The notes beneath the pieces are model-generated. The model made no database searches and had not been told where the DNA came from. It was given only the letters and a program-made list of their open reading frames with translations. Of a DNA stretch of 64,000 nt, positions 1 through 64,000 are shown in pieces. Position 1 is the first letter of the stretch. The number at the start of each line of letters is the position of its first letter. The DNA lies in the NCBI RefSeq assembly GCF_002261355.1, contig NZ_NEVU01000001.1, positions 124,001 to 188,000 on the forward strand, written 5' to 3'. This DNA is from Bordetella genomosp. 12. GTDB lineage: Bacteria; Pseudomonadota; Gammaproteobacteria; Burkholderiales; Burkholderiaceae_B. The translations under genes were made by a program, and so were the position numbers.

Positions 1-75
1 CAGCAAGGTATCGATGGGCAGCATGTCAGGGGGTGCCAAAAGGGAAGGCGCATCCGGGTGCGCTTTGCGCATCAT
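1..75 (-). CDS. 5' end of a gene cut by the window edge, possibly HrpB-type helicase
   Basis: An open frame starts at tandem ATG codons (75 and 72) and runs off the left edge after 25 codons. A further in-frame ATG at 24 begins MLPIDTLL, which resembles the N-terminus of ATP-dependent helicase HrpB. The visible part is too short to assign a function, and the match is a guess. It would be divergent from metC, with about 90 bases between the starts. Confidence 0.3.
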   Translation of the reverse strand, partial: MMRKAHPDAPSLLAPPDMLPIDTLL

Positions 76-165
76 AGGCCAGCTTGCCTTTGGGTAATAT
101 CGATCCAACCGGCGGGCGGATCCGCGCCTGCTACCCTGTCACTCTTTCCTTACTTCGCCGCCGCC

Positions 166-1356
166 ATGTCCTCATCCGCGCATATCGACACGCTGCTTCA
201 GCACATGGGCACCGCGCCCTTTGATCCCAAGACGGGCACCGCCCCGGTCAATCTGCCCTCCATGCGCGCGAGCACGGTGCGTTTTGCGAGCCTGGAGGCG
301 CTGGAAAATGCGCAGCAGCGCAAGGCCGCTGGCGAGCGCGCCGCCACCTACGGGCGCATGGGCATGGACACGCACGCCGCGCTGGAGCAGGTGTTCTGCC
401 AGCTCGAAGACGGTACGCACTGCTACCTGGCGCCGTCGGGCATGGCCGGGATCACCATGGTCTTTCTGGCCTTGTTGTCGGCGGGCGATCATGCCCTGGT
501 GGCCGATTGCGTTTACGGGCCGGTGCATGAGCTGGACGCCGCCTTGCTCTCGCGCATGGGCATCGAGCTGACGCTCTATCACGCGGGCGATGACCTGGAA
601 AAACTGCTGCGGCCCAACACGCGCCTGTTGTATGCCGAGGCGCCCGGTTCGCTGCTGTTCGAGATGCTCGACTTGCCCGCCCTGGCGCGCTTTGCGCGCC
701 AGCACCATCTCGTGCTGGCGACCGACAACACCTGGGGCTCGGGCTATATCTACCGCCCGTTGGCGCTGGGGGCGCAGGTCTCGGTCATCGCCGGCACCAA
801 GTACGTGGGCGGCCATTCCGATCTGATGCTCGGCGCGGTGGTCACCAACGATGAAGCCATCGCCAAACGCCTGAACCGCACGCAGTACGCCATGGGGTAT
901 TCGGTCAGTGCCGATGACGCCTGGCTGGCCCTGCGCGGTGTGCGGACCATGCCGGTGCGCATGGCGCAGCATGCGCGCCATGCCCTGGAGGTCTGCGAGT
1001 TCCTGCAGCAGCGCCCCGAGGTGGCCGCCATCTACCACCCTGCCTGGCCCGGCGACGCCGGCCATGCGCTCTGGCAGCGGGATTGCACCGGCTCCAACGG
1101 GATGCTGGCGGTGCAACTACGCCTGTCGCCGCAGGCCGCGCGGGTTTTCGTGGATGCCCTCACCCTGTTCGGCATCGGCTTTTCCTGGGGCGGCTTCGAG
1201 TCCCTGGTGCAGTTGGTCACGCCCGGCGAGCTGGCACGGCATCATTACTGGACCGGTGGCCAGGACGCGCTGGTGCGCTTGCATATCGGGCTGGAGTCGC
1301 CCGCCGATCTGATCGCCGATCTGGCTCAGGCGCTGCAGCGCGCCCAGGGGCGCTAA
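166..1356 (+). CDS. metC: Cystathionine beta-lyase (PLP enzyme)
   Basis: This 396-residue protein belongs to the Cys/Met metabolism PLP-dependent family. Cystathionine beta-lyase cleaves cystathionine to homocysteine, pyruvate and ammonia in cytosolic methionine synthesis. The PLP lysine is K212 in TKYVGGHSD. D187 in ATDNTWGS is placed to contact the pyridine nitrogen, and the neighbouring-subunit phosphate loop YGRMGMDTH is at 62-70. The length is normal. The ATG at 166 was chosen because the longer frame from 58 has an unrelated, non-conserved N-terminus. The gene converges on the EAL-domain gene and the two stop regions overlap by 4 bases. MetC rather than MetB is favoured by overall similarity, but the two are hard to separate by eye. 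Confidence 0.85.
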   Translation: MSSSAHIDTLLQHMGTAPFDPKTGTAPVNLPSMRASTVRFASLEALENAQQRKAAGERAATYGRMGMDTHAALEQVFCQLEDGTHCYLAPSGMAGITMVFLALLSAGDHALVADCVYGPVHELDAALLSRMGIELTLYHAGDDLEKLLRPNTRLLYAEAPGSLLFEMLDLPALARFARQHHLVLATDNTWGSGYIYRPLALGAQVSVIAGTKYVGGHSDLMLGAVVTNDEAIAKRLNRTQYAMGYSVSADDAWLALRGVRTMPVRMAQHARHALEVCEFLQQRPEVAAIYHPAWPGDAGHALWQRDCTGSNGMLAVQLRLSPQAARVFVDALTLFGIGFSWGGFESLVQLVTPGELARHHYWTGGQDALVRLHIGLESPADLIADLAQALQRAQGR

Positions 1357-2927
1357 AGCGGGTCTGGGTGCGCGGCCTGCCGGTCGCGCCGCCACTGCGC
1401 GAGCACCTCGGGCGGCAGGGGCTGGGAGTACAGATAGCCCTGCCCCCACTGCACCCCCTGGCGGGTCAGGTGCTCGGCCTGCTCGCGGGTTTCGATGCCC
1501 TCGGCCGTGAGCTCCATCTCCAGACGGCGGCCCAGCGAAATAATGGTTTCGAGCACGACCGCATTGACCGATTCCGTGCCGATGCCCATGACAAAGCTGC
1601 GGTCGATCTTGAGGAAATCGGCGTCGAACTCGCGCAGATACGCCAGTGCGCTCTGGCCCGTGCCGAAATCATCCAAGGCCCACAACACCCCGAGTTTGCG
1701 GGCTTGTTGAATATTCGACAACGTTTGCTGGTCGCGTGGCAGGGCTTCGCGCTCGGTCAGCTCCAGCACGACCTTGGGGCGTCCCGGGCCCAAGGCGGCC
1801 ATCAGTCTGCCGACGTCCTGGGTGAAGGTTGGCGTGGCCAGGTGAGAGCCGCTGATATTGATGGCCAGATGGTCCTGCGGACCCAGCTGCATGAGCGGCA
1901 GGTCGGCCGCGACGAGTTCGAAGATGTGCCGGGTCAGGGCAGGCATCAGGCCATGCTGCTCGGCCAACGGGATGAACAGATCGGGCCTGACCATGTCCAG
2001 GTCCGAGCGCCGCCAGCGGATCAGCGCTTCGGCGCCGCTCATCCTGCCGGTGGGCAGGTGGATGACGGGCTGATACACCATGGAGAATTCGCCGCGGCGC
2101 ATGCCGCGCACGATTTCGCTGAGCAGGGACAGCCGGCGGCGGTTGTAGTGATAGGCCAGCAAGGCCGCCAGCAGCGAGACGATGACCACGAAAGGCGCGT
2201 GATGGCGCCACAGATAGCGTCGGTGTTCGGCGATGGCGCTGAGCGCGGGGGCGACCGTCACGCGCACGGGGTAGCGGGGCGATTGCGCCTGCCCGAGCGC
2301 GCGGCTGCTGAAGGCGCTGGCACTGTCCTCGGGCACGCTGGGCGACAGAGGCTGGCCCGTGTCGCTCAGTTCGATCGCGACCCGGAAAGCGCCGCGATTG
2401 GAGGCGGCTTTCTGGATGGCCACCAGGTATTGGCCTTCGATGATGGCCAGCGCGCCCGTGCCGGGGGCCGTCGACTCGGAGACGACGATGGCCATGCGGT
2501 CGGGCACCATCAGCGTGCCCATGATGGGCGTGATGGCGCTGCCCGGCGGCAGTGCGTCCAGCCCATCGAAGACATCGCGCGGTGCGAAGCTGATCTGGCC
2601 GATGAGCGAGGAGCAATACATCCTGCCCTGCTTCATCAGCGTGAGCGAGCGGTAATAGACGGTGGTGTTGGCCTGGCGGGCCAGTTCGGGCGCGGCATCC
2701 GCGCAGGGTTGCGCCAGCAGCCCGAGCGCCTGATGGACATTGTCAAAGACGATGTCCAGGGTGCTGTCCATCTGCCGCTGGATGGTGGCGGCGGTGACGG
2801 CGGATTCGCCGCTGGCGCGGTCTTCGGCCATCCACCAGATCAAGGGCGACATCAGCAGCGGCGGCAGCGCCATGGCAAGCAGCGCGACGGCGAGGCTCCA
2901 GCGGTGGCGATGCTTGATGGCCTGCAT
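1353..2927 (-). CDS. CSS-motif EAL-domain cyclic-di-GMP phosphodiesterase
   Basis: The 524-residue protein has two membrane segments (about 10-33 and 243-261) that flank a periplasmic CSS-motif domain (C105-S106-S107, with another Cys at 75). A cytoplasmic EAL domain follows from about 275 to 515. The EAL catalytic set looks intact: E300-A301-L302, N357, ELTE at 389-392, D419-D420, K440 and E477. It should therefore hydrolyse c-di-GMP to pGpG. In characterised CSS-EAL proteins (E. coli PdeC type) the periplasmic cysteines form a disulfide that is read as a redox signal. The neighbouring dsbA makes the periplasmic disulfide pathway a natural, though unproven, input. Confidence 0.9.
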   Translation of the reverse strand: MQAIKHRHRWSLAVALLAMALPPLLMSPLIWWMAEDRASGESAVTAATIQRQMDSTLDIVFDNVHQALGLLAQPCADAAPELARQANTTVYYRSLTLMKQGRMYCSSLIGQISFAPRDVFDGLDALPPGSAITPIMGTLMVPDRMAIVVSESTAPGTGALAIIEGQYLVAIQKAASNRGAFRVAIELSDTGQPLSPSVPEDSASAFSSRALGQAQSPRYPVRVTVAPALSAIAEHRRYLWRHHAPFVVIVSLLAALLAYHYNRRRLSLLSEIVRGMRRGEFSMVYQPVIHLPTGRMSGAEALIRWRRSDLDMVRPDLFIPLAEQHGLMPALTRHIFELVAADLPLMQLGPQDHLAINISGSHLATPTFTQDVGRLMAALGPGRPKVVLELTEREALPRDQQTLSNIQQARKLGVLWALDDFGTGQSALAYLREFDADFLKIDRSFVMGIGTESVNAVVLETIISLGRRLEMELTAEGIETREQAEHLTRQGVQWGQGYLYSQPLPPEVLAQWRRDRQAAHPDPL

Positions 2928-2991
2928 TGGGCGTCTGACGCTTCCGGGTTATGAGTGGCGGGCGCTTGCCGGGCCATTGTATGCCGCCATG

Positions 2992-3026
2992 AAAAACCCC
3001 CCAAGGCCGGCGTGGGCCTTGGGGGG
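2992..3026 (-). terminator. Rho-independent terminator of the dsbA operon
   Basis: A perfect 12-bp stem (CCCCCCAAGGCC at 2997-3008 paired with 3015-3026) closes a 6-base loop. On the minus strand it is followed by five T residues. It lies 22 bases after the dsbA stop codon. Confidence 0.9.
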
Positions 3027-3048
3027 TTCGATCCGCAATGACGGCGAT

Positions 3049-3684
3049 TTACTGGCCGCGCGCCATGGGGATGAGTTTGTCGATTTCCTTGATGGCGCCT
3101 TCGTAGCTGTTGCCCGCCAGGACCGGCGAGGTCATGTATTTGCCGCCCACGGCAAACGAGGGCGTGCCGTCGATACGATAGGCCTCGGCCAGCTGGTTGG
3201 CGCGTTGCACCTGCGTCTGGACGCTGAAGGAGTCGAACACCGCGTCGAACTTGGCGCGATCCACGCCTTGCGTGGCCACCCAATCACCCATGGCCTTCTT
3301 GTCGAACAGGCGCTTGCGCTCGCCGTGGATGGCGTTGAAGACCTTGACGTGCAGGTCGGGACGATCCAGCGCCAGCAAGGTGTAGTACAGCTGTTGCAGC
3401 GGCTTCATGCCGGCATTGAAGGCGATGGGCACTTGCTTGAAGACGACGTCTTGCGGCTTGGTCTTGACCCAATCATCGACGATGGGTTCGATGGCGGCGC
3501 AGTGCGGGCAGGTGTAGGCAAAGAACTCCAGGACTTCGATCTTGCCCGGGGTGTCCGTCGGCAGCGCCGGCGAGATGGTGACATAGCCATTGTTGCTGCC
3601 CTGCGCCTGGCTGGCCGGAGCGAAGAAGGTTGTCGCGGCCAGCGCGGCGGCGGCCAGGAGGCGGGAAATCGAAGGGGACGGCAT
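3049..3684 (-). CDS. dsbA: Thiol:disulfide interchange protein DsbA
   Basis: This is a 211-residue periplasmic thioredoxin-fold oxidoreductase that introduces disulfides into exported proteins. A signal peptide covers about 1-28 (cleavage near SQA-QG). The active site is C59-P60-H61-C62 and the cis-proline loop is GTPSF with P175. The start at 3684 is preceded by CAGGA at a good distance. The longer frame from 3738 would put 18 residues before the signal peptide. It is third in an argS-SPOR-dsbA run and is followed by a strong terminator. Confidence 0.93.
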
Positions 3685-3742
3685 ACGTATTCCTGGAGTG
3701 AAAAGCGTTACAGACCCGGGCCAGGCCCGGAAGTTCAAGAGT

Positions 3743-4429
3743 TTATTGCTGCTTGACCACGGTGGATTCGATTTTGTTCTCTCCCAGACGACTGCGCGCG
3801 CGATTCATGTCGTCCAGCCGTGCGAACGGCCCGACGCGCACGCGGTTGATCTGCACCCCGTTGACCTCGGCGCGCGCCACATTGACGGGCAGGCCCAAGA
3901 GCAGAATGCGCGCCCGCAGGGACTCGGCATCGGCCTGCACCCGGTAAGCGCCTGCCTGCAGGTAGTAATTGCCATTGGCTTGCGGCGCGGCGCTGGCGGT
4001 CTTCTCGGCCGGCTTGGCCGCCGCCGCCGGCGCCGGTTTGGACGGCGGCGGGGCTGCGGGCACCGGCACGGGCAACGAGGCCGGCGCGGCGGCCTGATCG
4101 GCGCTGGGCAAGCTGGCGATCAGCGCGCCCAGGTCGTCGGTTTTGCCTTCGGGCAAGGGGGTGGGCGCCGAGGCCGTCGGCCCGGTGGGCGCCGTGCCGG
4201 CCGCGCCATCCCGGCCATACAGGCCTTGATTGGGATCGGGGGCGTTGCGCGGATCGATGGCTTGTTCCTTGCCGCTGGTCTGGCGCGTGGCCCGGTCCAC
4301 GAAGGGAACGGGGGCCTTGGTGACGTAGAAAGCTACCCCGGCGGCGAGGATCAGACCGATGAGCAGGCCGGCCAGTACGCCATACAGCGTGCTGCCGCCC
4401 TGGGAGCTGGATTTGCGCTTACTGGCCAT
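3743..4429 (-). CDS. FtsN-like SPOR-domain membrane protein
   Basis: The 228-residue protein has a basic cytoplasmic tail, one membrane helix (about 15-37), a long Ala/Pro-rich periplasmic linker and a C-terminal SPOR domain (about 154-226, starting NYYLQAGAY). SPOR domains bind denuded septal peptidoglycan, and FtsN-type proteins of this layout activate cell division. It starts 6 bases after the argS stop and is followed by dsbA, so it is probably co-transcribed with both. Calling it the true functional FtsN is an inference from topology and position. Confidence 0.85.
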
Positions 4430-4435
4430 GGGCGC

Positions 4436-6121
4436 TTACATGCGTTGGGGCGCCGTCACGCCCAGAAGCGCCAGGCCATTGGCCAGCACCTGGCGCGTGG
4501 TGGCGGCCAGGCGCAGGCGCGCCAGCTTCAGCGCCGGATCGTCGACCAGCACGCGTTCGGCGTTGTACCAGCCATGGAAGTCCGAGGCGCAGTCGCGCAG
4601 CCAGAAGGCGATGTGGTGCGGCGCCAGCTCCTGGGCAGCCAGCTTGACCACACCCGGGAACTCGGCCAGACGCTGCATCAGCGCGAATTCGGTCGGCGCG
4701 GTCAGGGGCGCCGCGTCGGCTGCGGCGATGGCCGCGTCGTCCAGGCCGGAGCTGGCGATCATGCTGCAGATGCGGGCGTGCGCGTATTGAATGTAATAGA
4801 CCGGGTTCTCGTCGCTCTTGGACAAGGCCAGATCGATGTCGAACACGAATTCGGTGTCGGCGCGGCGCTGGATCAGGAAGTAGCGCACCGCATCGCGGCC
4901 CACCCATTCGATCAGGTCGCGCATGGTCACGTAGCTGCCGGCCCGCTTGGAGATCTTGACCTCCTCGCCGCCGCGCATGACCTTGACCATCTTGTGCAGC
5001 ACATAGGAGGGGAAATCCTTGGGGATGCCCTCGTTCAGGCCTTGCAGGCCCGCCCGCACGCGCGCGACGGTGCCGTGGTGGTCGCTGCCCTGGATGTTGA
5101 TGGCCTGGTGAAAGCCGCGCTCCCACTTGGCCTGGTGATACGCCACATCCGGCACGAAATAGGTGTAGCCGCCTTCGCTCTTGCGCATGACGCGGTCTTT
5201 GTCGTCGCCGGTGCCCAGTTCGGTGGTGCGCAGCCACAGCGCGCCGTCCTGCTCGTAAGTGTGGCCGTTGGCGATCAGCGTCTGCACGGCGCGCTCGACG
5301 CGGCCGGAGGTGTAGAGCGAGCTTTCCAGGTAGAAATTATCGAACTTCAGGCCAAAGGCCTGCAGGTCCAGATCCTGCTCGCGGCGCAGATAGGCCACCG
5401 CAAAGGCCCGGATGTCGTCCAGGCTGTCGAGGTCGCCGCTGGCCTGCACCGGCTGGCCGTCGGCGGCCTGCACCGACGCGCGGGCCGCGTAGTCGCGGGC
5501 GATGTCGGCGATGTAATCGCCCTTGTAGCCGTCGGCGGGCCACTCGGGCGCGTCGGGGGCAATGCCGCGGGCGCGGGCCTGCACGCTGATGGCCAGGTTC
5601 TCGATCTGGTTGCCCGCGTCGTTGTAATAGAACTCGCGCGTGACATCCCAGCCGCTGGCATCGAACAGGCGGCACAGAGCGTCGCCCAGCGCCGCCTGGC
5701 GGGCATGGCCGACGTGCAAGGGGCCGGTGGGGTTGGCCGACACGAACTCGACCAGTACTTTTTCGCCCAGCCGCGCGGCGCGGCCGTAGTCGGTGCCCTG
5801 CCCGGCCACCGCGGCGATCACTGCCTGGCGGGCGGCGGCGGTAAGGCGCAGATTGATGAAGCCGGGGCCGGCGATCTCGGCGCTGTCGACGAGGACGCGC
5901 GCTTCGGGATCGGCCAGCAGTGCGTCGACGATCCCCTGGGCCAGCTCGCGCGGATTGCGCCGGGCCGGCTTGGCCAGTTGCATGGCAACGTTGGTGGCGA
6001 CATCGCCGTGGGCGGCGACCTTGGGACGCTCGAGCTGGATGTCGGGCTGGGCCTCGGGCAGGATGCCGGCGACGGCACGGGCAAGCAGGGAAATGAGGTG
6101 TTGTTGTTGCTCAGGGAGCAT
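4436..6121 (-). CDS. argS: Arginyl-tRNA synthetase
   Basis: This 561-residue class I aminoacyl-tRNA synthetase charges tRNA-Arg. The N-terminal Add1 domain is followed by the HIGH-type motif HVGH at 136-139 in [16 protein letters not shown] degenerate KMSKS-type loop ([11 protein letters not shown]) lies in the second half, followed by an anticodon-binding helical domain ending in [11 protein letters not shown]. Length and order are typical. It is first in the argS-SPOR-dsbA unit. Confidence 0.97.
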
Positions 6122-6299
6122 GGGCGGTCGGCAGAAAATGTCAGGAGGCGGATGCGGAGCCCGCGCCAGGCGGGGCGCTCGCGCTAAAAGTGCCTAGATG
6201 ATAGCGCGATCCCGGTTCTGCCATGCCGGGCGCGGCATGGTTGGCAGAGGGGGACTGATCAGGTAGTGTATGAAATTATCCTGTTGGGAGAGACATAAG

Positions 6300-6641
6300 A
6301 TGCTGATTACCTTTCATTCGAAGGCTACGGCCGAAGTCCTGATGCGCACCGGTGATGCGGCCCCGCTTCTGCAGGCGGCCGGCAAGCTCACCGGGGCGAG
6401 CATCCCCGAGCGTGGCGTCTTTACTCCGGAACAATTGCCGGCGGCGATCGCTGCCCTGGAGGCCGCCGTGGCGGGCCAGTCCACGCTGCCCGAAGAAGAC
6501 GAGAACCCCGATCAGGAACCCAAGCACCCGGTCGACCGCGAAGTCGGCCTGCAGCAGCGTGCCTATCCTCTGCTCGACATGATGCGCCAGTCGCTGGCCG
6601 CGCATGCGGACCTGACCTGGGAAGTCAGCCGGGGCTGGTGA
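6300..6641 (+). CDS. DUF1840 family protein
   Basis: A small acidic cytosolic protein of 113 residues that begins MLITFHSKATAEVLM and contains a middle acidic stretch (EEDENPDQEPKHP) and the segment RAYPLLDMMRQSL. It matches the DUF1840 pattern of betaproteobacteria, whose function is unknown. The ATG at 6300 has GGAG about 9 bases upstream. The in-frame ATG at 6270 has no ribosome binding site and adds ten unlikely residues. It is divergent from argS. Confidence 0.8.
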   Translation: MLITFHSKATAEVLMRTGDAAPLLQAAGKLTGASIPERGVFTPEQLPAAIAALEAAVAGQSTLPEEDENPDQEPKHPVDREVGLQQRAYPLLDMMRQSLAAHADLTWEVSRGW

Positions 6642-6727
6642 GGCAATGTCGCCGGTCTGACAATGCCAGGCCGGTTTTTTCTGCATACTGCGCTGGTGTC
6701 GTTTCTTTCGGTTTCCAGGAGAGTCTT

Positions 6728-7045
6728 ATGCGTAGCGACGTCACGGTGATCTTCGACGCCCGGCGCTCGGTGGATCTGACCGTCCAGGTGGAGCCTTCGG
6801 GGGCCGCGGCGCTGGCCGCGCGCGATTGGTTCGACAGCGCCTGGGAGCTGATGGGCTGCGAGCCGCTGCGGCCCAGCGGCAAGGTGCTGCTCCTGGACAA
6901 GATCATGGGCGTGGCCGATGCGCTGGGCTATGACACCTTGTCGAGCGACACCAAAGAGGCCGAGGCGTTCGCGCGCAACGCCACGCTGGCGCTGGAGCGT
7001 GCGCGGGTCATCGTCGATCTGCCGGGGCTGTCCATCGGCTATTGA
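6728..7045 (+). CDS. Conserved hypothetical protein, 105 residues
   Basis: I do not recognise this family. The product begins MRSDVTVIFDARRS, is soluble, has no signal peptide or membrane segment, and ends in a short hydrophobic strand (ARVIVDLPGLSIGY). AGGAG lies 6 bases before the ATG, which supports this start over the upstream in-frame ATG at 6638. It follows the DUF1840 gene by 86 bases on the same strand and converges on ugpE, with 4 bases between the stop codons. Confidence 0.65.
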   Translation: MRSDVTVIFDARRSVDLTVQVEPSGAAALAARDWFDSAWELMGCEPLRPSGKVLLLDKIMGVADALGYDTLSSDTKEAEAFARNATLALERARVIVDLPGLSIGY

Positions 7046-7049
7046 GGCC

Positions 7050-7859
7050 TCAGCGTATGCCCGCGCGCATGAAAGACTGCACGAACTGCCGCTGAAACAG
7101 CAGAAAGGCCAGCAACAGCGGCGCGGCCGACATCAGGGTCGCGGCCGTGATCACGGACCAGTCGATGCCCTGGTCGGTGGACGAGAACACCTGCAGGCCC
7201 ACCGTCAGCGGCCGGGCCTGCACGGAGTTGGTGATGATCAGCGGCCACAGAAAGTTGTTCCAGTGATGGCTCACCGACACGAGTCCATAGGCGATGTAGA
7301 TGGGCTTGGCCAGTGGAACATAGACCTTGAGCAGAATCTGCATGGGTGACGCGCCTTCGACGCGCGCGGCCTCTTCGAGCTCGCGCGGCACCGTCTTGAA
7401 GGTCTGGCGCAATAGAAAAATACCAAACGCCGAAGCGAAGTAAGGCAGCCCCACCGCGAACACGGTATCGCGCACGCCGAGCGCGCTCATGCTGCGGTAG
7501 TTTTCCACCAGCAAGACGTCGGGCATGATCATCAACTGCAGCAGCACCAGCAGGAACACGGCGTCCCGGCCGCGGAACTGCAGCCGGGCGAAGGCATAGC
7601 CTGCCAGGGTGGACAGCACGAGCTGGGCGGCCAGCACCATGGTCACCAACAGGAAGGTGTTCAGAAAATAGCGCGGAAACGGCGCGGCGTGCCAGGCGCG
7701 CGCGAAATTCTCCAGCGTCAGCGGCGCATCCCATGCAAACCGCGTGGCGTAGGCCGGCGGATGAAAGGCCGCCCAGGCGGCATAGGCCAGCGGCAATATC
7801 CACAGCAGGCCGAGCAACCAGGCGGCCACGGTATCCAGCAGAGAGGGTCTGGCGTTCAT
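7050..7859 (-). CDS. ugpE: Glycerol-3-phosphate ABC transporter permease UgpE
   Basis: The 269-residue inner-membrane permease of the CUT1 carbohydrate ABC family has about six helices. Its EAA loop (EEAARVEGASPMQILLK) contacts the ATPase. The ATG at 7859 overlaps the ugpA stop as ATGA, which fixes the start. It pairs with UgpA as the heterodimeric channel for sn-glycerol-3-phosphate and its diesters. The specificity comes from the cluster (UgpB type plus an adjacent GpdQ enzyme), not from the permease alone. Confidence 0.85.
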   Translation of the reverse strand: MNARPSLLDTVAAWLLGLLWILPLAYAAWAAFHPPAYATRFAWDAPLTLENFARAWHAAPFPRYFLNTFLLVTMVLAAQLVLSTLAGYAFARLQFRGRDAVFLLVLLQLMIMPDVLLVENYRSMSALGVRDTVFAVGLPYFASAFGIFLLRQTFKTVPRELEEAARVEGASPMQILLKVYVPLAKPIYIAYGLVSVSHHWNNFLWPLIITNSVQARPLTVGLQVFSSTDQGIDWSVITAATLMSAAPLLLAFLLFQRQFVQSFMRAGIR

Positions 7860-8731
7860 TGATAGTGCGTCCTGCGATCCAGCCACCGGAACTTCACCAG
7901 CGCCGTCACGGCCAGCAGCACCAGGAGCACCACCGTCAAGGTGGCGGCATAGGCGGTGTCCCAGAAACTGAAGCCCACCTGGTAGATATAGAAAAGCAGC
8001 AGCGTGCTGGCGTTATCCGGGCCGCCTCGGGTCATGACCACGACATGGTCCACCAGACGGAAGGCATTGATGAGCGCATTGACCAGCACGAAGAGCGTGG
8101 TGGGCATCAGCAAGGGCCAGAGCACGCGCCGTAAGTACTGCCAGCGCGAGGCACCCTCGAGCATGGCGGCTTCACGCAGCGACGGCGAGACGGTCTGCAA
8201 GGCGGCCAGGTAAAAGATCATGAAAAAGCCGGATTCTTTCCACACGGTCACCAGCATCAGCGCCGGCAATGCGGTCTCGCGGCTGCCCAGCCAGTTCACG
8301 CCGGGCAGGCCGAAGGCCTGCAACACCTGAGCGATCAGGCCGTACTGCGGGGTGTAGAAAAACAGCCAGATGTTGGCCACGGCCACCATGGGCAGCACGG
8401 TCGGTGTGAAATAGGCCATGCGCAGCAAGCCCCGTCCTGCCCGGTGCTGGTTGACCCACAAGGCCATGGCCAGCGCGATGGCGATCGACGTGGGGATGGT
8501 ACCCAGCGCGAACCACAGGTTGTTCCACAGGGATTGCCAGAACACCGGGTCCTCGCGCATGGCCGCGTAGTTCTCCAGGCCGACGAACTGCGCACCGCGC
8601 TTGCCTTTGGGGGTGGAGAAAAAACTGTGCCATACCGTCGCCAGCGCGGGGTAGTGCGTAAACGCGGCGAGCAGCGCGATGGCTGGCAGCAGAAGCAGCC
8701 AGCCATAGATCGCTTCGAGAGAGCGACGCAT
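7856..8731 (-). CDS. ugpA: Glycerol-3-phosphate ABC transporter permease UgpA
   Basis: The 291-residue permease has six predicted membrane helices and an EAA loop (REAAMLEGASRWQYLRR). The start MRRSLEAIYGW at 8731 lies 13 bases after ugpB and places the first helix correctly. A longer frame to 8845 would overlap ugpB and adds a non-conserved arginine/proline-rich tail. It forms the membrane channel with UgpE. Confidence 0.85.
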   Translation of the reverse strand: MRRSLEAIYGWLLLLPAIALLAAFTHYPALATVWHSFFSTPKGKRGAQFVGLENYAAMREDPVFWQSLWNNLWFALGTIPTSIAIALAMALWVNQHRAGRGLLRMAYFTPTVLPMVAVANIWLFFYTPQYGLIAQVLQAFGLPGVNWLGSRETALPALMLVTVWKESGFFMIFYLAALQTVSPSLREAAMLEGASRWQYLRRVLWPLLMPTTLFVLVNALINAFRLVDHVVVMTRGGPDNASTLLLFYIYQVGFSFWDTAYAATLTVVLLVLLAVTALVKFRWLDRRTHYQ

Positions 8732-8744
8732 CGTGCCTGAACGC

Positions 8745-10040
8745 TTACCGGTAAGGCCGCAGAATGCGCTCGGCCTCGCGTTGCGCATCGCCCAGCGCCT
8801 GCCTGGGCGGCTTGGCGCCGGTGAGCGCGGATTGCAAGGCATCATTGAGCACCTTGGTCACACGCTGGTTGTCGTGGGTCGAGAACTCGGCCACGCTGAC
8901 GTCGAGCTGGTCGCGCGCCACGGCCGCGGCGGGGACTTCCTGCACGTACTTCTGCATTTTTTCGGTCTGCCAGGCGGCCGGCGTCACCGCCACGTAACCG
9001 GTGGCAATGCTCCAGTCGGCCGCGCGCTCGGGGGTGGTGGCCCACTGCGCGAACTTGAGCGCGGCTTGCTGCTGTTCGGCCGAGCCGCTCTTGAAGACGT
9101 AGAAGTTGCCGCCGCCCGTGGGGCTGCCGCCGCGTTTCTTCTTCGGCATCATGGCCACGCCGAACGGAAAATCGGCATTTTTGCGGATGTTGGTGAGGTT
9201 GCCTGTGGTGGTCCAGATGATGGCGGCTTTCTTCTCGAGAAAATCCTTGGGCGTGGTGCCCCAATCAATGGTGCCCTTGGGCATGACGCCGTGCTTGGCC
9301 GACAGGTCATGCCAGAACTCGGCCGCCTCGATGGCGCCGGGTTGATCCAGATAGACCTGATTGCCCGCCTCGTTCATGAGAATGGCATCGTTGGGCGTGG
9401 TCAGCGCCTGGAACAGCCAGTAAGCGAAGGCGCCGCCCGAAGGGATCTCCAGCCCCCATTGCGTCACATTGCCCGAGGCGTCCTTGCGCGTGAGCTTCTT
9501 GGCGGTATCGACCAGCTCGGACCAGGTGGCAGGCGGATGCTCGGGATCCAGACCGGCCTGTTTGAACAAGTCCTTGTTGTAGTACATGACGATGGTCGAG
9601 CGCTGGAAAGGGATGCCCCAGACATGGCCGCCGCTGCGGCTGTTCTGCATGAAGGCATCGTAGAAGCCGCCCAGCCATTTCTTATCCGCATCGGTTTGCG
9701 CCAGCGTATCGATGGGCACGATGGCGTCTTCATCGATCAGCGTGAACATATCGGTCGACAGCAGGACGGCAAGCTGCGGCGGCGTGCCTGCCTTGAACGC
9801 CGTCAGCGCTTTGGCGATGGAGTCCTGGTAAGAGCCGGCGTAGATCGGCTTGATGTGGATGTCGGGATGCGCTTGCTGGAAATCCGCGACCATGCCGTCG
9901 ACGATCTTCGTGATCGGCCCGCCTACCGCCACGGGATAGTAGAACTCGACTTCCACGGGTTTCTTTTGCGCCAGAGCAGGTGCGCTCAGCAAGGCTGCGG
10001 TCAGGCCGGCAGCCAGAGTGTTCAAGGCGAAACGTCGCAT
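8745..10040 (-). CDS. ugpB: sn-Glycerol-3-phosphate-binding periplasmic protein UgpB
   Basis: The 431-residue substrate-binding protein has a clear signal peptide (1-24, ending ALA before QKKPVEVEFYY). The mature start VEVEFYYPVAVGG and the internal RSTIVMYYNKDLFK are typical of UgpB. It would deliver glycerol-3-phosphate or glycerophosphodiesters to UgpAE. It sits between ugpC (64-base gap) and ugpA (13-base gap) on one strand. Confidence 0.88.
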   Translation of the reverse strand: MRRFALNTLAAGLTAALLSAPALAQKKPVEVEFYYPVAVGGPITKIVDGMVADFQQAHPDIHIKPIYAGSYQDSIAKALTAFKAGTPPQLAVLLSTDMFTLIDEDAIVPIDTLAQTDADKKWLGGFYDAFMQNSRSGGHVWGIPFQRSTIVMYYNKDLFKQAGLDPEHPPATWSELVDTAKKLTRKDASGNVTQWGLEIPSGGAFAYWLFQALTTPNDAILMNEAGNQVYLDQPGAIEAAEFWHDLSAKHGVMPKGTIDWGTTPKDFLEKKAAIIWTTTGNLTNIRKNADFPFGVAMMPKKKRGGSPTGGGNFYVFKSGSAEQQQAALKFAQWATTPERAADWSIATGYVAVTPAAWQTEKMQKYVQEVPAAAVARDQLDVSVAEFSTHDNQRVTKVLNDALQSALTGAKPPRQALGDAQREAERILRPYR

Positions 10041-10104
10041 TGTTCGCAGTCCTAATCAAAGTAAGGGGCATGCACCATGCCCGTTGCGGCCAGCCCGGCC
10101 AGGT

Positions 10105-11145
10105 TCATATCGCGTGGCCGTCCACGCCGAAAAAATGCTGATGCGCCGCGGCCCAACGCAGGCCGACCGGGCTGCCCGCCGCTGCGTGCAGATGACCGGC
10201 CACGCGCACGGCGATCCCGCGGCAGTTGCCCACGCGGCAGAGGGCGATCGAATCGGCGCCGAAATACTCGATGCTTTCCAGCGTGGCGGGCATGCCATCG
10301 GCCTCGAGGCGCAGGTGTTCGGGCCGCAACCCAAGCGTGCGGGCCGCCGAGGGCGCGCCGCCGATGGCCGGGCCATGCGTGCCGGCCAGCACGCGTTGAC
10401 CGTGCAGCGTATCCAGGGGCAGCAGATTCATGGGCGGCGTGCCGATGAAGCGCGCGGCGAACTCCGTGGCCGGCCGGGCATACAAGCCATCCGGACTGGC
10501 GAGCTGTTCTATCCGCCCGCCGCGCAGCAGCACGACCTGATCCGCCATGCTCATGGCCTCGGTCTGATCGTGCGTGACATAGACCATGGTGATCTTCAGC
10601 GCTTGTTGCAGGGCGCGGATCTCGCGGCGCATCTCCTGCCGTAGCTGAGCATCCAGATTGGACAGCGGCTCGTCCATGAGGCAGACCGGCGCCTCGGAGA
10701 TGACGGCGCGCCCCAGCGCGACCCGCTGCTGTTGGCCGCCGGACAATTGCGCGGGCTTGCGGTCCAGCAAGGCCGACAGCCCGAGCAGCCCTGCCACGCG
10801 GGACAGGCGGCGCTCGAAATCCCGCGCCGGTTCTTTGCGCACGCGCAGCCCGAACAGAATGTTCTCCCGCACCGAGAGATGCGGAAACAAGGCATACGAC
10901 TGAAACACCATGGACAGGCGCCGCTGCGACGGCGGCAGCTTCGTGACGTCCTGCCCGCCGATGAGGATGCGGCCGGAGGTGGGCGCATCCAGTCCGGCGA
11001 TCATGCGCAGCGTGGTGGACTTACCGCAGCCGGAGGGGCCCAGCAGCACGGTGAAACTGCCGGCGGCGGCTTCGAATTCCACGTCCTGAACCGCGACGGC
11101 ATCGGCGTACTGCTTGGTGAGGCTTTCCAGAACGAGCGTTGACAT
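10105..11145 (-). CDS. ugpC: Glycerol-3-phosphate ABC transporter ATPase UgpC
   Basis: The 346-residue ABC ATPase has Walker A GPSGCGKST (36-44), signature LSGGQQQR, Walker B CLMDEP and an H-loop histidine (VTHDQTEA). It also has the C-terminal TOBE/MalK-like regulatory extension typical of UgpC and MalK. It energises UgpAE. It is the first ugp gene. The order ugpC-B-A-E differs from the E. coli order ugpB-A-E-C. No clear Pho box was found in the 175 bases upstream. Confidence 0.88.
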   Translation of the reverse strand: MSTLVLESLTKQYADAVAVQDVEFEAAAGSFTVLLGPSGCGKSTTLRMIAGLDAPTSGRILIGGQDVTKLPPSQRRLSMVFQSYALFPHLSVRENILFGLRVRKEPARDFERRLSRVAGLLGLSALLDRKPAQLSGGQQQRVALGRAVISEAPVCLMDEPLSNLDAQLRQEMRREIRALQQALKITMVYVTHDQTEAMSMADQVVLLRGGRIEQLASPDGLYARPATEFAARFIGTPPMNLLPLDTLHGQRVLAGTHGPAIGGAPSAARTLGLRPEHLRLEADGMPATLESIEYFGADSIALCRVGNCRGIAVRVAGHLHAAAGSPVGLRWAAAHQHFFGVDGHAI

Positions 11146-11270
11146 ATCGTTGTGTCGTGACGGCGCGTTGACCGCCCTGCTACCGCTGCGCCGTGCCCGC
11201 CGCCCGGCCCCGCGTCGGCCGGACGTGACGGCCGCGCATGGGCAGGCTGGAGGGTTGGCGCCAATGAATT

Positions 11271-11300
11271 CCCGTCATCTTGCGCTGCGAAGATGACGGG
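11271..11300 (-). terminator. Stem-loop after gpdQ, probable terminator
   Basis: A perfect 11-bp inverted repeat (CCCGTCATCTT at 11271-11281 with 11290-11300) closes an 8-base loop, 20 bases past the gpdQ stop. The following minus-strand bases are only moderately A/T-rich with no T run, so termination is likely but not certain. It would separate gpdQ from ugpC. Confidence 0.6.
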
Positions 11301-11320
11301 CTTGTTTCAGGCGGCCGGGC

Positions 11321-12118
11321 TCATGCAAACGGATACGGGCCGGGGTAGTCGCCGATATAGGCGTGATGGGTCAGCAGTTGGCCTTCGTGCCAATGGTGCA
11401 GATGAAAGGCCGGCGGTTCCAGATTGAAGGCCGCCATGCCCCGGGGCCGTAAATCCAGGGCGATCTGATGCGCGGGTGAGGGGCAGGTCGAGACCACGGT
11501 GCCGCCGAAACGCCGGAAGATGCTGCGATGCAAATGTCCGCAGAGGATGCGTTCGATATGGGCATGGCGTGCGACCAAGGCTTCGAACGCCGCGCCGCCT
11601 TCGAGCAGGCCGATGTCGTCCATATGCGCGATGCTGGTCTTGAACGGCGGATGATGCATGGCGATCAGCGTCGGGCGTTGCGGGGCTTCGGCCAGGCGCG
11701 CCTGCAGCCAGTCAAGGCGCCGGGCGCAGAGCGCGCCGTGACTGTGCAGGGGCACGACGGTATCCAGCATGATCAGGCGCAAGGGCAGATGCTCGACCGT
11801 GTAGTGCGCGAACGCCGTGTCCTCATGCAGATAGTCGTGCTCGGGGAAGCTGGCCCGCAGTTGCGCACGCGCGTCATGGTTGCCCGGCATCAGGTAGTAC
11901 GGCATGCGCAAGGCGGACAGCAAAGCACGCAGATAGTCGTACTCGTCTGCTCGTCCGAAGTCCGTGAGGTCGCCGGAAATGATGACCAGGTCCGGTGCGG
12001 GGTCCAACGCATTCAGGGTGCGGATCGCAGCGGGCAGATAGCTGCCGGTGTCGACCACGCCGTAGGCTTTTTGCCCCGGCATGCGGATATGCAGATCGGT
12101 GATTTGGGCGATGAGCAT
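11321..12118 (-). CDS. gpdQ: GpdQ-type glycerophosphodiester phosphodiesterase
   Basis: This 265-residue class III metallophosphoesterase carries the metal ligands D8, H10, D50, N80, H156, H195 and H197. As I recall, these are the residue numbers of the ligands in Enterobacter GpdQ. It would hydrolyse glycerophosphodiesters to glycerol-3-phosphate and an alcohol in the cytosol. Its place directly upstream of ugpCBAE supports that use. A cAMP phosphodiesterase (CpdA) is the main alternative, but the length and context favour GpdQ. Confidence 0.85.
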   Translation of the reverse strand: MLIAQITDLHIRMPGQKAYGVVDTGSYLPAAIRTLNALDPAPDLVIISGDLTDFGRADEYDYLRALLSALRMPYYLMPGNHDARAQLRASFPEHDYLHEDTAFAHYTVEHLPLRLIMLDTVVPLHSHGALCARRLDWLQARLAEAPQRPTLIAMHHPPFKTSIAHMDDIGLLEGGAAFEALVARHAHIERILCGHLHRSIFRRFGGTVVSTCPSPAHQIALDLRPRGMAAFNLEPPAFHLHHWHEGQLLTHHAYIGDYPGPYPFA

Positions 12119-12325
12119 GGGCAGGATCGTCGGACGCCGCGATCCGCTCAGGCGGAGCGGCGGCCGATAGGAAACAGGGTTCAGGCCTGGGGGGCAGGCC
12201 TGGCGTCGAGCATGTTGCGGGCTGGGCGTGACAGGACGATGTCAACGCTGCGGTAGCGCCCCCTTGCATGCCGCGTCGTTGGGCGCACCAGCGGGAAAGC
12301 CCTAGGTCTTAGCGTCTTGAGATCT

Positions 12326-12355
12326 TTGCATATGGCCGTCGCTTGCTTCTACACT
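12326..12355 (+). promoter_or_regulatory. Candidate sigma70 promoter of the amidase gene
   Basis: TTGCAT (12326-12331) and TACACT (12350-12355) are separated by 18 bases and lie 65 bases before the amidase ATG. The rest of the 302-base gap between gpdQ and the amidase (12119-12420) shows no gene or further structure I can support. Confidence 0.4.
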
Positions 12356-12420
12356 GCGGCTATTGATGCGCCAGATGCACGCGGCAAACAAGGCGCACGG
12401 TCGATATAGGGAATTGGGGA

Positions 12421-13710
12421 ATGGCGAAAGCCTTGAATCAGCTTGGCGCGCTGGAGGCCGTCAAGCGCCTGCAACGCCGTGAACTCACGGCCGTGCAAAT
12501 GGCACGCGCCTGCATGGCGCGCATCGAACAACGCGAGCCCACCGTCAAGGCCTGGGCTGCGCTGGATCCGGCGCAAGCGCTGGCGCAGGCGCAGGTACTG
12601 GACAGTGGCGCGGTGCGAGGCATTTTGCACGGCTTGCCGTTGGGCGTGAAAGACGTGCTGGACACCCAGGATCAGCCCACCCGGTACGGATCGGGCATCT
12701 ATAGCGGTCACCAGCCGGCGTCCGACGCGGCGGTGGTGGCGCTGTGCCGCGAGGCCGGCGCCCTGGTGTTGGGCAAGACGGTCACGACCGAATTCGCCAC
12801 CGATCAACCCGGTCCCACACGCAACCCGCGTAACACGGCTTATACGCCAGGCGGCTCGTCCAGCGGATCGGCCGCGGCCGTCGCCGACGAGATGGTGCCG
12901 CTGGCGCTGGGCACGCAGACGGCGGGTTCGCTCATCCGTCCGGCCGCTTACTGCGGCATCGTGGGTTTTAAGCCCACGTTCGGGCGTGTGCCGCGTGCCG
13001 GCATGAAAACGCTGAGCGAGAATCTGGACACCATCGGCAGCCTGGCGCGCAGCGTCGAGGATGTCGCCTTGCTGGCATCGGTCTTGATGGGCGACGCACG
13101 CTTGCGTGACTTGCCCGACGCGGAGCGTCCGCGAGTGGGCATGCTGCGCACGTTCCAGTGGCGGCATGCATTGCCCGAAACGCGCAACGCCTACGAAGAG
13201 GCTGCGCGTCAGCTCTCGCGCGCGGGCGCCCAGGTCGAAGAGGTGGCGCTGCCGGCCCAGGATTGCAGCCTCGTGCAGTTGCACGCCGATGTGATGGCCT
13301 TCGAGGCGGCGCAGGCACTGGCCTTTGAGCGCACGCGCTGCCGCGCACAGTTGGGCGGCCGGCTGCTCGCCATGCTGGATGCCGGTGCGGCCATCCGCGC
13401 CGAGGATCACGAAGAGCGCTTGTTGCGGGCCCGGCAATCGCGCGGGCGCGCCCTGCTCTGGTTTGACCGCTACGACGTGATTCTTGCTCCCAGCACGGCG
13501 GGCGAAGCGCCTTTTTTCGATCAGGGCATGGGAGATCCGCTGTTCTGCCGGGTTTGGTCGCTGTTTGGATTCCCGGCCGTGCACCTGCCTTTTGCTCAGG
13601 GGCCGCAAGGCCTGCCCGTGGGGCTGCAAGCCGTGGGGGCGCCGCATACCGACCACCGTTTGCTGGCCATGGCGCGCTGGATGCACGGCGTGCTGCAGCA
13701 GGCCGACTGA
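12421..13710 (+). CDS. Amidase signature family hydrolase
   Basis: A 429-residue amidase-signature enzyme. The Ser-cisSer-Lys triad is visible: K77 in PLGVKDVLDT, the cis-serine in GGSSSGS (144-150) and the nucleophile S170 in GTQTAGS. The signature runs from about 75 to 190. It hydrolyses a carboxamide or similar bond, but the substrate cannot be read. It is not GatA-like in context, since no gatB or gatC is nearby. AGGGA lies 8 bases before the ATG. Confidence 0.85.
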   Translation: MAKALNQLGALEAVKRLQRRELTAVQMARACMARIEQREPTVKAWAALDPAQALAQAQVLDSGAVRGILHGLPLGVKDVLDTQDQPTRYGSGIYSGHQPASDAAVVALCREAGALVLGKTVTTEFATDQPGPTRNPRNTAYTPGGSSSGSAAAVADEMVPLALGTQTAGSLIRPAAYCGIVGFKPTFGRVPRAGMKTLSENLDTIGSLARSVEDVALLASVLMGDARLRDLPDAERPRVGMLRTFQWRHALPETRNAYEEAARQLSRAGAQVEEVALPAQDCSLVQLHADVMAFEAAQALAFERTRCRAQLGGRLLAMLDAGAAIRAEDHEERLLRARQSRGRALLWFDRYDVILAPSTAGEAPFFDQGMGDPLFCRVWSLFGFPAVHLPFAQGPQGLPVGLQAVGAPHTDHRLLAMARWMHGVLQQAD

Positions 13711-13726
13711 TCCGGCCGGTGGCAAA

Positions 13727-13762
13727 CAAAAAAGCCCAGTTCATCATGAACTGGGCTTTTTG
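13727..13762. terminator. Bidirectional terminator between the amidase and leuA
   Basis: A 12-bp stem (AGCCCAGTTCAT at 13733-13744 with 13746-13757) is flanked by an A tract on the left and T5 on the right. It can terminate both converging genes. Confidence 0.9.
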
Positions 13763-13779
13763 TTGATACGCCGAAGGCC

Positions 13780-15489
13780 TCAGGTGGTGGCGGCTTCGAC
13801 CTCAGCCTCGGCCGTACTGCCTTGCGATTGGATGTGGCGGTTGACGGCGGTCAGCACGGCGCGGAAGGAGGCCGTCACGATGTCGCGATCGATGCCCACT
13901 CCGAAGCCGGTCGGCGAATCGCCCACGCGGACTTCGACATAGCTGGCGGCGCGGGTGTCGGTGCCGGTGCCGATGGCGTGCTCGTGGTAGTCCATGATGC
14001 GCACGGGCACGTCCAGCGCGGCCACGAAGGCCGAGATGGCACCGTCGCCGTTGCCGCGCACGATGCGGCGCTCACCGTTGTATTCCAGCTCGGCTTCGAT
14101 GGCGAATTGCTTGCCTTCGCCGGCGCTCGGGTTGCCGTCGATGCGATGGCGCACCAGCTTCCAGGGGCCGCTTTGTTCGAGATACTCGGCCGCGAAGATG
14201 GTGTAGACGTCTTCGCTGGTGACTTCGCTGCCGGTCTCATCGGTCACGCGCTGAATGGCGCGGCTGAACTCGATTTGCAGACGGCGCGGCAAGACCAGGC
14301 CGTGTTCCTGCTCGAGCAGGTAAGACACGCCGCCCTTGCCGGATTGGCTGTTGACGCGAATCACGGCATCGTAGCTGCGGCCCAGGTCGGCCGGGTCGAT
14401 GGGCAGGTAAGGAACCTCCCACACGGCATCGGGTTGCTGCTGGGCCAGGCCCTTCTTGATGGCATCCTGGTGCGAGCCCGAGAAGGCGGTGAACACCAGG
14501 TCGCCGGCATAAGGATGGCGCGGATGCACCGGCAACTGGTTGCAGTACTCGGCGCAACGGCGCACTTCGTCGATGTCGGAGAAGTCCAGGCCGGGATGCA
14601 CGCCTTGCGTGTAGAGATTGAGCGCCAGCGTGACCAGGTCGACGTTGCCGGTGCGCTCGCCGCTGCCGAACAGGCAGCCTTCGATGCGGTCGGCGCCGGC
14701 CATCACGGCGAATTCGGCCGCCGCCACGGCGGTGCCGCGGTCATTGTGCGGGTGCACGCTGAGGATGATGCTGTCGCGGCGCGCCAGATTCTTGTGCATC
14801 CACTCGATCTGATCGGCATACAGATTGGGCGTGGTGGCTTCGATGGTGGCCGGCAAATTGAGCACCATCTTGCGCTCGGGCGTGGCGTCCCAGGCCTCGG
14901 CCACGGCATTGGCGACCTCGAGCGCGAACTCGGGCTCGGTCGTGCTGAAGACTTCGGGCGAATACTCGTAGCGCCATTGCGTTTGCGGATACAGCGCCAT
15001 CGCCGCCTTGATCTGGCGCGTGCCCGTCAGCGCGATGTTCTTGATCTCGTCCTTGCTCATGGCGAAGACGATTTTGCGGAAGGCCGGCGCGCAGGCGTTG
15101 TAGAGGTGGATCATGGCTTGCTTGGCACCGGCGGCGGCTTCGGCCGTGCGCTTGATCAGATCCTCACGGGCCTGCGTGAGCACGATGATGGTCACATCAT
15201 CGGGGATGCGCTTTTCATCGATGAGTTTGCGCACGAAGTCGAAATCGGTCTGCGACGCCGAGGGAAAGCCGACTTCGATCTCCTTGAAGCCGATCTTCAC
15301 CAGCTGTTCGAAGAAACGCATCTTGCGCTCCACGCTCATGGGCTCGATCAGGGACTGATTACCATCACGCAGGTCCGTGCTCATCCAGATCGGGGCGTGG
15401 GTGATCCGGCGGCTGGGCCACGTACGCTCGGAGAAATCACGGGCGAAGGGCTGGAACGGCACGTACTTGGTGGCGGGGTTGGCGAGCAT
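13780..15489 (-). CDS. leuA: 2-isopropylmalate synthase
   Basis: The 569-residue enzyme condenses acetyl-CoA with 2-oxoisovalerate, the first committed step of leucine synthesis. The TIM-barrel metal site DLRDG is at 39-43 and the HPHND motif ([10 protein letters not shown]) follows. The C-terminal third is the leucine-binding LeuA dimer domain (about 430-560) that mediates feedback inhibition. This is the long form of the enzyme (about 560-570 residues), not the 515-residue E. coli form. A candidate leader peptide for attenuation lies upstream at 15655-15807. Confidence 0.96.
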
Positions 15490-15654
15490 CGGTGCACCTC
15501 AATCGGTTTTTGCTTGAATCCCGGCAATGGGTGGGCGCGGCAAACCAGGATGGCGGTTTTATGCCTGCGTCGGCCAGGGTGGCGGCCGGATTCAATGGTT
15601 AAAACGGGGAAAAGACGTGTGGCTAACGTGTGGGTGCCGAGCTACCACGGGGCA
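15490..15654 (-). promoter_or_regulatory. leuA leader region downstream of the leader peptide
   Basis: These 165 bases separate the leader stop codon from the leuA start. On the minus strand a short GGGC/GCCC hairpin overlaps the leader stop, alternative GTGCC/GGCAC pairings follow, and a T-rich stretch (TCTTTTCCCCGTTTT near 15600-15616) comes next. That arrangement fits an attenuator, but I could not fold a single convincing terminator hairpin by eye. Confidence 0.4.
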
Positions 15655-15807
15655 CTAGGCCCGGCAACCGATCGGTAGGTGTAGCGATAGCGCTAGGGCG
15701 GCGACGCCGCCCAGGAGGGAGGAGGCAAGCAGAGACGCAGCCGCGACCGACGCCGGGGCGCTGGCGCGTCCGGAGGCGGAAAATTGGGCGTTGCGTTCGA
15801 TAGCCAT
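15655..15807 (-). CDS. leuL: Putative leuA leader peptide (leucine attenuation)
   Basis: A 50-codon ORF from the ATG at 15807 ends in TAG at 15655-15657. The translation is rich in leucine (9 of 50), and codons 38, 40, 42 and 44 are all CTA, a codon that is rare in this GC-rich DNA. It sits 165 bases upstream of leuA on the same strand, as leader peptides of leu attenuators do. In E. coli leuL, as I recall, clustered Leu codons including CTA serve the same role. There is no Shine-Dalgarno sequence before the ATG, and a TTGACT element is only 7 bases upstream. The message may therefore be nearly leaderless, or initiation may occur at a later codon. Confidence 0.55.
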   Translation of the reverse strand: MAIERNAQFSASGRASAPASVAAASLLASSLLGGVAALALSLHLPIGCRA

Positions 15808-15865
15808 AGGCGTAAGTCAAACACATTTTGGCGCAGCGCGCAAATCGCGCCGCGCCTGCTGGCGG

Positions 15866-16597
15866 TCAGCGGTCCGGCCCCAGACTGGGTTCGCGGGGGC
15901 CCTCATCCTGGCGCCAGGGCGAGCGGCCCGGTTCGCGGGGGGCGCTGGCGCGCGGCGCTTCGATGATGGGCTCGGCGGGCTCGCGCACGGCCATCCGGCC
16001 GGTGTCGCGCGGGGATTCGCGGTCGGCTGCGCGGGCCGTTTCGGGCACGGGCGCGCGCGGTGCGTGAGCCGGCTGGTCCAGGATGGCGGCTTGTTCGCGC
16101 ACCAGGGCGATCTTGCCGATGCGGTTGCGGCGCAGCTCCTGGTGGCTGCGTTGCAAATCGCCCACGGTGAAGGGTTCTTCGCGATAGCCCCAGACCCAGC
16201 GCAGCACATCCACGACCTCTTCGCTCAAGCGGGCGCGCAGTTGCGCCAGGACGTCACGCGGGACCACGTGGGCGCGGCCGGCGGCCAGGCTGGCATAGAG
16301 CCAGCTGCGCGCGCTGAAGAACACGATCAGTGTCCAGATGAGCACCACGCCCCACCAGAAATAGGGGTTGATGCGGGTGAGCATGTCCACGGTCTGCTGG
16401 CCCATGCTGTGCAGGCCGTCGAAGGCCAGGGTTTTCCCGAAGCCAAGCAGCCAGGAGCTGGCGAGCAGCCAGATGATGGCAATGACGGCCAGCACAATCG
16501 CCCTCAGAACCAGGCGCGGAAACGCCAGTTTGAGCAGCGTTTGGCCTATCAGCCGGCCATCTTGGCGAATGCGTTCGGGCGAAGTGGGATTCATCAT
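15866..16597 (-). CDS. Membrane protein of unknown function, 243 residues
   Basis: I do not recognise a family. The protein has two hydrophobic helices (about 31-53 and 79-98) near the N-terminus. A charged helical cytosolic part follows (about 105-170), then a low-complexity Pro/Arg/Glu-rich tail (about 175-243) that is probably disordered. The start is ATGATG at 16597/16594. Its first ATG overlaps the start region of rpoN on the other strand, so the two genes must share a promoter region. Confidence 0.65.
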   Translation of the reverse strand: MMNPTSPERIRQDGRLIGQTLLKLAFPRLVLRAIVLAVIAIIWLLASSWLLGFGKTLAFDGLHSMGQQTVDMLTRINPYFWWGVVLIWTLIVFFSARSWLYASLAAGRAHVVPRDVLAQLRARLSEEVVDVLRWVWGYREEPFTVGDLQRSHQELRRNRIGKIALVREQAAILDQPAHAPRAPVPETARAADRESPRDTGRMAVREPAEPIIEAPRASAPREPGRSPWRQDEGPREPSLGPDR

Positions 16598-16613
16598 GCA
16601 AAATATTGTACCT

Positions 16614-18029
16614 ATGACTCGTCCCGCCTTAGAACTCCGGCCTGGTCAGCATTTGACCCTGACCCCGCAACTGCAACAGTCCATCCGGCTGCTGCAGCTG
16701 TCTTCGCTGGAGCTGGAGGCAGAAATCTCCCAAGCCCTGGCTGAAAATCCGTTGCTGGAACGCGACGAAACGCCCGCCGATCAGGTCGACAGCGATCCGC
16801 AGCGCGAGGCCAGCGTCGAAACCGCCGAGGCGCCGGACACCGAGTTGCGGTTTGACGAAATGCCCGGAGCGGGCGGCGTCTATCCGGACGAGGACAGCGA
16901 TTCGCCCGCCCGCAGCGATACCTTGCGCGAACATCTGCTGCAGCAACTGGCCCTGACGCGCGCCGGGCGGCGCGATGCCGCGCTGGCCGCCCTGCTCATC
17001 GATGAACTGGACGACAACGGCTATCTCGGCTCGCCGCTGGACGAAATCCTGCAATGGCTGCCGGCCGAGCTGGAGGTCGACGAAGATGAGCTGCGCGCGG
17101 CGTTGAGCCTGTTGCAGTCCTTCGATCCGCCGGGCATCGGCGCGCGCGATATGGGCGAGTGCCTGTTGCTCCAGTTGCGCCACCCCGACCTGGGTCGTCT
17201 GCCCGAGGCCGCCCAACCGGCGGTGCTGGCCTGCGCGCGGGCGCTCTGTGCCCAGCATCTGCCCCTGCTCGCCACCGGCAATCCGGCGCGCCTGCGCGAG
17301 CTGCTGCGGGTCGATGAGGCCACGCTGCGCGCGGCGCGGGCGCTCATCGTGCGGCTCGAACCCAGGCCAGGGCGGGCCTGGACGGTGCCGGCCGCCGATT
17401 ACGCCGTGCCCGATGTGCTGGTGCGCAGAACGCGCCAGGGCTGGCAGGCCGTGCTCAACAGTGCGGTCATGCCGCGCCTGCAGGTCAACGGTCTGTATGC
17501 GCAGATGCTGGCCAATCAGCGCGAGGCGGCCTACGCCGGCTTGAATGCCCAGCTCCAGCAGGCGCGCTGGATGATCCGCAACGTCGAGCAGCGCTTCGAC
17601 ACCATCTTGCGCGTGGCGCAGGCCATCGTCGCCCATCAGGCCGAATTCTTCAGCCGCGGCCCGGCGGCCATGCGGCCGCTGATACTCAAAGACATCGCCG
17701 GCGAGCTCGGGCTGCACGAGTCGACGATTTCGCGGGCCACCACGCAAAAGTACATGCTCACGCCATTTGGCACGCTCGAACTCAAACGGTTTTTTGGCAC
17801 GGGCGTGTCCACCGATAGCGGCGACTCGGCGTCGGCCACCGCCGTGCAGGAACACATCCGGCAGATGGTGGCCGAAGAAAACCGCGCCAAACCCCTGTCC
17901 GACAGCCAGATCATGGAGCGGCTGGCCAGCCAGGGCATCGTGATTGCCCGGCGGACCGTGGCCAAATATCGCGAGGCCTTGCGCATCGCGCCGGCCGCGG
18001 TACGCAAAGCCCAGGCCGCCGCCCGCTAA
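16614..18029 (+). CDS. rpoN: RNA polymerase sigma-54 factor
   Basis: The 471-residue product directs RNA polymerase to -24/-12 promoters. Region I is Gln/Leu-rich (LTLTPQLQQSIRLLQL), an acidic region II spans about 50-100, and the core-binding domain follows. The HTH is LGLHESTISRATTQKYM and the diagnostic RpoN box ARRTVAKYRE is at 445-454. The start MTRPALELRPGQ matches family N-termini. An in-frame ATG at 16596 would add MQNIVP and is also possible. The gene is not flanked by the lptB and hpf/ptsN genes common elsewhere. Confidence 0.93.
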   Translation: MTRPALELRPGQHLTLTPQLQQSIRLLQLSSLELEAEISQALAENPLLERDETPADQVDSDPQREASVETAEAPDTELRFDEMPGAGGVYPDEDSDSPARSDTLREHLLQQLALTRAGRRDAALAALLIDELDDNGYLGSPLDEILQWLPAELEVDEDELRAALSLLQSFDPPGIGARDMGECLLLQLRHPDLGRLPEAAQPAVLACARALCAQHLPLLATGNPARLRELLRVDEATLRAARALIVRLEPRPGRAWTVPAADYAVPDVLVRRTRQGWQAVLNSAVMPRLQVNGLYAQMLANQREAAYAGLNAQLQQARWMIRNVEQRFDTILRVAQAIVAHQAEFFSRGPAAMRPLILKDIAGELGLHESTISRATTQKYMLTPFGTLELKRFFGTGVSTDSGDSASATAVQEHIRQMVAEENRAKPLSDSQIMERLASQGIVIARRTVAKYREALRIAPAAVRKAQAAAR

Positions 18030-18137
18030 AGGGCGTTGGGGGAGCTTATCAGGGACGGATATAAGCTTATTCGTCCCTTTTTTCAACGGGTTACGCCCGG
18101 TGCACCACGCTAAAAAATGTCTTGCATCGGGCTTGCA

Positions 18138-18170
18138 TGAGAATCGCTTATTGCCGATAATCATTCTCAT
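18138..18170 (+). promoter_or_regulatory. Fur-like operator overlapping the bfd start codon
   Basis: The inverted arms TGAGAAT (18138-18144) and ATTCTCA (18163-18169) enclose GATAATCATTCTCAT (18156-18170). This is close to the Fur box half GATAATCATTNTC. The site covers the ATG, so iron-loaded Fur binding would block bfd expression. Iron-repressed bfd is known in other proteobacteria. Confidence 0.55.
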
Positions 18171-18447
18171 GTACGTTTGCATCTGTAATGCCGTCACCGA
18201 ACGCCAAGTCCGCGCCTGCGTGGATGCCGGCGCCAGTTCGCTGGGCGATTTGCAATTCGAGCTGGGGGTTGCCTCCTGCTGTGGTTGCTGCGCCGCCACG
18301 GCCAGCGAGTACCTCCCCGGCGGACGCGCTTCCAGCGTGTGCGACGTACGCTCCATCGCGGTGCCGGTCAACACGCCGGGCGCGATGATCGAGGCCGAAC
18401 AGCCCGCGGCAAACGCTTTCCCCATTCCGCTGGTGGCCGCGGCCTGA
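18169..18447 (+). CDS. bfd: Bacterioferritin-associated ferredoxin
   Basis: A 92-residue [2Fe-2S] protein that passes electrons to bacterioferritin so stored Fe(III) is released as Fe(II). The cluster ligands are C4, C6, C38 and C41 (MYVCICNAV and a C-C-G-C-C run at 37-41), the same pattern as E. coli Bfd. The family core ends near residue 55, and about 37 extra residues follow, which is longer than the usual 64-75 residues. bfr lies 1.4 kb downstream. The Fur-like site over the start suggests iron repression. Confidence 0.85.
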   Translation: MYVCICNAVTERQVRACVDAGASSLGDLQFELGVASCCGCCAATASEYLPGGRASSVCDVRSIAVPVNTPGAMIEAEQPAANAFPIPLVAAA

Positions 18448-18469
18448 CAGGCCCACTCCCCCACAGATG

Positions 18470-18492
18470 AACGCCCGCCAGGGCGTTTTTTT
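18470..18492 (+). terminator. Terminator after bfd
   Basis: The stem AACGCCC (18470-18476) pairs with GGGCGTT (18481-18487) across a GCCA loop and continues into seven T residues. Confidence 0.85.
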
Positions 18493-18582
18493 ATGCCCGG
18501 GGCGCCGAGGCCCCGCACCGCGTTTGTCAACCGGCCGGTCAGGGCGGAGAATGCCCTGCATCCTCCTCACCTACCCGCCGCC

Positions 18583-19494
18583 ATGAAAACCTGTGCCGTT
18601 TCCTCCTCCGCGGCCGCCGCGCCAGAACGCACGGCCTGGGGGGCCATCGCACTTTTCTGTGTGCTGTGGAGTTCGGCCTTCGCGGCGGCCAAAATCGCCG
18701 TGCGCGACTGCCCGCCGCTGACCTTGCTGGCCATACGCTTTTGCATCGCCGGTGTGCTGATGATGGGGATGGCGGCCTTGACCGGAGGGCTGCGCATGCC
18801 GGCGCGGCGTGATCTGCTGGCGCTCATCGGCCTGGGGTTACTCAACAATGCGCTTTACCTGGGGTTGAGCTGGAGCGGGATGGCGACGCTGTCCTCGGCC
18901 TTCACGTCGGTGCTGATCAGCACCAATCCTCTGCTCATCGGCATGCTGGCCGGACCCGTGCTGGGCGAGCGGCTGGGCTGGCGCAAACTCGTGGGGCTCT
19001 TGCTCGGGCTGGGCGGGGTCGTGATCGTGCTGCGCTCCCGGCTCGCCGGCGCCGGCGCACACGAGGATGTCCACGGCACGCTCCTGGTATTGGGCGGCTT
19101 GATCGCATTGGTGGCGGGTACGCTGGCCTATAAAAAACTCAAGCCAGCGGCCAACCTCTGGATGGCTACCGGCGTGCAGGCGCTGGCGGCTGGCGTGGCG
19201 CTGTGGCCGTTTGCGCTGCACTACGAATCGTTGACGCAGGCACGGCTGACGCTCAGCCTGGTGCTGAGCATGGGCTACACCATCGTCGCCGTCTCCATGG
19301 GCAGCTATTACCTCTGGTTTTTGATTCTGGGGCGCAGCAGCGCCACCTCGGCCAGCGCCTTGCATTTTCTGATGCCGCCCTTGGGGCTGTTCTTCGGCTG
19401 GCTGATCTTGCGCGAACCCGTCTCGTGGCTCGATATGCTGGGCATCGTGCCCATTGCCTTTGGCATTTGGCTGGCCACGCGTCGCAACGTCTGA
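18583..19494 (+). CDS. DMT-superfamily (EamA) transporter
   Basis: The 303-residue inner-membrane protein has about ten helices in two EamA repeats (WSSAFAAAKIAVRDCPP and LHFLMPPLGLFFGW mark the repeats). It is a probable exporter of metabolites or amino acids, and the substrate is unknown. The ATG at 18583 puts a short cytosolic tail before the first helix. An in-frame start at 18493 would sit on the bfd terminator. Confidence 0.82.
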   Translation: MKTCAVSSSAAAAPERTAWGAIALFCVLWSSAFAAAKIAVRDCPPLTLLAIRFCIAGVLMMGMAALTGGLRMPARRDLLALIGLGLLNNALYLGLSWSGMATLSSAFTSVLISTNPLLIGMLAGPVLGERLGWRKLVGLLLGLGGVVIVLRSRLAGAGAHEDVHGTLLVLGGLIALVAGTLAYKKLKPAANLWMATGVQALAAGVALWPFALHYESLTQARLTLSLVLSMGYTIVAVSMGSYYLWFLILGRSSATSASALHFLMPPLGLFFGWLILREPVSWLDMLGIVPIAFGIWLATRRNV

Positions 19495-19807
19495 GGTTGT
19501 TGTTTATTTTCAGCGCGCCGGCCGCGGCCGAATCGCCGCGCGGCGCACACTTTTTTGCGGCCCAGGGCGGAGCAAATCCAGTCCGGACAGGCCGGATGGC
19601 GCGCCGCAGAGCGCATGAATACGTCGCTGGCACGTCATTGCATTAAATACAGAGAGTCATTCTCATTCTTTTGTCGCTTTCTTATTGCAGTCGCAAAGCG
19701 ATTTACCAAATGCAGGCAAAGGCTAGGCGGGGCGCGGATGAGGGTGTTAGTCTGCCGGGGTTCCACGCTTAAGACAGCGGCCCCGCCAGATCAAGGAGTA
19801 CATAAAT
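19495..19807 (+). promoter_or_regulatory. bfr upstream region with a Fur-like site
   Basis: This 313-base gap has no gene. AGAGAGTCATTCTCA (19650-19664) reads TGAGAATGACTCTCT on the other strand, which partly matches the 7-1-7 Fur consensus TGATAAT-N-ATTATCA. The AT-rich stretch around 19640-19700 is the likely promoter. AAGGAG just before the ATG is the bfr ribosome binding site. Confidence 0.4.
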
Positions 19808-20284
19808 ATGAAGGGCGATAAAACGGTTATCCAGTTTCTGAACAAGCAACTGACCAACGAACTGACGGCCATCAACCAGTATTTTCTGCATGCACGCATG
19901 CTGAACCACTGGGGCCTGAACAAACTGGGCAAGCACGAGTACGAAGAGTCGATCGAAGAAATGAAGCACGCCGATCGCCTGATCGAACGCATCTTCATGC
20001 TCGACGGCCTGCCCAATCTGCAGGACCTGCACAAGCTGCTGATCGGCGAGGATGTGCCCGAATTGCTGGCCTGTGATCTGAAGGTCGAGCAGACCGCCCA
20101 GGCCACGCTGAAAGACGGCATTGCCTACTGTGAGTCCGTGCGCGACTATGTCTCGCGCGACCTGCTGCAAGGCATCCTGGACGACACCGAAGACCACATC
20201 GACTACCTCGAGACCCAGATCGGCCTGATCGATCAGGTGGGCCTGCAGAACTATCTGCAAAGCCAGATGGAAGTCGCCGGCTGA
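19808..20284 (+). CDS. bfr: Bacterioferritin
   Basis: The 158-residue four-helix-bundle subunit forms a 24-mer iron store with haem. Ferroxidase ligands E18, E51, H54, E94 and H130 are at the E. coli Bfr numbers, and the haem ligand M52 is present. The remaining ligand position, E127 in E. coli, is threonine here, with glutamate at 128. The C-terminus [10 protein letters not shown] is typical. Iron release would use the Bfd encoded upstream. Confidence 0.95.
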
Positions 20285-20300
20285 TTCTGCCGCCGTAGAT

Positions 20301-20330
20301 GAGCGCCCGCCACCGATGTGCCGGGCGCTC
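20301..20330. terminator. Stem-loop between bfr and the outer-membrane protein gene
   Basis: GAGCGCCCG (20301-20309) pairs with CGGGCGCTC (20322-20330), with an inner CAC/GTG extension. There is no T run on either side, so this is a probable, partly Rho-dependent, barrier between converging genes. Confidence 0.5.
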
Positions 20331-20336
20331 GTCGCA

Positions 20337-21233
20337 TCAGAACGCCTTGACCAGCGTCAGACGTGCCAATGACCCTTTGGGCAGCGCCCCGCTGCCCGCC
20401 GTGGCGCTGACTTCTTTGTAGAAGGCGCCCTTGAGGACCAGGCCAGCGCTTGCGATCGGGTACACCAACTCGGCGCCGATCGCATGACGCGACGCTTTGT
20501 CGGAGGTGGCGCCGGAGCCGCGGTCATCGCGCATCTGCCATTGGCTATAGCCCACCAGGCCCGCGGAGACGGCGCCGAATGATTTGCCCAGACCCCACTC
20601 GAGCGTCATCTGATCGCCGGCCCGGTAGCCATCGCTGTTGCTGCGGTTGAGCTCATAGCGCATCAGGGCGGAGGCCGTGTACGTCTTGGCGGTGTCGAAG
20701 TAATAGGTCATACCGGCCGTGAGCATGGTGCTCTTGTAGCCCTTGCCGGGTGACGCCGGGTGGCTGGTGCTGCCATTGTCGAGCCACATGCCCGCGGCGG
20801 CGACGGCATCCCATTGCGTGCCGTGCCAACCCAGCAGCAGCGGGCCCAGATAAATATCGCCCACGCCGGAGCGCGAGTCGGAAATCCCGGCGGCGTTGAC
20901 GGTCAGCGAGGTGCGGATGACGGGAACGATGGCTTCCATACCGTAATCGGCACCCAGGAATTTCTGGTTGGTCATCCATACGAAACGGTTGGCCAGTGCG
21001 GTCACCGTGCCGGTATTGTGGCCAGGCAGATTGCTGCTGCTGCCCGGTGCGCGGAAGTCCTCGATGTCGTAGTTCAAGAGATAGCCGACGTAGTACATCC
21101 CGGGCGGCGGGGCGCTGGCGGCCTGGATCCCCTCTACGCCGGGCACGTAATGGCCGTCGGCCTGCGCGTTGCTGATGGCCAGAGCGCTCGAGAGCGCCAT
21201 GAGCGTGGCGGTGATACGAACATTCGCTTTCAT
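20337..21233 (-). CDS. MetA-pathway-type outer-membrane protein (phenol degradation family)
   Basis: The 298-residue exported protein has a signal peptide (1-26, ending NAQADG), a beta-rich body and a C-terminal phenylalanine typical of outer-membrane barrels. The pattern (GVEGIQAASAPPPGMYY..., DIYLGPLLLGWHG) fits the family named from the phenol meta-cleavage pathway, members of which lie in many aromatic or terpene degradation clusters. It would admit a hydrophobic substrate. The start at 21233 has AAGGAG 8 bases upstream. It is last in the monooxygenase operon, 167 bases after the aldehyde dehydrogenase gene. Confidence 0.8.
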   Translation of the reverse strand: MKANVRITATLMALSSALAISNAQADGHYVPGVEGIQAASAPPPGMYYVGYLLNYDIEDFRAPGSSSNLPGHNTGTVTALANRFVWMTNQKFLGADYGMEAIVPVIRTSLTVNAAGISDSRSGVGDIYLGPLLLGWHGTQWDAVAAAGMWLDNGSTSHPASPGKGYKSTMLTAGMTYYFDTAKTYTASALMRYELNRSNSDGYRAGDQMTLEWGLGKSFGAVSAGLVGYSQWQMRDDRGSGATSDKASRHAIGAELVYPIASAGLVLKGAFYKEVSATAGSGALPKGSLARLTLVKAF

Positions 21234-21400
21234 GCTGGTGTCTCCTTCCTTGTGATCTATTGAGAACATCCGAACTGGATGCACGCCGGGATTCGGAGGC
21301 AAAAGGACCCCCCAGCGCCCGAAGCGTCGCTGTTTTGAAATCGATGGATGGCTCAGGCGGCGAGAGGCTTATCCCCGGGCGCCGAGCCGTTGAGAGCGGG

Positions 21401-22843
21401 CTAGAGGCCGAGGTTCACGTATTTGATTTCCGTGTACTCCTCGATGCCGTACTTCGAGCCTTCGCGTCCCAGCCCGGAAGCTTTGACGCCGCCGAAAGGC
21501 GCCACTTCGGTGGAGATCGCGCCGGCGTTGACGCCGACCATGCCGTACTCCAGCGCCTCCGAGAAACGAAAGATTCGCTTGATGTCCTGCGTGTAGAAAT
21601 ACGCGGCCAGCCCGTACTCGGTGTCGTTGGCGCGGGCCAGAACCTCGGCTTCTTCGTGAAACCGGAACAACGGGGCGAGAGGGCCGAAAGTCTCTTCCTT
21701 GGCAACGAGCGCCTCGGGGCAGACATCCACCAGAACCGTGGGCTCGAAGAAGGTGCCTCCCAGCGGATGGGGACGACCCCCAGTCAAAATGGTCGCCCCT
21801 TTTGCGACGGCGTCATCGATGTGGGCCTGGGTCTTGGCCATGGCCGCGGCATCGATGAGCGGCCCGAGCGCCACGCCGCTGTCCTGGCCGTTGCCCACGC
21901 GCAAGGCCTGAACGGCGGTCGCCAGCCTTTGGGCAAAGTCCTCGTAGACGCTGTCCTGCACATAGAACCGATTGGCGCAAACGCAGGTCTGCCCGTTGTT
22001 GCGGTACTTGGCGATCAGCGCGCCGGCGACGGCGGCGTCGAGGTCGGCGTCTTCGAAGACGATGAAGGGGGCGTTGCCGCCCAGCTCCAGCGAGAGTTTC
22101 TTGATGTCATGCGCACATTGCGCCATCAGCAGCCGGCCGACCTGCGTCGAACCGGTGAAGCTCAGCTTCCTCACGGTAGGGTTACTGGTCAGCTCGGTGC
22201 CGATCTCAACGGCGTGGCCGGTCACCACGTTGAACACGCCTGCCGGAATGCCGGCCTGTTCGGCCAGCGCAGCCAGAGCCAGGGCAGAGAAAGGCGTTTG
22301 CGGCGCGGGCTTGAGCACCACCGTGCAACCTGCGGCCAGCGCGGGCGCGACCTTGCGAGTGATCATGGCGCTGGGGAAGTTCCACGGGGTGATCGCGGCC
22401 GTCACGCCGACGGGTTGCTTGAACACCAGCAGTTTCTTGTCGGCCTGGGGAGCCGGGATCACGTCGCCGTACAGCCGCTTACCCTCTTCGGCGAACCACT
22501 CTACGTAGGCCGCGGCATACTCAATCTCGCCGCGCGCCTCGGCCAGGGGTTTGCCCTGTTCGAGCGTCATCAGGCGGGCCAAGGCTTCCTGATTCGAGAG
22601 GATCAGCTCGAACCAGCGACGCAGCGCGGCCGCGCGGGTCTTGGCCGGCAGCGCCCGCCACGTGTCCAGTGCTCTGTCCGCGGCGCCGATGGCCTGCCGG
22701 GTCTCGGCCGCGCCCATCAGCGGGACCGCGCCTATCCGCTCGCCGTTGGCGGGATTACGCACTTCCTGGACCCGTCCGTCCGTGGCATCGAGCCAGCGCC
22801 CATCGATGTAGGCTTGTTGTTTGAGTAGCGTGAGGTCGTTCAT
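21401..22843 (-). CDS. NAD(P)-dependent aldehyde dehydrogenase, succinate-semialdehyde type
   Basis: The 480-residue aldehyde dehydrogenase has the general base E253 (SLELGG) and the nucleophile C287 (GQTCVCANR), and the cofactor loop FTGSTQVGR. It most resembles GabD/SSADH enzymes. In this operon it probably oxidises an aldehyde formed after the monooxygenase step, for example from an epoxide or alcohol, but GABA or semialdehyde use cannot be excluded. AGGA precedes the ATG. It is separated from the ABM gene by 209 bases, so it may also have its own promoter. Confidence 0.85.
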   Translation of the reverse strand: MNDLTLLKQQAYIDGRWLDATDGRVQEVRNPANGERIGAVPLMGAAETRQAIGAADRALDTWRALPAKTRAAALRRWFELILSNQEALARLMTLEQGKPLAEARGEIEYAAAYVEWFAEEGKRLYGDVIPAPQADKKLLVFKQPVGVTAAITPWNFPSAMITRKVAPALAAGCTVVLKPAPQTPFSALALAALAEQAGIPAGVFNVVTGHAVEIGTELTSNPTVRKLSFTGSTQVGRLLMAQCAHDIKKLSLELGGNAPFIVFEDADLDAAVAGALIAKYRNNGQTCVCANRFYVQDSVYEDFAQRLATAVQALRVGNGQDSGVALGPLIDAAAMAKTQAHIDDAVAKGATILTGGRPHPLGGTFFEPTVLVDVCPEALVAKEETFGPLAPLFRFHEEAEVLARANDTEYGLAAYFYTQDIKRIFRFSEALEYGMVGVNAGAISTEVAPFGGVKASGLGREGSKYGIEEYTEIKYVNLGL

Positions 22844-23052
22844 GGATAAGTCCTTTCGTACTGCGGTGCGCTAGCGGCCAATGCCGGCGGACGTTCGTCG
22901 ATGCGCAGGTAAACCGCCTGGGTGCGGGCGCGACAAAGCCCGGCCCGCCAGACCGTGTATGACGTGAGTGTTGCGAATCAGGTGGGCGCCCGGTCAGGCC
23001 TGCTGCGTCGTGCAGGCAGGCCTGCCAGGCGGTGCTGCGCCCCCGCGGCGGG

Positions 23053-23343
23053 TCAGCCTACGGCCGTGAAGCGATCCAGGGAAAACGGACGCGCCAGAAG
23101 CGGCGCCGCGCGCTGGACGACGGCGGCGATATGGGGATCGGCCAAATGGCGGTCGAGCTCCTGGGGGCCGTGCCATTGTTCGATGAACAGCAGCTCCAGT
23201 TCGTTGCCCTCGCGGCTGACCAGATCACACTGGATACAGCCGGGATCGTTGCGAATCGGCTCCACGAGGCCGATCAGGAGGTCTCTGACCTCGTCGATCG
23301 ACTCAGGACGCGAAGTAAAGGACGCGATGACATGAAGTGCCAT
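23053..23343 (-). CDS. Antibiotic-biosynthesis-monooxygenase (ABM) domain protein
   Basis: A 96-residue single-domain protein of the dimeric alpha-beta ABM/YgiN fold (MALHVIASFTSRPES, ECD-like IQCDLVSR, LLFIEQWHGPQELDRHL). Members include quinol monooxygenases and small cofactor-free oxygenases, and others have no known activity. The start at 23343 matches family N-termini. It lies between an NTF2-like gene (72-base gap) and the aldehyde dehydrogenase in the monooxygenase operon, so a role on the oxidised product or a quinone by-product is plausible but inferred. Confidence 0.8.
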   Translation of the reverse strand: MALHVIASFTSRPESIDEVRDLLIGLVEPIRNDPGCIQCDLVSREGNELELLFIEQWHGPQELDRHLADPHIAAVVQRAAPLLARPFSLDRFTAVG

Positions 23344-23415
23344 GAAGAACTCCGTTAGCGAAGCAAAAAGACGATCTGCGTGCGCCACGGCCCGTCAAGG
23401 CCGCCGCGCGTGGGT

Positions 23416-23802
23416 TCAGGCCGAGGTGAGCGATTTGCGGTAGGAGTCCTTGCGCACGATCTTGTGATCCTGGAACTCCCACAGATCGCAGCCACGCACG
23501 CACAGCTTGCTGCCGTCGGCCTTGGTGCCGGTCAGCGCCCATTCGGAAATCGCCTTGTGTTCGAGGAACCAGTGCCCCTGCGGCTTGTAGTGGGCGTCGG
23601 GCAAGGCCGCAAAGCCGGCGGCGAAGCCTTCCCGGATGGCCGCCTTGCCCACGAACCGTTTGCCCCAAGGCTCGGGGCCGGCTGCCGCTTCCCAGATGCT
23701 GTCTTCGGCGAAGAACGCCATGATCGCGTCGAGATCATGGGTGTTGAACGCCGCCATGATGGCGTCCAGCGTGGCGATGGAAATGTGCTTTGAGTCAGTC
23801 AT
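23416..23802 (-). CDS. NTF2/SnoaL-like protein (third copy)
   Basis: The 128-residue cone-shaped NTF2-fold protein carries FNTHDLDAIMAFFAEDSIWE at the N-terminus and RGCDLWEFQDHKIVRKDSYR at the C-terminal sheet. D119 sits where SnoaL-type cyclases and limonene-epoxide hydrolase carry a catalytic aspartate. The family includes isomerases, cyclases, dehydratases and epoxide hydrolases, so a product-processing role is possible but not shown. It starts 12 bases after the L22-MIP18 gene. Confidence 0.78.
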   Translation of the reverse strand: MTDSKHISIATLDAIMAAFNTHDLDAIMAFFAEDSIWEAAAGPEPWGKRFVGKAAIREGFAAGFAALPDAHYKPQGHWFLEHKAISEWALTGTKADGSKLCVRGCDLWEFQDHKIVRKDSYRKSLTSA

Positions 23803-23814
23803 GACGGGGTCTCT

Positions 23815-24561
23815 CTAGAACTTGTTGAATCCGATGGCCGCGAGTTGTTCGCGTCCGGAGGGCGTGATGTCCGCGGGGCGCCAGCTCGGCTGCCACATCC
23901 AATCGACCGTGAATTCGGTATTGCGCTCGGCCAGGATCGTGCGCATCTGATCCGTCATGACCTTGGCCAGGGGGCAGGCCGGCGAGGTCAGTGTCATGGT
24001 GATGGTGGCGTGGCCGGCGTCATCGAGCCTGACCTGGCGCACGAAGCCGAGATCGACGATGTTCACGCCCAGATCGGGATCGAGGACGGTAAGCAGCGCC
24101 TGGCGAATCTCGCTCTCGGCGGCGGTCTCCGGCGCTGGCGTCCAGGACGGGGTGTCCGCGACGCCGGGCGCCGGCGAAGCGCTGTCGATGTCGATTTCCG
24201 GCGCCAGCCCGGGAGGCGCCAGCACCAGAGTGATGTCGCTGGTCGGGCTGCTGATCCAATCCGCCAGGCCGTGGGCTTTGCGCCGGATGCGAATAATGTG
24301 CTCGGCTTGAACGACCCGCGCGCGGTTGAGCACCAGCTGATCCGCTTCGACGCCGGCCTCTTCGGCTTGCGCCAGCGCGCGGTCCAGCATGCGCGCCAGC
24401 GGCTCGCAGGTCGGGCCCGGGCCAAAGCGCAGGCGCGTGCGCGCCTTGTCGGCGGGCGTGTTCATGACCCATTTCAGCGCCACCGCGGCTTCGGATTGCG
24501 CGAGCCTCAGTTGTGCCTCGCGCACCGTGATGGTTTCGATTGCCTCGGCGACGGTATTCAT
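23815..24561 (-). CDS. Fusion of a ribosomal-L22-like domain with a MIP18/DUF59 Fe-S maturation domain
   Basis: The product has 248 residues. Residues about 18-114 align with ribosomal protein L22. The spacing of AE (67-68), the segment DQLVLNRARVV (74-84), KAHGLADWI (95-103) and TSDITLVL (107-114) matches AE, DDLKVTKIFV, RAKGRADRI and TSHITVVV of E. coli L22. A flexible Pro/Ala linker (118-148) follows. Residues 150-225 are a MIP18/DUF59 domain (DPDLGVNIVDLGFV, then SPACPLAKVM with C196). DUF59 proteins such as PaaD and SufT help mature iron-sulfur or di-iron enzymes. The ATG overlaps the reductase stop (ATGA), so it is translationally coupled to the monooxygenase. A maturation role is inferred, and the use of the L22-like part is unknown. 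Confidence 0.8.
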   Translation of the reverse strand: MNTVAEAIETITVREAQLRLAQSEAAVALKWVMNTPADKARTRLRFGPGPTCEPLARMLDRALAQAEEAGVEADQLVLNRARVVQAEHIIRIRRKAHGLADWISSPTSDITLVLAPPGLAPEIDIDSASPAPGVADTPSWTPAPETAAESEIRQALLTVLDPDLGVNIVDLGFVRQVRLDDAGHATITMTLTSPACPLAKVMTDQMRTILAERNTEFTVDWMWQPSWRPADITPSGREQLAAIGFNKF

Positions 24562-25802
24562 GCGTTGACCTCCCGGCGTTGCGGCCGCACCGGCCGGGGC
24601 AGCAGGCTTTTCAGATCAAAGGCCGGATCGGCAAGCTGCTCCTTGGTGACTTCGTGCGCGATGGCCATGATCTTGCGCGCCTGCATCAGGTCTTGGGGCC
24701 GGTTCAAGGAGATGATGGCCTTGATCCGCTTGCCCTCGAGCGAGAACACCGACAGCGACCGGTCGGCGGCGGATCCGCGGATCACTTCGACGCAATCCCC
24801 GACGGCTTGCCCATAGGCCTGCAGGCTATGTTCGTACTGCTGCGACCAGAAGAAATGCTCTTCCGTGAAGGGCTGCGGTTGATCCATCAGGTTGCGGGCG
24901 ATATTGATGCCGTGGCGCATGGCCGTGTCGTGATGCTCGACGCGGAACATGCGGCCATATACCGGATGAAAGCGCGCCGCCACGTCGCCGATGGCATAGA
25001 CGTCCGGCGCGCTCGTGCGCCCGTACTCATCGGTAAGAATGCCGCCGTCGACCTCTATGCCGGCCTGCTCGGCGAGTTCGACATTGGGAATCGAACCGAT
25101 CGCCACGAGCACGTCATCGCAGACCACGACTTCCCCCCGGCCGGTGGTCAATTCGACGCCGGTGGGGGTTTCCTTGAGCTTGGCCACGATCTCGCCGGTG
25201 CGCATCTGCACGCCGTGCTCGCGGTGAATATCGATGACGGCGCGCCCGATCTCCTGGCAGACGGCACGGCCCAGCGGCAGTGCGCCCGGATCGAAGACGG
25301 TCACGCGCAAGCCTTTCTCGGCGGCGAAGGCGGCGACTTCGCAGCCCAGAAAGCCCGCGCCGAGCACCGCCAGGTGTTGGCCGGGGATGAGGCGATGACG
25401 CAGGCGTTCGGAGTCCTCCAGCGAACGCATGACGTGCACCCGCTCGCCGGAGAATCCGGGCAGGGTTTTCGCGCGCACGCCGGTGGCAATGATCAGCGCG
25501 TCATAAGTCAGCGATCGGCCATCGGACAACGCCACTTCGTGTGCTTCGACGTCGATGCGCGTGGCACGGGTCGACAGCAGCACGGTGACATCGTTCTGTG
25601 CGTACCAGTCCTGGGGGTTGATGCGGAACTGACTGCGGTCGAACTGGCCGGTCAGCCAGTCCTTGGACAGCGGCGGGCGCTCGTAAGGCAGATCCGGTTC
25701 GTCGCAGACGATGATGATTTCGCCTGCGAAACCGGCGCTGCGCAGTTCACGGGCAGCTGTCGCGGCGGCCACGCCGCCGCCAATGAAAACGAATCGTTTC
25801 AT
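24558..25802 (-). CDS. FAD-dependent NAD(P)H-ferredoxin reductase, glutathione-reductase type
   Basis: The 414-residue flavoprotein has an N-terminal FAD Rossmann motif (FIGGGVAAATAARELR), a second dinucleotide fold for NAD(P)H (VLGAGFLGCEVAAF) and the ATG and VYAIGDVA motifs. It belongs to the BphA4/rubredoxin-reductase group, not the FNR-plus-plant-ferredoxin type of TmoF. It would pass electrons from NAD(P)H to the Rieske protein encoded just upstream. The start MKRFVFIGGG at 25802 overlaps the Rieske stop as ATGA. An upstream in-frame start would read through the Rieske 3' end. Confidence 0.9.
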   Translation of the reverse strand: MKRFVFIGGGVAAATAARELRSAGFAGEIIIVCDEPDLPYERPPLSKDWLTGQFDRSQFRINPQDWYAQNDVTVLLSTRATRIDVEAHEVALSDGRSLTYDALIIATGVRAKTLPGFSGERVHVMRSLEDSERLRHRLIPGQHLAVLGAGFLGCEVAAFAAEKGLRVTVFDPGALPLGRAVCQEIGRAVIDIHREHGVQMRTGEIVAKLKETPTGVELTTGRGEVVVCDDVLVAIGSIPNVELAEQAGIEVDGGILTDEYGRTSAPDVYAIGDVAARFHPVYGRMFRVEHHDTAMRHGINIARNLMDQPQPFTEEHFFWSQQYEHSLQAYGQAVGDCVEVIRGSAADRSLSVFSLEGKRIKAIISLNRPQDLMQARKIMAIAHEVTKEQLADPAFDLKSLLPRPVRPQRREVNA

Positions 25803-26128
25803 TCGACGCTCACTCGAATCGTCCCGTCGTCGTCGACCTGGCAGGGGTATTTGTGAAGCTGGCACGTGGACGGATTGATGCCCTTACCCGTCGTGACGTC
25901 GAACTGCCAGAGATGTTGCGCGCAGGTCAGCACACCCTCGCTGAGGTCGCCGTCGTGCAGCGGCCATTGCTGATGCGGGCAGCGGTCGTGATAGGCGTGG
26001 ATGTCGCCATCGGCGTTGATGATCAGGACCTTCTTCCCGTTCACCTCGACGCCCGTCATCTCTCCTTCCCAAATATCGTCAATGTGGGAAACCTCTTGCC
26101 ATTGCGGCTGGGTCGATGTTTCGCTCAT
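25799..26128 (-). CDS. Rieske [2Fe-2S] ferredoxin of the monooxygenase (TmoC-like)
   Basis: A 109-residue Rieske ferredoxin with ligands C50-x-H52 (RCPHQ) and C69-x2-H72 (CAQHLW). It is close in length to T4moC (112 residues), whose ligands are C45, H47, C64 and H67. There is no signal or membrane anchor, so it is a soluble carrier between the flavoprotein reductase and the di-iron hydroxylase. It lies 6 bases after the beta-subunit gene and overlaps the reductase gene by 4 bases. Confidence 0.92.
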   Translation of the reverse strand: MSETSTQPQWQEVSHIDDIWEGEMTGVEVNGKKVLIINADGDIHAYHDRCPHQQWPLHDGDLSEGVLTCAQHLWQFDVTTGKGINPSTCQLHKYPCQVDDDGTIRVSVE

Positions 26129-26134
26129 GGCTGT

Positions 26135-27169
26135 TTACTCCGGTTTGCTGGCGAAGAACTCGGCGTGCAGCTTCTCGCGGGCCGCGCGTGCCGTGGCCAC
26201 GACGTCATCGGCGGATTTGCCCAGCAGCGGAGCCAGCCCCGCGGCGGCGCGATCGGCGATCACGGACCACTTCTGGGTCCATTTCTGCAGCGGCTTGATG
26301 TTCGTCTCGCGTTTGGAGATGGCGTAGCGCGCCAAGGCGCTGCTCCAACGGTTGCGGCGGGCGCTGTCCTCGGCGAGCAGCTTGGCGACCAGCCAGTCCT
26401 GCTCGTCGCCGTTGTTGCGGCTGACTTCGCCCAGTTGATGCAGCAGCACGTTGTCCAGGGTCGGCGCCAGCACGAGGTTCAAGGCGGTGAGCGCCTCGCC
26501 CCAGTCGTAGGTAATGAGCGCGCGCTCCATGGCTTCACGGGTGGGTTGCCATGCCGGATGCTTTTCCCAGAGTTCGCGCTCTTTCACCCCGATGCCGGAT
26601 TCCGGATGCGCGATCTGCAGCGCGCGGGTGCGATAGGCGATGGTGGTCACCCGACGCAGAAAGTCGCCGCTGGCATAGCAGGCCGCATTGGTGATGTACG
26701 AGCTCGGGGCGATGTAGCCCAGATAGGCCTGGGCTTGCTGCAGCCCATGCACCAGGTATCGTTGCGGCGCCAAGGCATGCGCCAGCACGTCGACCTGCGC
26801 GCTGCTCAGGCGCTCATCCGAGCCGGAGTCGCCATATTGTTCGAGAACGCCGTCCAGTTTGGTCTGCTCGTTGGCCTGCAGATTGACGTAGGCGCGGTAA
26901 TGGATCTGATCGGGGTCGCGAAAGCCATCCCAATCATCGGTCTGCAGGGGCGAGTGTTCCCGGTACGTCATGAACCAGAGGTTGCCGGGCGAGGACGGGT
27001 TTTGTTCGAAGACATTGGCCCGGCCAGGCACGCGGCCCCGGGCGTTCCAGTTTTGCGCATGCGTGACGATTTCGTACTCGCTGGGCATGCGGCGGACGTT
27101 GCCAAACGCACTGAAGGTGCGCATTTTGCGTTGCTTGGGCGCGGCGCTGTCGTTGGACTGGGTGCTCAT
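26135..27169 (-). CDS. Di-iron monooxygenase hydroxylase beta subunit (TmoE-like)
   Basis: The 344-residue helical subunit is of the kind that forms the (alpha-beta-gamma)2 hydroxylase core. Recognisable family segments are KMRTFSAFGNVRRMPSEYEI, HYRAYVNLQANEQTKLD and the C-terminal KPLQKWTQKW. It has the carboxylate-bridged fold without the iron ligands, as expected for beta subunits. The ATG at 27169 overlaps the coupling-protein stop (ATGA). Its position after the coupling gene differs from the tmoABCDEF order. Confidence 0.9.
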   Translation of the reverse strand: MSTQSNDSAAPKQRKMRTFSAFGNVRRMPSEYEIVTHAQNWNARGRVPGRANVFEQNPSSPGNLWFMTYREHSPLQTDDWDGFRDPDQIHYRAYVNLQANEQTKLDGVLEQYGDSGSDERLSSAQVDVLAHALAPQRYLVHGLQQAQAYLGYIAPSSYITNAACYASGDFLRRVTTIAYRTRALQIAHPESGIGVKERELWEKHPAWQPTREAMERALITYDWGEALTALNLVLAPTLDNVLLHQLGEVSRNNGDEQDWLVAKLLAEDSARRNRWSSALARYAISKRETNIKPLQKWTQKWSVIADRAAAGLAPLLGKSADDVVATARAAREKLHAEFFASKPE

Positions 27170-27486
27170 TGTTTGTCTCCTTCCTGGGCGATGTTGCCCG
27201 TGCGTCCCGACTGGCCGCTGTACCAGGTGATGGAATCGCTTTCCGTTGCCACTCGGCCCGAGAACGACGACAGCACCGCTTCGAGCGAGCGGATGCGGTA
27301 GTCGGAGCCGAGGTAGTTCTGTAATGAAGACTCGGTCAGTACGAGTCGGTCTTCGGCCTGCACGCGAAGATAGGCGCCTCGGTCGATGATCTCGATTTCG
27401 CGATCGGGGTTGTCATCTTCGATGGCAGCCACGATCTTGTCGGTTTCATCGCTGACGCGCAGCACCGGGCCTACGGGGTTCTTCAT
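27166..27486 (-). CDS. Monooxygenase coupling/effector protein (TmoD/MmoB family)
   Basis: The cofactor-less 106-residue effector protein binds the hydroxylase near the di-iron site and couples NADH use to oxygenation. Family marks are NPVGPVLR (3-10), IVAAIEDDNP, DRGAYLRVQAEDRLVLT and LEAVLSSFSGRV, which follow T4moD closely. The start overlaps the gamma-subunit stop as ATGA, and the stop overlaps the beta start the same way. Confidence 0.92.
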   Translation of the reverse strand: MKNPVGPVLRVSDETDKIVAAIEDDNPDREIEIIDRGAYLRVQAEDRLVLTESSLQNYLGSDYRIRSLEAVLSSFSGRVATESDSITWYSGQSGRTGNIAQEGDKQ

Positions 27487-27770
27487 GCTGCGGCTCCTGC
27501 GGGAATCTCATACTCCACGGCGACGTGGTCGAGCGGTTTGATGTTGGCTTGAGCCACGGTCATGTGGCCGGGCAGTTTCTTGCCCTGATGGATCACGACC
27601 TTGGGATACGGCAGCGCGCGCACGCGCCGCCCTTCGGAGTGGTAGGCCACCGCGGCGGCCACTTCGTCCATGGTGTTGGCGGTGGTCACCGGTACCAGAA
27701 TCGCGACAAAATCGGTCGAGAAGATGGCGTTCAGCGGAACGACTTCGGCTGCGGCTTGTTGATCGGACAT
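27483..27770 (-). CDS. Monooxygenase hydroxylase gamma subunit (TmoB-like)
   Basis: The 95-residue ubiquitin-like-fold subunit is somewhat longer than T4moB (about 84 residues). The core FVAILVPVTTANTMDEVAAA and GRRVRALPYPKVVIHQG fits TmoB. I chose the ATG at 27770 because AGAGGAG lies about 10 bases upstream. An alternative GTG at 27779 overlaps the alpha-subunit stop as GTGA but is too close to that ribosome binding site. Confidence 0.88.
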   Translation of the reverse strand: MSDQQAAAEVVPLNAIFSTDFVAILVPVTTANTMDEVAAAVAYHSEGRRVRALPYPKVVIHQGKKLPGHMTVAQANIKPLDHVAVEYEIPAGAAA

Positions 27771-27775
27771 GGTCG

Positions 27776-29296
27776 TCACGCTCCTCTGAGGATGAGGCCT
27801 TTCGCCTCGCGGCCGGCGTAGTCTTTCGCCCAGGCCTGGTAATCGATCTCTTCGCCCATGACATCAGGCGTGATGCCCATGTAGTCGAGAATGCCCTGTA
27901 CGGTGGGCGGCTGGATGTCGCCGGACAGAAAGCGCGTGACCAGCGTCTTGTGGTTGACGTTGTCGCGGTCCTTCCACCAGATCTGACGGCAGCCGTTGGT
28001 GCAGAAATGCATCATCTTGCCGTTGTAGTTCAGGGAGTGGTCGCGGATGCGCCACTGGCCGTCGCGGGATTGCGTCGGGTTGCACATCGGCAGATGGCAG
28101 GTCTCGCACAGCCAGGGCAAGGTCTCGGGCAGCAGCGCCGGATTGACGTTGCCGGCATTGACGTTGTCGATGATGACATCCCATTTGTCGCCGTAGACCT
28201 TCTCCCAATTGGGGTACTTTTCGCGCAGCCATTCGCGTTCGTCCTTGGAGACCCCGGCGCGCGGGTTCCACCACAGCGTCGGGCGCCACCACCACAGGCC
28301 CATGTGCAGGCTGTGATGCCAGGTGTCCAGGCCGCGCATGAATTCATCCCAGAACCAGGGCTTCTTCAGCCCGTAGTCCTCGATCGTGCGGATGAACTGG
28401 TCGACGATCCACTCCTCCATGAATTCACGGAAGGATTGCTTGCGGTGTTCCAGCGGGGTGTAGTAGTCCATGACCGGGCCGGTCAGCGCGGCGAAGGCCC
28501 GCGCATTGGCCCAGAAGCCTTTGTCGATCACCCATTGCGCGCGTTGCGGATCGTGCTCGATCAGGATCTCCAGCGTGGCCACGCCCTGCTGCGAGTGGCG
28601 CGCCTCATCGGTCTGGATGGTGGAGATCATGTTGGCGAAGTTCACATCGCCGGCTTCGAGCGCGTCGGCCGCGAGCGCGACGAACTGCAGGTTGGTGAAG
28701 CCGGTTTCGAACGTCAGCGGCAACATCAGCGCGCAGTCCACGGCGTTGGACGTCGTCATGAATCCGTCGAACAGCGTGCGCAACGCCACCGGCACCCAGT
28801 CATTGGTGCTGTAGGTCTTCTGCGTCCAGTCGAACTGCGGATCCTTGGCGACCAGTTCATGCCCGAAGAAGGTGTTCAGGGCATTGTGGCGCAACTCATC
28901 GAGATGACCATAGATGGCCATATTGCGCCAGGCGCCGTTCAGGCCGAAGCGCGCCATCTTCAGTTCGGCCAGGGTGGCCGCGTACTCAACCTGGGCCACG
29001 CCGCCAAAGTGCTGCTTGGTGCCCGACTTCCAGCCTTCGTCGAGGTGATCGAAGGTCTTGGTGCGCTGCAACGCCGCCTTCACGCCGTAGGTCGCGGCTT
29101 CCTTTTCGCGCTGGGTATAGACGTACTCCGGATAGCTGACCTTGTAGCCCTCCTCCCATTTCAACCACGCTTCGCGCGGCACCTTGCCCGTGCCGGTGAG
29201 CCAGTCAGGATAGACGGCTTCGTCATCCACATAGGAAAGCGTCCAGTCCACGTCACGGACGAACCCCTGCCATTCTTCGCGTTTCAGCAATGTCAT
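27776..29296 (-). CDS. Soluble di-iron monooxygenase hydroxylase alpha subunit (TmoA-like)
   Basis: The 506-residue catalytic subunit hydroxylates or epoxidises a hydrocarbon with O2. The six iron ligands are E104, E134, H137 (DELRH), E197, E231 and H234 (DEARH), identical in number to toluene 4-monooxygenase TmoA. The active-site T201, N202, F205 and gate Q228 are also kept. Pocket positions differ: V100, V103 (glycine in TmoA) and N141 (glutamine in TmoA). A YHS-like zinc module follows at about 395-442 (C397, C400, C405, C432, C436). It is first of six co-translated oxygenase genes. The substrate is not readable; toluene, alkene or terpene are options. Confidence 0.95.
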   Translation of the reverse strand: MTLLKREEWQGFVRDVDWTLSYVDDEAVYPDWLTGTGKVPREAWLKWEEGYKVSYPEYVYTQREKEAATYGVKAALQRTKTFDHLDEGWKSGTKQHFGGVAQVEYAATLAELKMARFGLNGAWRNMAIYGHLDELRHNALNTFFGHELVAKDPQFDWTQKTYSTNDWVPVALRTLFDGFMTTSNAVDCALMLPLTFETGFTNLQFVALAADALEAGDVNFANMISTIQTDEARHSQQGVATLEILIEHDPQRAQWVIDKGFWANARAFAALTGPVMDYYTPLEHRKQSFREFMEEWIVDQFIRTIEDYGLKKPWFWDEFMRGLDTWHHSLHMGLWWWRPTLWWNPRAGVSKDEREWLREKYPNWEKVYGDKWDVIIDNVNAGNVNPALLPETLPWLCETCHLPMCNPTQSRDGQWRIRDHSLNYNGKMMHFCTNGCRQIWWKDRDNVNHKTLVTRFLSGDIQPPTVQGILDYMGITPDVMGEEIDYQAWAKDYAGREAKGLILRGA

Positions 29297-29319
29297 TTTT
29301 TGTCTCCGCCTCTGGCAGG

Positions 29320-29781
29320 TCAGTCAACTTCAAAGTGGCCAAGCTGACGGTTCACGCCGGCGTTGTCCCAATAAGCCCGGATGTTGTCGATCAGGCCGTC
29401 TTCGTTTACGTGCAGAATGAACAGATGAGGCTCGGCGAAGTACTGGCCCTTGGAGCTGATGAAGCCCCAGGCCGACTCCTGAGTGCCGGTGATGTCGCAG
29501 GCGACCACGACATCGCCGTTGTCGTTGCCATCGATATGGAAGACCGTGTTGCCGAGATCGGGGAAGGCGTTGATCAGGCCGCTCCAGATAACGCGGCCCA
29601 CGGTTTGCACTTTGCCGTCGCCGCGGACCACGCGCTGCTTGGCCCAGACTTCGAAGGGGATGTACTCGAAGTTAGCGTTATCGGTACAGAGTTCCGACAT
29701 GCCGGGCACATCGTGGTCACGATAGCGATCGAAGAACTCGGTCACGATCTCGACGGGGGTTTGGGTGACAAGGGTGTTCAT
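29320..29781 (-). CDS. NTF2/SnoaL-like protein (second copy)
   Basis: The 153-residue NTF2-fold protein starts MNTLVTQTPVEIVTEFFDRY and carries SELCTDNANFEYIPFEVWAK, VWAC-type strands and a final sheet LIDNIRAYWDNAGVNRQLG. It lies 23 bases before the alpha subunit and 12 bases after another NTF2-like gene. The limonene-epoxide-hydrolase aspartate position appears to be alanine (IRAYW), so epoxide hydrolysis by that mechanism is doubtful. An isomerase, cyclase or binding role remains open. Confidence 0.78.
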   Translation of the reverse strand: MNTLVTQTPVEIVTEFFDRYRDHDVPGMSELCTDNANFEYIPFEVWAKQRVVRGDGKVQTVGRVIWSGLINAFPDLGNTVFHIDGNDNGDVVVACDITGTQESAWGFISSKGQYFAEPHLFILHVNEDGLIDNIRAYWDNAGVNRQLGHFEVD

Positions 29782-29793
29782 GGGAGGCTCCGG

Positions 29794-30225
29794 TCAAACG
29801 ATCGTGACTTGATCCTGGCGTTTGACGGCCAGGCGACGATAGAGTTGGTTTTGACACCAGTAGGCATCGATGCCGATGATCTGGCCGTTGTCGACAGTGA
29901 AGCGCCAGGCGGTGTCGAGATCGAGGTGCTTTTCCTGGTTGATGGCGCCGAGAAAGTCCGCGGACTGCGTGCCTTCGAGCTTGAATTCGGCCAGCGCCAC
30001 TTTCCCGGCTTCGATGACATTGCGCATCGTGATCAGCAAATCCGGAAAGGCGGTGACGATATCGGTGAGCAGTTGGCTGATCACGTCCTTGCTGCCTTCG
30101 CGCACTTGCAGCGGAAAGACCGTGATCTTGGCCTGGTCGGACACCAAGGCGAGCGCGGACGCGACGTCCTTGGCGCGAAACGCATTGAAGAAGGTTGCGA
30201 CCGTCTGGCCGGAACTGTTGGACAT
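29794..30225 (-). CDS. NTF2/SnoaL-like protein (first copy)
   Basis: The 143-residue NTF2-fold protein (VATFFNAFRAKDVASALAL near the N-terminus, WRFTVDNGQIIGIDAYWCQ near the C-terminus). It is clearly related to the adjacent 153-residue copy, sharing the FPDL-x5-NV-type centre and the ID-AYW end. AAGGA lies before the ATG. It follows the DJ-1-like gene by 25 bases. The function is unknown and a substrate-binding or isomerase role is a guess. Confidence 0.78.
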   Translation of the reverse strand: MSNSSGQTVATFFNAFRAKDVASALALVSDQAKITVFPLQVREGSKDVISQLLTDIVTAFPDLLITMRNVIEAGKVALAEFKLEGTQSADFLGAINQEKHLDLDTAWRFTVDNGQIIGIDAYWCQNQLYRRLAVKRQDQVTIV

Positions 30226-30250
30226 GGAGTTTTCCTTGTGATCGGTAGGA

Positions 30251-31276
30251 TCAGGCCGAAGCGGCGCGCAGCGCTTTGACGACGGCGTCGGCGGTCGCCT
30301 CGGTCGAGTTGGGGTTCTGGCCGGTGATCAGGTTGCGGTCTACGACGACGTGGGAGGCCCAGGCGTAGGGCGCATCGTCAAAGATGGCGCCTGCGTTTTG
30401 CAGCGCATCGGCGAGATACCAGGTCATGCCCAGTTGGCCGATGCGGTTCTGGTCTTCCTCGTCGTTCGTGTAGGAGGTCAGGCGGTAGCCTTCGAACATC
30501 CATTGGCCATCGGCGCGATCGGGTGCCGACAGCAGCATGGCCGGCCCGTGGCACAGCGAGGAGATGATCTTTCCGTCGTTGTGCAGAATGCGCAGCAGCC
30601 GGCTCACATCCGCGTTGTCGGGCAGGTCCACCATCGGGCCATGGCCGCCGGGGACGAACAGCGCATCGAACTGCGCCATCTGTTCGTCGCTCAGCGACGA
30701 CAGCGCGATCGGGTTGTTGAAGCTCGCTATCGCGGCCAGCTTTGCGGCGCGTTCGTCGGCGATGGCTTGCGCGGCCGCGCGCAGTTCTTCGATGGCCGCG
30801 CGTATCGTGGCTTCCGGCAGCGCGCCATCGAGGCCCTCGCTGAGCATGACTTCGCTGAGCTGCCGCTTCTGGCGCCAGGCGATCTTCGCGGCTTTGCTCA
30901 GCAGCTGATGGGCTTCATCCGACGTTTTTCCGGCCTCCATCAGCAGCTTGGCGATACGCCGGGAGGCCATCAGCTCCTGTCCCGTCGTGTGGTGCAGGGT
31001 GATGCGGATGTCGTCGGGATCGTGATGGAAAGTGCGATACACCGAGGCGAAATAATCCCGGTCGATGTCCGGGTAGTGAAAAATATGCTCGAGGCCGTAA
31101 GGGTCGGGCACGGGCTTGTTGCCGTCGGGCGTGAGCACGACGACGTCAAAACCGGCGTCGACAAAGCGCTCATACGATTTGAGAGCCTCTTCGGCCCAGT
31201 AGCCAGTCGGGTGCGCCGAGGCCTCTTTCAGATCGATGGCGTTTGCGCTCGTCACGAGAAATGCGATGCGTGGCAT
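30251..31276 (-). CDS. Enlarged DJ-1/PfpI (Hsp31-like) protein
   Basis: The 341-residue class I glutamine-amidotransferase-like protein has the loop PGGHGPMVDLP (209-219) and the nucleophile elbow SLCHGPAML with C242. A helical, charged insertion occupies about 62-190, between the first strands and the PGGHGP loop, which makes it about 110 residues longer than the related protein encoded at 33114. Hsp31-type relatives act as glyoxalase III or chaperones. Detoxifying reactive dicarbonyls made by the pathway is plausible. The ATG at 31276 has AAGGA upstream, and the longer frame to 31645 lies across the GST gene. Confidence 0.82.
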   Translation of the reverse strand: MPRIAFLVTSANAIDLKEASAHPTGYWAEEALKSYERFVDAGFDVVVLTPDGNKPVPDPYGLEHIFHYPDIDRDYFASVYRTFHHDPDDIRITLHHTTGQELMASRRIAKLLMEAGKTSDEAHQLLSKAAKIAWRQKRQLSEVMLSEGLDGALPEATIRAAIEELRAAAQAIADERAAKLAAIASFNNPIALSSLSDEQMAQFDALFVPGGHGPMVDLPDNADVSRLLRILHNDGKIISSLCHGPAMLLSAPDRADGQWMFEGYRLTSYTNDEEDQNRIGQLGMTWYLADALQNAGAIFDDAPYAWASHVVVDRNLITGQNPNSTEATADAVVKALRAASA

Positions 31277-31329
31277 TGGGTTTTCCTTCGAATGTACGGA
31301 TCTGGTTTCGGCCGCGTCGCGTCCGGGGC

Positions 31330-31920
31330 TCAGCCTTCTTCGCGGCGCAAAGCCGCTTGGACGGCGGGTCGCGCCGCGACGCGCTCCAGCCACGCTTGCA
31401 GCCGTTCGAGTCCGGACAGATCCACGCCAACGGCATCGGCCCAGCTGGTGACGGCAAACAGGTAGGCGTCGGCCACGCCGAAGGTCTGGCCCGTGAGGTA
31501 GTCGCGGCCTTCGAGCTGGCCGTCGATCCATTCGTAGCGGGCGCGCAGTTTGGCGCGGGTCGCCTGCTGAAAGCCTTGCTCGGCGTCGGGTGAGAACAGG
31601 ATGTAGTACACCGAGTGGAGCTCGCCGCCGATAAAGGCCAGCCACTGCCCCAACTGCGCGCGGCTCAACGCGTCATGGGTCTGCGCATTGTTCTGTTCGG
31701 ACAGGAACTGCAGGATGGCCGGCGTTTCGTGCAGGCGCATGCCGTCATCGAGCTGGAGAACCGGCACATAGCCCAGCGCATTGATCGCGGTGTAATCGCT
31801 GCCGTCGCGCAGCTTGTGATCTTCGAGCGATACCTCGGCCAGTTCGAAATTGATGCCTGCTTCCTGCAGGGCGATGTGCGGTGCCAGTGAGCAGGAACCC
31901 GGGCTGTAGAAAAGCTTCAT
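31330..31920 (-). CDS. Beta-class-like glutathione S-transferase
   Basis: The 196-residue GST has a thioredoxin-fold N-terminal domain beginning MKLFYSPGSCSLAPH. C10 is the cysteine that defines bacterial beta-class GSTs. The cis-proline loop GYVPVLQL and the ET motif HETPAIL bind glutathione, and the helical C-terminal domain follows (about 85-196). GSTs next to alkene monooxygenases often open epoxides with glutathione, as in isoprene degradation. That is a reasonable inference here. It is the first gene of the minus-strand operon, 53 bases before the DJ-1-like gene. Confidence 0.88.
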   Translation of the reverse strand: MKLFYSPGSCSLAPHIALQEAGINFELAEVSLEDHKLRDGSDYTAINALGYVPVLQLDDGMRLHETPAILQFLSEQNNAQTHDALSRAQLGQWLAFIGGELHSVYYILFSPDAEQGFQQATRAKLRARYEWIDGQLEGRDYLTGQTFGVADAYLFAVTSWADAVGVDLSGLERLQAWLERVAARPAVQAALRREEG

Positions 31921-32377
31921 GAATATGTCTCGTGTTGTTGATCGTGTTGGAGATAGGCCTATGGCTGCGAAGTATTGATTCCGCGAGCACGGTCGCGTTA
32001 GCCAAAATCGGCATCAGCCTGCCTAGGGTTTTCCCCGCAGGGTTTGAGGCGCGCCTATGGCGCGGCCTCTTTGTGAGCAGTGCCGCGGCGCGGAATGGCG
32101 TGTGTGCGACACGCATGGCCAGCGTTGCGCGCACCGCGGCTTGCGCTGCGTAGCGCGTCGCGGCATGCGTGACACAACGCGAGGTTCGTGTGTGCGTCGT
32201 GGCCCTGCGATGCGATGAACTGCCGTGGCGAGCGATGGGCTTTCGCAGGGTGTGCACGCGAAGGGGGATGCGCGGTCCGGCGGGCGTGAGGGGCGAGAGC
32301 GAAACCGGTGATACGGGCGGATGTGGCAGATCCCGGCTCGCGGTCCGGCGAGGCCGGCGGGTGGTGCCGAAATTTTC
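31921..32377. promoter_or_regulatory. Divergent control region of the monooxygenase operon and the nemR-like gene
   Basis: This gap of about 457 bases has no convincing gene. An inverted repeat CACGCATG (32110-32117) and CATGCGTG (32164-32171) is spaced 46 bases apart and could be a regulator site. I could not find a -24/-12 sigma-54 element or a copy of the TAGAC/GTCTA operator close to the GST start. The promoter of the 15-gene operon must lie here. Confidence 0.5.
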
Positions 32378-32406
32378 CTAGACGACTGGTCTAGTCGTTG
32401 CTAGAC
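32378..32406 (+). promoter_or_regulatory. Operator with three CTAGAC/GTCTAG half-sites before the nemR-like gene
   Basis: The half-sites CTAGAC (32378-32383), GTCTAG (32389-32394) and CTAGAC (32401-32406) alternate in orientation. They give TAGAC-N5-GTCTA and GTCTAG-N6-CTAGAC palindromes, ending 7 bases before the ATG. As I recall, NemR boxes are palindromes of TAGACC type. A near copy lies at 33070-33084. Autorepression is the simplest reading. Confidence 0.7.
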
Positions 32407-32413
32407 TGCCCGC

Positions 32414-33016
32414 ATGAACACTTCGACCCTTCGAAACAGCGACGCTCGCGCGAAGATCCTCGCCAATGGGCAGCGCATCATGGCCGGCAAAGGTTTTGCC
32501 GCCGTCGGCATCAATGAAATTCTGGTTGCCGCCGGCGTGCCGAAGGGGTCGTTCTATCACTACTTCGGCTCGAAAGACGCCTATGGCGAAGCCCTGCTCG
32601 AGAACTACTTCGAGGAGTATCTCGCGGGCCTGGAACAGACCTTGACCGCGCCCGGGCTGACCATGGCCGAGCGCCTGATGAATTACTGGCAGGAGTGGCA
32701 GGAGGTGCAGTCTTTTTCCGGCTGCCAGGGCAAATGCCTCACAGTCAAACTCGGCGCGGAAGTGGCAGATTTGTCCGAGGCCATGCGTCTGGCGCTCAAG
32801 CGGGGTTCGTCCAGCGTCATTGCCCGCCTGGCCCAGGCCATCGAGGCGGGCGCCCAGGAAGGCTCGCTGGTGGTCGATGGCACCGCCGACGAGATCGCGC
32901 AAACGCTTTATCAGCTATGGGTCGGCGCCAGTGTCATGGCGAAGATCGTCCGTAGTCCTCAACCCTTTGAATCGGCGTTGGCCGCAACCCGACTGACCTT
33001 GCATCTCCCTGCCTGA
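32414..33016 (+). CDS. nemR: NemR-like TetR-family redox/electrophile-sensing repressor
   Basis: The 200-residue TetR regulator has an N-terminal HTH (about 30-51, VPKGSFYHYFGSKDAYG). The ligand domain contains CLTVKLGAEVADLSEAMR, almost the E. coli NemR segment. C108 and K177 correspond to NemR C106 and K175 with the same 69-residue spacing, the pair that senses chlorine species and electrophiles by a Cys-Lys link. An extra C104 is nearby. It should repress until quinones, glyoxals or similar electrophiles appear. Operator copies lie before this gene and before the DJ-1-like gene downstream. Confidence 0.85.
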   Translation: MNTSTLRNSDARAKILANGQRIMAGKGFAAVGINEILVAAGVPKGSFYHYFGSKDAYGEALLENYFEEYLAGLEQTLTAPGLTMAERLMNYWQEWQEVQSFSGCQGKCLTVKLGAEVADLSEAMRLALKRGSSSVIARLAQAIEAGAQEGSLVVDGTADEIAQTLYQLWVGASVMAKIVRSPQPFESALAATRLTLHLPA

Positions 33017-33031
33017 ATCACGGCGGCGTGC

Positions 33032-33056
33032 GCACTTCCCTCGAGGTGCTTTTTTT
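33032..33056 (+). terminator. Weak terminator after the nemR-like gene
   Basis: GCAC (33032-33035) pairs with GTGC (33046-33049) and is followed by T7. The stem is short, so some read-through into the next gene is likely. Confidence 0.45.
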
Positions 33057-33069
33057 ATCGAAAAATTTA

Positions 33070-33084
33070 TATACGACCGGTCTA
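33070..33084 (+). promoter_or_regulatory. Second NemR-like operator, before the DJ-1-like gene
   Basis: TATACGACCGGTCTA matches TAGACGACTGGTCTA at 32379-32393 in 13 of 15 positions. It lies 30 bases before the ATG of the DJ-1-like gene. This links the two genes in one regulon. Confidence 0.65.
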
Positions 33085-33113
33085 ATTTATTCTTTCAATG
33101 TGGAGTGACCCCA

Positions 33114-33809
33114 ATGAAGATCCTGATGGTTTTGACCTCGCATGATCAGCTCGGCGATACCGGCCGGAAAACCGGTTTGTGGCTGGAAGAACTGGCCGCG
33201 CCCTACTACGCCTTCAAGGGGGCGGATGCACAGATCGTGCTGGCCTCGCCCAAAGGCGGCCGGGCGCCCATCGATCCTTTGAGCCAGGAGCCGCCCTTCC
33301 AGACCGAGGAAGGCCTGCGCTTCGAAGCCGACGGGCAGGCGATGGCCCAGCTGGCCAATACGCAGCGCCTGGACGCGCTGACGCTGGAAGATTTCGACGC
33401 CGTCTTTTACCCGGGCGGCCACGGCCCGCTGTGGGACTTGGCGGAGGACCCGCAGTCCATCGCACTGATCGAAACCTTTCTGGCGGCCGAGAAACCCGTT
33501 GCCCTGGTGTGCCATGGCCCCGGCGTGCTGCGGCATGTCAAAGCGCCGGACGGCAAGCCCTTGGTCCAGGGCCGCAAAGTGACCGGTTTTACCAACAGCG
33601 AAGAGGTCACCGCGGGCGCCACGGAGATCGTGCCCTTTTCGGTCGAGGACGAGCTCAAGGCCAAGGGTGCGGAGTTCACACGCGCCGCGGACTGGACGTC
33701 GCATGCCGTGCGTGACGGCCTGCTGATCACGGGGCAGAATCCTGCCTCTTCGCCCGCCACGGCCGCCTTGCTGCTCGAGCAACTGGCAGCCGCGCGCGGC
33801 AAGGCCTGA
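33114..33809 (+). CDS. DJ-1/PfpI family protein (Hsp31-like, probable glyoxalase)
   Basis: The 231-residue class I amidotransferase-fold protein has the PGGHGPLWDL loop (100-109), the nucleophile C133 in LVCHGPGVLRHV and an acidic residue E25/E26 for the active site. Related enzymes convert methylglyoxal to lactate without glutathione (glyoxalase III). TGGAG lies 8 bases before the ATG at 33114; an in-frame GTG at 33105 would overlap that ribosome binding site. The NemR-like operator upstream fits induction by dicarbonyls or quinones. Confidence 0.85.
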   Translation: MKILMVLTSHDQLGDTGRKTGLWLEELAAPYYAFKGADAQIVLASPKGGRAPIDPLSQEPPFQTEEGLRFEADGQAMAQLANTQRLDALTLEDFDAVFYPGGHGPLWDLAEDPQSIALIETFLAAEKPVALVCHGPGVLRHVKAPDGKPLVQGRKVTGFTNSEEVTAGATEIVPFSVEDELKAKGAEFTRAADWTSHAVRDGLLITGQNPASSPATAALLLEQLAAARGKA

Positions 33810-33936
33810 AGCCCGGCGGTGCGCAGGCTGACGAGGCATGCGCACCGCTGCGGCCGGCCCTGGGCAAGTGCAGTGACCGCAGAACGTAAGAATTGAGCCC
33901 GAGGCTCATGTGATAAGAATACGAACGGAGACAGCG

Positions 33937-35001
33937 ATGAACCAACCCTTGTCACGTCCCAAGCAAGAGTCGGCATTGCCTGCAACAAATCATATTGTCC
34001 GAGCCACGTGTAGCGACGTCGTGGAGCAAGCCGACGCCCTGCCGTTCTGGCAGCAGGATTACACCCAGCTCAGCTCAGGCAGTTTCAGGGGGAGTGTCGA
34101 GAGCGTGTCGATGCGCAACCTGCAGGTGTTTCGCGAGACCATGAATCGCGCCGTCGACGAGCAAGCCTATGCACCGCAGGGCACCTATGTGGTGGGGGTT
34201 CCCTGTCTGGTCCAGGGCGAATCGCTCTGGAACAACCTGCATATGCCGCTCGATGCCGTCATCACGCTGGACGTGGGCACCACGTTGAGCTTCCGCACGG
34301 CCGAGGTCTCGGAAATCATGGCGGCGTCGATACGATCGAACATCATTGAAGCCTATGCCGAAACGGTCGAGGAGGTCGATTGGCGGGCGTTGCTGCGGGC
34401 CCGCGCGTCGGTCGAGCCCGTGCCCGCGGCGCAGGCCGAGCGCATGCGCTCGCGCTTTGCCAATGCCCTGAACAGCGTCGGTGCCCAGCAAGAGCAACTG
34501 CTTGAGTGCGGGCCCAGCGGCTACAGCCAGTTCGAGCTCGACATTCTCGCCTTGTGCGTCGATGCGATGATGGGTACCCGCGATCACCGGGCGGTGCGTC
34601 AAAGCAAAGTGCAGCGGTACATCGTGGACCGGGTGCGTGACTGTATCCTCGAACGGCCCGATGATCCGCCTTCCATCGGCGAGCTCTGCCTGATGTTGCG
34701 CATCAGCCGGCGCACGTTGAATCAGACTTTCCAGCATGCGCTGGGCGCCAATCCGGTCACCTATGCGCGCAATGTGCGGCTCAATCGCGTTCGCCGGGAG
34801 CTGTTGCACGCCACCCCGCAACAGGGAAACGTCTCGCAGATCGCCACCCGCTGGGGATTCGATCACATGGGCCGGTTCTCCAGCCATTACCGTGCGTTGT
34901 TCGGGGAGCTGCCTTCTGCGACCTTGATGCGTGACGCCCGCAGCAGCGCTGACGCGCCCGCCGTGGACCCCCTCACCTCGCTCTTGGTCATCGCACCCTA
35001 G
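33937..35001 (+). CDS. AraC-family transcriptional regulator
   Basis: The 354-residue regulator has an N-terminal sensor region (about 30-200, AraC-binding-like) and a C-terminal double-HTH AraC domain (about 235-325). This carries SIGELCLMLRISRRTLNQTF in the first HTH and VSQIATRWGFDHMGRFSSHY in the second. The layout resembles EutR-type activators. It is the best candidate for the substrate-responsive activator of the monooxygenase operon. GGAG lies 6 bases before the ATG at 33937; an upstream GTG (33910) has no ribosome binding site. Confidence 0.85.
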   Translation: MNQPLSRPKQESALPATNHIVRATCSDVVEQADALPFWQQDYTQLSSGSFRGSVESVSMRNLQVFRETMNRAVDEQAYAPQGTYVVGVPCLVQGESLWNNLHMPLDAVITLDVGTTLSFRTAEVSEIMAASIRSNIIEAYAETVEEVDWRALLRARASVEPVPAAQAERMRSRFANALNSVGAQQEQLLECGPSGYSQFELDILALCVDAMMGTRDHRAVRQSKVQRYIVDRVRDCILERPDDPPSIGELCLMLRISRRTLNQTFQHALGANPVTYARNVRLNRVRRELLHATPQQGNVSQIATRWGFDHMGRFSSHYRALFGELPSATLMRDARSSADAPAVDPLTSLLVIAP

Positions 35002-35069
35002 CCCGCGTAGCTTGCGGCTGCCAGCGCCGGGGGGCGGGCCCGTCATGGGCACGCCAGGTATCCGGCGCG

Positions 35070-35099
35070 AAAAAAAACCCCTTTCATGCGAAAGGGGTT
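35070..35099 (-). terminator. Terminator of the 35117-35794 gene
   Basis: AACCCCTTTC (35076-35085) pairs with GAAAGGGGTT (35090-35099), and the minus strand continues into eight T residues. It is also the right border of the accessory block. Confidence 0.9.
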
Positions 35100-35116
35100 G
35101 GTCATGTGCGGTGGGC

Positions 35117-35794
35117 TTATTCGGGCCGGCGGGGGCAGTCGGCCGAGGTGCCCCAGGCGCGGTTGGGCGCACAGTACTTGTTGCGAGCGGTCCAGGAGCA
35201 GCTGGGCCGCTCGAAAAACCCCAGCGTGGCGCAATGATCGAGTTCGCTGCGCAATTGCTGTTGCCAGTTGGCCGGCGCGCGCGGTGCCTGCGTCTGGGGG
35301 GTGTTCAGGGCCACGGGCGGGTTGTCACGCGTTACGCCGGATTGCTGTACGGGTGGCGCGGCCGGCGGCGGAATGCCGGGGAGCGCGGTTTGTTGCAGAT
35401 CCAGTGTCGAGACGTCCGAAGGCCCGTTGGGCAGAGGCACGTCCGAATCGGCGGCCAGTTCGCGCGCGCGATCCATGGAGATGCTGTCGCGCGAGAGCTG
35501 GACCGACGGGTCGGTATTGCTGTCAAACAGCGAGACGGTGTTGACGGCCCACTCGCGCGTGGCGGGCTGCTCGGGTACGCCGAGCGTGCCATCGGTACGC
35601 GGTTGGGGGGGCTGCGCGACATACGGACGCCCGTTGGCATCCAGGACCGCCTGATCCGCGTCGCCCTTATCCTGGCCGGGGGCCTCGCTGGCGGCGGGAG
35701 CGTGAGCCACCAGCCAATCTCCCAGCTGCACGCCGCCCCAGGCGGCGGCGGCCAGGGCGACCAGAAGCGTTGCGAACAATAAACGCCAAGACAT
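35117..35794 (-). CDS. Hypothetical exported or anchored protein, 225 residues
   Basis: No family is recognised. A hydrophobic N-terminus (about 4-21) is either a signal or an anchor. The middle is low-complexity Pro/Ala/Gln-rich, and a small C-terminal module (about 175-225) holds four cysteines (CATLGFFERPSC, KYCAPN, SADC), which suggests two disulfides in the periplasm. It is upstream of its own strong terminator and 36 bases after prfC, so it may be in the prfC transcript. Confidence 0.65.
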   Translation of the reverse strand: MSWRLLFATLLVALAAAAWGGVQLGDWLVAHAPAASEAPGQDKGDADQAVLDANGRPYVAQPPQPRTDGTLGVPEQPATREWAVNTVSLFDSNTDPSVQLSRDSISMDRARELAADSDVPLPNGPSDVSTLDLQQTALPGIPPPAAPPVQQSGVTRDNPPVALNTPQTQAPRAPANWQQQLRSELDHCATLGFFERPSCSWTARNKYCAPNRAWGTSADCPRRPE

Positions 35795-35830
35795 TGCTAA
35801 CCTCTTTTGCTCTGCGGTGTTTGACCGGGC

Positions 35831-37438
35831 TTAGGCTTTGTCTCCAAAAACCTTGCCACCATGCTCGCGCATGGCGTGGAATTTCACATCCGGATACAGT
35901 TCTTCAGCGACGCGCAACTGCGCCGGCGAGCCGATCAAGAAAGCCGCAGCATCGACCACATCATAGGCGATATGGGCGGCATTGGCATCCATGAACTTGC
36001 GCAGCGCTTTGGGATTGTCGGACGTGATCCAGCGCGCCATCGTATAGCGCGACGGCATCATCCGGGCTTCGACGCCGTACTCGGTTTTCAGGCGATGGGC
36101 GACGACTTCGAACTGCAGCTGGCCCACCGCGCCCAGCAGCAGCGAGCCGCCGGCCACCTCGGGGCGGAACACCTGAATTGCGCCTTCTTCGCCCAGTTGG
36201 GTCAGGCCGATGCGCAACTGCTTGGTGCGCAGCGGATCCTTGACCTCGACGGCCTGGAACAGCTCGGGCGCAAAGAAGGGCAGCCCGGTGAAATGCAGGG
36301 CTTCGCCCTCGGTGAGCACGTCGCCGAGTTGCAGCACGCCGTGGTTGGGGATGCCGATGACGTCGCCCGCATAGGCTTCGTCGAGCAGCTCACGCCGTTG
36401 CGACAGGAAGGACACCACGTTGTTGGGGCGCATTTCCTTGTTGGTGCGCACGACCTTCAGACGCATGCCGCGTTCGAAGCGGCCGGAGCTGACGCGCACG
36501 AAGGCCACCCGGTCGCGGTGCGCCGGATCCATATTGGCCTGCACCTTGAACACCACGCCGGTGAACTTGGGCTCCTCGGGGTGAACCTCGCGCTCCAGGG
36601 CCTGGCGTGAACCGGGTTGGGGCGCCAGCTCGACCAGGGCGTCGAGGACTTCCTGCACGCCGAAGTTATTGATGGCCGAGCCGAAGAACACCGGGGTCTG
36701 CTTGCCGGCCAGGAAGGCGGCATGGTCGAAGGCGGGGGCCGCTTCGTTGATCAGCTCGATCTCGCCGCTGGCCTGCGCGAACGCCTGGCCGAAGCGTTGC
36801 GAGATGTCGGGGTTGCTCAGGCCTTCGATGAATTCATCGTCGTCGCTGCGGCGCTCCTGGCCGGCGCGGAACAGGCGCATGCGGTCGCGGCGGATGTCGA
36901 ACACGCCGCCGAAGGACTTGCCCATGCCGACGGGCCACGAGAACGGAACGGCGTCCATGCCCAGGTGCCCTTCGATCTCCGAGAGCAGTTCGAGCGGCTC
37001 GCGGACTTCGCGGTCCATCTTGTTGATGAAGGTGATGATGGGGGTATTGCGCGCGCGGCAGACCTGCAGCAGACGGATGGTCTGCGGCTCGACGCCGTTG
37101 GCCGCGTCGATCACCATGAGCGCGGCGTCGACGGCCGTGAGCACCCGGTAGGTGTCTTCGGAGAAGTCCTGGTGGCCCGGGGTGTCGAGCAGGTTGATGA
37201 CGCAATCGCGATACTCCATCTGCATGACCGAAGAGGCCACGGAGATGCCGCGCTGCTTCTCGATTTCCATCCAGTCGGAGGAAGCGTGGCGGGACGCTTT
37301 GCGCGCCTTCACGCTGCCGGCGATCTGAATCGCGCCTGCGAACAGCAGGAGCTTTTCGGTCAGCGTGGTTTTCCCGGCGTCAGGGTGGGAAACGATGGCG
37401 AAGGTGCGTCGCCGCGCGACTTCTTGAGGAATGTTCAT
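35831..37438 (-). CDS. prfC: Peptide chain release factor 3
   Basis: The 535-residue translational GTPase recycles RF1/RF2 after termination. G1 is SHPDAGKTT (17-25), the switch II segment is DTPGHQDFSEDTYR and the guanine specificity motif is INKMDRE. The C-terminal domain ends RVAEELYPDVKF. Length and motifs are typical. Confidence 0.97.
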   Translation of the reverse strand: MNIPQEVARRRTFAIVSHPDAGKTTLTEKLLLFAGAIQIAGSVKARKASRHASSDWMEIEKQRGISVASSVMQMEYRDCVINLLDTPGHQDFSEDTYRVLTAVDAALMVIDAANGVEPQTIRLLQVCRARNTPIITFINKMDREVREPLELLSEIEGHLGMDAVPFSWPVGMGKSFGGVFDIRRDRMRLFRAGQERRSDDDEFIEGLSNPDISQRFGQAFAQASGEIELINEAAPAFDHAAFLAGKQTPVFFGSAINNFGVQEVLDALVELAPQPGSRQALEREVHPEEPKFTGVVFKVQANMDPAHRDRVAFVRVSSGRFERGMRLKVVRTNKEMRPNNVVSFLSQRRELLDEAYAGDVIGIPNHGVLQLGDVLTEGEALHFTGLPFFAPELFQAVEVKDPLRTKQLRIGLTQLGEEGAIQVFRPEVAGGSLLLGAVGQLQFEVVAHRLKTEYGVEARMMPSRYTMARWITSDNPKALRKFMDANAAHIAYDVVDAAAFLIGSPAQLRVAEELYPDVKFHAMREHGGKVFGDKA

Positions 37439-37463
37439 AGCGATGAGAGGGAGGCGCTCGCGA

Positions 37464-38093
37464 TCAGGCGTGACGGCGGAAGGTCGCCAGGAAAACGCCT
37501 GCGATGATGAAGAGCGAACCGAAGACGCGGTTCATCCAGCGGATATGCCGGGCACTGCGCAACAGGCGCAGCACCTTGGCGGCCAGGAGGGTATAGAAGC
37601 CCATGGCCACCAGGTCGGTGAAGGCCAGGGTGCCGGCCAGCGCGGCGTACTGCGCGGTCAGCGGCTGGGTCGGGTCGACGAACTGCGGCACCACCGCGAG
37701 CAGGAACACCGTGCCCTTGGGGTTCATCGTGTTGATCAGAAATCCGCGCATGATGAGTTCACGGATCGAGGCCTTGCCAGGATCGCCGGTGTCCACGGCC
37801 ACGGGGGCCGCGTCGGTGCGGATCTGGCGCAGGCCCAGATAGATCAGATACCCCACGCCCAGGTATTTGACGATCATGAAGGCCAGTTCCGAGGTCGCCA
37901 GCACGGCGCCCAGGCCGACCGCCACGACCAGGAACTGGAACAGGATCCCCATGATCAGACCGGCGGTATTCCAGTAGCCGCGCGCGAATCCGTACTTCAG
38001 GCCCGACGACATGGCCGAGATGGCGCCGGCGCCGGGCGAGAAGGAAATCGCCCAGGAGGCGAGGAAAAAGGTCAACCAGGTCGAGAGCATCAT
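37464..38093 (-). CDS. LysE/RhtB-family amino-acid exporter
   Basis: The 209-residue inner-membrane protein has about six helices and the family start LASWAISFSPGAGAISAMSSG, with the internal NPKGTVFLLAVVPQF motif. It exports an amino acid or a related compound; the substrate is not predictable. The tandem ATG at 38093 matches family N-termini. The long upstream frame runs into the rhlE tail antisense and was rejected. Confidence 0.87.
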   Translation of the reverse strand: MMLSTWLTFFLASWAISFSPGAGAISAMSSGLKYGFARGYWNTAGLIMGILFQFLVVAVGLGAVLATSELAFMIVKYLGVGYLIYLGLRQIRTDAAPVAVDTGDPGKASIRELIMRGFLINTMNPKGTVFLLAVVPQFVDPTQPLTAQYAALAGTLAFTDLVAMGFYTLLAAKVLRLLRSARHIRWMNRVFGSLFIIAGVFLATFRRHA

Positions 38094-38124
38094 GGAGGGA
38101 GATCCTGCGGATTGCGAGCTGCGC

Positions 38125-39600
<1,476 letters not shown>

Positions 39601-39858
39601 AAACAACTCCAGCGGCAGCCTGTCGCTCAAGTTGAGAGACTCCAATCCAGGCGGACGAACGAGGAGGAAACAGAATAGGCGGGGCGGATGCCCAACCGGC
39701 GGCAGAGCGCCTTGTGACGTGTGCTGATTGGCAATGCACACCGGACGGGAGTGTAACCGATGCGTCCGTTGCTGATGGACTAAGCTGTAACAATCGCCGA
39801 TACATTTGTATGCGCTATTGGTGCTGTAATCCGAATGAACTCACCGCGAGGTAACACT

Positions 39859-40473
39859 ATGAGAAAGATGCGCTTGCTGGCCTGGACCTGGTTGATGTCG
39901 ATGACGGTCCTGCTCTCCGGTTGTGGCTACAACAACATGCAGGCCGCCGATGAGCAGGTCAAGGCGGCGTGGTCGGAAGTCCTGAACCAATATCAGCGCC
40001 GCGCCGATCTCGTACCGCAGTTGGTCAAAGTGGCCGATGCCTACATGACGCATGAGCGCGAGGTGCTGACGCAGGTGACCGAAGCGCGCAGCAAGGTCGG
40101 CAGCGTGCAGATCACGGCCGAGCAACTGGAAGATCCGGCGGCCCTGCAACGCTTCCAGCAGGCGCAGAGCGCCCTGACCTCTTCGCTGTCGCGCCTGATC
40201 GCGGTCTCGGAAAACTATCCCCAGCTCAAGGCCGATGGCGTGTTCCGCGATCTGCAGGCCCAGCTCGAAGGGACCGAGAACCGCATCGCCGTGGCGCGTG
40301 GCCGCTATGTGCAGTCGGTTCAGGCTTACAACGTGTTGGTGCGTCAGTTCCCGGGCGTGATCACCGCCAAGATCTTCGGCTATGCGCCCAAGGCCAATTT
40401 CGGTGTCGAGAACGAAGCCGCGATCTCCAAGCCGCCCGAAGTGAAGTTCAGCAATGAATCCGGCAAGCAGTAA
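39859..40473 (+). CDS. lemA: LemA-family lipoprotein
   Basis: The 204-residue protein has a lipoprotein signal with lipobox LLSGC (C22), followed by a long helical LemA domain (ADEQVKAAWSEVLNQYQRR, then RLIAVSENYPQLKAD). LemA proteins are membrane-anchored helical bundles of poorly known function. The start has GAGG 7 bases upstream. The next gene begins inside its last 20 bases, and the LemA-plus-TPM pairing is common in bacteria. Confidence 0.9.
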   Translation: MRKMRLLAWTWLMSMTVLLSGCGYNNMQAADEQVKAAWSEVLNQYQRRADLVPQLVKVADAYMTHEREVLTQVTEARSKVGSVQITAEQLEDPAALQRFQQAQSALTSSLSRLIAVSENYPQLKADGVFRDLQAQLEGTENRIAVARGRYVQSVQAYNVLVRQFPGVITAKIFGYAPKANFGVENEAAISKPPEVKFSNESGKQ

Positions 40474-41359
40474 GCGCTGGCTGGCGGCGCTGGCCTGGGT
40501 CCTGGCCAGCCTGTTGTGCCTGGCCGCGCCGGCGCAGGCGCAGCAGGCCAAGGAGGTCGCCGTGCCCACGCTGACCAAGCGGGTCACCGATCTGACCGCC
40601 ACGCTCGATGCCGCGCAGCAGACGGCGCTGGAGAGCAAGCTGGCGGCGCTGGAGCAGCGCAAGGGGGCGCAAGTCGCGGTGCTGATCGTGCCCACCACGG
40701 GGCCGGATACCGTCGAGCAGTTCGCCACGCGGGTGTTCGACAAATGGAAGCTCGGACGGCAGAAGGTCGATGACGGCATTTTGTTCGTCGTCGCCAAGAA
40801 CGACCACGCGCTGCGCTTCGAAGTGGGGTATGGCCTGGAAGGCGCCGTGCCCGACGCCATGGCGGCGCGCATCATCCGCGAGCAGGTCGTGCCGCATTTC
40901 AAGCAAGACGACTACGCGGCGGGTATCGACGCGGGGGTGGATTCCCTGGTCAAGCTGATCGATGGCGAAGCCCTGCCCGCGCCGGTGGCCAACGCCGATT
41001 CCGGCTCGAGTTCGCACTCGAGCGGTTTCGAGTGGGGCGATCTGCTCGATGTGGGGCTGTTTCTGTTGGTGCTGTTGATCGCCGCGCCGCCCATCCTGGG
41101 CGCCGCGGTGGCCGGCGTGGCTGCCGGCGTCATGAGCGGCAGTCTGTTGATGGGCGGCATCGCCGCGGTCATCGTCGGCGGCTTGAGCTTTTTGCTGGGC
41201 GTGACCGGTCTGAAGAAATCCCTGGCCAGCCGTGGCGGCCGCGGTGGCGGCGGCGGATTCGGCGGCGGAGGGGGCTGGGGCGGCGGTGGCGGCGGGGGCG
41301 GAGGCTTCGGCGGCGGGGGCGGCAGTAGCGGCGGAGGCGGCGCCTCGGGACGCTGGTAG
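40454..41359 (+). CDS. TPM-domain (YgcG-like) membrane protein with Gly-rich tail
   Basis: The 301-residue protein has a signal peptide (1-29), a TPM domain (about 35-165, with VLIVPTTGPDTVEQFATRVF and LRFEVGYGLEGAVPD), two or three membrane helices (about 195-255) and a glycine-rich low-complexity tail (about 265-301). TPM domains have been tied to photosystem repair in plants and to stress in bacteria, but the activity is unsettled. It overlaps lemA by 20 bases and is surely co-expressed with it. Confidence 0.87.
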   Translation: MNPASSKRWLAALAWVLASLLCLAAPAQAQQAKEVAVPTLTKRVTDLTATLDAAQQTALESKLAALEQRKGAQVAVLIVPTTGPDTVEQFATRVFDKWKLGRQKVDDGILFVVAKNDHALRFEVGYGLEGAVPDAMAARIIREQVVPHFKQDDYAAGIDAGVDSLVKLIDGEALPAPVANADSGSSSHSSGFEWGDLLDVGLFLLVLLIAAPPILGAAVAGVAAGVMSGSLLMGGIAAVIVGGLSFLLGVTGLKKSLASRGGRGGGGGFGGGGGWGGGGGGGGGFGGGGGSSGGGGASGRW

Positions 41360-41387
41360 CGGCCCAGGCCTTGCCGCGGCGCCGGAT

Positions 41388-42746
41388 CTAGCGCGCGGTC
41401 TGCGCCAGCGTGTCGGCCAGGCTGGCGAGTTGCTGTTTGCGCCGGTCGTCGTCGACATATCCCTCGGCCAGCGCCGACCACTCCGGCCGGCTGCGCGCTT
41501 CTTTGAGGGGGGCGGGCAAGGGCCCGCTTTGCCACTGCGCCGCCTGGGGCAGAACGATGGGCTCGCGGGCCGCATGCCCGCGCCGCTCGAGCGCTTCGAT
41601 CAATTGCTGCTGGCGCAAGGCCAGCAACCGCAGTACGCCGTCATCCACGCTCAATTCGCGGTAGCCGCGCAATTTGCCCGACAGGCGCTTGCCCAGCCGG
41701 TCCACGCCTTGCCACAGCCCGCCCGCGGCCGCGCCGATCAGCATGCCCGTGCCCAGGCTCAGGCCGGCCGAGAGCAGGTCAACGGCGGCCCCGGCCATGG
41801 CGCCCGCCGCGGCCCCGACGCCCAGTTGCACGCCCATGTCCTTGAGCGCCTGGGGATGAAAGAGGTCCATGCCGAAGCGTTCGTTCTCCAGAGGCAGCGC
41901 ATCGGCGCGGTAGTCGTGGCGATGAAAGTGATAGAGCGTGAGCAGCGCTTTGACGCAAGCCTGCTCCCTGCCCCGGATTTTGTCGCGCAGTAATGCTTGT
42001 GTCTGCGCCAGGGCTTGAGGCGGGCTTTGCAGATGCAGCGCGGCCGCATCGATCAGCAAGCCGGCCGCCAGCCGGTAGGCCGCCTGGCGGCGTGCGGCGC
42101 GTTCGCGGCCCAAGGCGCCGGACAACTCCGCCAGCATATCGGCGTGGCGGTCCAGCAAGACCGCCAGCCGGGCGTAGAGTTGCTGTTCGCCGTCCAGCGG
42201 CGGCGCGACGGTGTCGTACTCCAGCACGGCATGCAGGCCGAGACGGGACATGGCATCGCGCCACTGCGCGGCCCGATGCCCCGGGGCATGCACGAAGTTG
42301 AGCACCGGCAGCAGCGGGCGCGCGCAAGCGGCCAGCAGGGCCAGCTCGTCGCGATGTTTGCTCAGGACCGGATCGCGCGCGTCAATGACGTACAGGCCCG
42401 CGTCGCATTCCAGCAGCTTGTTCAATACGCGGGCTTCTTGCTCGTAACGGCCGTGGGCCTCGGGCGAATCCAGAAAACGCCGGATGCGCGCCGGGCCGTC
42501 GAGGCGCTCTGACAAGGGCGCGATATGGTCCAGATACTCCAGCAAGGCCACGCTGTCCTCCATGCCGGGCGTGTCGAACCATTCGATGCCGCCATGGCCG
42601 CGCAGCAGCGCGCTCTGGACATGGCGTGTGGTGCCGGCCGCGTCATCGACCTCGCCAAAGTCCGCATCGCGCGTGAGGGTACGCAGCAAGGAGGTTTTGC
42701 CGGTGTTGCTGTGGCCGACGACGGCAATGCGCAGCGCCTCACGCAT
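41388..42746 (-). CDS. DUF3482-type P-loop GTPase
   Basis: The 452-residue predicted GTPase has G1 GHSNTGKTS (11-19), switch segment TTRHVQSALL and G3 DTPGMEDSV. A long helical part contains a Gly/Ala-rich amphipathic stretch (VGAAAGAMAGAAVDLLSAG near 315-335) that may insert in a membrane. DUF3482 proteins form a conserved pair with DUF2868 membrane proteins, as here, where the genes overlap by 8 bases. The function of the pair is unknown. Confidence 0.82.
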   Translation of the reverse strand: MREALRIAVVGHSNTGKTSLLRTLTRDADFGEVDDAAGTTRHVQSALLRGHGGIEWFDTPGMEDSVALLEYLDHIAPLSERLDGPARIRRFLDSPEAHGRYEQEARVLNKLLECDAGLYVIDARDPVLSKHRDELALLAACARPLLPVLNFVHAPGHRAAQWRDAMSRLGLHAVLEYDTVAPPLDGEQQLYARLAVLLDRHADMLAELSGALGRERAARRQAAYRLAAGLLIDAAALHLQSPPQALAQTQALLRDKIRGREQACVKALLTLYHFHRHDYRADALPLENERFGMDLFHPQALKDMGVQLGVGAAAGAMAGAAVDLLSAGLSLGTGMLIGAAAGGLWQGVDRLGKRLSGKLRGYRELSVDDGVLRLLALRQQQLIEALERRGHAAREPIVLPQAAQWQSGPLPAPLKEARSRPEWSALAEGYVDDDRRKQQLASLADTLAQTAR

Positions 42747-44115
42747 CCGAACCTCGCTCCAGCCATTGCAGCGCCGGATCCTGCTGAGAGACAATGGCCG
42801 CGCCAGGCAGACCCGCGGCCTGCAGGCGGTCGCGCCATTGCGCCAGGCGTTCGCCCTCGCCCAGCAGCCAGATGCGGGTCTGGCCGGCATGGGCCGAGAG
42901 CGAGGCAATCAGCGCCAACGAGCCGCGGTCCGGCGTCTGGCTGGCATCGCAGGCCAGCAGCAGGCGCGAGGCCGGGCGGGCGGCCAGGCCATCCAGAAGC
43001 GCATTGCGTTGCTCGCGCGTGTCCAGATTGCCGGCATCGAAGACCGCCTCGGTGCCCGGCGCGGGCCGGGCCAGGTCTGCGGGCAGTTCCAGGCTGGCGT
43101 AGACCGGCCGGCCGTCGAGGGCGTTGCGATTGCTGATGCGGGGCGTATGCAGCGGGTCGGCCGGCCGGTCCACGCCGCTGGCGCGGGCCGTCGGCGTGAG
43201 CCGGTCGCGCAGCGCCGCGTAGCCAGGCAGGCTGGGGTCGATGCGCAACCGCGCCAGCGCGCGGGCGCTCATGGTCAGGCAGAGCAAGGCCGCCAGCAGG
43301 CGCGGCACGATGCCCCAGATGACCACCATGCCGATGAGCCACACCGACCATTGCACTTGCGCGGCGGCCGGTAGCACCTGCTGGCCATCGCTGGCGCGCA
43401 CGATGGCCGGATCGGGCAGGCCGAAGCCGAACTGCGCCGGCAGCCAGCCAGCCCAGGCCGTCAGGCGCACGAAGGCTTCCGGCGAGAGCAAGGTGGTGGC
43501 CCAGATGAAGCGGTAGCTGGCGGTGGACAGAATGACGATGAGCGTGCCGAGCGCCGCGCACAAGGCGGCCAGCCACAGTAAATGGCTCACCGTGCCCAGC
43601 AGCCAGCGCAGCGCGCCGGCGCGCCCCAGCAGGTTGAGCAAGGCTTGCGGAATGAGGGCGCTGTCGGGGCCGCGCGCGAATTTCCGGGTGATCCACAGCC
43701 ACAGCCGCCCCAGTCCCGAGGCGCGCGCGGCGGGCAGCATGAAGCTTGCCAGCCAGAGCAGAAACATCAGCCCATGCAGGCCCAGCAAGGCCCCCAGCGC
43801 CCACAGCACATTGACCGCGCGCGAGCCGTCGCCCAGTGCGCTCCAGGCCACGCCCGCGCCCGAGGCCAGGACGATGACCAGCAGCACCAGCAGGGCAAAG
43901 ACGGCGCCTTGGCGCCAGCGGGTCAGCACGTCGTCGAGGTTTTCGCGCCGCGCCAGCAGCGTGGCGCGCACCAGGACACGGGTGCAGAAGTCGCCTTCGG
44001 TTTGCCGGGCGCGGCGGGCTTCGTCGCGGTCGTCGAGCGGACCCCAGTGTTCTTCGCGCAGGCGCAGGGCCTCCGCGAGCCATTGGGCCGTCAGGCCGCC
44101 GGGAGCCGGGCTCAT
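42739..44115 (-). CDS. DUF2868 membrane protein
   Basis: The 458-residue protein has four or five membrane helices (about 70-92, 103-127, 176-200, 258-285), a long extracytoplasmic loop and a soluble C-terminal third (about 335-458). The ATG overlaps the YkvA-gene stop by 4 bases, and the 3' end overlaps the GTPase gene by 8. The C-terminal domain may be the docking surface for the GTPase; this is inference. Confidence 0.8.
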   Translation of the reverse strand: MSPAPGGLTAQWLAEALRLREEHWGPLDDRDEARRARQTEGDFCTRVLVRATLLARRENLDDVLTRWRQGAVFALLVLLVIVLASGAGVAWSALGDGSRAVNVLWALGALLGLHGLMFLLWLASFMLPAARASGLGRLWLWITRKFARGPDSALIPQALLNLLGRAGALRWLLGTVSHLLWLAALCAALGTLIVILSTASYRFIWATTLLSPEAFVRLTAWAGWLPAQFGFGLPDPAIVRASDGQQVLPAAAQVQWSVWLIGMVVIWGIVPRLLAALLCLTMSARALARLRIDPSLPGYAALRDRLTPTARASGVDRPADPLHTPRISNRNALDGRPVYASLELPADLARPAPGTEAVFDAGNLDTREQRNALLDGLAARPASRLLLACDASQTPDRGSLALIASLSAHAGQTRIWLLGEGERLAQWRDRLQAAGLPGAAIVSQQDPALQWLERGSDA

Positions 44116-44465
44116 CCGGCCGGGCCGAACCAGTTGTCCAGGCGTTGGCGCGCTTGCGCCTTGACCTGGTCATTGATGGTGAAGGCCACGGTGGCCAGGG
44201 CGGCGGTCATGACGGTCAGGTCATCGGTGTAGCCCACCAGTGGCGCGAAATCCGGGATGGCATCCAGCGGCAGGATGAAATAGCCGAGCGCGCCGTAGAT
44301 GACGCGCCGCGCCCATTTGGGCGTGGCCGGATCTTGCAGCGCGAAGTACAGCCAGAGGGCTTTTTCGAGCACCTGGCGGCCGCCGGCCTTGGCGTGGCCG
44401 CCCAGCTTGTGCCAGAAACGGCGCTCGGAATAGGCGTTTTCGTAGGAGGTGGATGCCGAAGCCAT
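44112..44465 (-). CDS. YkvA family (DUF1232) protein
   Basis: The 117-residue protein carries the DUF1232 core KWARRVIYGALGYFILPLDA and IPDFAPLVGYTDDLTVM. Function is unknown. GGGA lies before the ATG at 44465; an ATG at 44477 is also in frame but lacks a ribosome binding site. The stop overlaps the DUF2868 start, so the three genes form one translationally coupled unit. Confidence 0.82.
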   Translation of the reverse strand: MASASTSYENAYSERRFWHKLGGHAKAGGRQVLEKALWLYFALQDPATPKWARRVIYGALGYFILPLDAIPDFAPLVGYTDDLTVMTAALATVAFTINDQVKAQARQRLDNWFGPAG

Positions 44466-44573
44466 ATCGTTTCCCATGAAGAAGACCGCAGGCAGGCGCG
44501 GCGGTGGGCAGTGCGGATATAGACCCGGCTTCATTGTAGACGGTTCCCCCGCAGCGCCACGGCCGGCAAAGCA

Positions 44574-44604
44574 AAAGGCCCGCACAAAAGATGTGCGGGC
44601 CTTT
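44574..44604 (-). terminator. Terminator of the tRNA-Asn gene
   Basis: A 13-bp perfect stem (44574-44586 with 44592-44604) closes the loop AAAGA, and the minus strand ends TTTT. It lies directly after the tRNA. Confidence 0.9.
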
Positions 44605-44610
44605 GGAATT

Positions 44611-44686
44611 TGGCTCCCCGAGCTGGGCTCGAACCAGCGACCTGCGGATTAACAGTCCGTCGCTCTACCGACTGAGCTATCGGGGA
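44611..44686 (-). tRNA. tRNA-Asn (anticodon GTT)
   Basis: The 76-base gene folds as a cloverleaf: acceptor TCCCCGA/TCGGGGA, D-arm GCTC/GAGC, anticodon loop CTGTTAA, T-arm GCTGG/CCAGC with TTCGAGC. The 3' CCA is encoded. Confidence 0.97.
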
Positions 44687-44853
44687 AGAGGTAGAGGGGC
44701 GCAATTATGCACCAAAAAAAAAGCCCTCGCAAACCGCTTGGCGGCGCGCCCATGCCGTGCGTCTGGCAGGAAGGCAGGGAGCGCGGCGCTATCATGGGAA
44801 GACGGCCGGGGCGCGCGGAGTGCCCGCAGCTGAATCATCCGAGGATATCCGTC

Positions 44854-46212
44854 ATGTTGCCCACTTTGCACGATCACATGGAGGCCCTGCGTTCGGGCCG
44901 CGTCAGCGCGCTGGAATTGGCCGAGGCCGCGCTGGCGCGCGCGCAGGATGCTGCCGGCGAAGGCGGGCGGGTCTTCACGCGCCTTTATCCGGAAGCCGCC
45001 AGAGCGCAGGCGCGCGCGGCCGACGCCTTGCGTGCCGCGGGTATCGAGCGCTCGCCCATCGACGGCCTGCCCATCAGCATCAAGGATTTGTTCGACGTGC
45101 GGGGCGAGACCACCCTGGCGGGCTCGGTGGCGCGCGAGGGCGAACCTGCCGCCGAGGCCGACTCCGATGTGGTGCGCCGCCTGGTCGCCGCCGGCGCGGT
45201 CATCGTCGGCAAAACCAATATGTCGGAGTTCGCTTACTCCGGCCTGGGCCTGAACCCGCATTACGGCACGCCGCGCAACCCCTGGGATCGGGCCACGGGC
45301 CGCATTCCGGGCGGCTCGTCATCGGGCGCGGCGGTCTCGGTGACCGACGGCATGGCCCTGGCCGCCATCGGTTCGGACACTGGCGGCTCGGTGCGCATTC
45401 CCGCCGCGCTGTGCGGCCTGACCGGCTTCAAGCCCAGTGCCTGGCGTGTCTCCATGGCCGGGGCGTTGCCGCTGTCCAGCAGCCTGGATTCCATCGGCCC
45501 GCTGGCATCCAGCGTGGCCTGTTGCGCCACACTGGATGCCATTCTGGCCGATGACACCGCCCGCCCGGCCGAGGCCCCGCCCTTGCGCGGCTTGCGGCTG
45601 GCCTTGCCCGTGACGGTCGCGCTCGACGGGCTGGACGACACCGTGGGGCGGGCCTTCGAGGCGGCGCTGTCGACGCTGTCGGCGGCCGGCGCGCTGATCG
45701 AACGCATCGAGGTGCCGGAGTTCGCCGAGCTGGCACAGATCAACGCCAAGGGCGGCTTTACCGCGTCGGAGGCCTATGCCTGGCATCGCGGCCTGCTCGC
45801 GCGCAAGGGAGATCGTTACGACCCGCGTGTGATCGCGCGCATCCTGCGCGGCAAAGATATGAGCGCGGCGGATTACATCGATCTGCTGCAGGCGCGCGAG
45901 ACCTGGGTGGCGGGCGTGGATGCGCGCATCGCGCATTACGATGCGCTCATTCTGCCCACCGTCGCGGAGGTCGCGCCTGCCATCGCGCCGCTGGAGGCCT
46001 CCAACGACGCCTTCACGCGTATGAACCTGACCATGCTGCGCAACTGCACCTTTATCAATTTCCTCGATGGCTGCGCGTTGTCATTGCCCTGCCATGCGCC
46101 GGGCGGCGCGCCGGTGGGGCTGATGATCGCCGGCTCCAATGGTGCCGACCGCAGGATGCTGGCCATAGGCCTGGCCATCGAGGCCGCGTTGGCGGCGCGT
46201 CACGCAGGATGA
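44854..46212 (+). CDS. Amidase signature family hydrolase
   Basis: The 452-residue amidase-signature enzyme has K77 (PISIKDLFD), cis-serine in GGSSSG (153-158) and nucleophile S179 in GSDTGGSVRIPA. It is more canonical in its signature than the amidase at 12421 and the two are only distant relatives. The substrate is unknown. GAGG lies 9 bases before the ATG at 44854, and longer in-frame starts run into the tRNA-Asn promoter side. Confidence 0.87.
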   Translation: MLPTLHDHMEALRSGRVSALELAEAALARAQDAAGEGGRVFTRLYPEAARAQARAADALRAAGIERSPIDGLPISIKDLFDVRGETTLAGSVAREGEPAAEADSDVVRRLVAAGAVIVGKTNMSEFAYSGLGLNPHYGTPRNPWDRATGRIPGGSSSGAAVSVTDGMALAAIGSDTGGSVRIPAALCGLTGFKPSAWRVSMAGALPLSSSLDSIGPLASSVACCATLDAILADDTARPAEAPPLRGLRLALPVTVALDGLDDTVGRAFEAALSTLSAAGALIERIEVPEFAELAQINAKGGFTASEAYAWHRGLLARKGDRYDPRVIARILRGKDMSAADYIDLLQARETWVAGVDARIAHYDALILPTVAEVAPAIAPLEASNDAFTRMNLTMLRNCTFINFLDGCALSLPCHAPGGAPVGLMIAGSNGADRRMLAIGLAIEAALAARHAG

Positions 46213-46283
46213 GACCGCGGCGCCCGGCCGTGGACCGGGCGAGCCGCAAGCCCCTTTGCTCGCCCGTGCCGCAGGCGGCCGCG

Positions 46284-47126
46284 TCAATTCAGGCACCGGT
46301 CTATGGCGCGCAGCGCTTGCAGCGCTGTCATCGGCAAGCAAACATGCCGGGGATTGCCATGGATGGCCGTATCGTCAGGATTGATGCGGATCACCGGCGC
46401 GCTCCATTCGAACGCCATGCGGTGCGTGAACGCACGCGCCGTGGCGATGGCCGTACCCGCGCCGATCTCGATCACCAGCGGGCGTGTGATGCGGTTGAGC
46501 CAGTGTTCGAGCCGCCGGGATTGCTCGTCTGTGCGTTGTGACAGCCAATCGTCGTCATCGAACATCAGGATGTTCGGCCGGGCAAGCCTGCCGCAGGACG
46601 GACAACTGGGCGGGAGGCCGCGCAGCAAGCAGTGCTCGAGGTCGACGTCGGGCTGGAAGGCCTGTGCCGACCAGATGCCCGACTGGCATTGCCCGAAGCA
46701 TTGCAGATGGTGGATCGAACCGTGGCATTCCAGCACGAGCTGGGCGTCGAAACCGGCTTTCTGGAAATGGCCATCGACGTTGCTGGTGAAGACGGCGCCG
46801 CCCATGGGGCGGGCTTGGATCCAGCGGCGCAGGATGCCGAAGCCCTCATGCGGCGTGGTGGCGCGGTACAAGGCCAGACGATGCCCGTAGAAGCCCCAGG
46901 CGAGACCAGGATCGGTCTTGAAGGCGGAAGGAGAGGCGATGTCGTAGAACTTCAGCTTTCGTGATCTGAGGCCTGGATAGGCGTTCCAGAAACCCTGGCT
47001 GCCGCGAAAGTCGGGCAGGCCCGAGTCGATGCCCATGCCGGCGCCGGCGACCACCACGATGGCATAGGCGTCGGAGATCAGGCTGGCGGCGCGCTCAAGC
47101 GCGCTTGCAGGCGTGGATTCGGGCAT
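46284..47126 (-). CDS. Sir2-family NAD-dependent protein deacylase
   Basis: The 280-residue sirtuin has GAGMGIDSGLPDFRG (28-42) for NAD binding, the FTSNVDGHF loop, the catalytic histidine in LECHGSIHHLQC and four zinc cysteines (CFGQC and CPSC pairs). It removes acyl groups from lysines using NAD. The pocket segment after DFRG is longer and more aromatic than in CobB, so the acyl preference is uncertain. It is a single gene between the amidase and tRNA-Thr. Confidence 0.85.
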   Translation of the reverse strand: MPESTPASALERAASLISDAYAIVVVAGAGMGIDSGLPDFRGSQGFWNAYPGLRSRKLKFYDIASPSAFKTDPGLAWGFYGHRLALYRATTPHEGFGILRRWIQARPMGGAVFTSNVDGHFQKAGFDAQLVLECHGSIHHLQCFGQCQSGIWSAQAFQPDVDLEHCLLRGLPPSCPSCGRLARPNILMFDDDDWLSQRTDEQSRRLEHWLNRITRPLVIEIGAGTAIATARAFTHRMAFEWSAPVIRINPDDTAIHGNPRHVCLPMTALQALRAIDRCLN

Positions 47127-47246
47127 CGGTCAATCGCAGGGGGATGTACTGCCAGGATAGCGCCTGAAGGCGGTTGCCGATGGCATCAAGCGCGGCCCTG
47201 ATCCCGGGGATGGCCGTCGACACCCGCAGCGGTGTTAAGCGATAAA

Positions 47247-47277
47247 AAACCCGCAGAGCCTTCGCTGCTGCGGGTTT
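47247..47277 (-). terminator. Terminator of the tRNA-Thr gene
   Basis: AAACCCGCAG (47247-47256) pairs with CTGCGGGTTT (47268-47277), and the minus strand continues into TTT (six T in all). Confidence 0.85.
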
Positions 47278-47311
47278 CGTGTCCTGCCGTGTACGGCGGC
47301 AGACGGGTATT

Positions 47312-47387
47312 TGGTGCCGGTGAAAGGAATCGAACCCTCGACCTTCTCATTACAAGTGAGCTGCTCTACCAACTGAGCTACACCGGC
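47312..47387 (-). tRNA. tRNA-Thr (anticodon TGT)
   Basis: The 76-base cloverleaf has acceptor GCCGGTG/CACCGGC, D-arm GCTC/GAGC, anticodon loop CTTGTAA and T-loop TTCGATT, with an encoded CCA. Confidence 0.97.
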
Positions 47388-47448
47388 CATGCGCGCTGCC
47401 GTGTTGGGGACACGGGAGCGGCATTGTAAACAAAGTTTGGCTGCCGGT

Positions 47449-47886
47449 TTACTTCACGATGGTCAGATGGGGGCGCTTGGCATCGGCGCCGGCCTCTTCG
47501 GCCGCCTCGGGGGCTTCGCCGCCCGTGGCGGCTTCGCCCTCTTCCGGCACGTCTTCGCGCACGGGCGGTTCATAAGGCTGGACTTCAAAGCCCATGCCGG
47601 CGCCCGTTTCGCGCGCATAGATCGCGCTGACGGCGGCCACCGGCACCAAGACGTTTTCGGTCACGCCGCTAAACCGCGCCTGGAATTCGATGTACTCGTT
47701 GCCCAGAAGCAGTTTGTTGGTCGCCAGCGTGCCGACGTTCAGGGTGATCTGTCCGTCGCGCACATGGGCCATCGGCACCAGCGTGTGCTCGTCGACCTGC
47801 ACGGTGAGATAAGGCGTGTAGCCGTTATCGGTGCACCATTCGTGCAGGGCGCGGATCAGATAGGGTTTGGTCGAAGTTTCACCCAT
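47449..47886 (-). CDS. sspB: ClpXP adaptor SspB
   Basis: The 145-residue adaptor delivers ssrA-tagged proteins to ClpXP. The folded part (about 5-112) has KPYLIRALHEWCTDNGYTPY and the peptide-binding strands. An acidic Ala/Glu-rich linker leads to the C-terminal ClpX-tethering motif RPHLTIVK. The ATG at 47886 lies 8 bases after sspA, its usual partner. Confidence 0.93.
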   Translation of the reverse strand: MGETSTKPYLIRALHEWCTDNGYTPYLTVQVDEHTLVPMAHVRDGQITLNVGTLATNKLLLGNEYIEFQARFSGVTENVLVPVAAVSAIYARETGAGMGFEVQPYEPPVREDVPEEGEAATGGEAPEAAEEAGADAKRPHLTIVK

Positions 47887-47894
47887 GACTTGCC

Positions 47895-48506
47895 TTAGCG
47901 ACGCATGACTTTTTCGGACGGCGTCAGCGCTTCGATGTAAGCCGGACGGGAGAAGATGCGCTCGGCGTACTTTTGCAGCGGGGCGGCATTCTTGGGCAGT
48001 TCGATGCCGTAGTGATCCAGGCGCCACAGCAGCGGCGCAACGGCCACGTCCAGCATGGAGAACTCTTCGCCCAGCATGTACTTGTTCTTCAGCAGCAAGG
48101 GGGCGAGCTGGGCCAGACGGTCGCGGATGGCCTGGCGGGCCAGCACCATCTTCTTGTCATCGGGCTTGGCGCTGCGGTCTTCCAGCGTCGAGACGTGGAT
48201 GAACAGCTCTTTCTCGAAGTTGAAGAGGAACAGGCGGGTGCGCGCACGCATGACCGGATCGGCCGGCATGAGTTGCGGGTGCGGGAAGCGCTCGTCGATG
48301 TACTCGTTGATGATGTTCGATTCGTACAGGATGAGATCGCGCTCGACCAGGATGGGCACCTGGCCGTAGGGATTCATGACGGAGATGTCTTCCGGCTTGT
48401 TATAGAGGTCGATGTCGCGGATCTCGAAATCCATCCCTTTTTCGAACAGCACGAAGCGGCAGCGTTGCGAAAACGGGCAAGTGGTTCCGGAGTAGAGCAC
48501 CATCAT
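47895..48506 (-). CDS. sspA: Stringent starvation protein A
   Basis: The 203-residue GST-fold protein binds RNA polymerase in starvation and acid stress. The N-terminal thioredoxin-like domain (MMVLYSGTTCPFSQRCR) lacks a competent glutathione site in characterised SspA, and the C-terminal helical domain carries EEFSMLDVAVAPLLWRL. sspB follows at once. In Bordetella-type genomes it lies downstream of petC, as here, with a terminator between. Confidence 0.93.
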   Translation of the reverse strand: MMVLYSGTTCPFSQRCRFVLFEKGMDFEIRDIDLYNKPEDISVMNPYGQVPILVERDLILYESNIINEYIDERFPHPQLMPADPVMRARTRLFLFNFEKELFIHVSTLEDRSAKPDDKKMVLARQAIRDRLAQLAPLLLKNKYMLGEEFSMLDVAVAPLLWRLDHYGIELPKNAAPLQKYAERIFSRPAYIEALTPSEKVMRR

Positions 48507-48536
48507 GGCGGTAAGTCCTTGTATTGAAAAGCGAAA

Positions 48537-48569
48537 GGCCAGCGCCCTCTAAAATAGCAGGCGCTGGCC
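48537..48569 (-). terminator. Terminator after petC
   Basis: GGCCAGCGCC (48537-48546) pairs with GGCGCTGGCC (48560-48569), and the minus strand continues TTTCGCTTTTC. It separates petABC from sspAB. Confidence 0.8.
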
Positions 48570-48658
48570 CCGAATGCCAGGCAACGACAGGGAGTGGTCC
48601 TATCTGTGCAGACGATCCGGTCAAAAGGGGCCGGATCGGTTCGGCGGGGCGTTATCAG

Positions 48659-49510
48659 TTAGCGTACGTGTTTCCAGTAGGCGGCGTTCAGGCGCCAGGC
48701 AACCACCAGGAACAAGCCCAGAAAGATCATCACTCCCACGCCCAAGCGGACACGGAAGCGTTGAACGGGCTCGGCCATCCAGGTCATAAAGGCAGTCAGA
48801 TCGGCGACGTCGCGGTCGTAAGCGGCCACGCGCGAGGGATCCAGGGCCTTGAACTTCGCCTCGGGCGGTCCCGCATGGCCATTGAAATGGGCGACGGGCT
48901 CCACCTTTGTCGTGGAATAACCTTGCGCATCATACAACGTTGTCACCCGTTCCCAGCTTTTCGTGCCATCCGAGGCTTGCGCCGGCCGCATCGCCACCAG
49001 GGTCAGTTCGCGCGGCCCCTGCCGTTGCCAGAGGGCGTGCGGCATGGCTGCGTTGGGAAAAACGAGATTGTTCCAGCCCGTGGCGCGCTCGGTGTCGCGG
49101 TAGAAAGTCCGCAGATAGGTGTAGATGTAGTCCGAACCGCTGGGCCCGGCGTTGACGGACTTGGCCCGCGCGATGACCGACAGGTCGGGCGGCGCGGTGC
49201 CGAACCATTTCTTGCCTTCCTGGGGCGTCATGGCGATTTTCATCAGGTCGCCGACCTTTTCGCCGCTGAACAACAGGCTGTCCTGGATCTGCTTGTCGGT
49301 CAGGCCGATCTCCTGCAGCTTGTTGTAGCGCATGGCGTTGGCGCTGTGGCAGTTCAGACAGTAATTGACGAACAGCTTGGCGCCGTTTTGCAGCGAGGCC
49401 AGGTCGTTGACCAGATTGGGCGCCCGGTCGAGCGGAAAGCCGGCCTCGGCGGCATAGGTGGCGGTGCACGACAGCGTCAATGCCAGGGCACCCATCAGCT
49501 TGTTGATCAT
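48659..49510 (-). CDS. petC: Cytochrome c1 of the bc1 complex
   Basis: The 283-residue exported haem protein has a signal peptide (1-20), the haem site C51-L-N-C54-H55 and a C-terminal membrane anchor (about 254-275). It takes electrons from the Rieske protein and passes them to cytochrome c in the periplasm. It is third in petABC, 25 bases after petB. Confidence 0.95.
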   Translation of the reverse strand: MINKLMGALALTLSCTATYAAEAGFPLDRAPNLVNDLASLQNGAKLFVNYCLNCHSANAMRYNKLQEIGLTDKQIQDSLLFSGEKVGDLMKIAMTPQEGKKWFGTAPPDLSVIARAKSVNAGPSGSDYIYTYLRTFYRDTERATGWNNLVFPNAAMPHALWQRQGPRELTLVAMRPAQASDGTKSWERVTTLYDAQGYSTTKVEPVAHFNGHAGPPEAKFKALDPSRVAAYDRDVADLTAFMTWMAEPVQRFRVRLGVGVMIFLGLFLVVAWRLNAAYWKHVR

Positions 49511-49535
49511 GATCGTTCCGTTTCCTGGTGGGGGC

Positions 49536-50924
49536 TCAGTGGCGATGGAAGGTCACGCGGTCGGGCACCGGCTTGAATGTGCCCAGACGGCTCCAGATGG
49601 GCATCAGGAAAAAGAAGCCCAGATAGATCAGCGTGCCGATCTGCGACGTGAGGTTGAAGGCATCGCTGGGCGGTTGGGTGCCCAGATAGCCCAACACGAG
49701 GAAGTTGACGATGAAGATGCCGTAGAACCACTTGTGCCAGGTGGGCCGGTAGCGGATGGACTTGACCGGGGAATGGTCCAGCCAGGGCAGGAAGAACAGA
49801 ATCACCACCGCGCCCCCCATGGCCACGACGCCCCAGAATTTGGCGTCGATGGTGCGCAGAAGCACCGCGATGACAATGAGCAGCACCGGCAGGGCCAGCC
49901 GCGCGACGCCTTTGATGCGGCTTTTTAGCAGCAAGGCGATCGCGCCGAGCACGGCGGCGCCGGCCAGCACCCAGGTGAATTCATCCGTCGTGGCGCGCAG
50001 CATGGAATAAAACGGCGTGAAGTACCACACCGGGGCGATATGCGGCGGGGTTTTCAGCGAGTCGGCCGGCAGGAAGTTGTTGTACTCCAGGAAGTAGCCG
50101 CCCATCTCCGGCGCGAAAAACACGATGGCCGCGAACACCAGCAGAAAGCCGGCCACGCCCATGATGTCGTGCACGGTGTAGAACGGATGAAAGGGCACGC
50201 CATCGAGAGGCCGGCCGTACTTGTCCTTGGGGCCATCCTTGATTTCCACGCCGTCCGGATTGTTGGAGCCGACCTCGTGCAGGGCCACCAGATGCGCGGC
50301 CACCAGGCCGATGAGCACCAGCGGAATGGCGATCACATGGAAGGCGAAAAAGCGATTGAGCGTCGCGTCGGAGACCACATAATCGCCGCGTATCCAGATC
50401 GACAGTTCGGGGCCGATGAACGGAATGGCCGAGAACAGATTGACGATCACCTGCGCGCCCCAGTAAGACATCTGGCCCCAGGGCAGCAGGTAGCCGAAGA
50501 AGGCTTCGGCCATCAGGCACAGGAAGATGGCCACGCCGAAGATCCAGACCAGTTCGCGCGGCTTGCGGTAGGAACCATAGAACAGCCCGCGCAGCATGTG
50601 CAGATAGACCACCACGAAGAACATCGAGGCCCCGGTCGAGTGCATGTAGCGCACCAGCCAGCCCCAGGGGACTTCGCGCATGATGTATTCGACCGACTGG
50701 AAGGCTTTCTCGGCGTCCGGCTTGTAATGCATGACCAGGAAAATGCCGGTCACGATCTGGATGACCAGCACCAGCAGCGCCAGCGATCCGAAGAAATACC
50801 AGAAGTTGAAATTCTTGGGTGCGTAGTATTCGGACAGATGCGCTTTCCAGGTGGACGTCACCGGAAAGCGCCGGTCCAGCCAGCCCAGCAGGCCTGTCGT
50901 CTCGACGGTTTTATCGCCAGCCAT
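49536..50924 (-). CDS. petB: Cytochrome b of the bc1 complex
   Basis: The 462-residue integral protein has eight or more helices and binds haems bL and bH (histidines in YMHSTGASMFF and FFAFHVIAIPLVL) and quinone (the PEWY-like segment appears as PVWYFTPFYSMLRA). It is the catalytic Q-cycle subunit. The C-terminus has extra helices relative to the mitochondrial form, as in other proteobacteria. Confidence 0.96.
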   Translation of the reverse strand: MAGDKTVETTGLLGWLDRRFPVTSTWKAHLSEYYAPKNFNFWYFFGSLALLVLVIQIVTGIFLVMHYKPDAEKAFQSVEYIMREVPWGWLVRYMHSTGASMFFVVVYLHMLRGLFYGSYRKPRELVWIFGVAIFLCLMAEAFFGYLLPWGQMSYWGAQVIVNLFSAIPFIGPELSIWIRGDYVVSDATLNRFFAFHVIAIPLVLIGLVAAHLVALHEVGSNNPDGVEIKDGPKDKYGRPLDGVPFHPFYTVHDIMGVAGFLLVFAAIVFFAPEMGGYFLEYNNFLPADSLKTPPHIAPVWYFTPFYSMLRATTDEFTWVLAGAAVLGAIALLLKSRIKGVARLALPVLLIVIAVLLRTIDAKFWGVVAMGGAVVILFFLPWLDHSPVKSIRYRPTWHKWFYGIFIVNFLVLGYLGTQPPSDAFNLTSQIGTLIYLGFFFLMPIWSRLGTFKPVPDRVTFHRH

Positions 50925-51009
50925 CTAACGGCTCCTTCTCTTGTCTCTTATACGTGGCGTATTTGCTGCAGATCAACACCCGGCCTCTGCCTCCCGGATG
51001 GGGCGGTGA

Positions 51010-51651
51010 TCAGGCTTTGTTGTCTTCGTCGACGCCGACAATGATGCGGCCTTCGGACAAATACTGATACGGTGGTACTTCGAGATTGTCAGGGGCGGGT
51101 TTGTTCTTGTAGACCCTGCCGGCCAAATCGAAGGTGGAACCGTGGCAGGGACAGAGAAAGCCGCCCTGCCAGTTGGCGGGCATGCCCGCTGCCGATCCGG
51201 TTTCGAAGTGCGGGGTAGGAGAACACCCAAGATGCGTGCAGATGCCGACACAGACCAGCAGATCCGGTTTGCGTGAACGGTACTCGTTCTTGGCGTAGGC
51301 GGGAGTAAAGCCGGGCCGGTTGGACTCAGGGTCGGCCACCAGCGGGTCTTGCGATTTGATGGCCTTGAGCTGCTCGTCGGTGCGGCGCATGATCCACACC
51401 GGTTTGCCGCGCCATTCGACCGTGCGCATCTGGCCGGGCGCCAGGTCCGCGATGTCGACCTCGACAGGCGCGCCCGCGGCGCGGGCCTTGGCGGAGGGAG
51501 CAAAGGTGCTTACAAAGGGGACGGCGGTCGCTACTCCGGCCACGCCGCCCACCGCACAGGCGGTGGTGACCCAGAATCGTCGCGAAGGATCGGGTGGTAG
51601 CTTGGGATCGACCGCCCCCTCCTCGTCTTGCATCAGCGTATCTTCACTCAT
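51010..51651 (-). CDS. petA: Rieske iron-sulfur subunit of the bc1 complex
   Basis: The 213-residue protein has a Tat-type N-terminus (SRRFWVTTAC, residues about 23-32) followed by a membrane helix. The soluble domain carries CTHLGC and CPCHGS, which bind the [2Fe-2S] cluster and form the disulfide. Tat export fits the tatABC genes in this window. It is first in petABC. Confidence 0.96.
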   Translation of the reverse strand: MSEDTLMQDEEGAVDPKLPPDPSRRFWVTTACAVGGVAGVATAVPFVSTFAPSAKARAAGAPVEVDIADLAPGQMRTVEWRGKPVWIMRRTDEQLKAIKSQDPLVADPESNRPGFTPAYAKNEYRSRKPDLLVCVGICTHLGCSPTPHFETGSAAGMPANWQGGFLCPCHGSTFDLAGRVYKNKPAPDNLEVPPYQYLSEGRIIVGVDEDNKA

Positions 51652-51799
51652 TTCCTATCCTTGTTGGTGCGCAAGGACTGCCGTAGGATCAGTCTCGCGT
51701 CATCCGTTTAGCGGGAAGGTGTAACAGACAGCATAGCAACCGCGTATTATAGTCCTAGCCCACCATCGTGGTGTGTTGTTATTAGGGAAGGGAAAACGC

Positions 51800-52240
51800 A
51801 TGAGTAAAGCGACAGGGTTTCTCAAAGAGTTCCGCGACTTTGCCGTCAAGGGTAACGCCATTGATCTCGCGGTGGGCGTCATCATCGGTGCGGCGTTCAG
51901 CAAGATCGTCGATTCCATCGTCAAAGACTTGGTCATGCCCGTGATCAATTTCATCATTGGCGGATCGGTGGACTTCTCGAATAAGTTCCTCGTATTGTCC
52001 ATGCCCAAAGACTACACGGGCCCCATGACGTATGCGGATTTGACCAAGGCGGGCGCCAATGTGCTGGCCTGGGGCAATTTCCTCACCATTCTCATCAACT
52101 TCGTGTTGCTGGCCTTTGTCATCTTCTGGATGGTCAAGGCCATTAACCGCGCCCGTACGCCCAAGGAAGTCGCCGCACCCGCCACGCCGGAAGAAGTCGT
52201 GCTGCTGCGCGAAATCCGCGACTCGCTCAAGCAGCAGTAA
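51800..52240 (+). CDS. mscL: Large-conductance mechanosensitive channel
   Basis: The 146-residue homopentameric channel opens under membrane tension to release solutes in osmotic downshock. TM1 carries the gate sequence [22 protein letters not shown]2 is [20 protein letters not shown] and a C-terminal bundle helix follows. The ATG at 51800 matches family starts and has GGGAAGGG upstream. It is divergent from petA. Confidence 0.95.
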
Positions 52241-52300
52241 GGCAGACACTGCCTCGGCGCGCATTCGTCGCGCGCCGCGGCAGGGCGGGCGGCGCCGGCC

Positions 52301-53077
52301 TCAGATGGGGTTGTCGATATCGACGAACTCGACCTTGATGCCGAACTCGTCCGCCACCGCCTGGCCCAATGCCTGCACGCCGTAGCGCTCGGTGGCGTGA
52401 TGCCCTGCGCTGATGAAGCCCACGCCGGATTCGCGCGCCAGATGCGCGTTGGGTTCGGAGGCTTCTCCGGTGATGTAGACGGTGGCGCCGGCGGCGACGG
52501 CATCGGCCATCATGCCCTGGGCGCCGCCCGTGCACCATGCGACGCGGCCCACCGGTTGCTGCGCCTCGCCGATGCACAACGGCGTGCGGCCCAGGCGCTG
52601 GGCGATCCTTGCGGCCAGTTCGCCCAGGGTGGCTATCCCGGGCGCGCTGCCCAGCCAGATCAATTGGTCTTTGCCACAGATCAGCGGCACGCCGTCGTCG
52701 TCGCGTGCGGGCTCCAGGCCCAGCACGCGCGCCAACTGGGCGTTATTGCCCAGGGTGGGATGCGCATCCAGCGGCAGGTGGTAGCCGATCAGGTTCAGAT
52801 CATGCGCCAGCACCAGCGCCAGGCGCCGGCGGCGCTGGCCCACCACGCGCGGATCGTCGTTGCGCCAGAACCAGCCGTGATGCACCAGCACGGCGTCGGC
52901 GCCGCGTTCGATGGCCGCTCGCAAAAGGGCTTCGGATGCCGTGACGCCGGTGATAATGTGCGCTATGTCGGATTTACCTTCAACCTGTAAACCGTTGGGG
53001 GCGTAGTCCTTGAATCGCGATGCTTGCAGCGTGGCATCCAGCCAGGCTGTCAGCGTGCGGATGTCGACCTTCTTCAT
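52301..53077 (-). CDS. Nif3 family (NGG1p-interacting factor 3-like) protein
   Basis: The 258-residue metal-binding hexamer-type protein carries LVHHGWFWRNDDPRV, YHLPLDAHPTLGNN and the C-terminal SAGHHATERYGV with metal-binding histidines. Family members have been annotated as GTP cyclohydrolase I type 2, but the role is unsettled. The ATG at 53077 lies 19 bases from the divergent protease start. Confidence 0.9.
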   Translation of the reverse strand: MKKVDIRTLTAWLDATLQASRFKDYAPNGLQVEGKSDIAHIITGVTASEALLRAAIERGADAVLVHHGWFWRNDDPRVVGQRRRRLALVLAHDLNLIGYHLPLDAHPTLGNNAQLARVLGLEPARDDDGVPLICGKDQLIWLGSAPGIATLGELAARIAQRLGRTPLCIGEAQQPVGRVAWCTGGAQGMMADAVAAGATVYITGEASEPNAHLARESGVGFISAGHHATERYGVQALGQAVADEFGIKVEFVDIDNPI

Positions 53078-53096
53078 TGTCTGTCCTGTGGAAAAT

Positions 53097-54227
53097 ATGC
53101 GCCGTCTCTGGCTGATCTTTGCCCAGACCGTCACGGTTTGTCTGGCTATTCTATTCGCCGTCACCACGCTGCGCCCGCAATGGCTGCGGCTGGGCGGCCC
53201 GAGCCCGCAGGCCGTTCCCATGGCCACGGTGGACAGCTATGCGCCCGCCGTGGCGCATGCCGCGCCGGCCGTGGTCAATATCTACACGACCAAGCATGTC
53301 GATGTGCCCGTGGTGCCGTTGCCCAACGATCCGGCCCTGCAGCAATTGGTCGGCAGCCTGCCTGGGCTGTCGCGGCGTGAGTCGACCAACAGCCTGGGCT
53401 CCGGCGTGATCGTGAGCGAGCAAGGCTATGTGCTGACGAATTTCCACGTGGTGGATGCGGCCGACGCGATCGAGGTCGCCCTGGCCGACGGGCGGCAGGC
53501 ATCGGCCAAAGTGGTGGGCGCCGACACCGAGACGGATCTGGCCGTGCTCAAACTGGAAGGCAAGCTGGAGCGGCTGCCCGTGGCCAGCTATGCCGAAGGC
53601 CGGCGGCTGCGCGTGGGCGATGTGGTGCTGGCCATCGGCAACCCCTATGGTGTGGGCCAGACCACGACGCAGGGCATCGTTTCGGCCTTGGGGCGTAATG
53701 GCCTGGGCATCAATATCTACGAAAACTTCATCCAGACCGATGCAGCCATCAATCCCGGCAATTCCGGGGGCGCGCTCATCGACACGCAGGGCAATCTGGT
53801 GGGCATCAATACGGCGATCTATTCCGAGACCGGCGGCTCCATGGGCATCGGATTTGCCATCCCCATCGATGCGGCGCGCCGCGTCATGGACGAGATCATC
53901 AAGACCGGCAAGGTGCGCCGTGGCTGGCTGGGCATCGAGCCGCAGGATCTCACGCCGGAACTGGCGCGGTCCTTCCATCTGGACAGCGCCGCCTCCGGCG
54001 TGATCATCGCCAGCATTCTGCGCGGCGGCCCGGCCGACAAAGCCGGCCTGCGCGTGGGCGACATTGTGCAATCGCTGGATGGCCAGGCCGTGCATGGCAC
54101 GACCGGCCTGCTGGCGCAGATCGCCGCCGTCACCCCGGGCCAGAACGCCACCCTGCAGGTGTTGCGCGACGGCAAGACGGTGGATATCAAGGTGGTCATG
54201 GGCACCCGCCCTACCCGGCCCAAATAA
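53097..54227 (+). CDS. DegS/HtrA-like periplasmic serine protease
   Basis: The 376-residue trypsin-like protease has an N-terminal membrane anchor (about 5-25), triad H117 (NFHVVD), D147 (ETDLAVLK) and S223 (GNSGGA), and a single PDZ domain (about 275-365). One PDZ plus a membrane anchor is the DegS layout, which in E. coli cuts RseA to release sigma-E. A general DegQ-like quality-control role is an alternative. Its gene is divergent from the Nif3 gene. Confidence 0.9.
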   Translation: MRRLWLIFAQTVTVCLAILFAVTTLRPQWLRLGGPSPQAVPMATVDSYAPAVAHAAPAVVNIYTTKHVDVPVVPLPNDPALQQLVGSLPGLSRRESTNSLGSGVIVSEQGYVLTNFHVVDAADAIEVALADGRQASAKVVGADTETDLAVLKLEGKLERLPVASYAEGRRLRVGDVVLAIGNPYGVGQTTTQGIVSALGRNGLGINIYENFIQTDAAINPGNSGGALIDTQGNLVGINTAIYSETGGSMGIGFAIPIDAARRVMDEIIKTGKVRRGWLGIEPQDLTPELARSFHLDSAASGVIIASILRGGPADKAGLRVGDIVQSLDGQAVHGTTGLLAQIAAVTPGQNATLQVLRDGKTVDIKVVMGTRPTRPK

Positions 54228-54249
54228 GCGCCAGGCCCGCGCTGCATGC

Positions 54250-54276
54250 AAAACGCCAGGCGTTGCCTGGCGTTTT
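54250..54276. terminator. Bidirectional terminator between the HtrA-like gene and tatC
   Basis: A 12-bp perfect stem (54250-54261 with 54265-54276) starts with A4 and ends with T4 around a GTT loop. It can serve both converging genes. Confidence 0.88.
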
Positions 54277-54295
54277 CACGGTTGGGGCGCAGCCC

Positions 54296-55081
54296 TCAAT
54301 GGCGTTCGGTGAGTTCGCCGCCTTCGGACTGGCCGCGCGGACGGATCATGCGGGCGCAGATCAGGCCGACCTCGTAGAGCAGGCAAAGCGGCACGGCCAG
54401 CATGAACTGGCTCACGACATCCGGCGGCGTGACCACGGCCGCGATCACGAAGGCGCCCACCACGACGTAGCCGCGCGCCTGGCGCAGCTTGGCGACATCG
54501 ACGATGCCCGTCTTGACCAGCAGCACCACCGCCACGGGCACTTCGAACGTGATGCCGAAGGCCAGGAACATCGTCATCACGAAGCTCAGATAGGCCTCGA
54601 TATCCGGCGCCGGCGTAATCGATTGCGGCGCGAAGGTGGCGATGAAATGAAACACCGTGCGGAACACGAAGAAATAGCAGAAGGCCATGCCCAGCAGAAA
54701 GAGCACCGTGCTGGAGGCGATCAGCGGCAGCGCCAGGCGCTTCTCGTGGCGGTACAGCCCGGGGGCGACGAAGGCCCAGGCCTGATAGAGCACGATGGGC
54801 AGCGAGACGATGAAGGCGGCCATCATGGTGACCTTGACCGGCACCATGAAGGGCGTGATCACGCCGGTGGCGATCATGCGCGTGCCTTCGGGCAAGGACG
54901 CCAGCATGGGCTGCGCCAGGATGTCGTAGATGGTCGAGGCGCCGGGATAGGCGAACAGGATCAGAAACACCACCACCACCGCGCCGACGGCCTTCAGCAG
55001 GCGCGAGCGCAGTTCCACCAGATGCGACATGAAGCTTTCTTGTTGCATCTCTTCTTCTAGCGTTTGCTTGTCCTGACTCAC
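54296..55081 (-). CDS. tatC: Sec-independent translocase subunit TatC
   Basis: The 261-residue polytopic protein has six helices. It recognises twin-arginine signal peptides with TatB. The N-terminus MSHLVELRSRLLKAVG-type segment and FVAPGLYRHEKR are diagnostic. The start overlaps the tatB stop by 4 bases. It is last in the murA-his-hinT-tat run and is followed by a terminator. Confidence 0.96.
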   Translation of the reverse strand: MSQDKQTLEEEMQQESFMSHLVELRSRLLKAVGAVVVVFLILFAYPGASTIYDILAQPMLASLPEGTRMIATGVITPFMVPVKVTMMAAFIVSLPIVLYQAWAFVAPGLYRHEKRLALPLIASSTVLFLLGMAFCYFFVFRTVFHFIATFAPQSITPAPDIEAYLSFVMTMFLAFGITFEVPVAVVLLVKTGIVDVAKLRQARGYVVVGAFVIAAVVTPPDVVSQFMLAVPLCLLYEVGLICARMIRPRGQSEGGELTERH

Positions 55082-55629
55082 GTTGCGTTACCAGTGGGCG
55101 GGGTCTTGGAGGCGGCGGGCGGCGTGGCCGGCGCGTCGTCGGCGGATTCGGCGGCCGGGGCGACTCCCGGAGCTACCGCGGGCGCTGCCGCAGGAGTCAC
55201 CGACGGAGTCGCCGTGGAGGGCGCCGGCGGTGTGATGGCCGGCGCAGGCGCCGCCTCGGTCTGGCTAAGGGGGGCAGGTGCCGGCGGCGCGATGCTGCGC
55301 TCGGCGTCGGCGGCCGCTTCGTTGACCGCTCGCGTCGTGTTGTCGAGTTCGGCGCGCAGCGTGTCGCCTGCCGACCGTATCGAGTCGGTGGCCTGCTTCA
55401 AGGACAGGTTGACGTCCTGCGCGGTGCTGTCCATTTCCTGTTTGAACTTGCGCAGTTCGTCCAGTTCGATTTCGCGCTGGATATCGGATTTGACGTCGTT
55501 GACGTAGCGCTGCGCGCGGCCAAGCAGGTGGCCGACGGTACGGGCGACTTTGGGAAGGCGTTCGGGACCGAGCACGATCAGCGCCACGACGCCAATTACG
55601 ACCAGTTCCGTGAAGCTGACATCAAACAT
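55078..55629 (-). CDS. tatB: Sec-independent translocase subunit TatB
   Basis: The 183-residue protein starts MFDVSFTELVVIGVVALIVL with one membrane helix, the hinge GPERLPKVART and an amphipathic helix, then a long low-complexity Ala/Pro-rich tail. It forms the receptor with TatC. The start is 48 bases after tatA. Confidence 0.95.
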   Translation of the reverse strand: MFDVSFTELVVIGVVALIVLGPERLPKVARTVGHLLGRAQRYVNDVKSDIQREIELDELRKFKQEMDSTAQDVNLSLKQATDSIRSAGDTLRAELDNTTRAVNEAAADAERSIAPPAPAPLSQTEAAPAPAITPPAPSTATPSVTPAAAPAVAPGVAPAAESADDAPATPPAASKTPPTGNAT

Positions 55630-55677
55630 GCGTCTGCCGCTTGGTTAGATCAGGCGGGCCGCAGGCCCGCCCGGAAC

Positions 55678-55899
55678 TCAGGAATTGTGTTTTTCTTTCG
55701 CTTGCACGTCGATGGTGTCATCGGCGCGCTGCTGCGTGACCTGCTCGGGTTTCTCGCCATTGGCGTCTTTCATGCCTTCCTTGAAACCCTTGACCGCGCC
55801 GCCCAGATCCGAGCCGATGTTGCGCAGTTTCTTGGTGCCGAAAATGAGGGCAACGATGACCAGAACGATCAGCCAATGCCAGATACTGAAGCTACCCAT
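55678..55899 (-). CDS. tatA: Sec-independent translocase subunit TatA
   Basis: The 73-residue protein has one N-terminal helix ([17 protein letters not shown]), the hinge [12 protein letters not shown] and an amphipathic helix [11 protein letters not shown]. It polymerises to form the Tat pore. It starts 15 bases after hinT. Confidence 0.96.
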
Positions 55900-55914
55900 G
55901 ACAACTCTCCGTGT

Positions 55915-56283
55915 TTAGGCTTCGGGGGCTGCGCGGCCTTTCCAGGGACGCGAACCGCCAATAATGTGGAAATGCAGATGCGGAACTTCCTGGCCACCTT
56001 CGGCGCCGGCATTGGCCAGCAACCGGAAGCCCCCCTGCGGCCCGGGATTGCAGCCGTTTTCCTGGGCCAGGCGCGGCACGAGTGTCATCATTCTACCCAA
56101 CCATCCCGCATCCTCGGCAGTGACGTCCTGCATGGACGTGATGTGCCGGCGCGGGATGAGCAGCAGATGCACGGGCGCGGCCGGGTTGATGTCGCGGAAA
56201 ACGACGAATTCATCGTCCTCGTAGACCTTGCTGGCCGGGATGGCGCCTTGCGCGATTTTGCAGAAGATACAGTTTTCGCTCAT
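55915..56283 (-). CDS. hinT: HIT-family nucleotide hydrolase HinT
   Basis: The 122-residue protein has the histidine triad HLHFHII near its C-terminus and the N-terminal zinc-type ENCIFCKIAQG. HinT hydrolyses phosphoramidates such as AMP-lysine. The ATG at 56283 follows hisE by 7 bases, and the gene lies between his and tat genes, a common betaproteobacterial order. Confidence 0.93.
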   Translation of the reverse strand: MSENCIFCKIAQGAIPASKVYEDDEFVVFRDINPAAPVHLLLIPRRHITSMQDVTAEDAGWLGRMMTLVPRLAQENGCNPGPQGGFRLLANAGAEGGQEVPHLHFHIIGGSRPWKGRAAPEA

Positions 56284-56290
56284 ACGGTTC

Positions 56291-56641
56291 TCAGTCGGCG
56301 GGCCGGCGGGCTTTTTCTTCGAGGCCCGACAACCCTTCGCGGCGTGCCAGTTCAGCCAGCACGTCCTCGGGGCGCAGATTGTAGTGAGCCAGCGTGACGA
56401 GGCAATGAAACCACAGATCGGCCGTTTCGCTGACGATACGCTCGGCCTGGCCATCCTTGGCGGCCATGACGAGTTCGGTGGCTTCCTCGCCGATTTTCTT
56501 CAGAAACGCGTCCGGGCCCTTGGCAAACAGCTTGGCCACATAGGAGGTTTGCGGATCGCCGCCGTTTTCGGGGCGGCGGGTTTCCAGGGTGTCGGCCACG
56601 CGCGCAAGCACGTCGGCGCCGTAGGCGGGAGAGAGGCTCAT
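56291..56641 (-). CDS. hisE: Phosphoribosyl-ATP pyrophosphatase
   Basis: The 116-residue all-helical MazG-like enzyme carries out the second step of histidine synthesis. The metal-binding [13 protein letters not shown] (47-59) is typical. It is separate from hisI, and its ATG overlaps the hisI stop by 4 bases. Confidence 0.95.
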
Positions 56642-57042
56642 TTGTAGATCAGCTCAGGGTCTTTCAGCACGGGGTCGACCGTCACCCAGGTCGCGCGCTG
56701 GGAAGTGCCGTCCAGGCGCCGGTAAAAGCAGCTGGCCCGGCCGGTGTGGCAGGCGATACCGCCGTTCTGGTGGACTTTCAGCAGGATGACGTCGCCGTCG
56801 CAGTCCAGGCGCAGTTCATGGACCTGCTGGCCGTGGCCGGATTCTTCGCCCTTGCGCCAGAGCTTGCGGCGCGAGCGCGACCAGTACACCGCGCGCCCGG
56901 TGGCGGCGGTTTCCGCCAGGGCTTCGCGGTTCATCCAGGCCACCATCAGGATCTGGCCGTTTTCGGCATCCTGGGCGATGGCGGGAATCAGGCCATCGGC
57001 GTCAAAAACGACTTCGGCCATCCAATCCGGTTCGGTGCTCAT
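56638..57042 (-). CDS. hisI: Phosphoribosyl-AMP cyclohydrolase
   Basis: The 134-residue zinc enzyme opens the adenine ring of PR-AMP (third step). [14 protein letters not shown] and [10 protein letters not shown] hold the metal and zinc ligands. It is a stand-alone HisI, not the HisIE fusion of enterobacteria. Confidence 0.95.
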
Positions 57043-57043
57043 A

Positions 57044-57855
<812 letters not shown>

Positions 57856-57859
<4 letters not shown>

Positions 57860-58596
57860 TTTGTCAGTTCGTCGGCGCGGGTCTGCGCCGTTTGGAAGTC
57901 GAGCGCGCCTTCATAGATGCTGCGGCCCAGGATGGCGCCTTCGACCCCTTCGGATTCGACGGCGCACAGCGCTTCGATGTCCGGCAGGCCGGCAATGCCG
58001 CCCGAGGCGTACACGGGGATACGCACATGCTGGGCCAGACGCACCGTGGATTCGACGTTGACGCCCGAAAGCATGCCGTCGCGGCCGATGTCGGTGTAGA
58101 TGATGGCTTCGCAGCCATAGTCTTCGAACTTCTTGGCCAGGTCGAGCACGTCATGGCGGGTCAGTTTGCTCCAGCCGTCCGTGGCGATCTTGCCGTCGCG
58201 CGCGTCCAGGCCGACGATGATCTGGCCCGGGAAGGCGCCGCAAGCGTCATGCAGAAAGCCGGGGTTCTTGACCGCCGCCGTGCCGATGATGACGTAGGAA
58301 ATGCCGGCGTCGAGATAGCGCTCGATGGTGTCCAGGTCGCGAATACCCCCGCCGATCTGCACCGGGATGTCATCGCCCACGGCGTCCAGGATGGCGTTGA
58401 TGGGGGCTTCGTTCTTGGGCTTGCCGGCGACGGCGCCGTTCAGGTCGACCAGATGCAGCCGGCGGGCTCCCTGGGCAAGCCAATGCGAAGCCATGGCGGC
58501 GGGGTCTTCGGAGAACACCGTAGCATCGTCCAGGTCTCCCTGGCGCAGGCGCACGCAGCGCCCGTCTTTGAGGTCGATGGCGGGGATCAGCAGCAT
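57856..58596 (-). CDS. hisA: Phosphoribosylformimino-5-aminoimidazole carboxamide ribotide isomerase
   Basis: The 246-residue TIM-barrel isomerase has catalytic aspartates in [10 protein letters not shown] (D8) and IVGLDARDG. It performs the Amadori step before HisHF. It follows hisH by 64 bases. Confidence 0.96.
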
Positions 58597-58660
58597 GGTG
58601 GATAGCGAGCGTAGAAAAGTTCGGTTGAGAAAAAGGCCGCGGGAGCTCGTGCGCAGGCGG

Positions 58661-59347
58661 CTATGGTTGCCAGTCTACAAAATTGCGATACAGGCGCAAA
58701 CCATGCTCGGCACTCTTTTCAGGGTGGAATTGCACCGCGAAAATGTTACTGGCGGCCACCGCGCAGGTAAAGGCAAGGCCGTAATCGCTTTCCCCGACCG
58801 TCAGGGCCGGGTCCGCGGGCGCGGCGTAATAGCTATGGACGAAATAAAAATGCGCCCCGTCCGGAATGCCGTCCCACAGCGCATGCGCGCGGGTCTGGCG
58901 CACTTTGTTCCAGCCCATGTGCGGAACCTTGAGACGCTCTTCGCGGGTGTCGGTGGCCACCGGGCCGGTATTGCCCTGCTCGTCGGCGGTCACGATGTCC
59001 GCGAAACGCGGGCCGGCAAAGCGGCGCACCTGGCCCGGGAAGATGTCCAGGCAGGGGGTGTTGCCCTCTTCGCTCGCGGCAAACAGCATCTGTTCGCCCA
59101 CGCAGACACCCAGCAAGGGCTTGTTGCGGGCCGCGCGCAGCACGGACTCGGCCAGGCCCGATTCATTCAGGGTGCGCATGCAGTCCGGCATGGCGCCCTG
59201 GCCGGGGAAGACGACGCGATCGGCCGCGTCGATGTCCTGGCTGCGGTTGCAGATGCGGATATTGGCTTGGGGCGCGGCGTATTGCAGCGCGCGGGCGACG
59301 GAATGGAAATTGCCCATTCCGTAGTCGACGATGGCGATGGTGCTCAA
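58661..59347 (-). CDS. hisH: Imidazole glycerol phosphate synthase glutaminase subunit HisH
   Basis: The 228-residue class I glutaminase supplies ammonia to HisF. The nucleophile is C82 in [10 protein letters not shown] and the His-Glu pair is in VQFHPEKS. The start [13 protein letters not shown] is typical. It lies 18 bases after hisB. Confidence 0.95.
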
Positions 59348-59365
59348 TTCGTGTAGGCCTCGGTG

Positions 59366-59953
59366 TTACAGCACGCCCTTGGTCGACGGGATCACGTCGC
59401 CCATGCGGGGATCGACCTCCATGGCCATGCGCAGGGCGCGGCCGAAGGCCTTGAAGACTGTTTCGGCCTGGTGGTGGGCATTGAAACCGCGCAGATTGTC
59501 GATGTGCAGCGTCATCAGGGCATGATTGACCAGGCCCTGGAAGAACTCGCGCGTCAGATCGACGTCGAAATTGCCGATGCGCGCGCGGGTGAAGTCGATG
59601 TGATACTCCAGGCCGGGGCGGCCCGAGAAATCGATCACCACCCGCGACAGGGCTTCGTCGAGCGGCACATAGGCATGGCCGTAGCGGCGCAGCCCGGCCT
59701 TGTTGCCGATGGCTTTGGCGATGGCCATGCCCAGCGTGATGCCGACGTCTTCCACGGTATGGTGGGCGTCGATATGCAGGTCGCCCTCGGCCTTGATGTC
59801 CAGATCGACCAGCCCGTGGCGGGCGATCTGATCCAGCATGTGGTCCAGAAAGGGCACACCGGTGTCTATGCTCTGCTTGCCGGTGCCGTCGAGATTGACG
59901 GCCACGCGGATGCGCGTCTCGTTGGTATTGCGGATGATTTCTGCGGTACGCAT
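59366..59953 (-). CDS. hisB: Imidazoleglycerol-phosphate dehydratase
   Basis: The 195-residue manganese enzyme has the two metal motifs [10 protein letters not shown] and [10 protein letters not shown]. It is the mono-functional dehydratase, so histidinol-phosphatase must be encoded elsewhere. It starts 1 base after the hisC stop. Confidence 0.96.
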
Positions 59954-59954
59954 A

Positions 59955-61046
59955 TCAGGGACTCAGTATGTCTTGCAGGGCGGCCAGCAGGGCCGCGTTT
60001 TCTTCGGGGGTGCCAACCGAGATGCGCAGGCAGTTGGCCAGCAGCGGGTGCGCCGCGGAGAAGTTTCTGACCAGTATTTTGCGCGCTTTCAGGGCGAGAT
60101 GCACGGCGTTGCCGTCGAGCTTGCCGCCAAAGCGTGCAAGTACGAAATTGCCCGCACTGGGGTAGACCCTGACGCCGGGCAATGCCGCCAGCGCTTGGGC
60201 CAGCGGCTGGCGGTCGGCGCGCAGGCGCGCGGCCTGCTCGTCCAGCACGGCCTTGTGGCGCAGCACCACGCGCAGCACCGCCTGGGTCAGCACATCGACG
60301 TTATAGGGCGGACGCACTTTGTCGATCTGGGCGATCCAGTCCGGGTGGCCGGCCAGATACCCGAAACGCAGGCCGGCCAGCCCGATCTTGGAGACCGTGC
60401 GCATGACCACGGCGTTGGGCAGGTCCGCCACGCGCGGCATCCAGCTGTGGCCGGCGAACGGCTGGTAGGCCTCGTCGATCACCACCAGGCCCGGGGCCGC
60501 CGCGAGAATGGCGTGGACGGCCTCGTCCGGCCACAGCCCGCCGGTGGGATTGTTGGGCAGAGCCAGAAAGATGACCTTGGGCTGGTGGCGTTCGATGGCC
60601 GCCAGCATGGCCGGCAGATCCAGCTCCAGGTCGGCCGTCAGGGGCACGCCCTCGAAGCGCGCATGGTTGAACTGCGCGGCCATGTCGAAATAAACGAACG
60701 AGGGCCAGGGCGACAACACCACGTCGCCAGGCTCGCAACAGGCCTGCACCAGCAGATGGATGAGCTCATCCGAGCCATTGCCAAACAGCAGGTGGGCCTG
60801 CGGCGGCACGCCGAAGGCGGCCGCCACCTCGGCCTTGAGGGCCGAGAGGTCGGCCTGCGGATAGCGATTGAGCGCCGTGTCGTGCGCGGCCTGGGCAATG
60901 GCCTGGCGCACCCCGTCCGGCAAGGGATAGGGGCACTCCATGGCGTCGAGCTTGATGACGTCGGCCGCGCTGGGGGCGACCGCGTAGGCGGTTTGCGCCT
61001 GAATATCGGCGCGCACCGTGCGGGCGACCCGGCTGGCGGCGGTCAT
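59955..61046 (-). CDS. hisC: Histidinol-phosphate aminotransferase
   Basis: The 363-residue fold-type I PLP enzyme has the PLP lysine in [15 protein letters not shown] and NNPTGGLW in the substrate domain. It transfers an amino group from glutamate to imidazole acetol phosphate. Its start overlaps the hisD stop by 4 bases. Confidence 0.95.
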
Positions 61047-62350
61047 GATTGCTCGTCGAGGCGGTACTGCGCGCTGGCCGCGTGCGCCTGCAGGCCTTCG
61101 CCCAGCGCCAGTTCCGCCGCGATGCGGCCCAGGGTCTGGGCGCCCTGCCGCGAGACCTGGATCAGGCTGGAGCGTTTCTGGAAGTCATAGACACCCAGCG
61201 GCGAGGAGAAGCGGGCCGTGCGCGAGGTCGGCAGAACGTGGTTGGGGCCGGCGCAGTAATCGCCCAGCGATTCGGAGCTGTAGCGGCCCATGAAGATGGC
61301 GCCGGCATGGCGGATGCGCGCGGTCCAGATTTCGGGCTGCTCGGTGGAGATCTCCAGGTGTTCCGGCGCGATCGTGTTGGCGATGGTGCAGGCTTCTTCG
61401 AGATCGCGCACCAGGATGAGCGCGCCGCGATTGGCCAGGCTCTGGCGCAGGATGTCCGCGCGCGGCATGGTGGGCAGCAGCCGTTCGATGGCGGCCTCGA
61501 CCGCATCGAGATAGGCCGCGTCGGGGCACAGCAGGATGGACTGGGCCAGCTCGTCGTGTTCGGCCTGCGAAAACAGATCCATGGCGATCCAATCGGCGGG
61601 CGTCTTGCCGTCGCAGATGACCAGGATTTCGCTCGGCCCGGCGATCATGTCGATGCCGACCACGCCGAACACCCGCCGCTTGGCCGCCGCGACATAGGCA
61701 TTGCCCGGGCCGACGATCTTGTCGACGGCCGGGACGGTGGCCGTGCCATGGGCCAGCGCCGCCACGGCCTGGGCGCCCCCGATCGTGAAGACGCGGTCCA
61801 CGCCGCCGATGGCCGCGGCCGCCAGTACGATGGGGTTGCGCAGGCCGTCGGGCGTGGGGGTGACCATGATGAGCTCGGGCACGCCGGCAACCTTGGCCGG
61901 GATGGCGTTCATCAGCACCGAAGACGGATAGGCGGCCTTGCCGCCCGGCACGTAAAGCCCCACGCGGTCCAGCGGCGTGACCTGCTGGCCGAGCATGGTG
62001 CCCTCGGCGTCGGTATAGGTCCAGGTCTCGGCGCGCTGGTGCTCATGGTAGGCGCGCACGCGGTCGGCGGCGGCTTCCAGCGCATTGCGTTGCGCGGCCG
62101 GCAGACTGGCCAGCGCCGCCTGCAGCTCCGGTTTGGGAATCTCCAGCGCGGCCGCGTCGCTGACGGCGACACGGTCAAAGCGCTGGGTGTATTCGAGCAG
62201 GGCCGCGTCGCCGCGGGCGCGCACATCGGCCAGGATGCCGGCCGCGGCGCGGTCGATGGACTCGTCCTCGGCGGCTTCGAAGGCCAGCAGGCGGGACAAG
62301 TCGGAGGGGAAGCCCGCGTCGCGGGAATCGAGTCGGTTGATCAGAGCCAT
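61043..62350 (-). CDS. hisD: Histidinol dehydrogenase
   Basis: The 435-residue zinc- and NAD-dependent enzyme carries out the last two steps. [17 protein letters not shown] and [10 protein letters not shown] are signature segments, and the C-terminal domain ends [14 protein letters not shown]. The ATG at 62350 starts [11 protein letters not shown]; the frame upstream to 62404 adds unlike residues. Confidence 0.95.
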
Positions 62351-62375
62351 GGCGTCGGTCTTCGGGAAAGGCAGG

Positions 62376-63047
62376 TCAGTCCTGGCGCGCCGAGGCGCGC
62401 TCAAAGGCGTCGAGCAGCGGTTGCAGACGGTCGCGGCGGGTCTTGAGCGAGGCCTGGTTGACGATCAGGCGCGAGGAGATCGGCATGATGGCCTCGACTT
62501 CGCGCAAGCCGTTGGCGCGCAGCGTGCCGCCGGTCGACACCAGGTCGACGATGGCATCGGCCAGCCCGACCAGCGGCGCCAGCTCCATCGAGCCATACAG
62601 TTTGATGATGTCGACGTACACGCCTTTCTTGGCGAAGTGTTCGCGCGCCGATTGCACATACTTGGTGGCCACGCGCAGGCGGGCGCCCTGGTGCACGGCG
62701 GCGGCGTAGTCGAAGTCCTGGCGCACGGCCACGCTCAGCCGGCATTTGGCGATGTTCAGGTCGATGGGCTGATACAGGCGGCCCGCCTGGCCGGCGGCAT
62801 GTTCGATCAGCACGTCCTTGCCGGCGATGCCGAAGTCGGCCGCGCCATACTGCACGTAGGTGGGCACATCCGAGGCGCGCACGATGATCAGCCGCAGGCC
62901 AGGGTCGCTGGTGGGCAGGATCAGCTTGCGCGAGCTTTCGGGGCTTTCACCCACTTCGATGCCGGCCTCGGCCAGCAGCGGCATGGTTTCTTCGAAAATA
63001 CGCCCCTTGGACAGGGCCAGTGTCAGGGGCGCGGGGGCGTTGCTCAT
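62376..63047 (-). CDS. hisG: ATP phosphoribosyltransferase, short form
   Basis: The 223-residue short-form HisG starts [20 protein letters not shown] and lacks the C-terminal histidine-binding regulatory domain of the long form. Short HisG needs HisZ for activity and feedback control, and no hisZ is in this window. It catalyses the first step of the pathway. The ATG overlaps the murA stop (ATGA), which fixes the start. Confidence 0.94.
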
Positions 63048-64000
63048 TCCTCTTCCTTGCCTGAGACGCGCTCGATGCGCGCGCCGAGATTGCGCAATTT
63101 GACTTCCATACGATCGTAGCCGCGATCCAGATGATAGATGCGGTCGACCTGGGTGACGCCTTCGGCCGCCAGGCCGGCGATGACCAGGCTGGCCGAGGCG
63201 CGCAGATCCGTGGCCATGACCTTGGCCCCGGACAACTGGCTGACGCCCCGCACCACGGCGGTATGGCCATCGATGTCGATGTCCGCGCCCAGCCGGCAGA
63301 GTTCCTGCACGTGCATGAAGCGGTTCTCGAATATGTTTTCGACCACGATGGCCGTGCCTTCGGCCACGGCGTTCAGGGCCATGATCTGGGCCTGCATGTC
63401 GGTGGCCAGGCCGGGATATTCGTGCGTGCGCAGCCCCACGGCGCGCGGACGGCGGTCCATGCTGGCACGGATCCAGTCCGGCCCGGTGGTGATGGCCAGT
63501 CCCGCCTCGCCGAGCTTGTCCAGCGTGGCGCCCATGATGGCCGCGTCGGTGTTGCGTAGCATGATGTCGCCGCCGGTCGCACCCACGGCGCACAGAAACG
63601 TGCCGGCCTCGATGCGGTCGGAGATGACGGTGTGCGCCGCGCCATGCAGGCGCGGCACGCCATCGATGACGATGCGGTCGGTGCCGTGGCCCTGGATGCG
63701 GGCGCCCATCTTGATGAGCAGCTCGGCCAGATCCACGACTTCCGGTTCGCGCGCGGCGTTCTCCAGAATGGTCTGGCCGTCGGCCAGCACGGCGGCCATC
63801 AGCAGGTTCTCGGTGCCGGTGACGGTCACCATGTCGGTGCGCACCGACGCGCCTTTCAGGCGCGTGGTCCGCGCCACCACGAAGCCATGCTCCATGGTGA
63901 TCTCCGCGCCCAGCGCTTCCAGCCCTTTGATGTGCTGGTCCACGGGGCGCTGGCCAATGGTGCATCCGCCGGGCAGGCTCACGCGCGCCTCGCCAAAGCG
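63044..64000 (-). CDS. murA: UDP-N-acetylglucosamine 1-carboxyvinyltransferase (C-terminal part)
   Basis: The last 318 residues of MurA are visible; the N-terminus lies beyond the right edge. The catalytic cysteine loop [16 protein letters not shown] is included near the edge. MurA starts peptidoglycan precursor synthesis by adding enolpyruvate to UDP-GlcNAc. murA before hisG is a usual betaproteobacterial order, and the two genes overlap by 4 bases. Confidence 0.96.

Follow-up and report, generated by a model that had tools for sequence, protein, structure and literature searches.

An L22-like/DUF59 fusion protein encoded with a TmoA-like di-iron monooxygenase: a rare candidate maturation factor in Pseudomonadota and Actinomycetota

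In this study, we describe a protein that joins a domain related to ribosomal protein uL22 to a DUF59 domain and whose gene directly follows those of a di-iron monooxygenase in Bordetella genomosp. 12. The analysis started from one stretch of 64,000 nucleotides, called the window hereafter. The fusion is real and crosses phyla, being present in Actinomycetota and Pseudomonadota, but it is rare. Judging from sequence and by analogy, we lean, with a little better than even confidence, towards a dedicated maturation factor of one catabolic di-iron monooxygenase, the client of which would most likely be the Rieske ferredoxin. A DUF59 protein that belongs to one oxygenase operon and has an extra domain of its own makes client choice testable with one small gene set. 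Moreover, the protein is a case, undescribed within the literature searched, of a universal ribosomal fold that has been conserved away from the ribosome, here as part of a metabolic accessory protein. As a speculation for biotechnology, such a factor might be missing when related monooxygenases express poorly in foreign hosts.

Results

Domain structure and reading frame of the fusion

The fusion gene (23815..24561) is encoded on the minus strand, from 24561 to 23815, the plus-strand letters being a different frame; it starts with ATG and encodes 248 amino acids with two Pfam domains. Residues 17-114 (24220..24513, minus strand) form a ribosomal-L22-like domain, which matches Ribosomal_L22 (PF00237) with 54.3 bits (E 1.7e-14, cut-off 28) over profile positions 5-103 of 104 and is also recovered by hhalign to true uL22 and by a profile search of the PDB. 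Within this domain, the alignment of four copies contains a conserved segment at residues 87-109 (24235..24303, minus strand; E.I.R.RRKAHG.ADWI.S.TSD), aligned with the uL22 hairpin. A linker that is variable in the alignment (residues 115-149; 24115..24219, minus strand) leads to the DUF59/FeS_assembly_P (MIP18-like) domain at residues 150-210 (23932..24114, minus strand; PF01883, 60.3 bits, E 2.2e-16, cut-off 23.5). Its Cys196 is invariant in 3/3 aligned sequences and is also present in the piece from the congener G005. A first-pass annotation of the letters had likened residues of about 18-114 to L22, quoting the motifs KAHGLADWI, TSDITLVL and DQL, and had placed a DUF59/MIP18 domain in the C-terminal half. 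All three motifs are present in the translation; Pfam, profile-profile comparison, a shuffle test and the PDB profile search agree on the L22 relationship, and the PF01883 match bears out the second domain.

Four loci carry the fusion: the window, a locus of an uncultured proteobacterium (L004, genome G268; alignment identity to the window fusion 69%), a plasmid of Rhodococcus koreensis R85 (L003, NZ_CP070611; 48%) and a locus of G005 (L013, G005:C1:1436000-1455000). The L22-like domains of L003, L004 and G005 score 59.0, 52.9 and 47.7 bits with PF00237 (cut-off 28). In the window, L003 and L004, three unrelated records, the fusion is a single uninterrupted ORF, and a gene-join artefact is ruled out by this together with the alignment. 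The frame of G005 is broken between the two domains, as might be expected if the fusion were an accident without function, caused by an assembly error or a chance in-frame join. We give such an accident hardly any credence, given the uninterrupted ORF in three unrelated records including Rhodococcus, and the low dN/dS against G005 and L004. Moreover, not only the fusion but also the alpha, beta, DJ-1 and porin genes of the G005 cluster are each interrupted, with alpha still 98% identical. The four further interrupted genes point to a poor, error-prone assembly or to a (recent) decay of the whole cluster.

The dN/dS values (NG86) are all rough, since dS lies at 1.0 to 2.3. Between the window and G005 they are ~0.13 for the L22-like part and ~0.08 for the DUF59 part; between the window and L004 they are ~0.10 and ~0.20, respectively, as compared to 0.05 for alpha and 0.14 for the Rieske ferredoxin. 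We read this as purifying selection on both halves, which appear to diverge faster than the hydroxylase. Between the window and Rhodococcus, the L22-like part yields ~0.45, a weaker sign of constraint on it at that distance.

Relationship of the N-terminal domain to ribosomal protein uL22

Searching the PDB with the whole protein (phmmer) retrieved DUF59 chains and also uL22 chains, the latter with E values from 1.3e-7 upwards. A profile of the four L22-like domains only, with no ribosomal sequences included, retrieved 117 distinct sequences from the PDB with an E of 1 or lower (best E 3.2e-13), and the best 60 of these 117 matches are all L22/L17 proteins. Profile-profile comparison (hhalign) with 17 true uL22 gave a probability of 96.9 and an E of 1.8e-10 over 96 columns. 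The profile of these 17 proteins scores the L22-like domains of the window, L003 and L004 at 31.7, 39.8 and 29.7 bits, and the best shuffled window domain at 9.9, among 1883 matches listed of 2000 shuffles. A chance likeness to L22 is ruled out by the shuffles and the independent profile searches. AlphaFold models were of low confidence (mean pLDDT 48.1 in the single-sequence and 39.4 in the two-sequence run). With the poorer of them (39.4), Foldseek yielded a best E of 0.2 and no match at E <= 0.001; the top 28 of its 62 matches (50 listed) are chains from ribosome entries, none significant. The top-scoring solved chain for the L22-like profile is 5o60_T of Mycobacterium smegmatis. It stands above 10qm_a (E 3.1e-6; 665 entries), the L22 sequence with most PDB entries and presumably that of E. 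coli, and this ranking, rather than a tree, is a hint that the domain may have come from actinobacteria.

Even though the match to ribosomal protein uL22 (rplV) is nearly full-length and includes the hairpin segment, the fusion differs from it in lying outside a ribosomal operon, in being joined to DUF59, in a mean identity of ~25% and in the loss of most conserved basic positions. With the uL22 equivalog TIGR01044 it scores 32.8 bits, under the cut-off of 73.65. Compared to 32 uL22 sequences, a biased sample (all from Pseudomonadota, 30 of them the best-scoring ones), the L22-like copies have mean identities of 24.3 to 26.5% (overall 20.2 to 30.4%; window copy 25.3%, range 20.8-29.4%), as against 71% on average among the 32 themselves. 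At fifteen columns, 90% or more of the 32 have a K or an R; the four copies all have K/R at three of these, one copy only at another three and none at nine. The genome encodes a separate rplV (129.3 bits). In a survey of 299 Pseudomonadota genomes, PF00237 matched in 282, and two matches were seen, in a table read by hand, only in this genome and in G1443, which is fragmented (67% complete, 470 contigs). A second true rplV is ruled out by the TIGR01044 cut-off and the lost basic positions. By sequence, the domain appears to be a descendant of uL22 that is no longer ribosome-like.

These data bear on the idea that the L22-like domain has kept an affinity for RNA, or for the ribosome near its exit tunnel, so that DUF59 would meet nascent oxygenase subunits and metal would be inserted during their translation. 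The retention of the full uL22 domain and a small positive net charge of +3 to +6 would suit such a role, but true uL22 carries +6 to +13, and no copy has K or R at 9/15 of the conserved basic columns. Moreover, the uL22 site of the ribosome should be filled by the product of the separate rplV. We regard ribosome binding as very improbable.

Of the columns with an identity of 90% or more in uL22, the four copies share the uL22 residue at 13 (19, 40, 44, 62, 66, 70, 76, 83, 91, 96, 98, 100, 103) and agree on a different residue at 11. Invariant positions concentrate in segment 87-109, which we take to match the uL22 hairpin: 17/23 as compared to 26/70 elsewhere in residues 17-109 (Fisher p 0.002; four copies), or 17/23 as compared to 28/95 in the rest of residues 1-118 (p 1e-4; the last columns are without letters in cut rows). 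The segment was picked after the alignment had been viewed, so that both p values are indicative only. In true uL22, conserved columns are slightly richer in the same segment (12/23 vs 32/71).

Operon of a TmoA-like di-iron monooxygenase

The fusion gene follows a row of minus-strand genes encoding the di-iron hydroxylase alpha subunit (27776..29296, PF02332), a TmoB-type gamma subunit (27483..27779, PF06234), an MmoB/DmpM coupling protein (27166..27486, PF02406), the hydroxylase beta subunit (26135..27169, PF02332), a Rieske ferredoxin (25799..26128, Pfam) and a BphA4/HcaD-type FAD ferredoxin reductase (24558..25802, Pfam/NCBIfam; start set at the ATGA overlap). A look for the fusion and its neighbourhood elsewhere, as the first-pass annotation had proposed, returned the same di-iron monooxygenase genes at 4/4 loci, always in the order alpha, TmoB, MmoB, beta, Rieske, reductase and then directly the fusion. 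The overlap of 4 bases with the reductase gene that it had noted (24558-24561) is there, as is a second one between the Rieske and reductase genes, and both recur in L003 and L004.

Upstream, on the same minus strand, lie two genes for SnoaL/NTF2-like proteins, 29320..29781 (just under the Pfam cut-off; conserved in L003, L004 and L013) and 29794..30225 (conserved at the other loci), and a gene for a long DJ-1/PfpI family protein (30251..31282, start inferred; conserved at the other loci). Downstream, also on the minus strand, follow genes for a SnoaL-like protein (23416..23802, PF12680; in L004 and L013, absent from L003), an antibiotic-biosynthesis-monooxygenase (ABM) domain protein (23053..23388, PF03992, start uncertain) and a succinate-semialdehyde dehydrogenase (21401..22843; NF008415 855.7 bits, cut-off 828). 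The clusters share the two upstream SnoaL/NTF2-like genes, the DJ-1/PfpI gene and, downstream, a relative of the succinate-semialdehyde dehydrogenase, which has 49-82% identity to that of the window at the other three loci and is so annotated in one case, in Rhodococcus.

Alpha, beta, a TmoB-type gamma subunit, an MmoB-type effector and a Rieske ferredoxin occur together in this one operon, as is required of the TmoA type and found in toluene-4-monooxygenase (T4MO) and isoprene monooxygenase. The order is A-B-D-E-C-F, as compared to A-B-C-D-E-F in two clusters of the T4MO/isoprene monooxygenase type that were viewed. The reductase consists of Pyr_redox_2 and Reductase_C and is HcaD/AndAa-like, yet under the cut-offs of these families; L003 encodes the same type. 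In the window and in R. koreensis it is thus BphA4/HcaD-like, as in Rieske dioxygenases, and unlike TmoF/IsoF. Reductases of this latter Fer2+FNR type are typical of TmoA-type di-iron monooxygenases, and a comparison reductase from a Rhodococcus sp. (in L051) has Fer2, FAD_binding_6 and NAD_binding_1. From its genes, we therefore assign the operon to a distinct TmoA-like di-iron monooxygenase with a BphA4-type reductase. With no Fer2 domain matched in this reductase, the operon is left with a single predicted Fe-S protein, the Rieske ferredoxin. For two related TmoA-type clusters that also encode Rieske proteins, the plasmid gene tables, which are incomplete, list no DUF59 gene at 8-9 kb or less from alpha, which argues that an enzyme of this kind does not in general depend on one.

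For a conserved Iso component, taken to be IsoA, identities of 71.2-74.6% across Gram groups have been reported (PMC12917321). The alpha subunit of the window, at ~75% to Rhodococcus, is close to that range, which suggests one conserved function. What this function acts on is a guess: the succinate-semialdehyde dehydrogenase or its relative at all four loci would fit a substrate that is opened to succinic semialdehyde, such as furan, a four-carbon ring. A search of the literature on growth with furan gave no relevant paper by title or abstract start. The toluene degradation genes of R. koreensis R85 are described as present only on plasmid R85_p2 (PMC10986565); these may be the cluster analysed here.

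Distribution of the fusion

The fusion was detected in 2/15 genomes of the genus, 2/268 of the family, 1/399 drawn from the order, 1/369 from the class and 1/398 from the phylum, and around G268 in 1/200 genomes drawn from its family and 1/3 from its genus; these sets overlap, and only the best few first-look candidates per genome were scored. All positives are the genome of the window, G005 or G268, so that beyond the query genomes only G005 was gained. Close relatives of alpha are present in 2/15 genomes of the genus, the same two that have the fusion, and a third genome, G002, has distant ones only (43% over part of the length, and 29%).

Of the 157 plasmid records that matched the whole protein (60 listed), a single one did so over at least 80% of the protein length. 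With just the N-terminal domain as query, three matched at E up to 1, with identities of 47%, 32% and 34%; of the latter two, one is annotated rplV and the other is without annotation. Alpha matched 68 plasmid records (30 listed). R. koreensis is 75.3% identical, the other 67 are under 60% and the next among the matches listed is at 48.5%; the sole match above 60% is hence the record with the fusion. No fusion away from this oxygenase was found in these searches, which covered Actinomycetota through plasmid records and a contig scan with six peptides. In this contig scan 335 stretches matched, one of which (L004) encodes a relative; as the six peptides are rigid, the true distribution is under-sampled, above all in Actinomycetota. 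A viral origin was considered and rejected, the 73 pattern matches among viral contigs including no relative.

Discussion

Comparison with SufT and PaaD

The best NCBIfam match of the C-terminal half is SufT (TIGR02945, SUF_assoc), with which it shares the DUF59 domain and the conserved cysteine. Its 64.4 bits are far under the cut-off of 143.4, and, unlike SufT, the fusion lies outside any suf operon and has the L22-like N-terminal domain. The nearest solved chain to the DUF59 half is 5ird_A (E 1.8e-23). A role of SufT in the maturation of Fe-S proteins has been reported, as has a conserved Cys in each of its homologues (PMC4982691). The same work sorts 761 homologues into the architectures S1-S9, three proteins having an N-terminal Rieske-type domain; as far as its available text goes, L22 is not named among these architectures, the 88 homologues of group S2 have an N-terminal motif given as unidentified and the role of the DUF59 domain itself was called unknown in 2016 (PMC4982691).

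PaaD, of the phenylacetyl-CoA epoxidase operon, resembles the fusion in being a DUF59 protein encoded with a multicomponent di-iron oxygenase. It differs in its C-terminal Cys-rich stretch, which the fusion is without, and in having no L22-like domain. Identity with PaaD is ruled out by the scores of the fusion (41.3 bits with TIGR02159, cut-off 108.15; 61.2 with NF041868, cut-off 180) and by a separate PaaD in the same genome (L016; TIGR02159 198.9 bits), which does have the Cys-rich stretch. A further DUF59 protein of the host genome is ApbC/Mrp-like by eye. PaaD was described as indispensable in vivo for the PaaABCE monooxygenase and not required in vitro (PMC4498308), whereas according to a 2026 paper there are conditions and strains in which it is not essential (PMC13186573). 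Maturation of a di-iron or Rieske centre by the fusion is plausible, given its DUF59 homology and the precedents of PaaD and SufT. Counting against it are the two TmoA-type clusters with no DUF59 gene annotated nearby, the PaaD and the ApbC/Mrp-like protein with which the host is already equipped, and the 2026 description of PaaD.

Proposed role of the two domains

We suggest that the DUF59 half works like SufT, CIA2 and PaaD, placing an Fe-S cluster or iron in a client through Cys196. The N-terminal half would be a uL22 descendant gone from the ribosome, in which most basic positions were replaced and the segment matching the hairpin was kept with a new conserved motif. Given its conservation, segment 87-109 may be a client-recognition arm or contact element and the L22-like domain an adaptor. 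As the most likely client we favour the Rieske ferredoxin: in both phyla, overlaps of 4 bases chain its gene to that of the reductase and the latter to that of the fusion. As it is also the only predicted Fe-S protein of the operon, we rank a factor directed to the Rieske ferredoxin first and one directed to the hydroxylase second.

In the latter case, the fusion would bring iron into the alpha subunit, with the L22-like domain docking there. PaaD sets a precedent, as it accompanies a di-iron epoxidase in which PaaE or PaaA was suggested by the authors as its target (PMC4498308), and alpha is the most conserved partner of the fusion, with 75% identity to Rhodococcus. The DUF59 work cited here, however, concerns Fe-S proteins, and the fusion gene is chained to the Rieske and reductase genes rather than to those of the hydroxylase, which makes the hydroxylase an unlikely client in our judgement. 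The fixed place next to the electron-transfer genes could also mean that the L22-like domain is a permanent subunit of the oxygenase complex or regulates it, through docking or the control of electron transfer, with DUF59 as a structural remnant. We hold this to be improbable: the DUF59 core with Cys196 is kept in all copies and dN/dS is low against G005 and L004. Moreover, T4MO-type enzymes, as far as we know, work without such a subunit.

To return to maturation of the Rieske ferredoxin, we tentatively extend this reading, and with clearly less confidence than the reading itself. The uL22 hairpin, which lines the nascent-chain tunnel, would have been domesticated to grip one oxygenase component, and the cassette would have been passed between Actinomycetota and Pseudomonadota. 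In a bolder form, the fusion might act on the nascent ferredoxin or hydroxylase during translation. Four sequences do not suffice to test for co-variation or to predict a structure with confidence.

The full-text literature on L22, monooxygenase and DUF59 together yielded one unrelated paper and no such fusion, and no description of an L22-like/DUF59 fusion was found in paper titles or abstract starts; domain databases may list the architecture. A review on what bacterial ribosomal proteins do beyond the ribosome mentions uL22/L22, in its accessible text, at three places: once in connection with 50S assembly and twice in the titles of references, which deal with uL22 loops and the tunnel (PMC10931766). 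The main text of the R. koreensis R85 genome paper does not contain the word 'ribosomal' (PMC10986565).

Further genes at the loci

Three SnoaL/NTF2-like genes flank the oxygenase (29320-30225 and 23416-23802). Few proteins of the cluster are as well conserved as that of 29320-29781 (88% to L004 and 62% to Rhodococcus), which therefore probably has a role in the pathway. R. koreensis has a serine hydroxymethyltransferase gene (L003:16099-17376; PF00464, 477.2 bits) between the ABM gene and the succinate-semialdehyde dehydrogenase gene, with no counterpart seen among the window genes scanned there. An ORF at 17944-18447 contains, from about 18169, a stretch that by eye resembles bacterioferritin-associated ferredoxin (no NCBIfam match at E up to 1e-10). 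A bacterioferritin gene (19808-20284; 249.6 bits, cut-off 125.55) is located just past the porin gene that ends the cluster.
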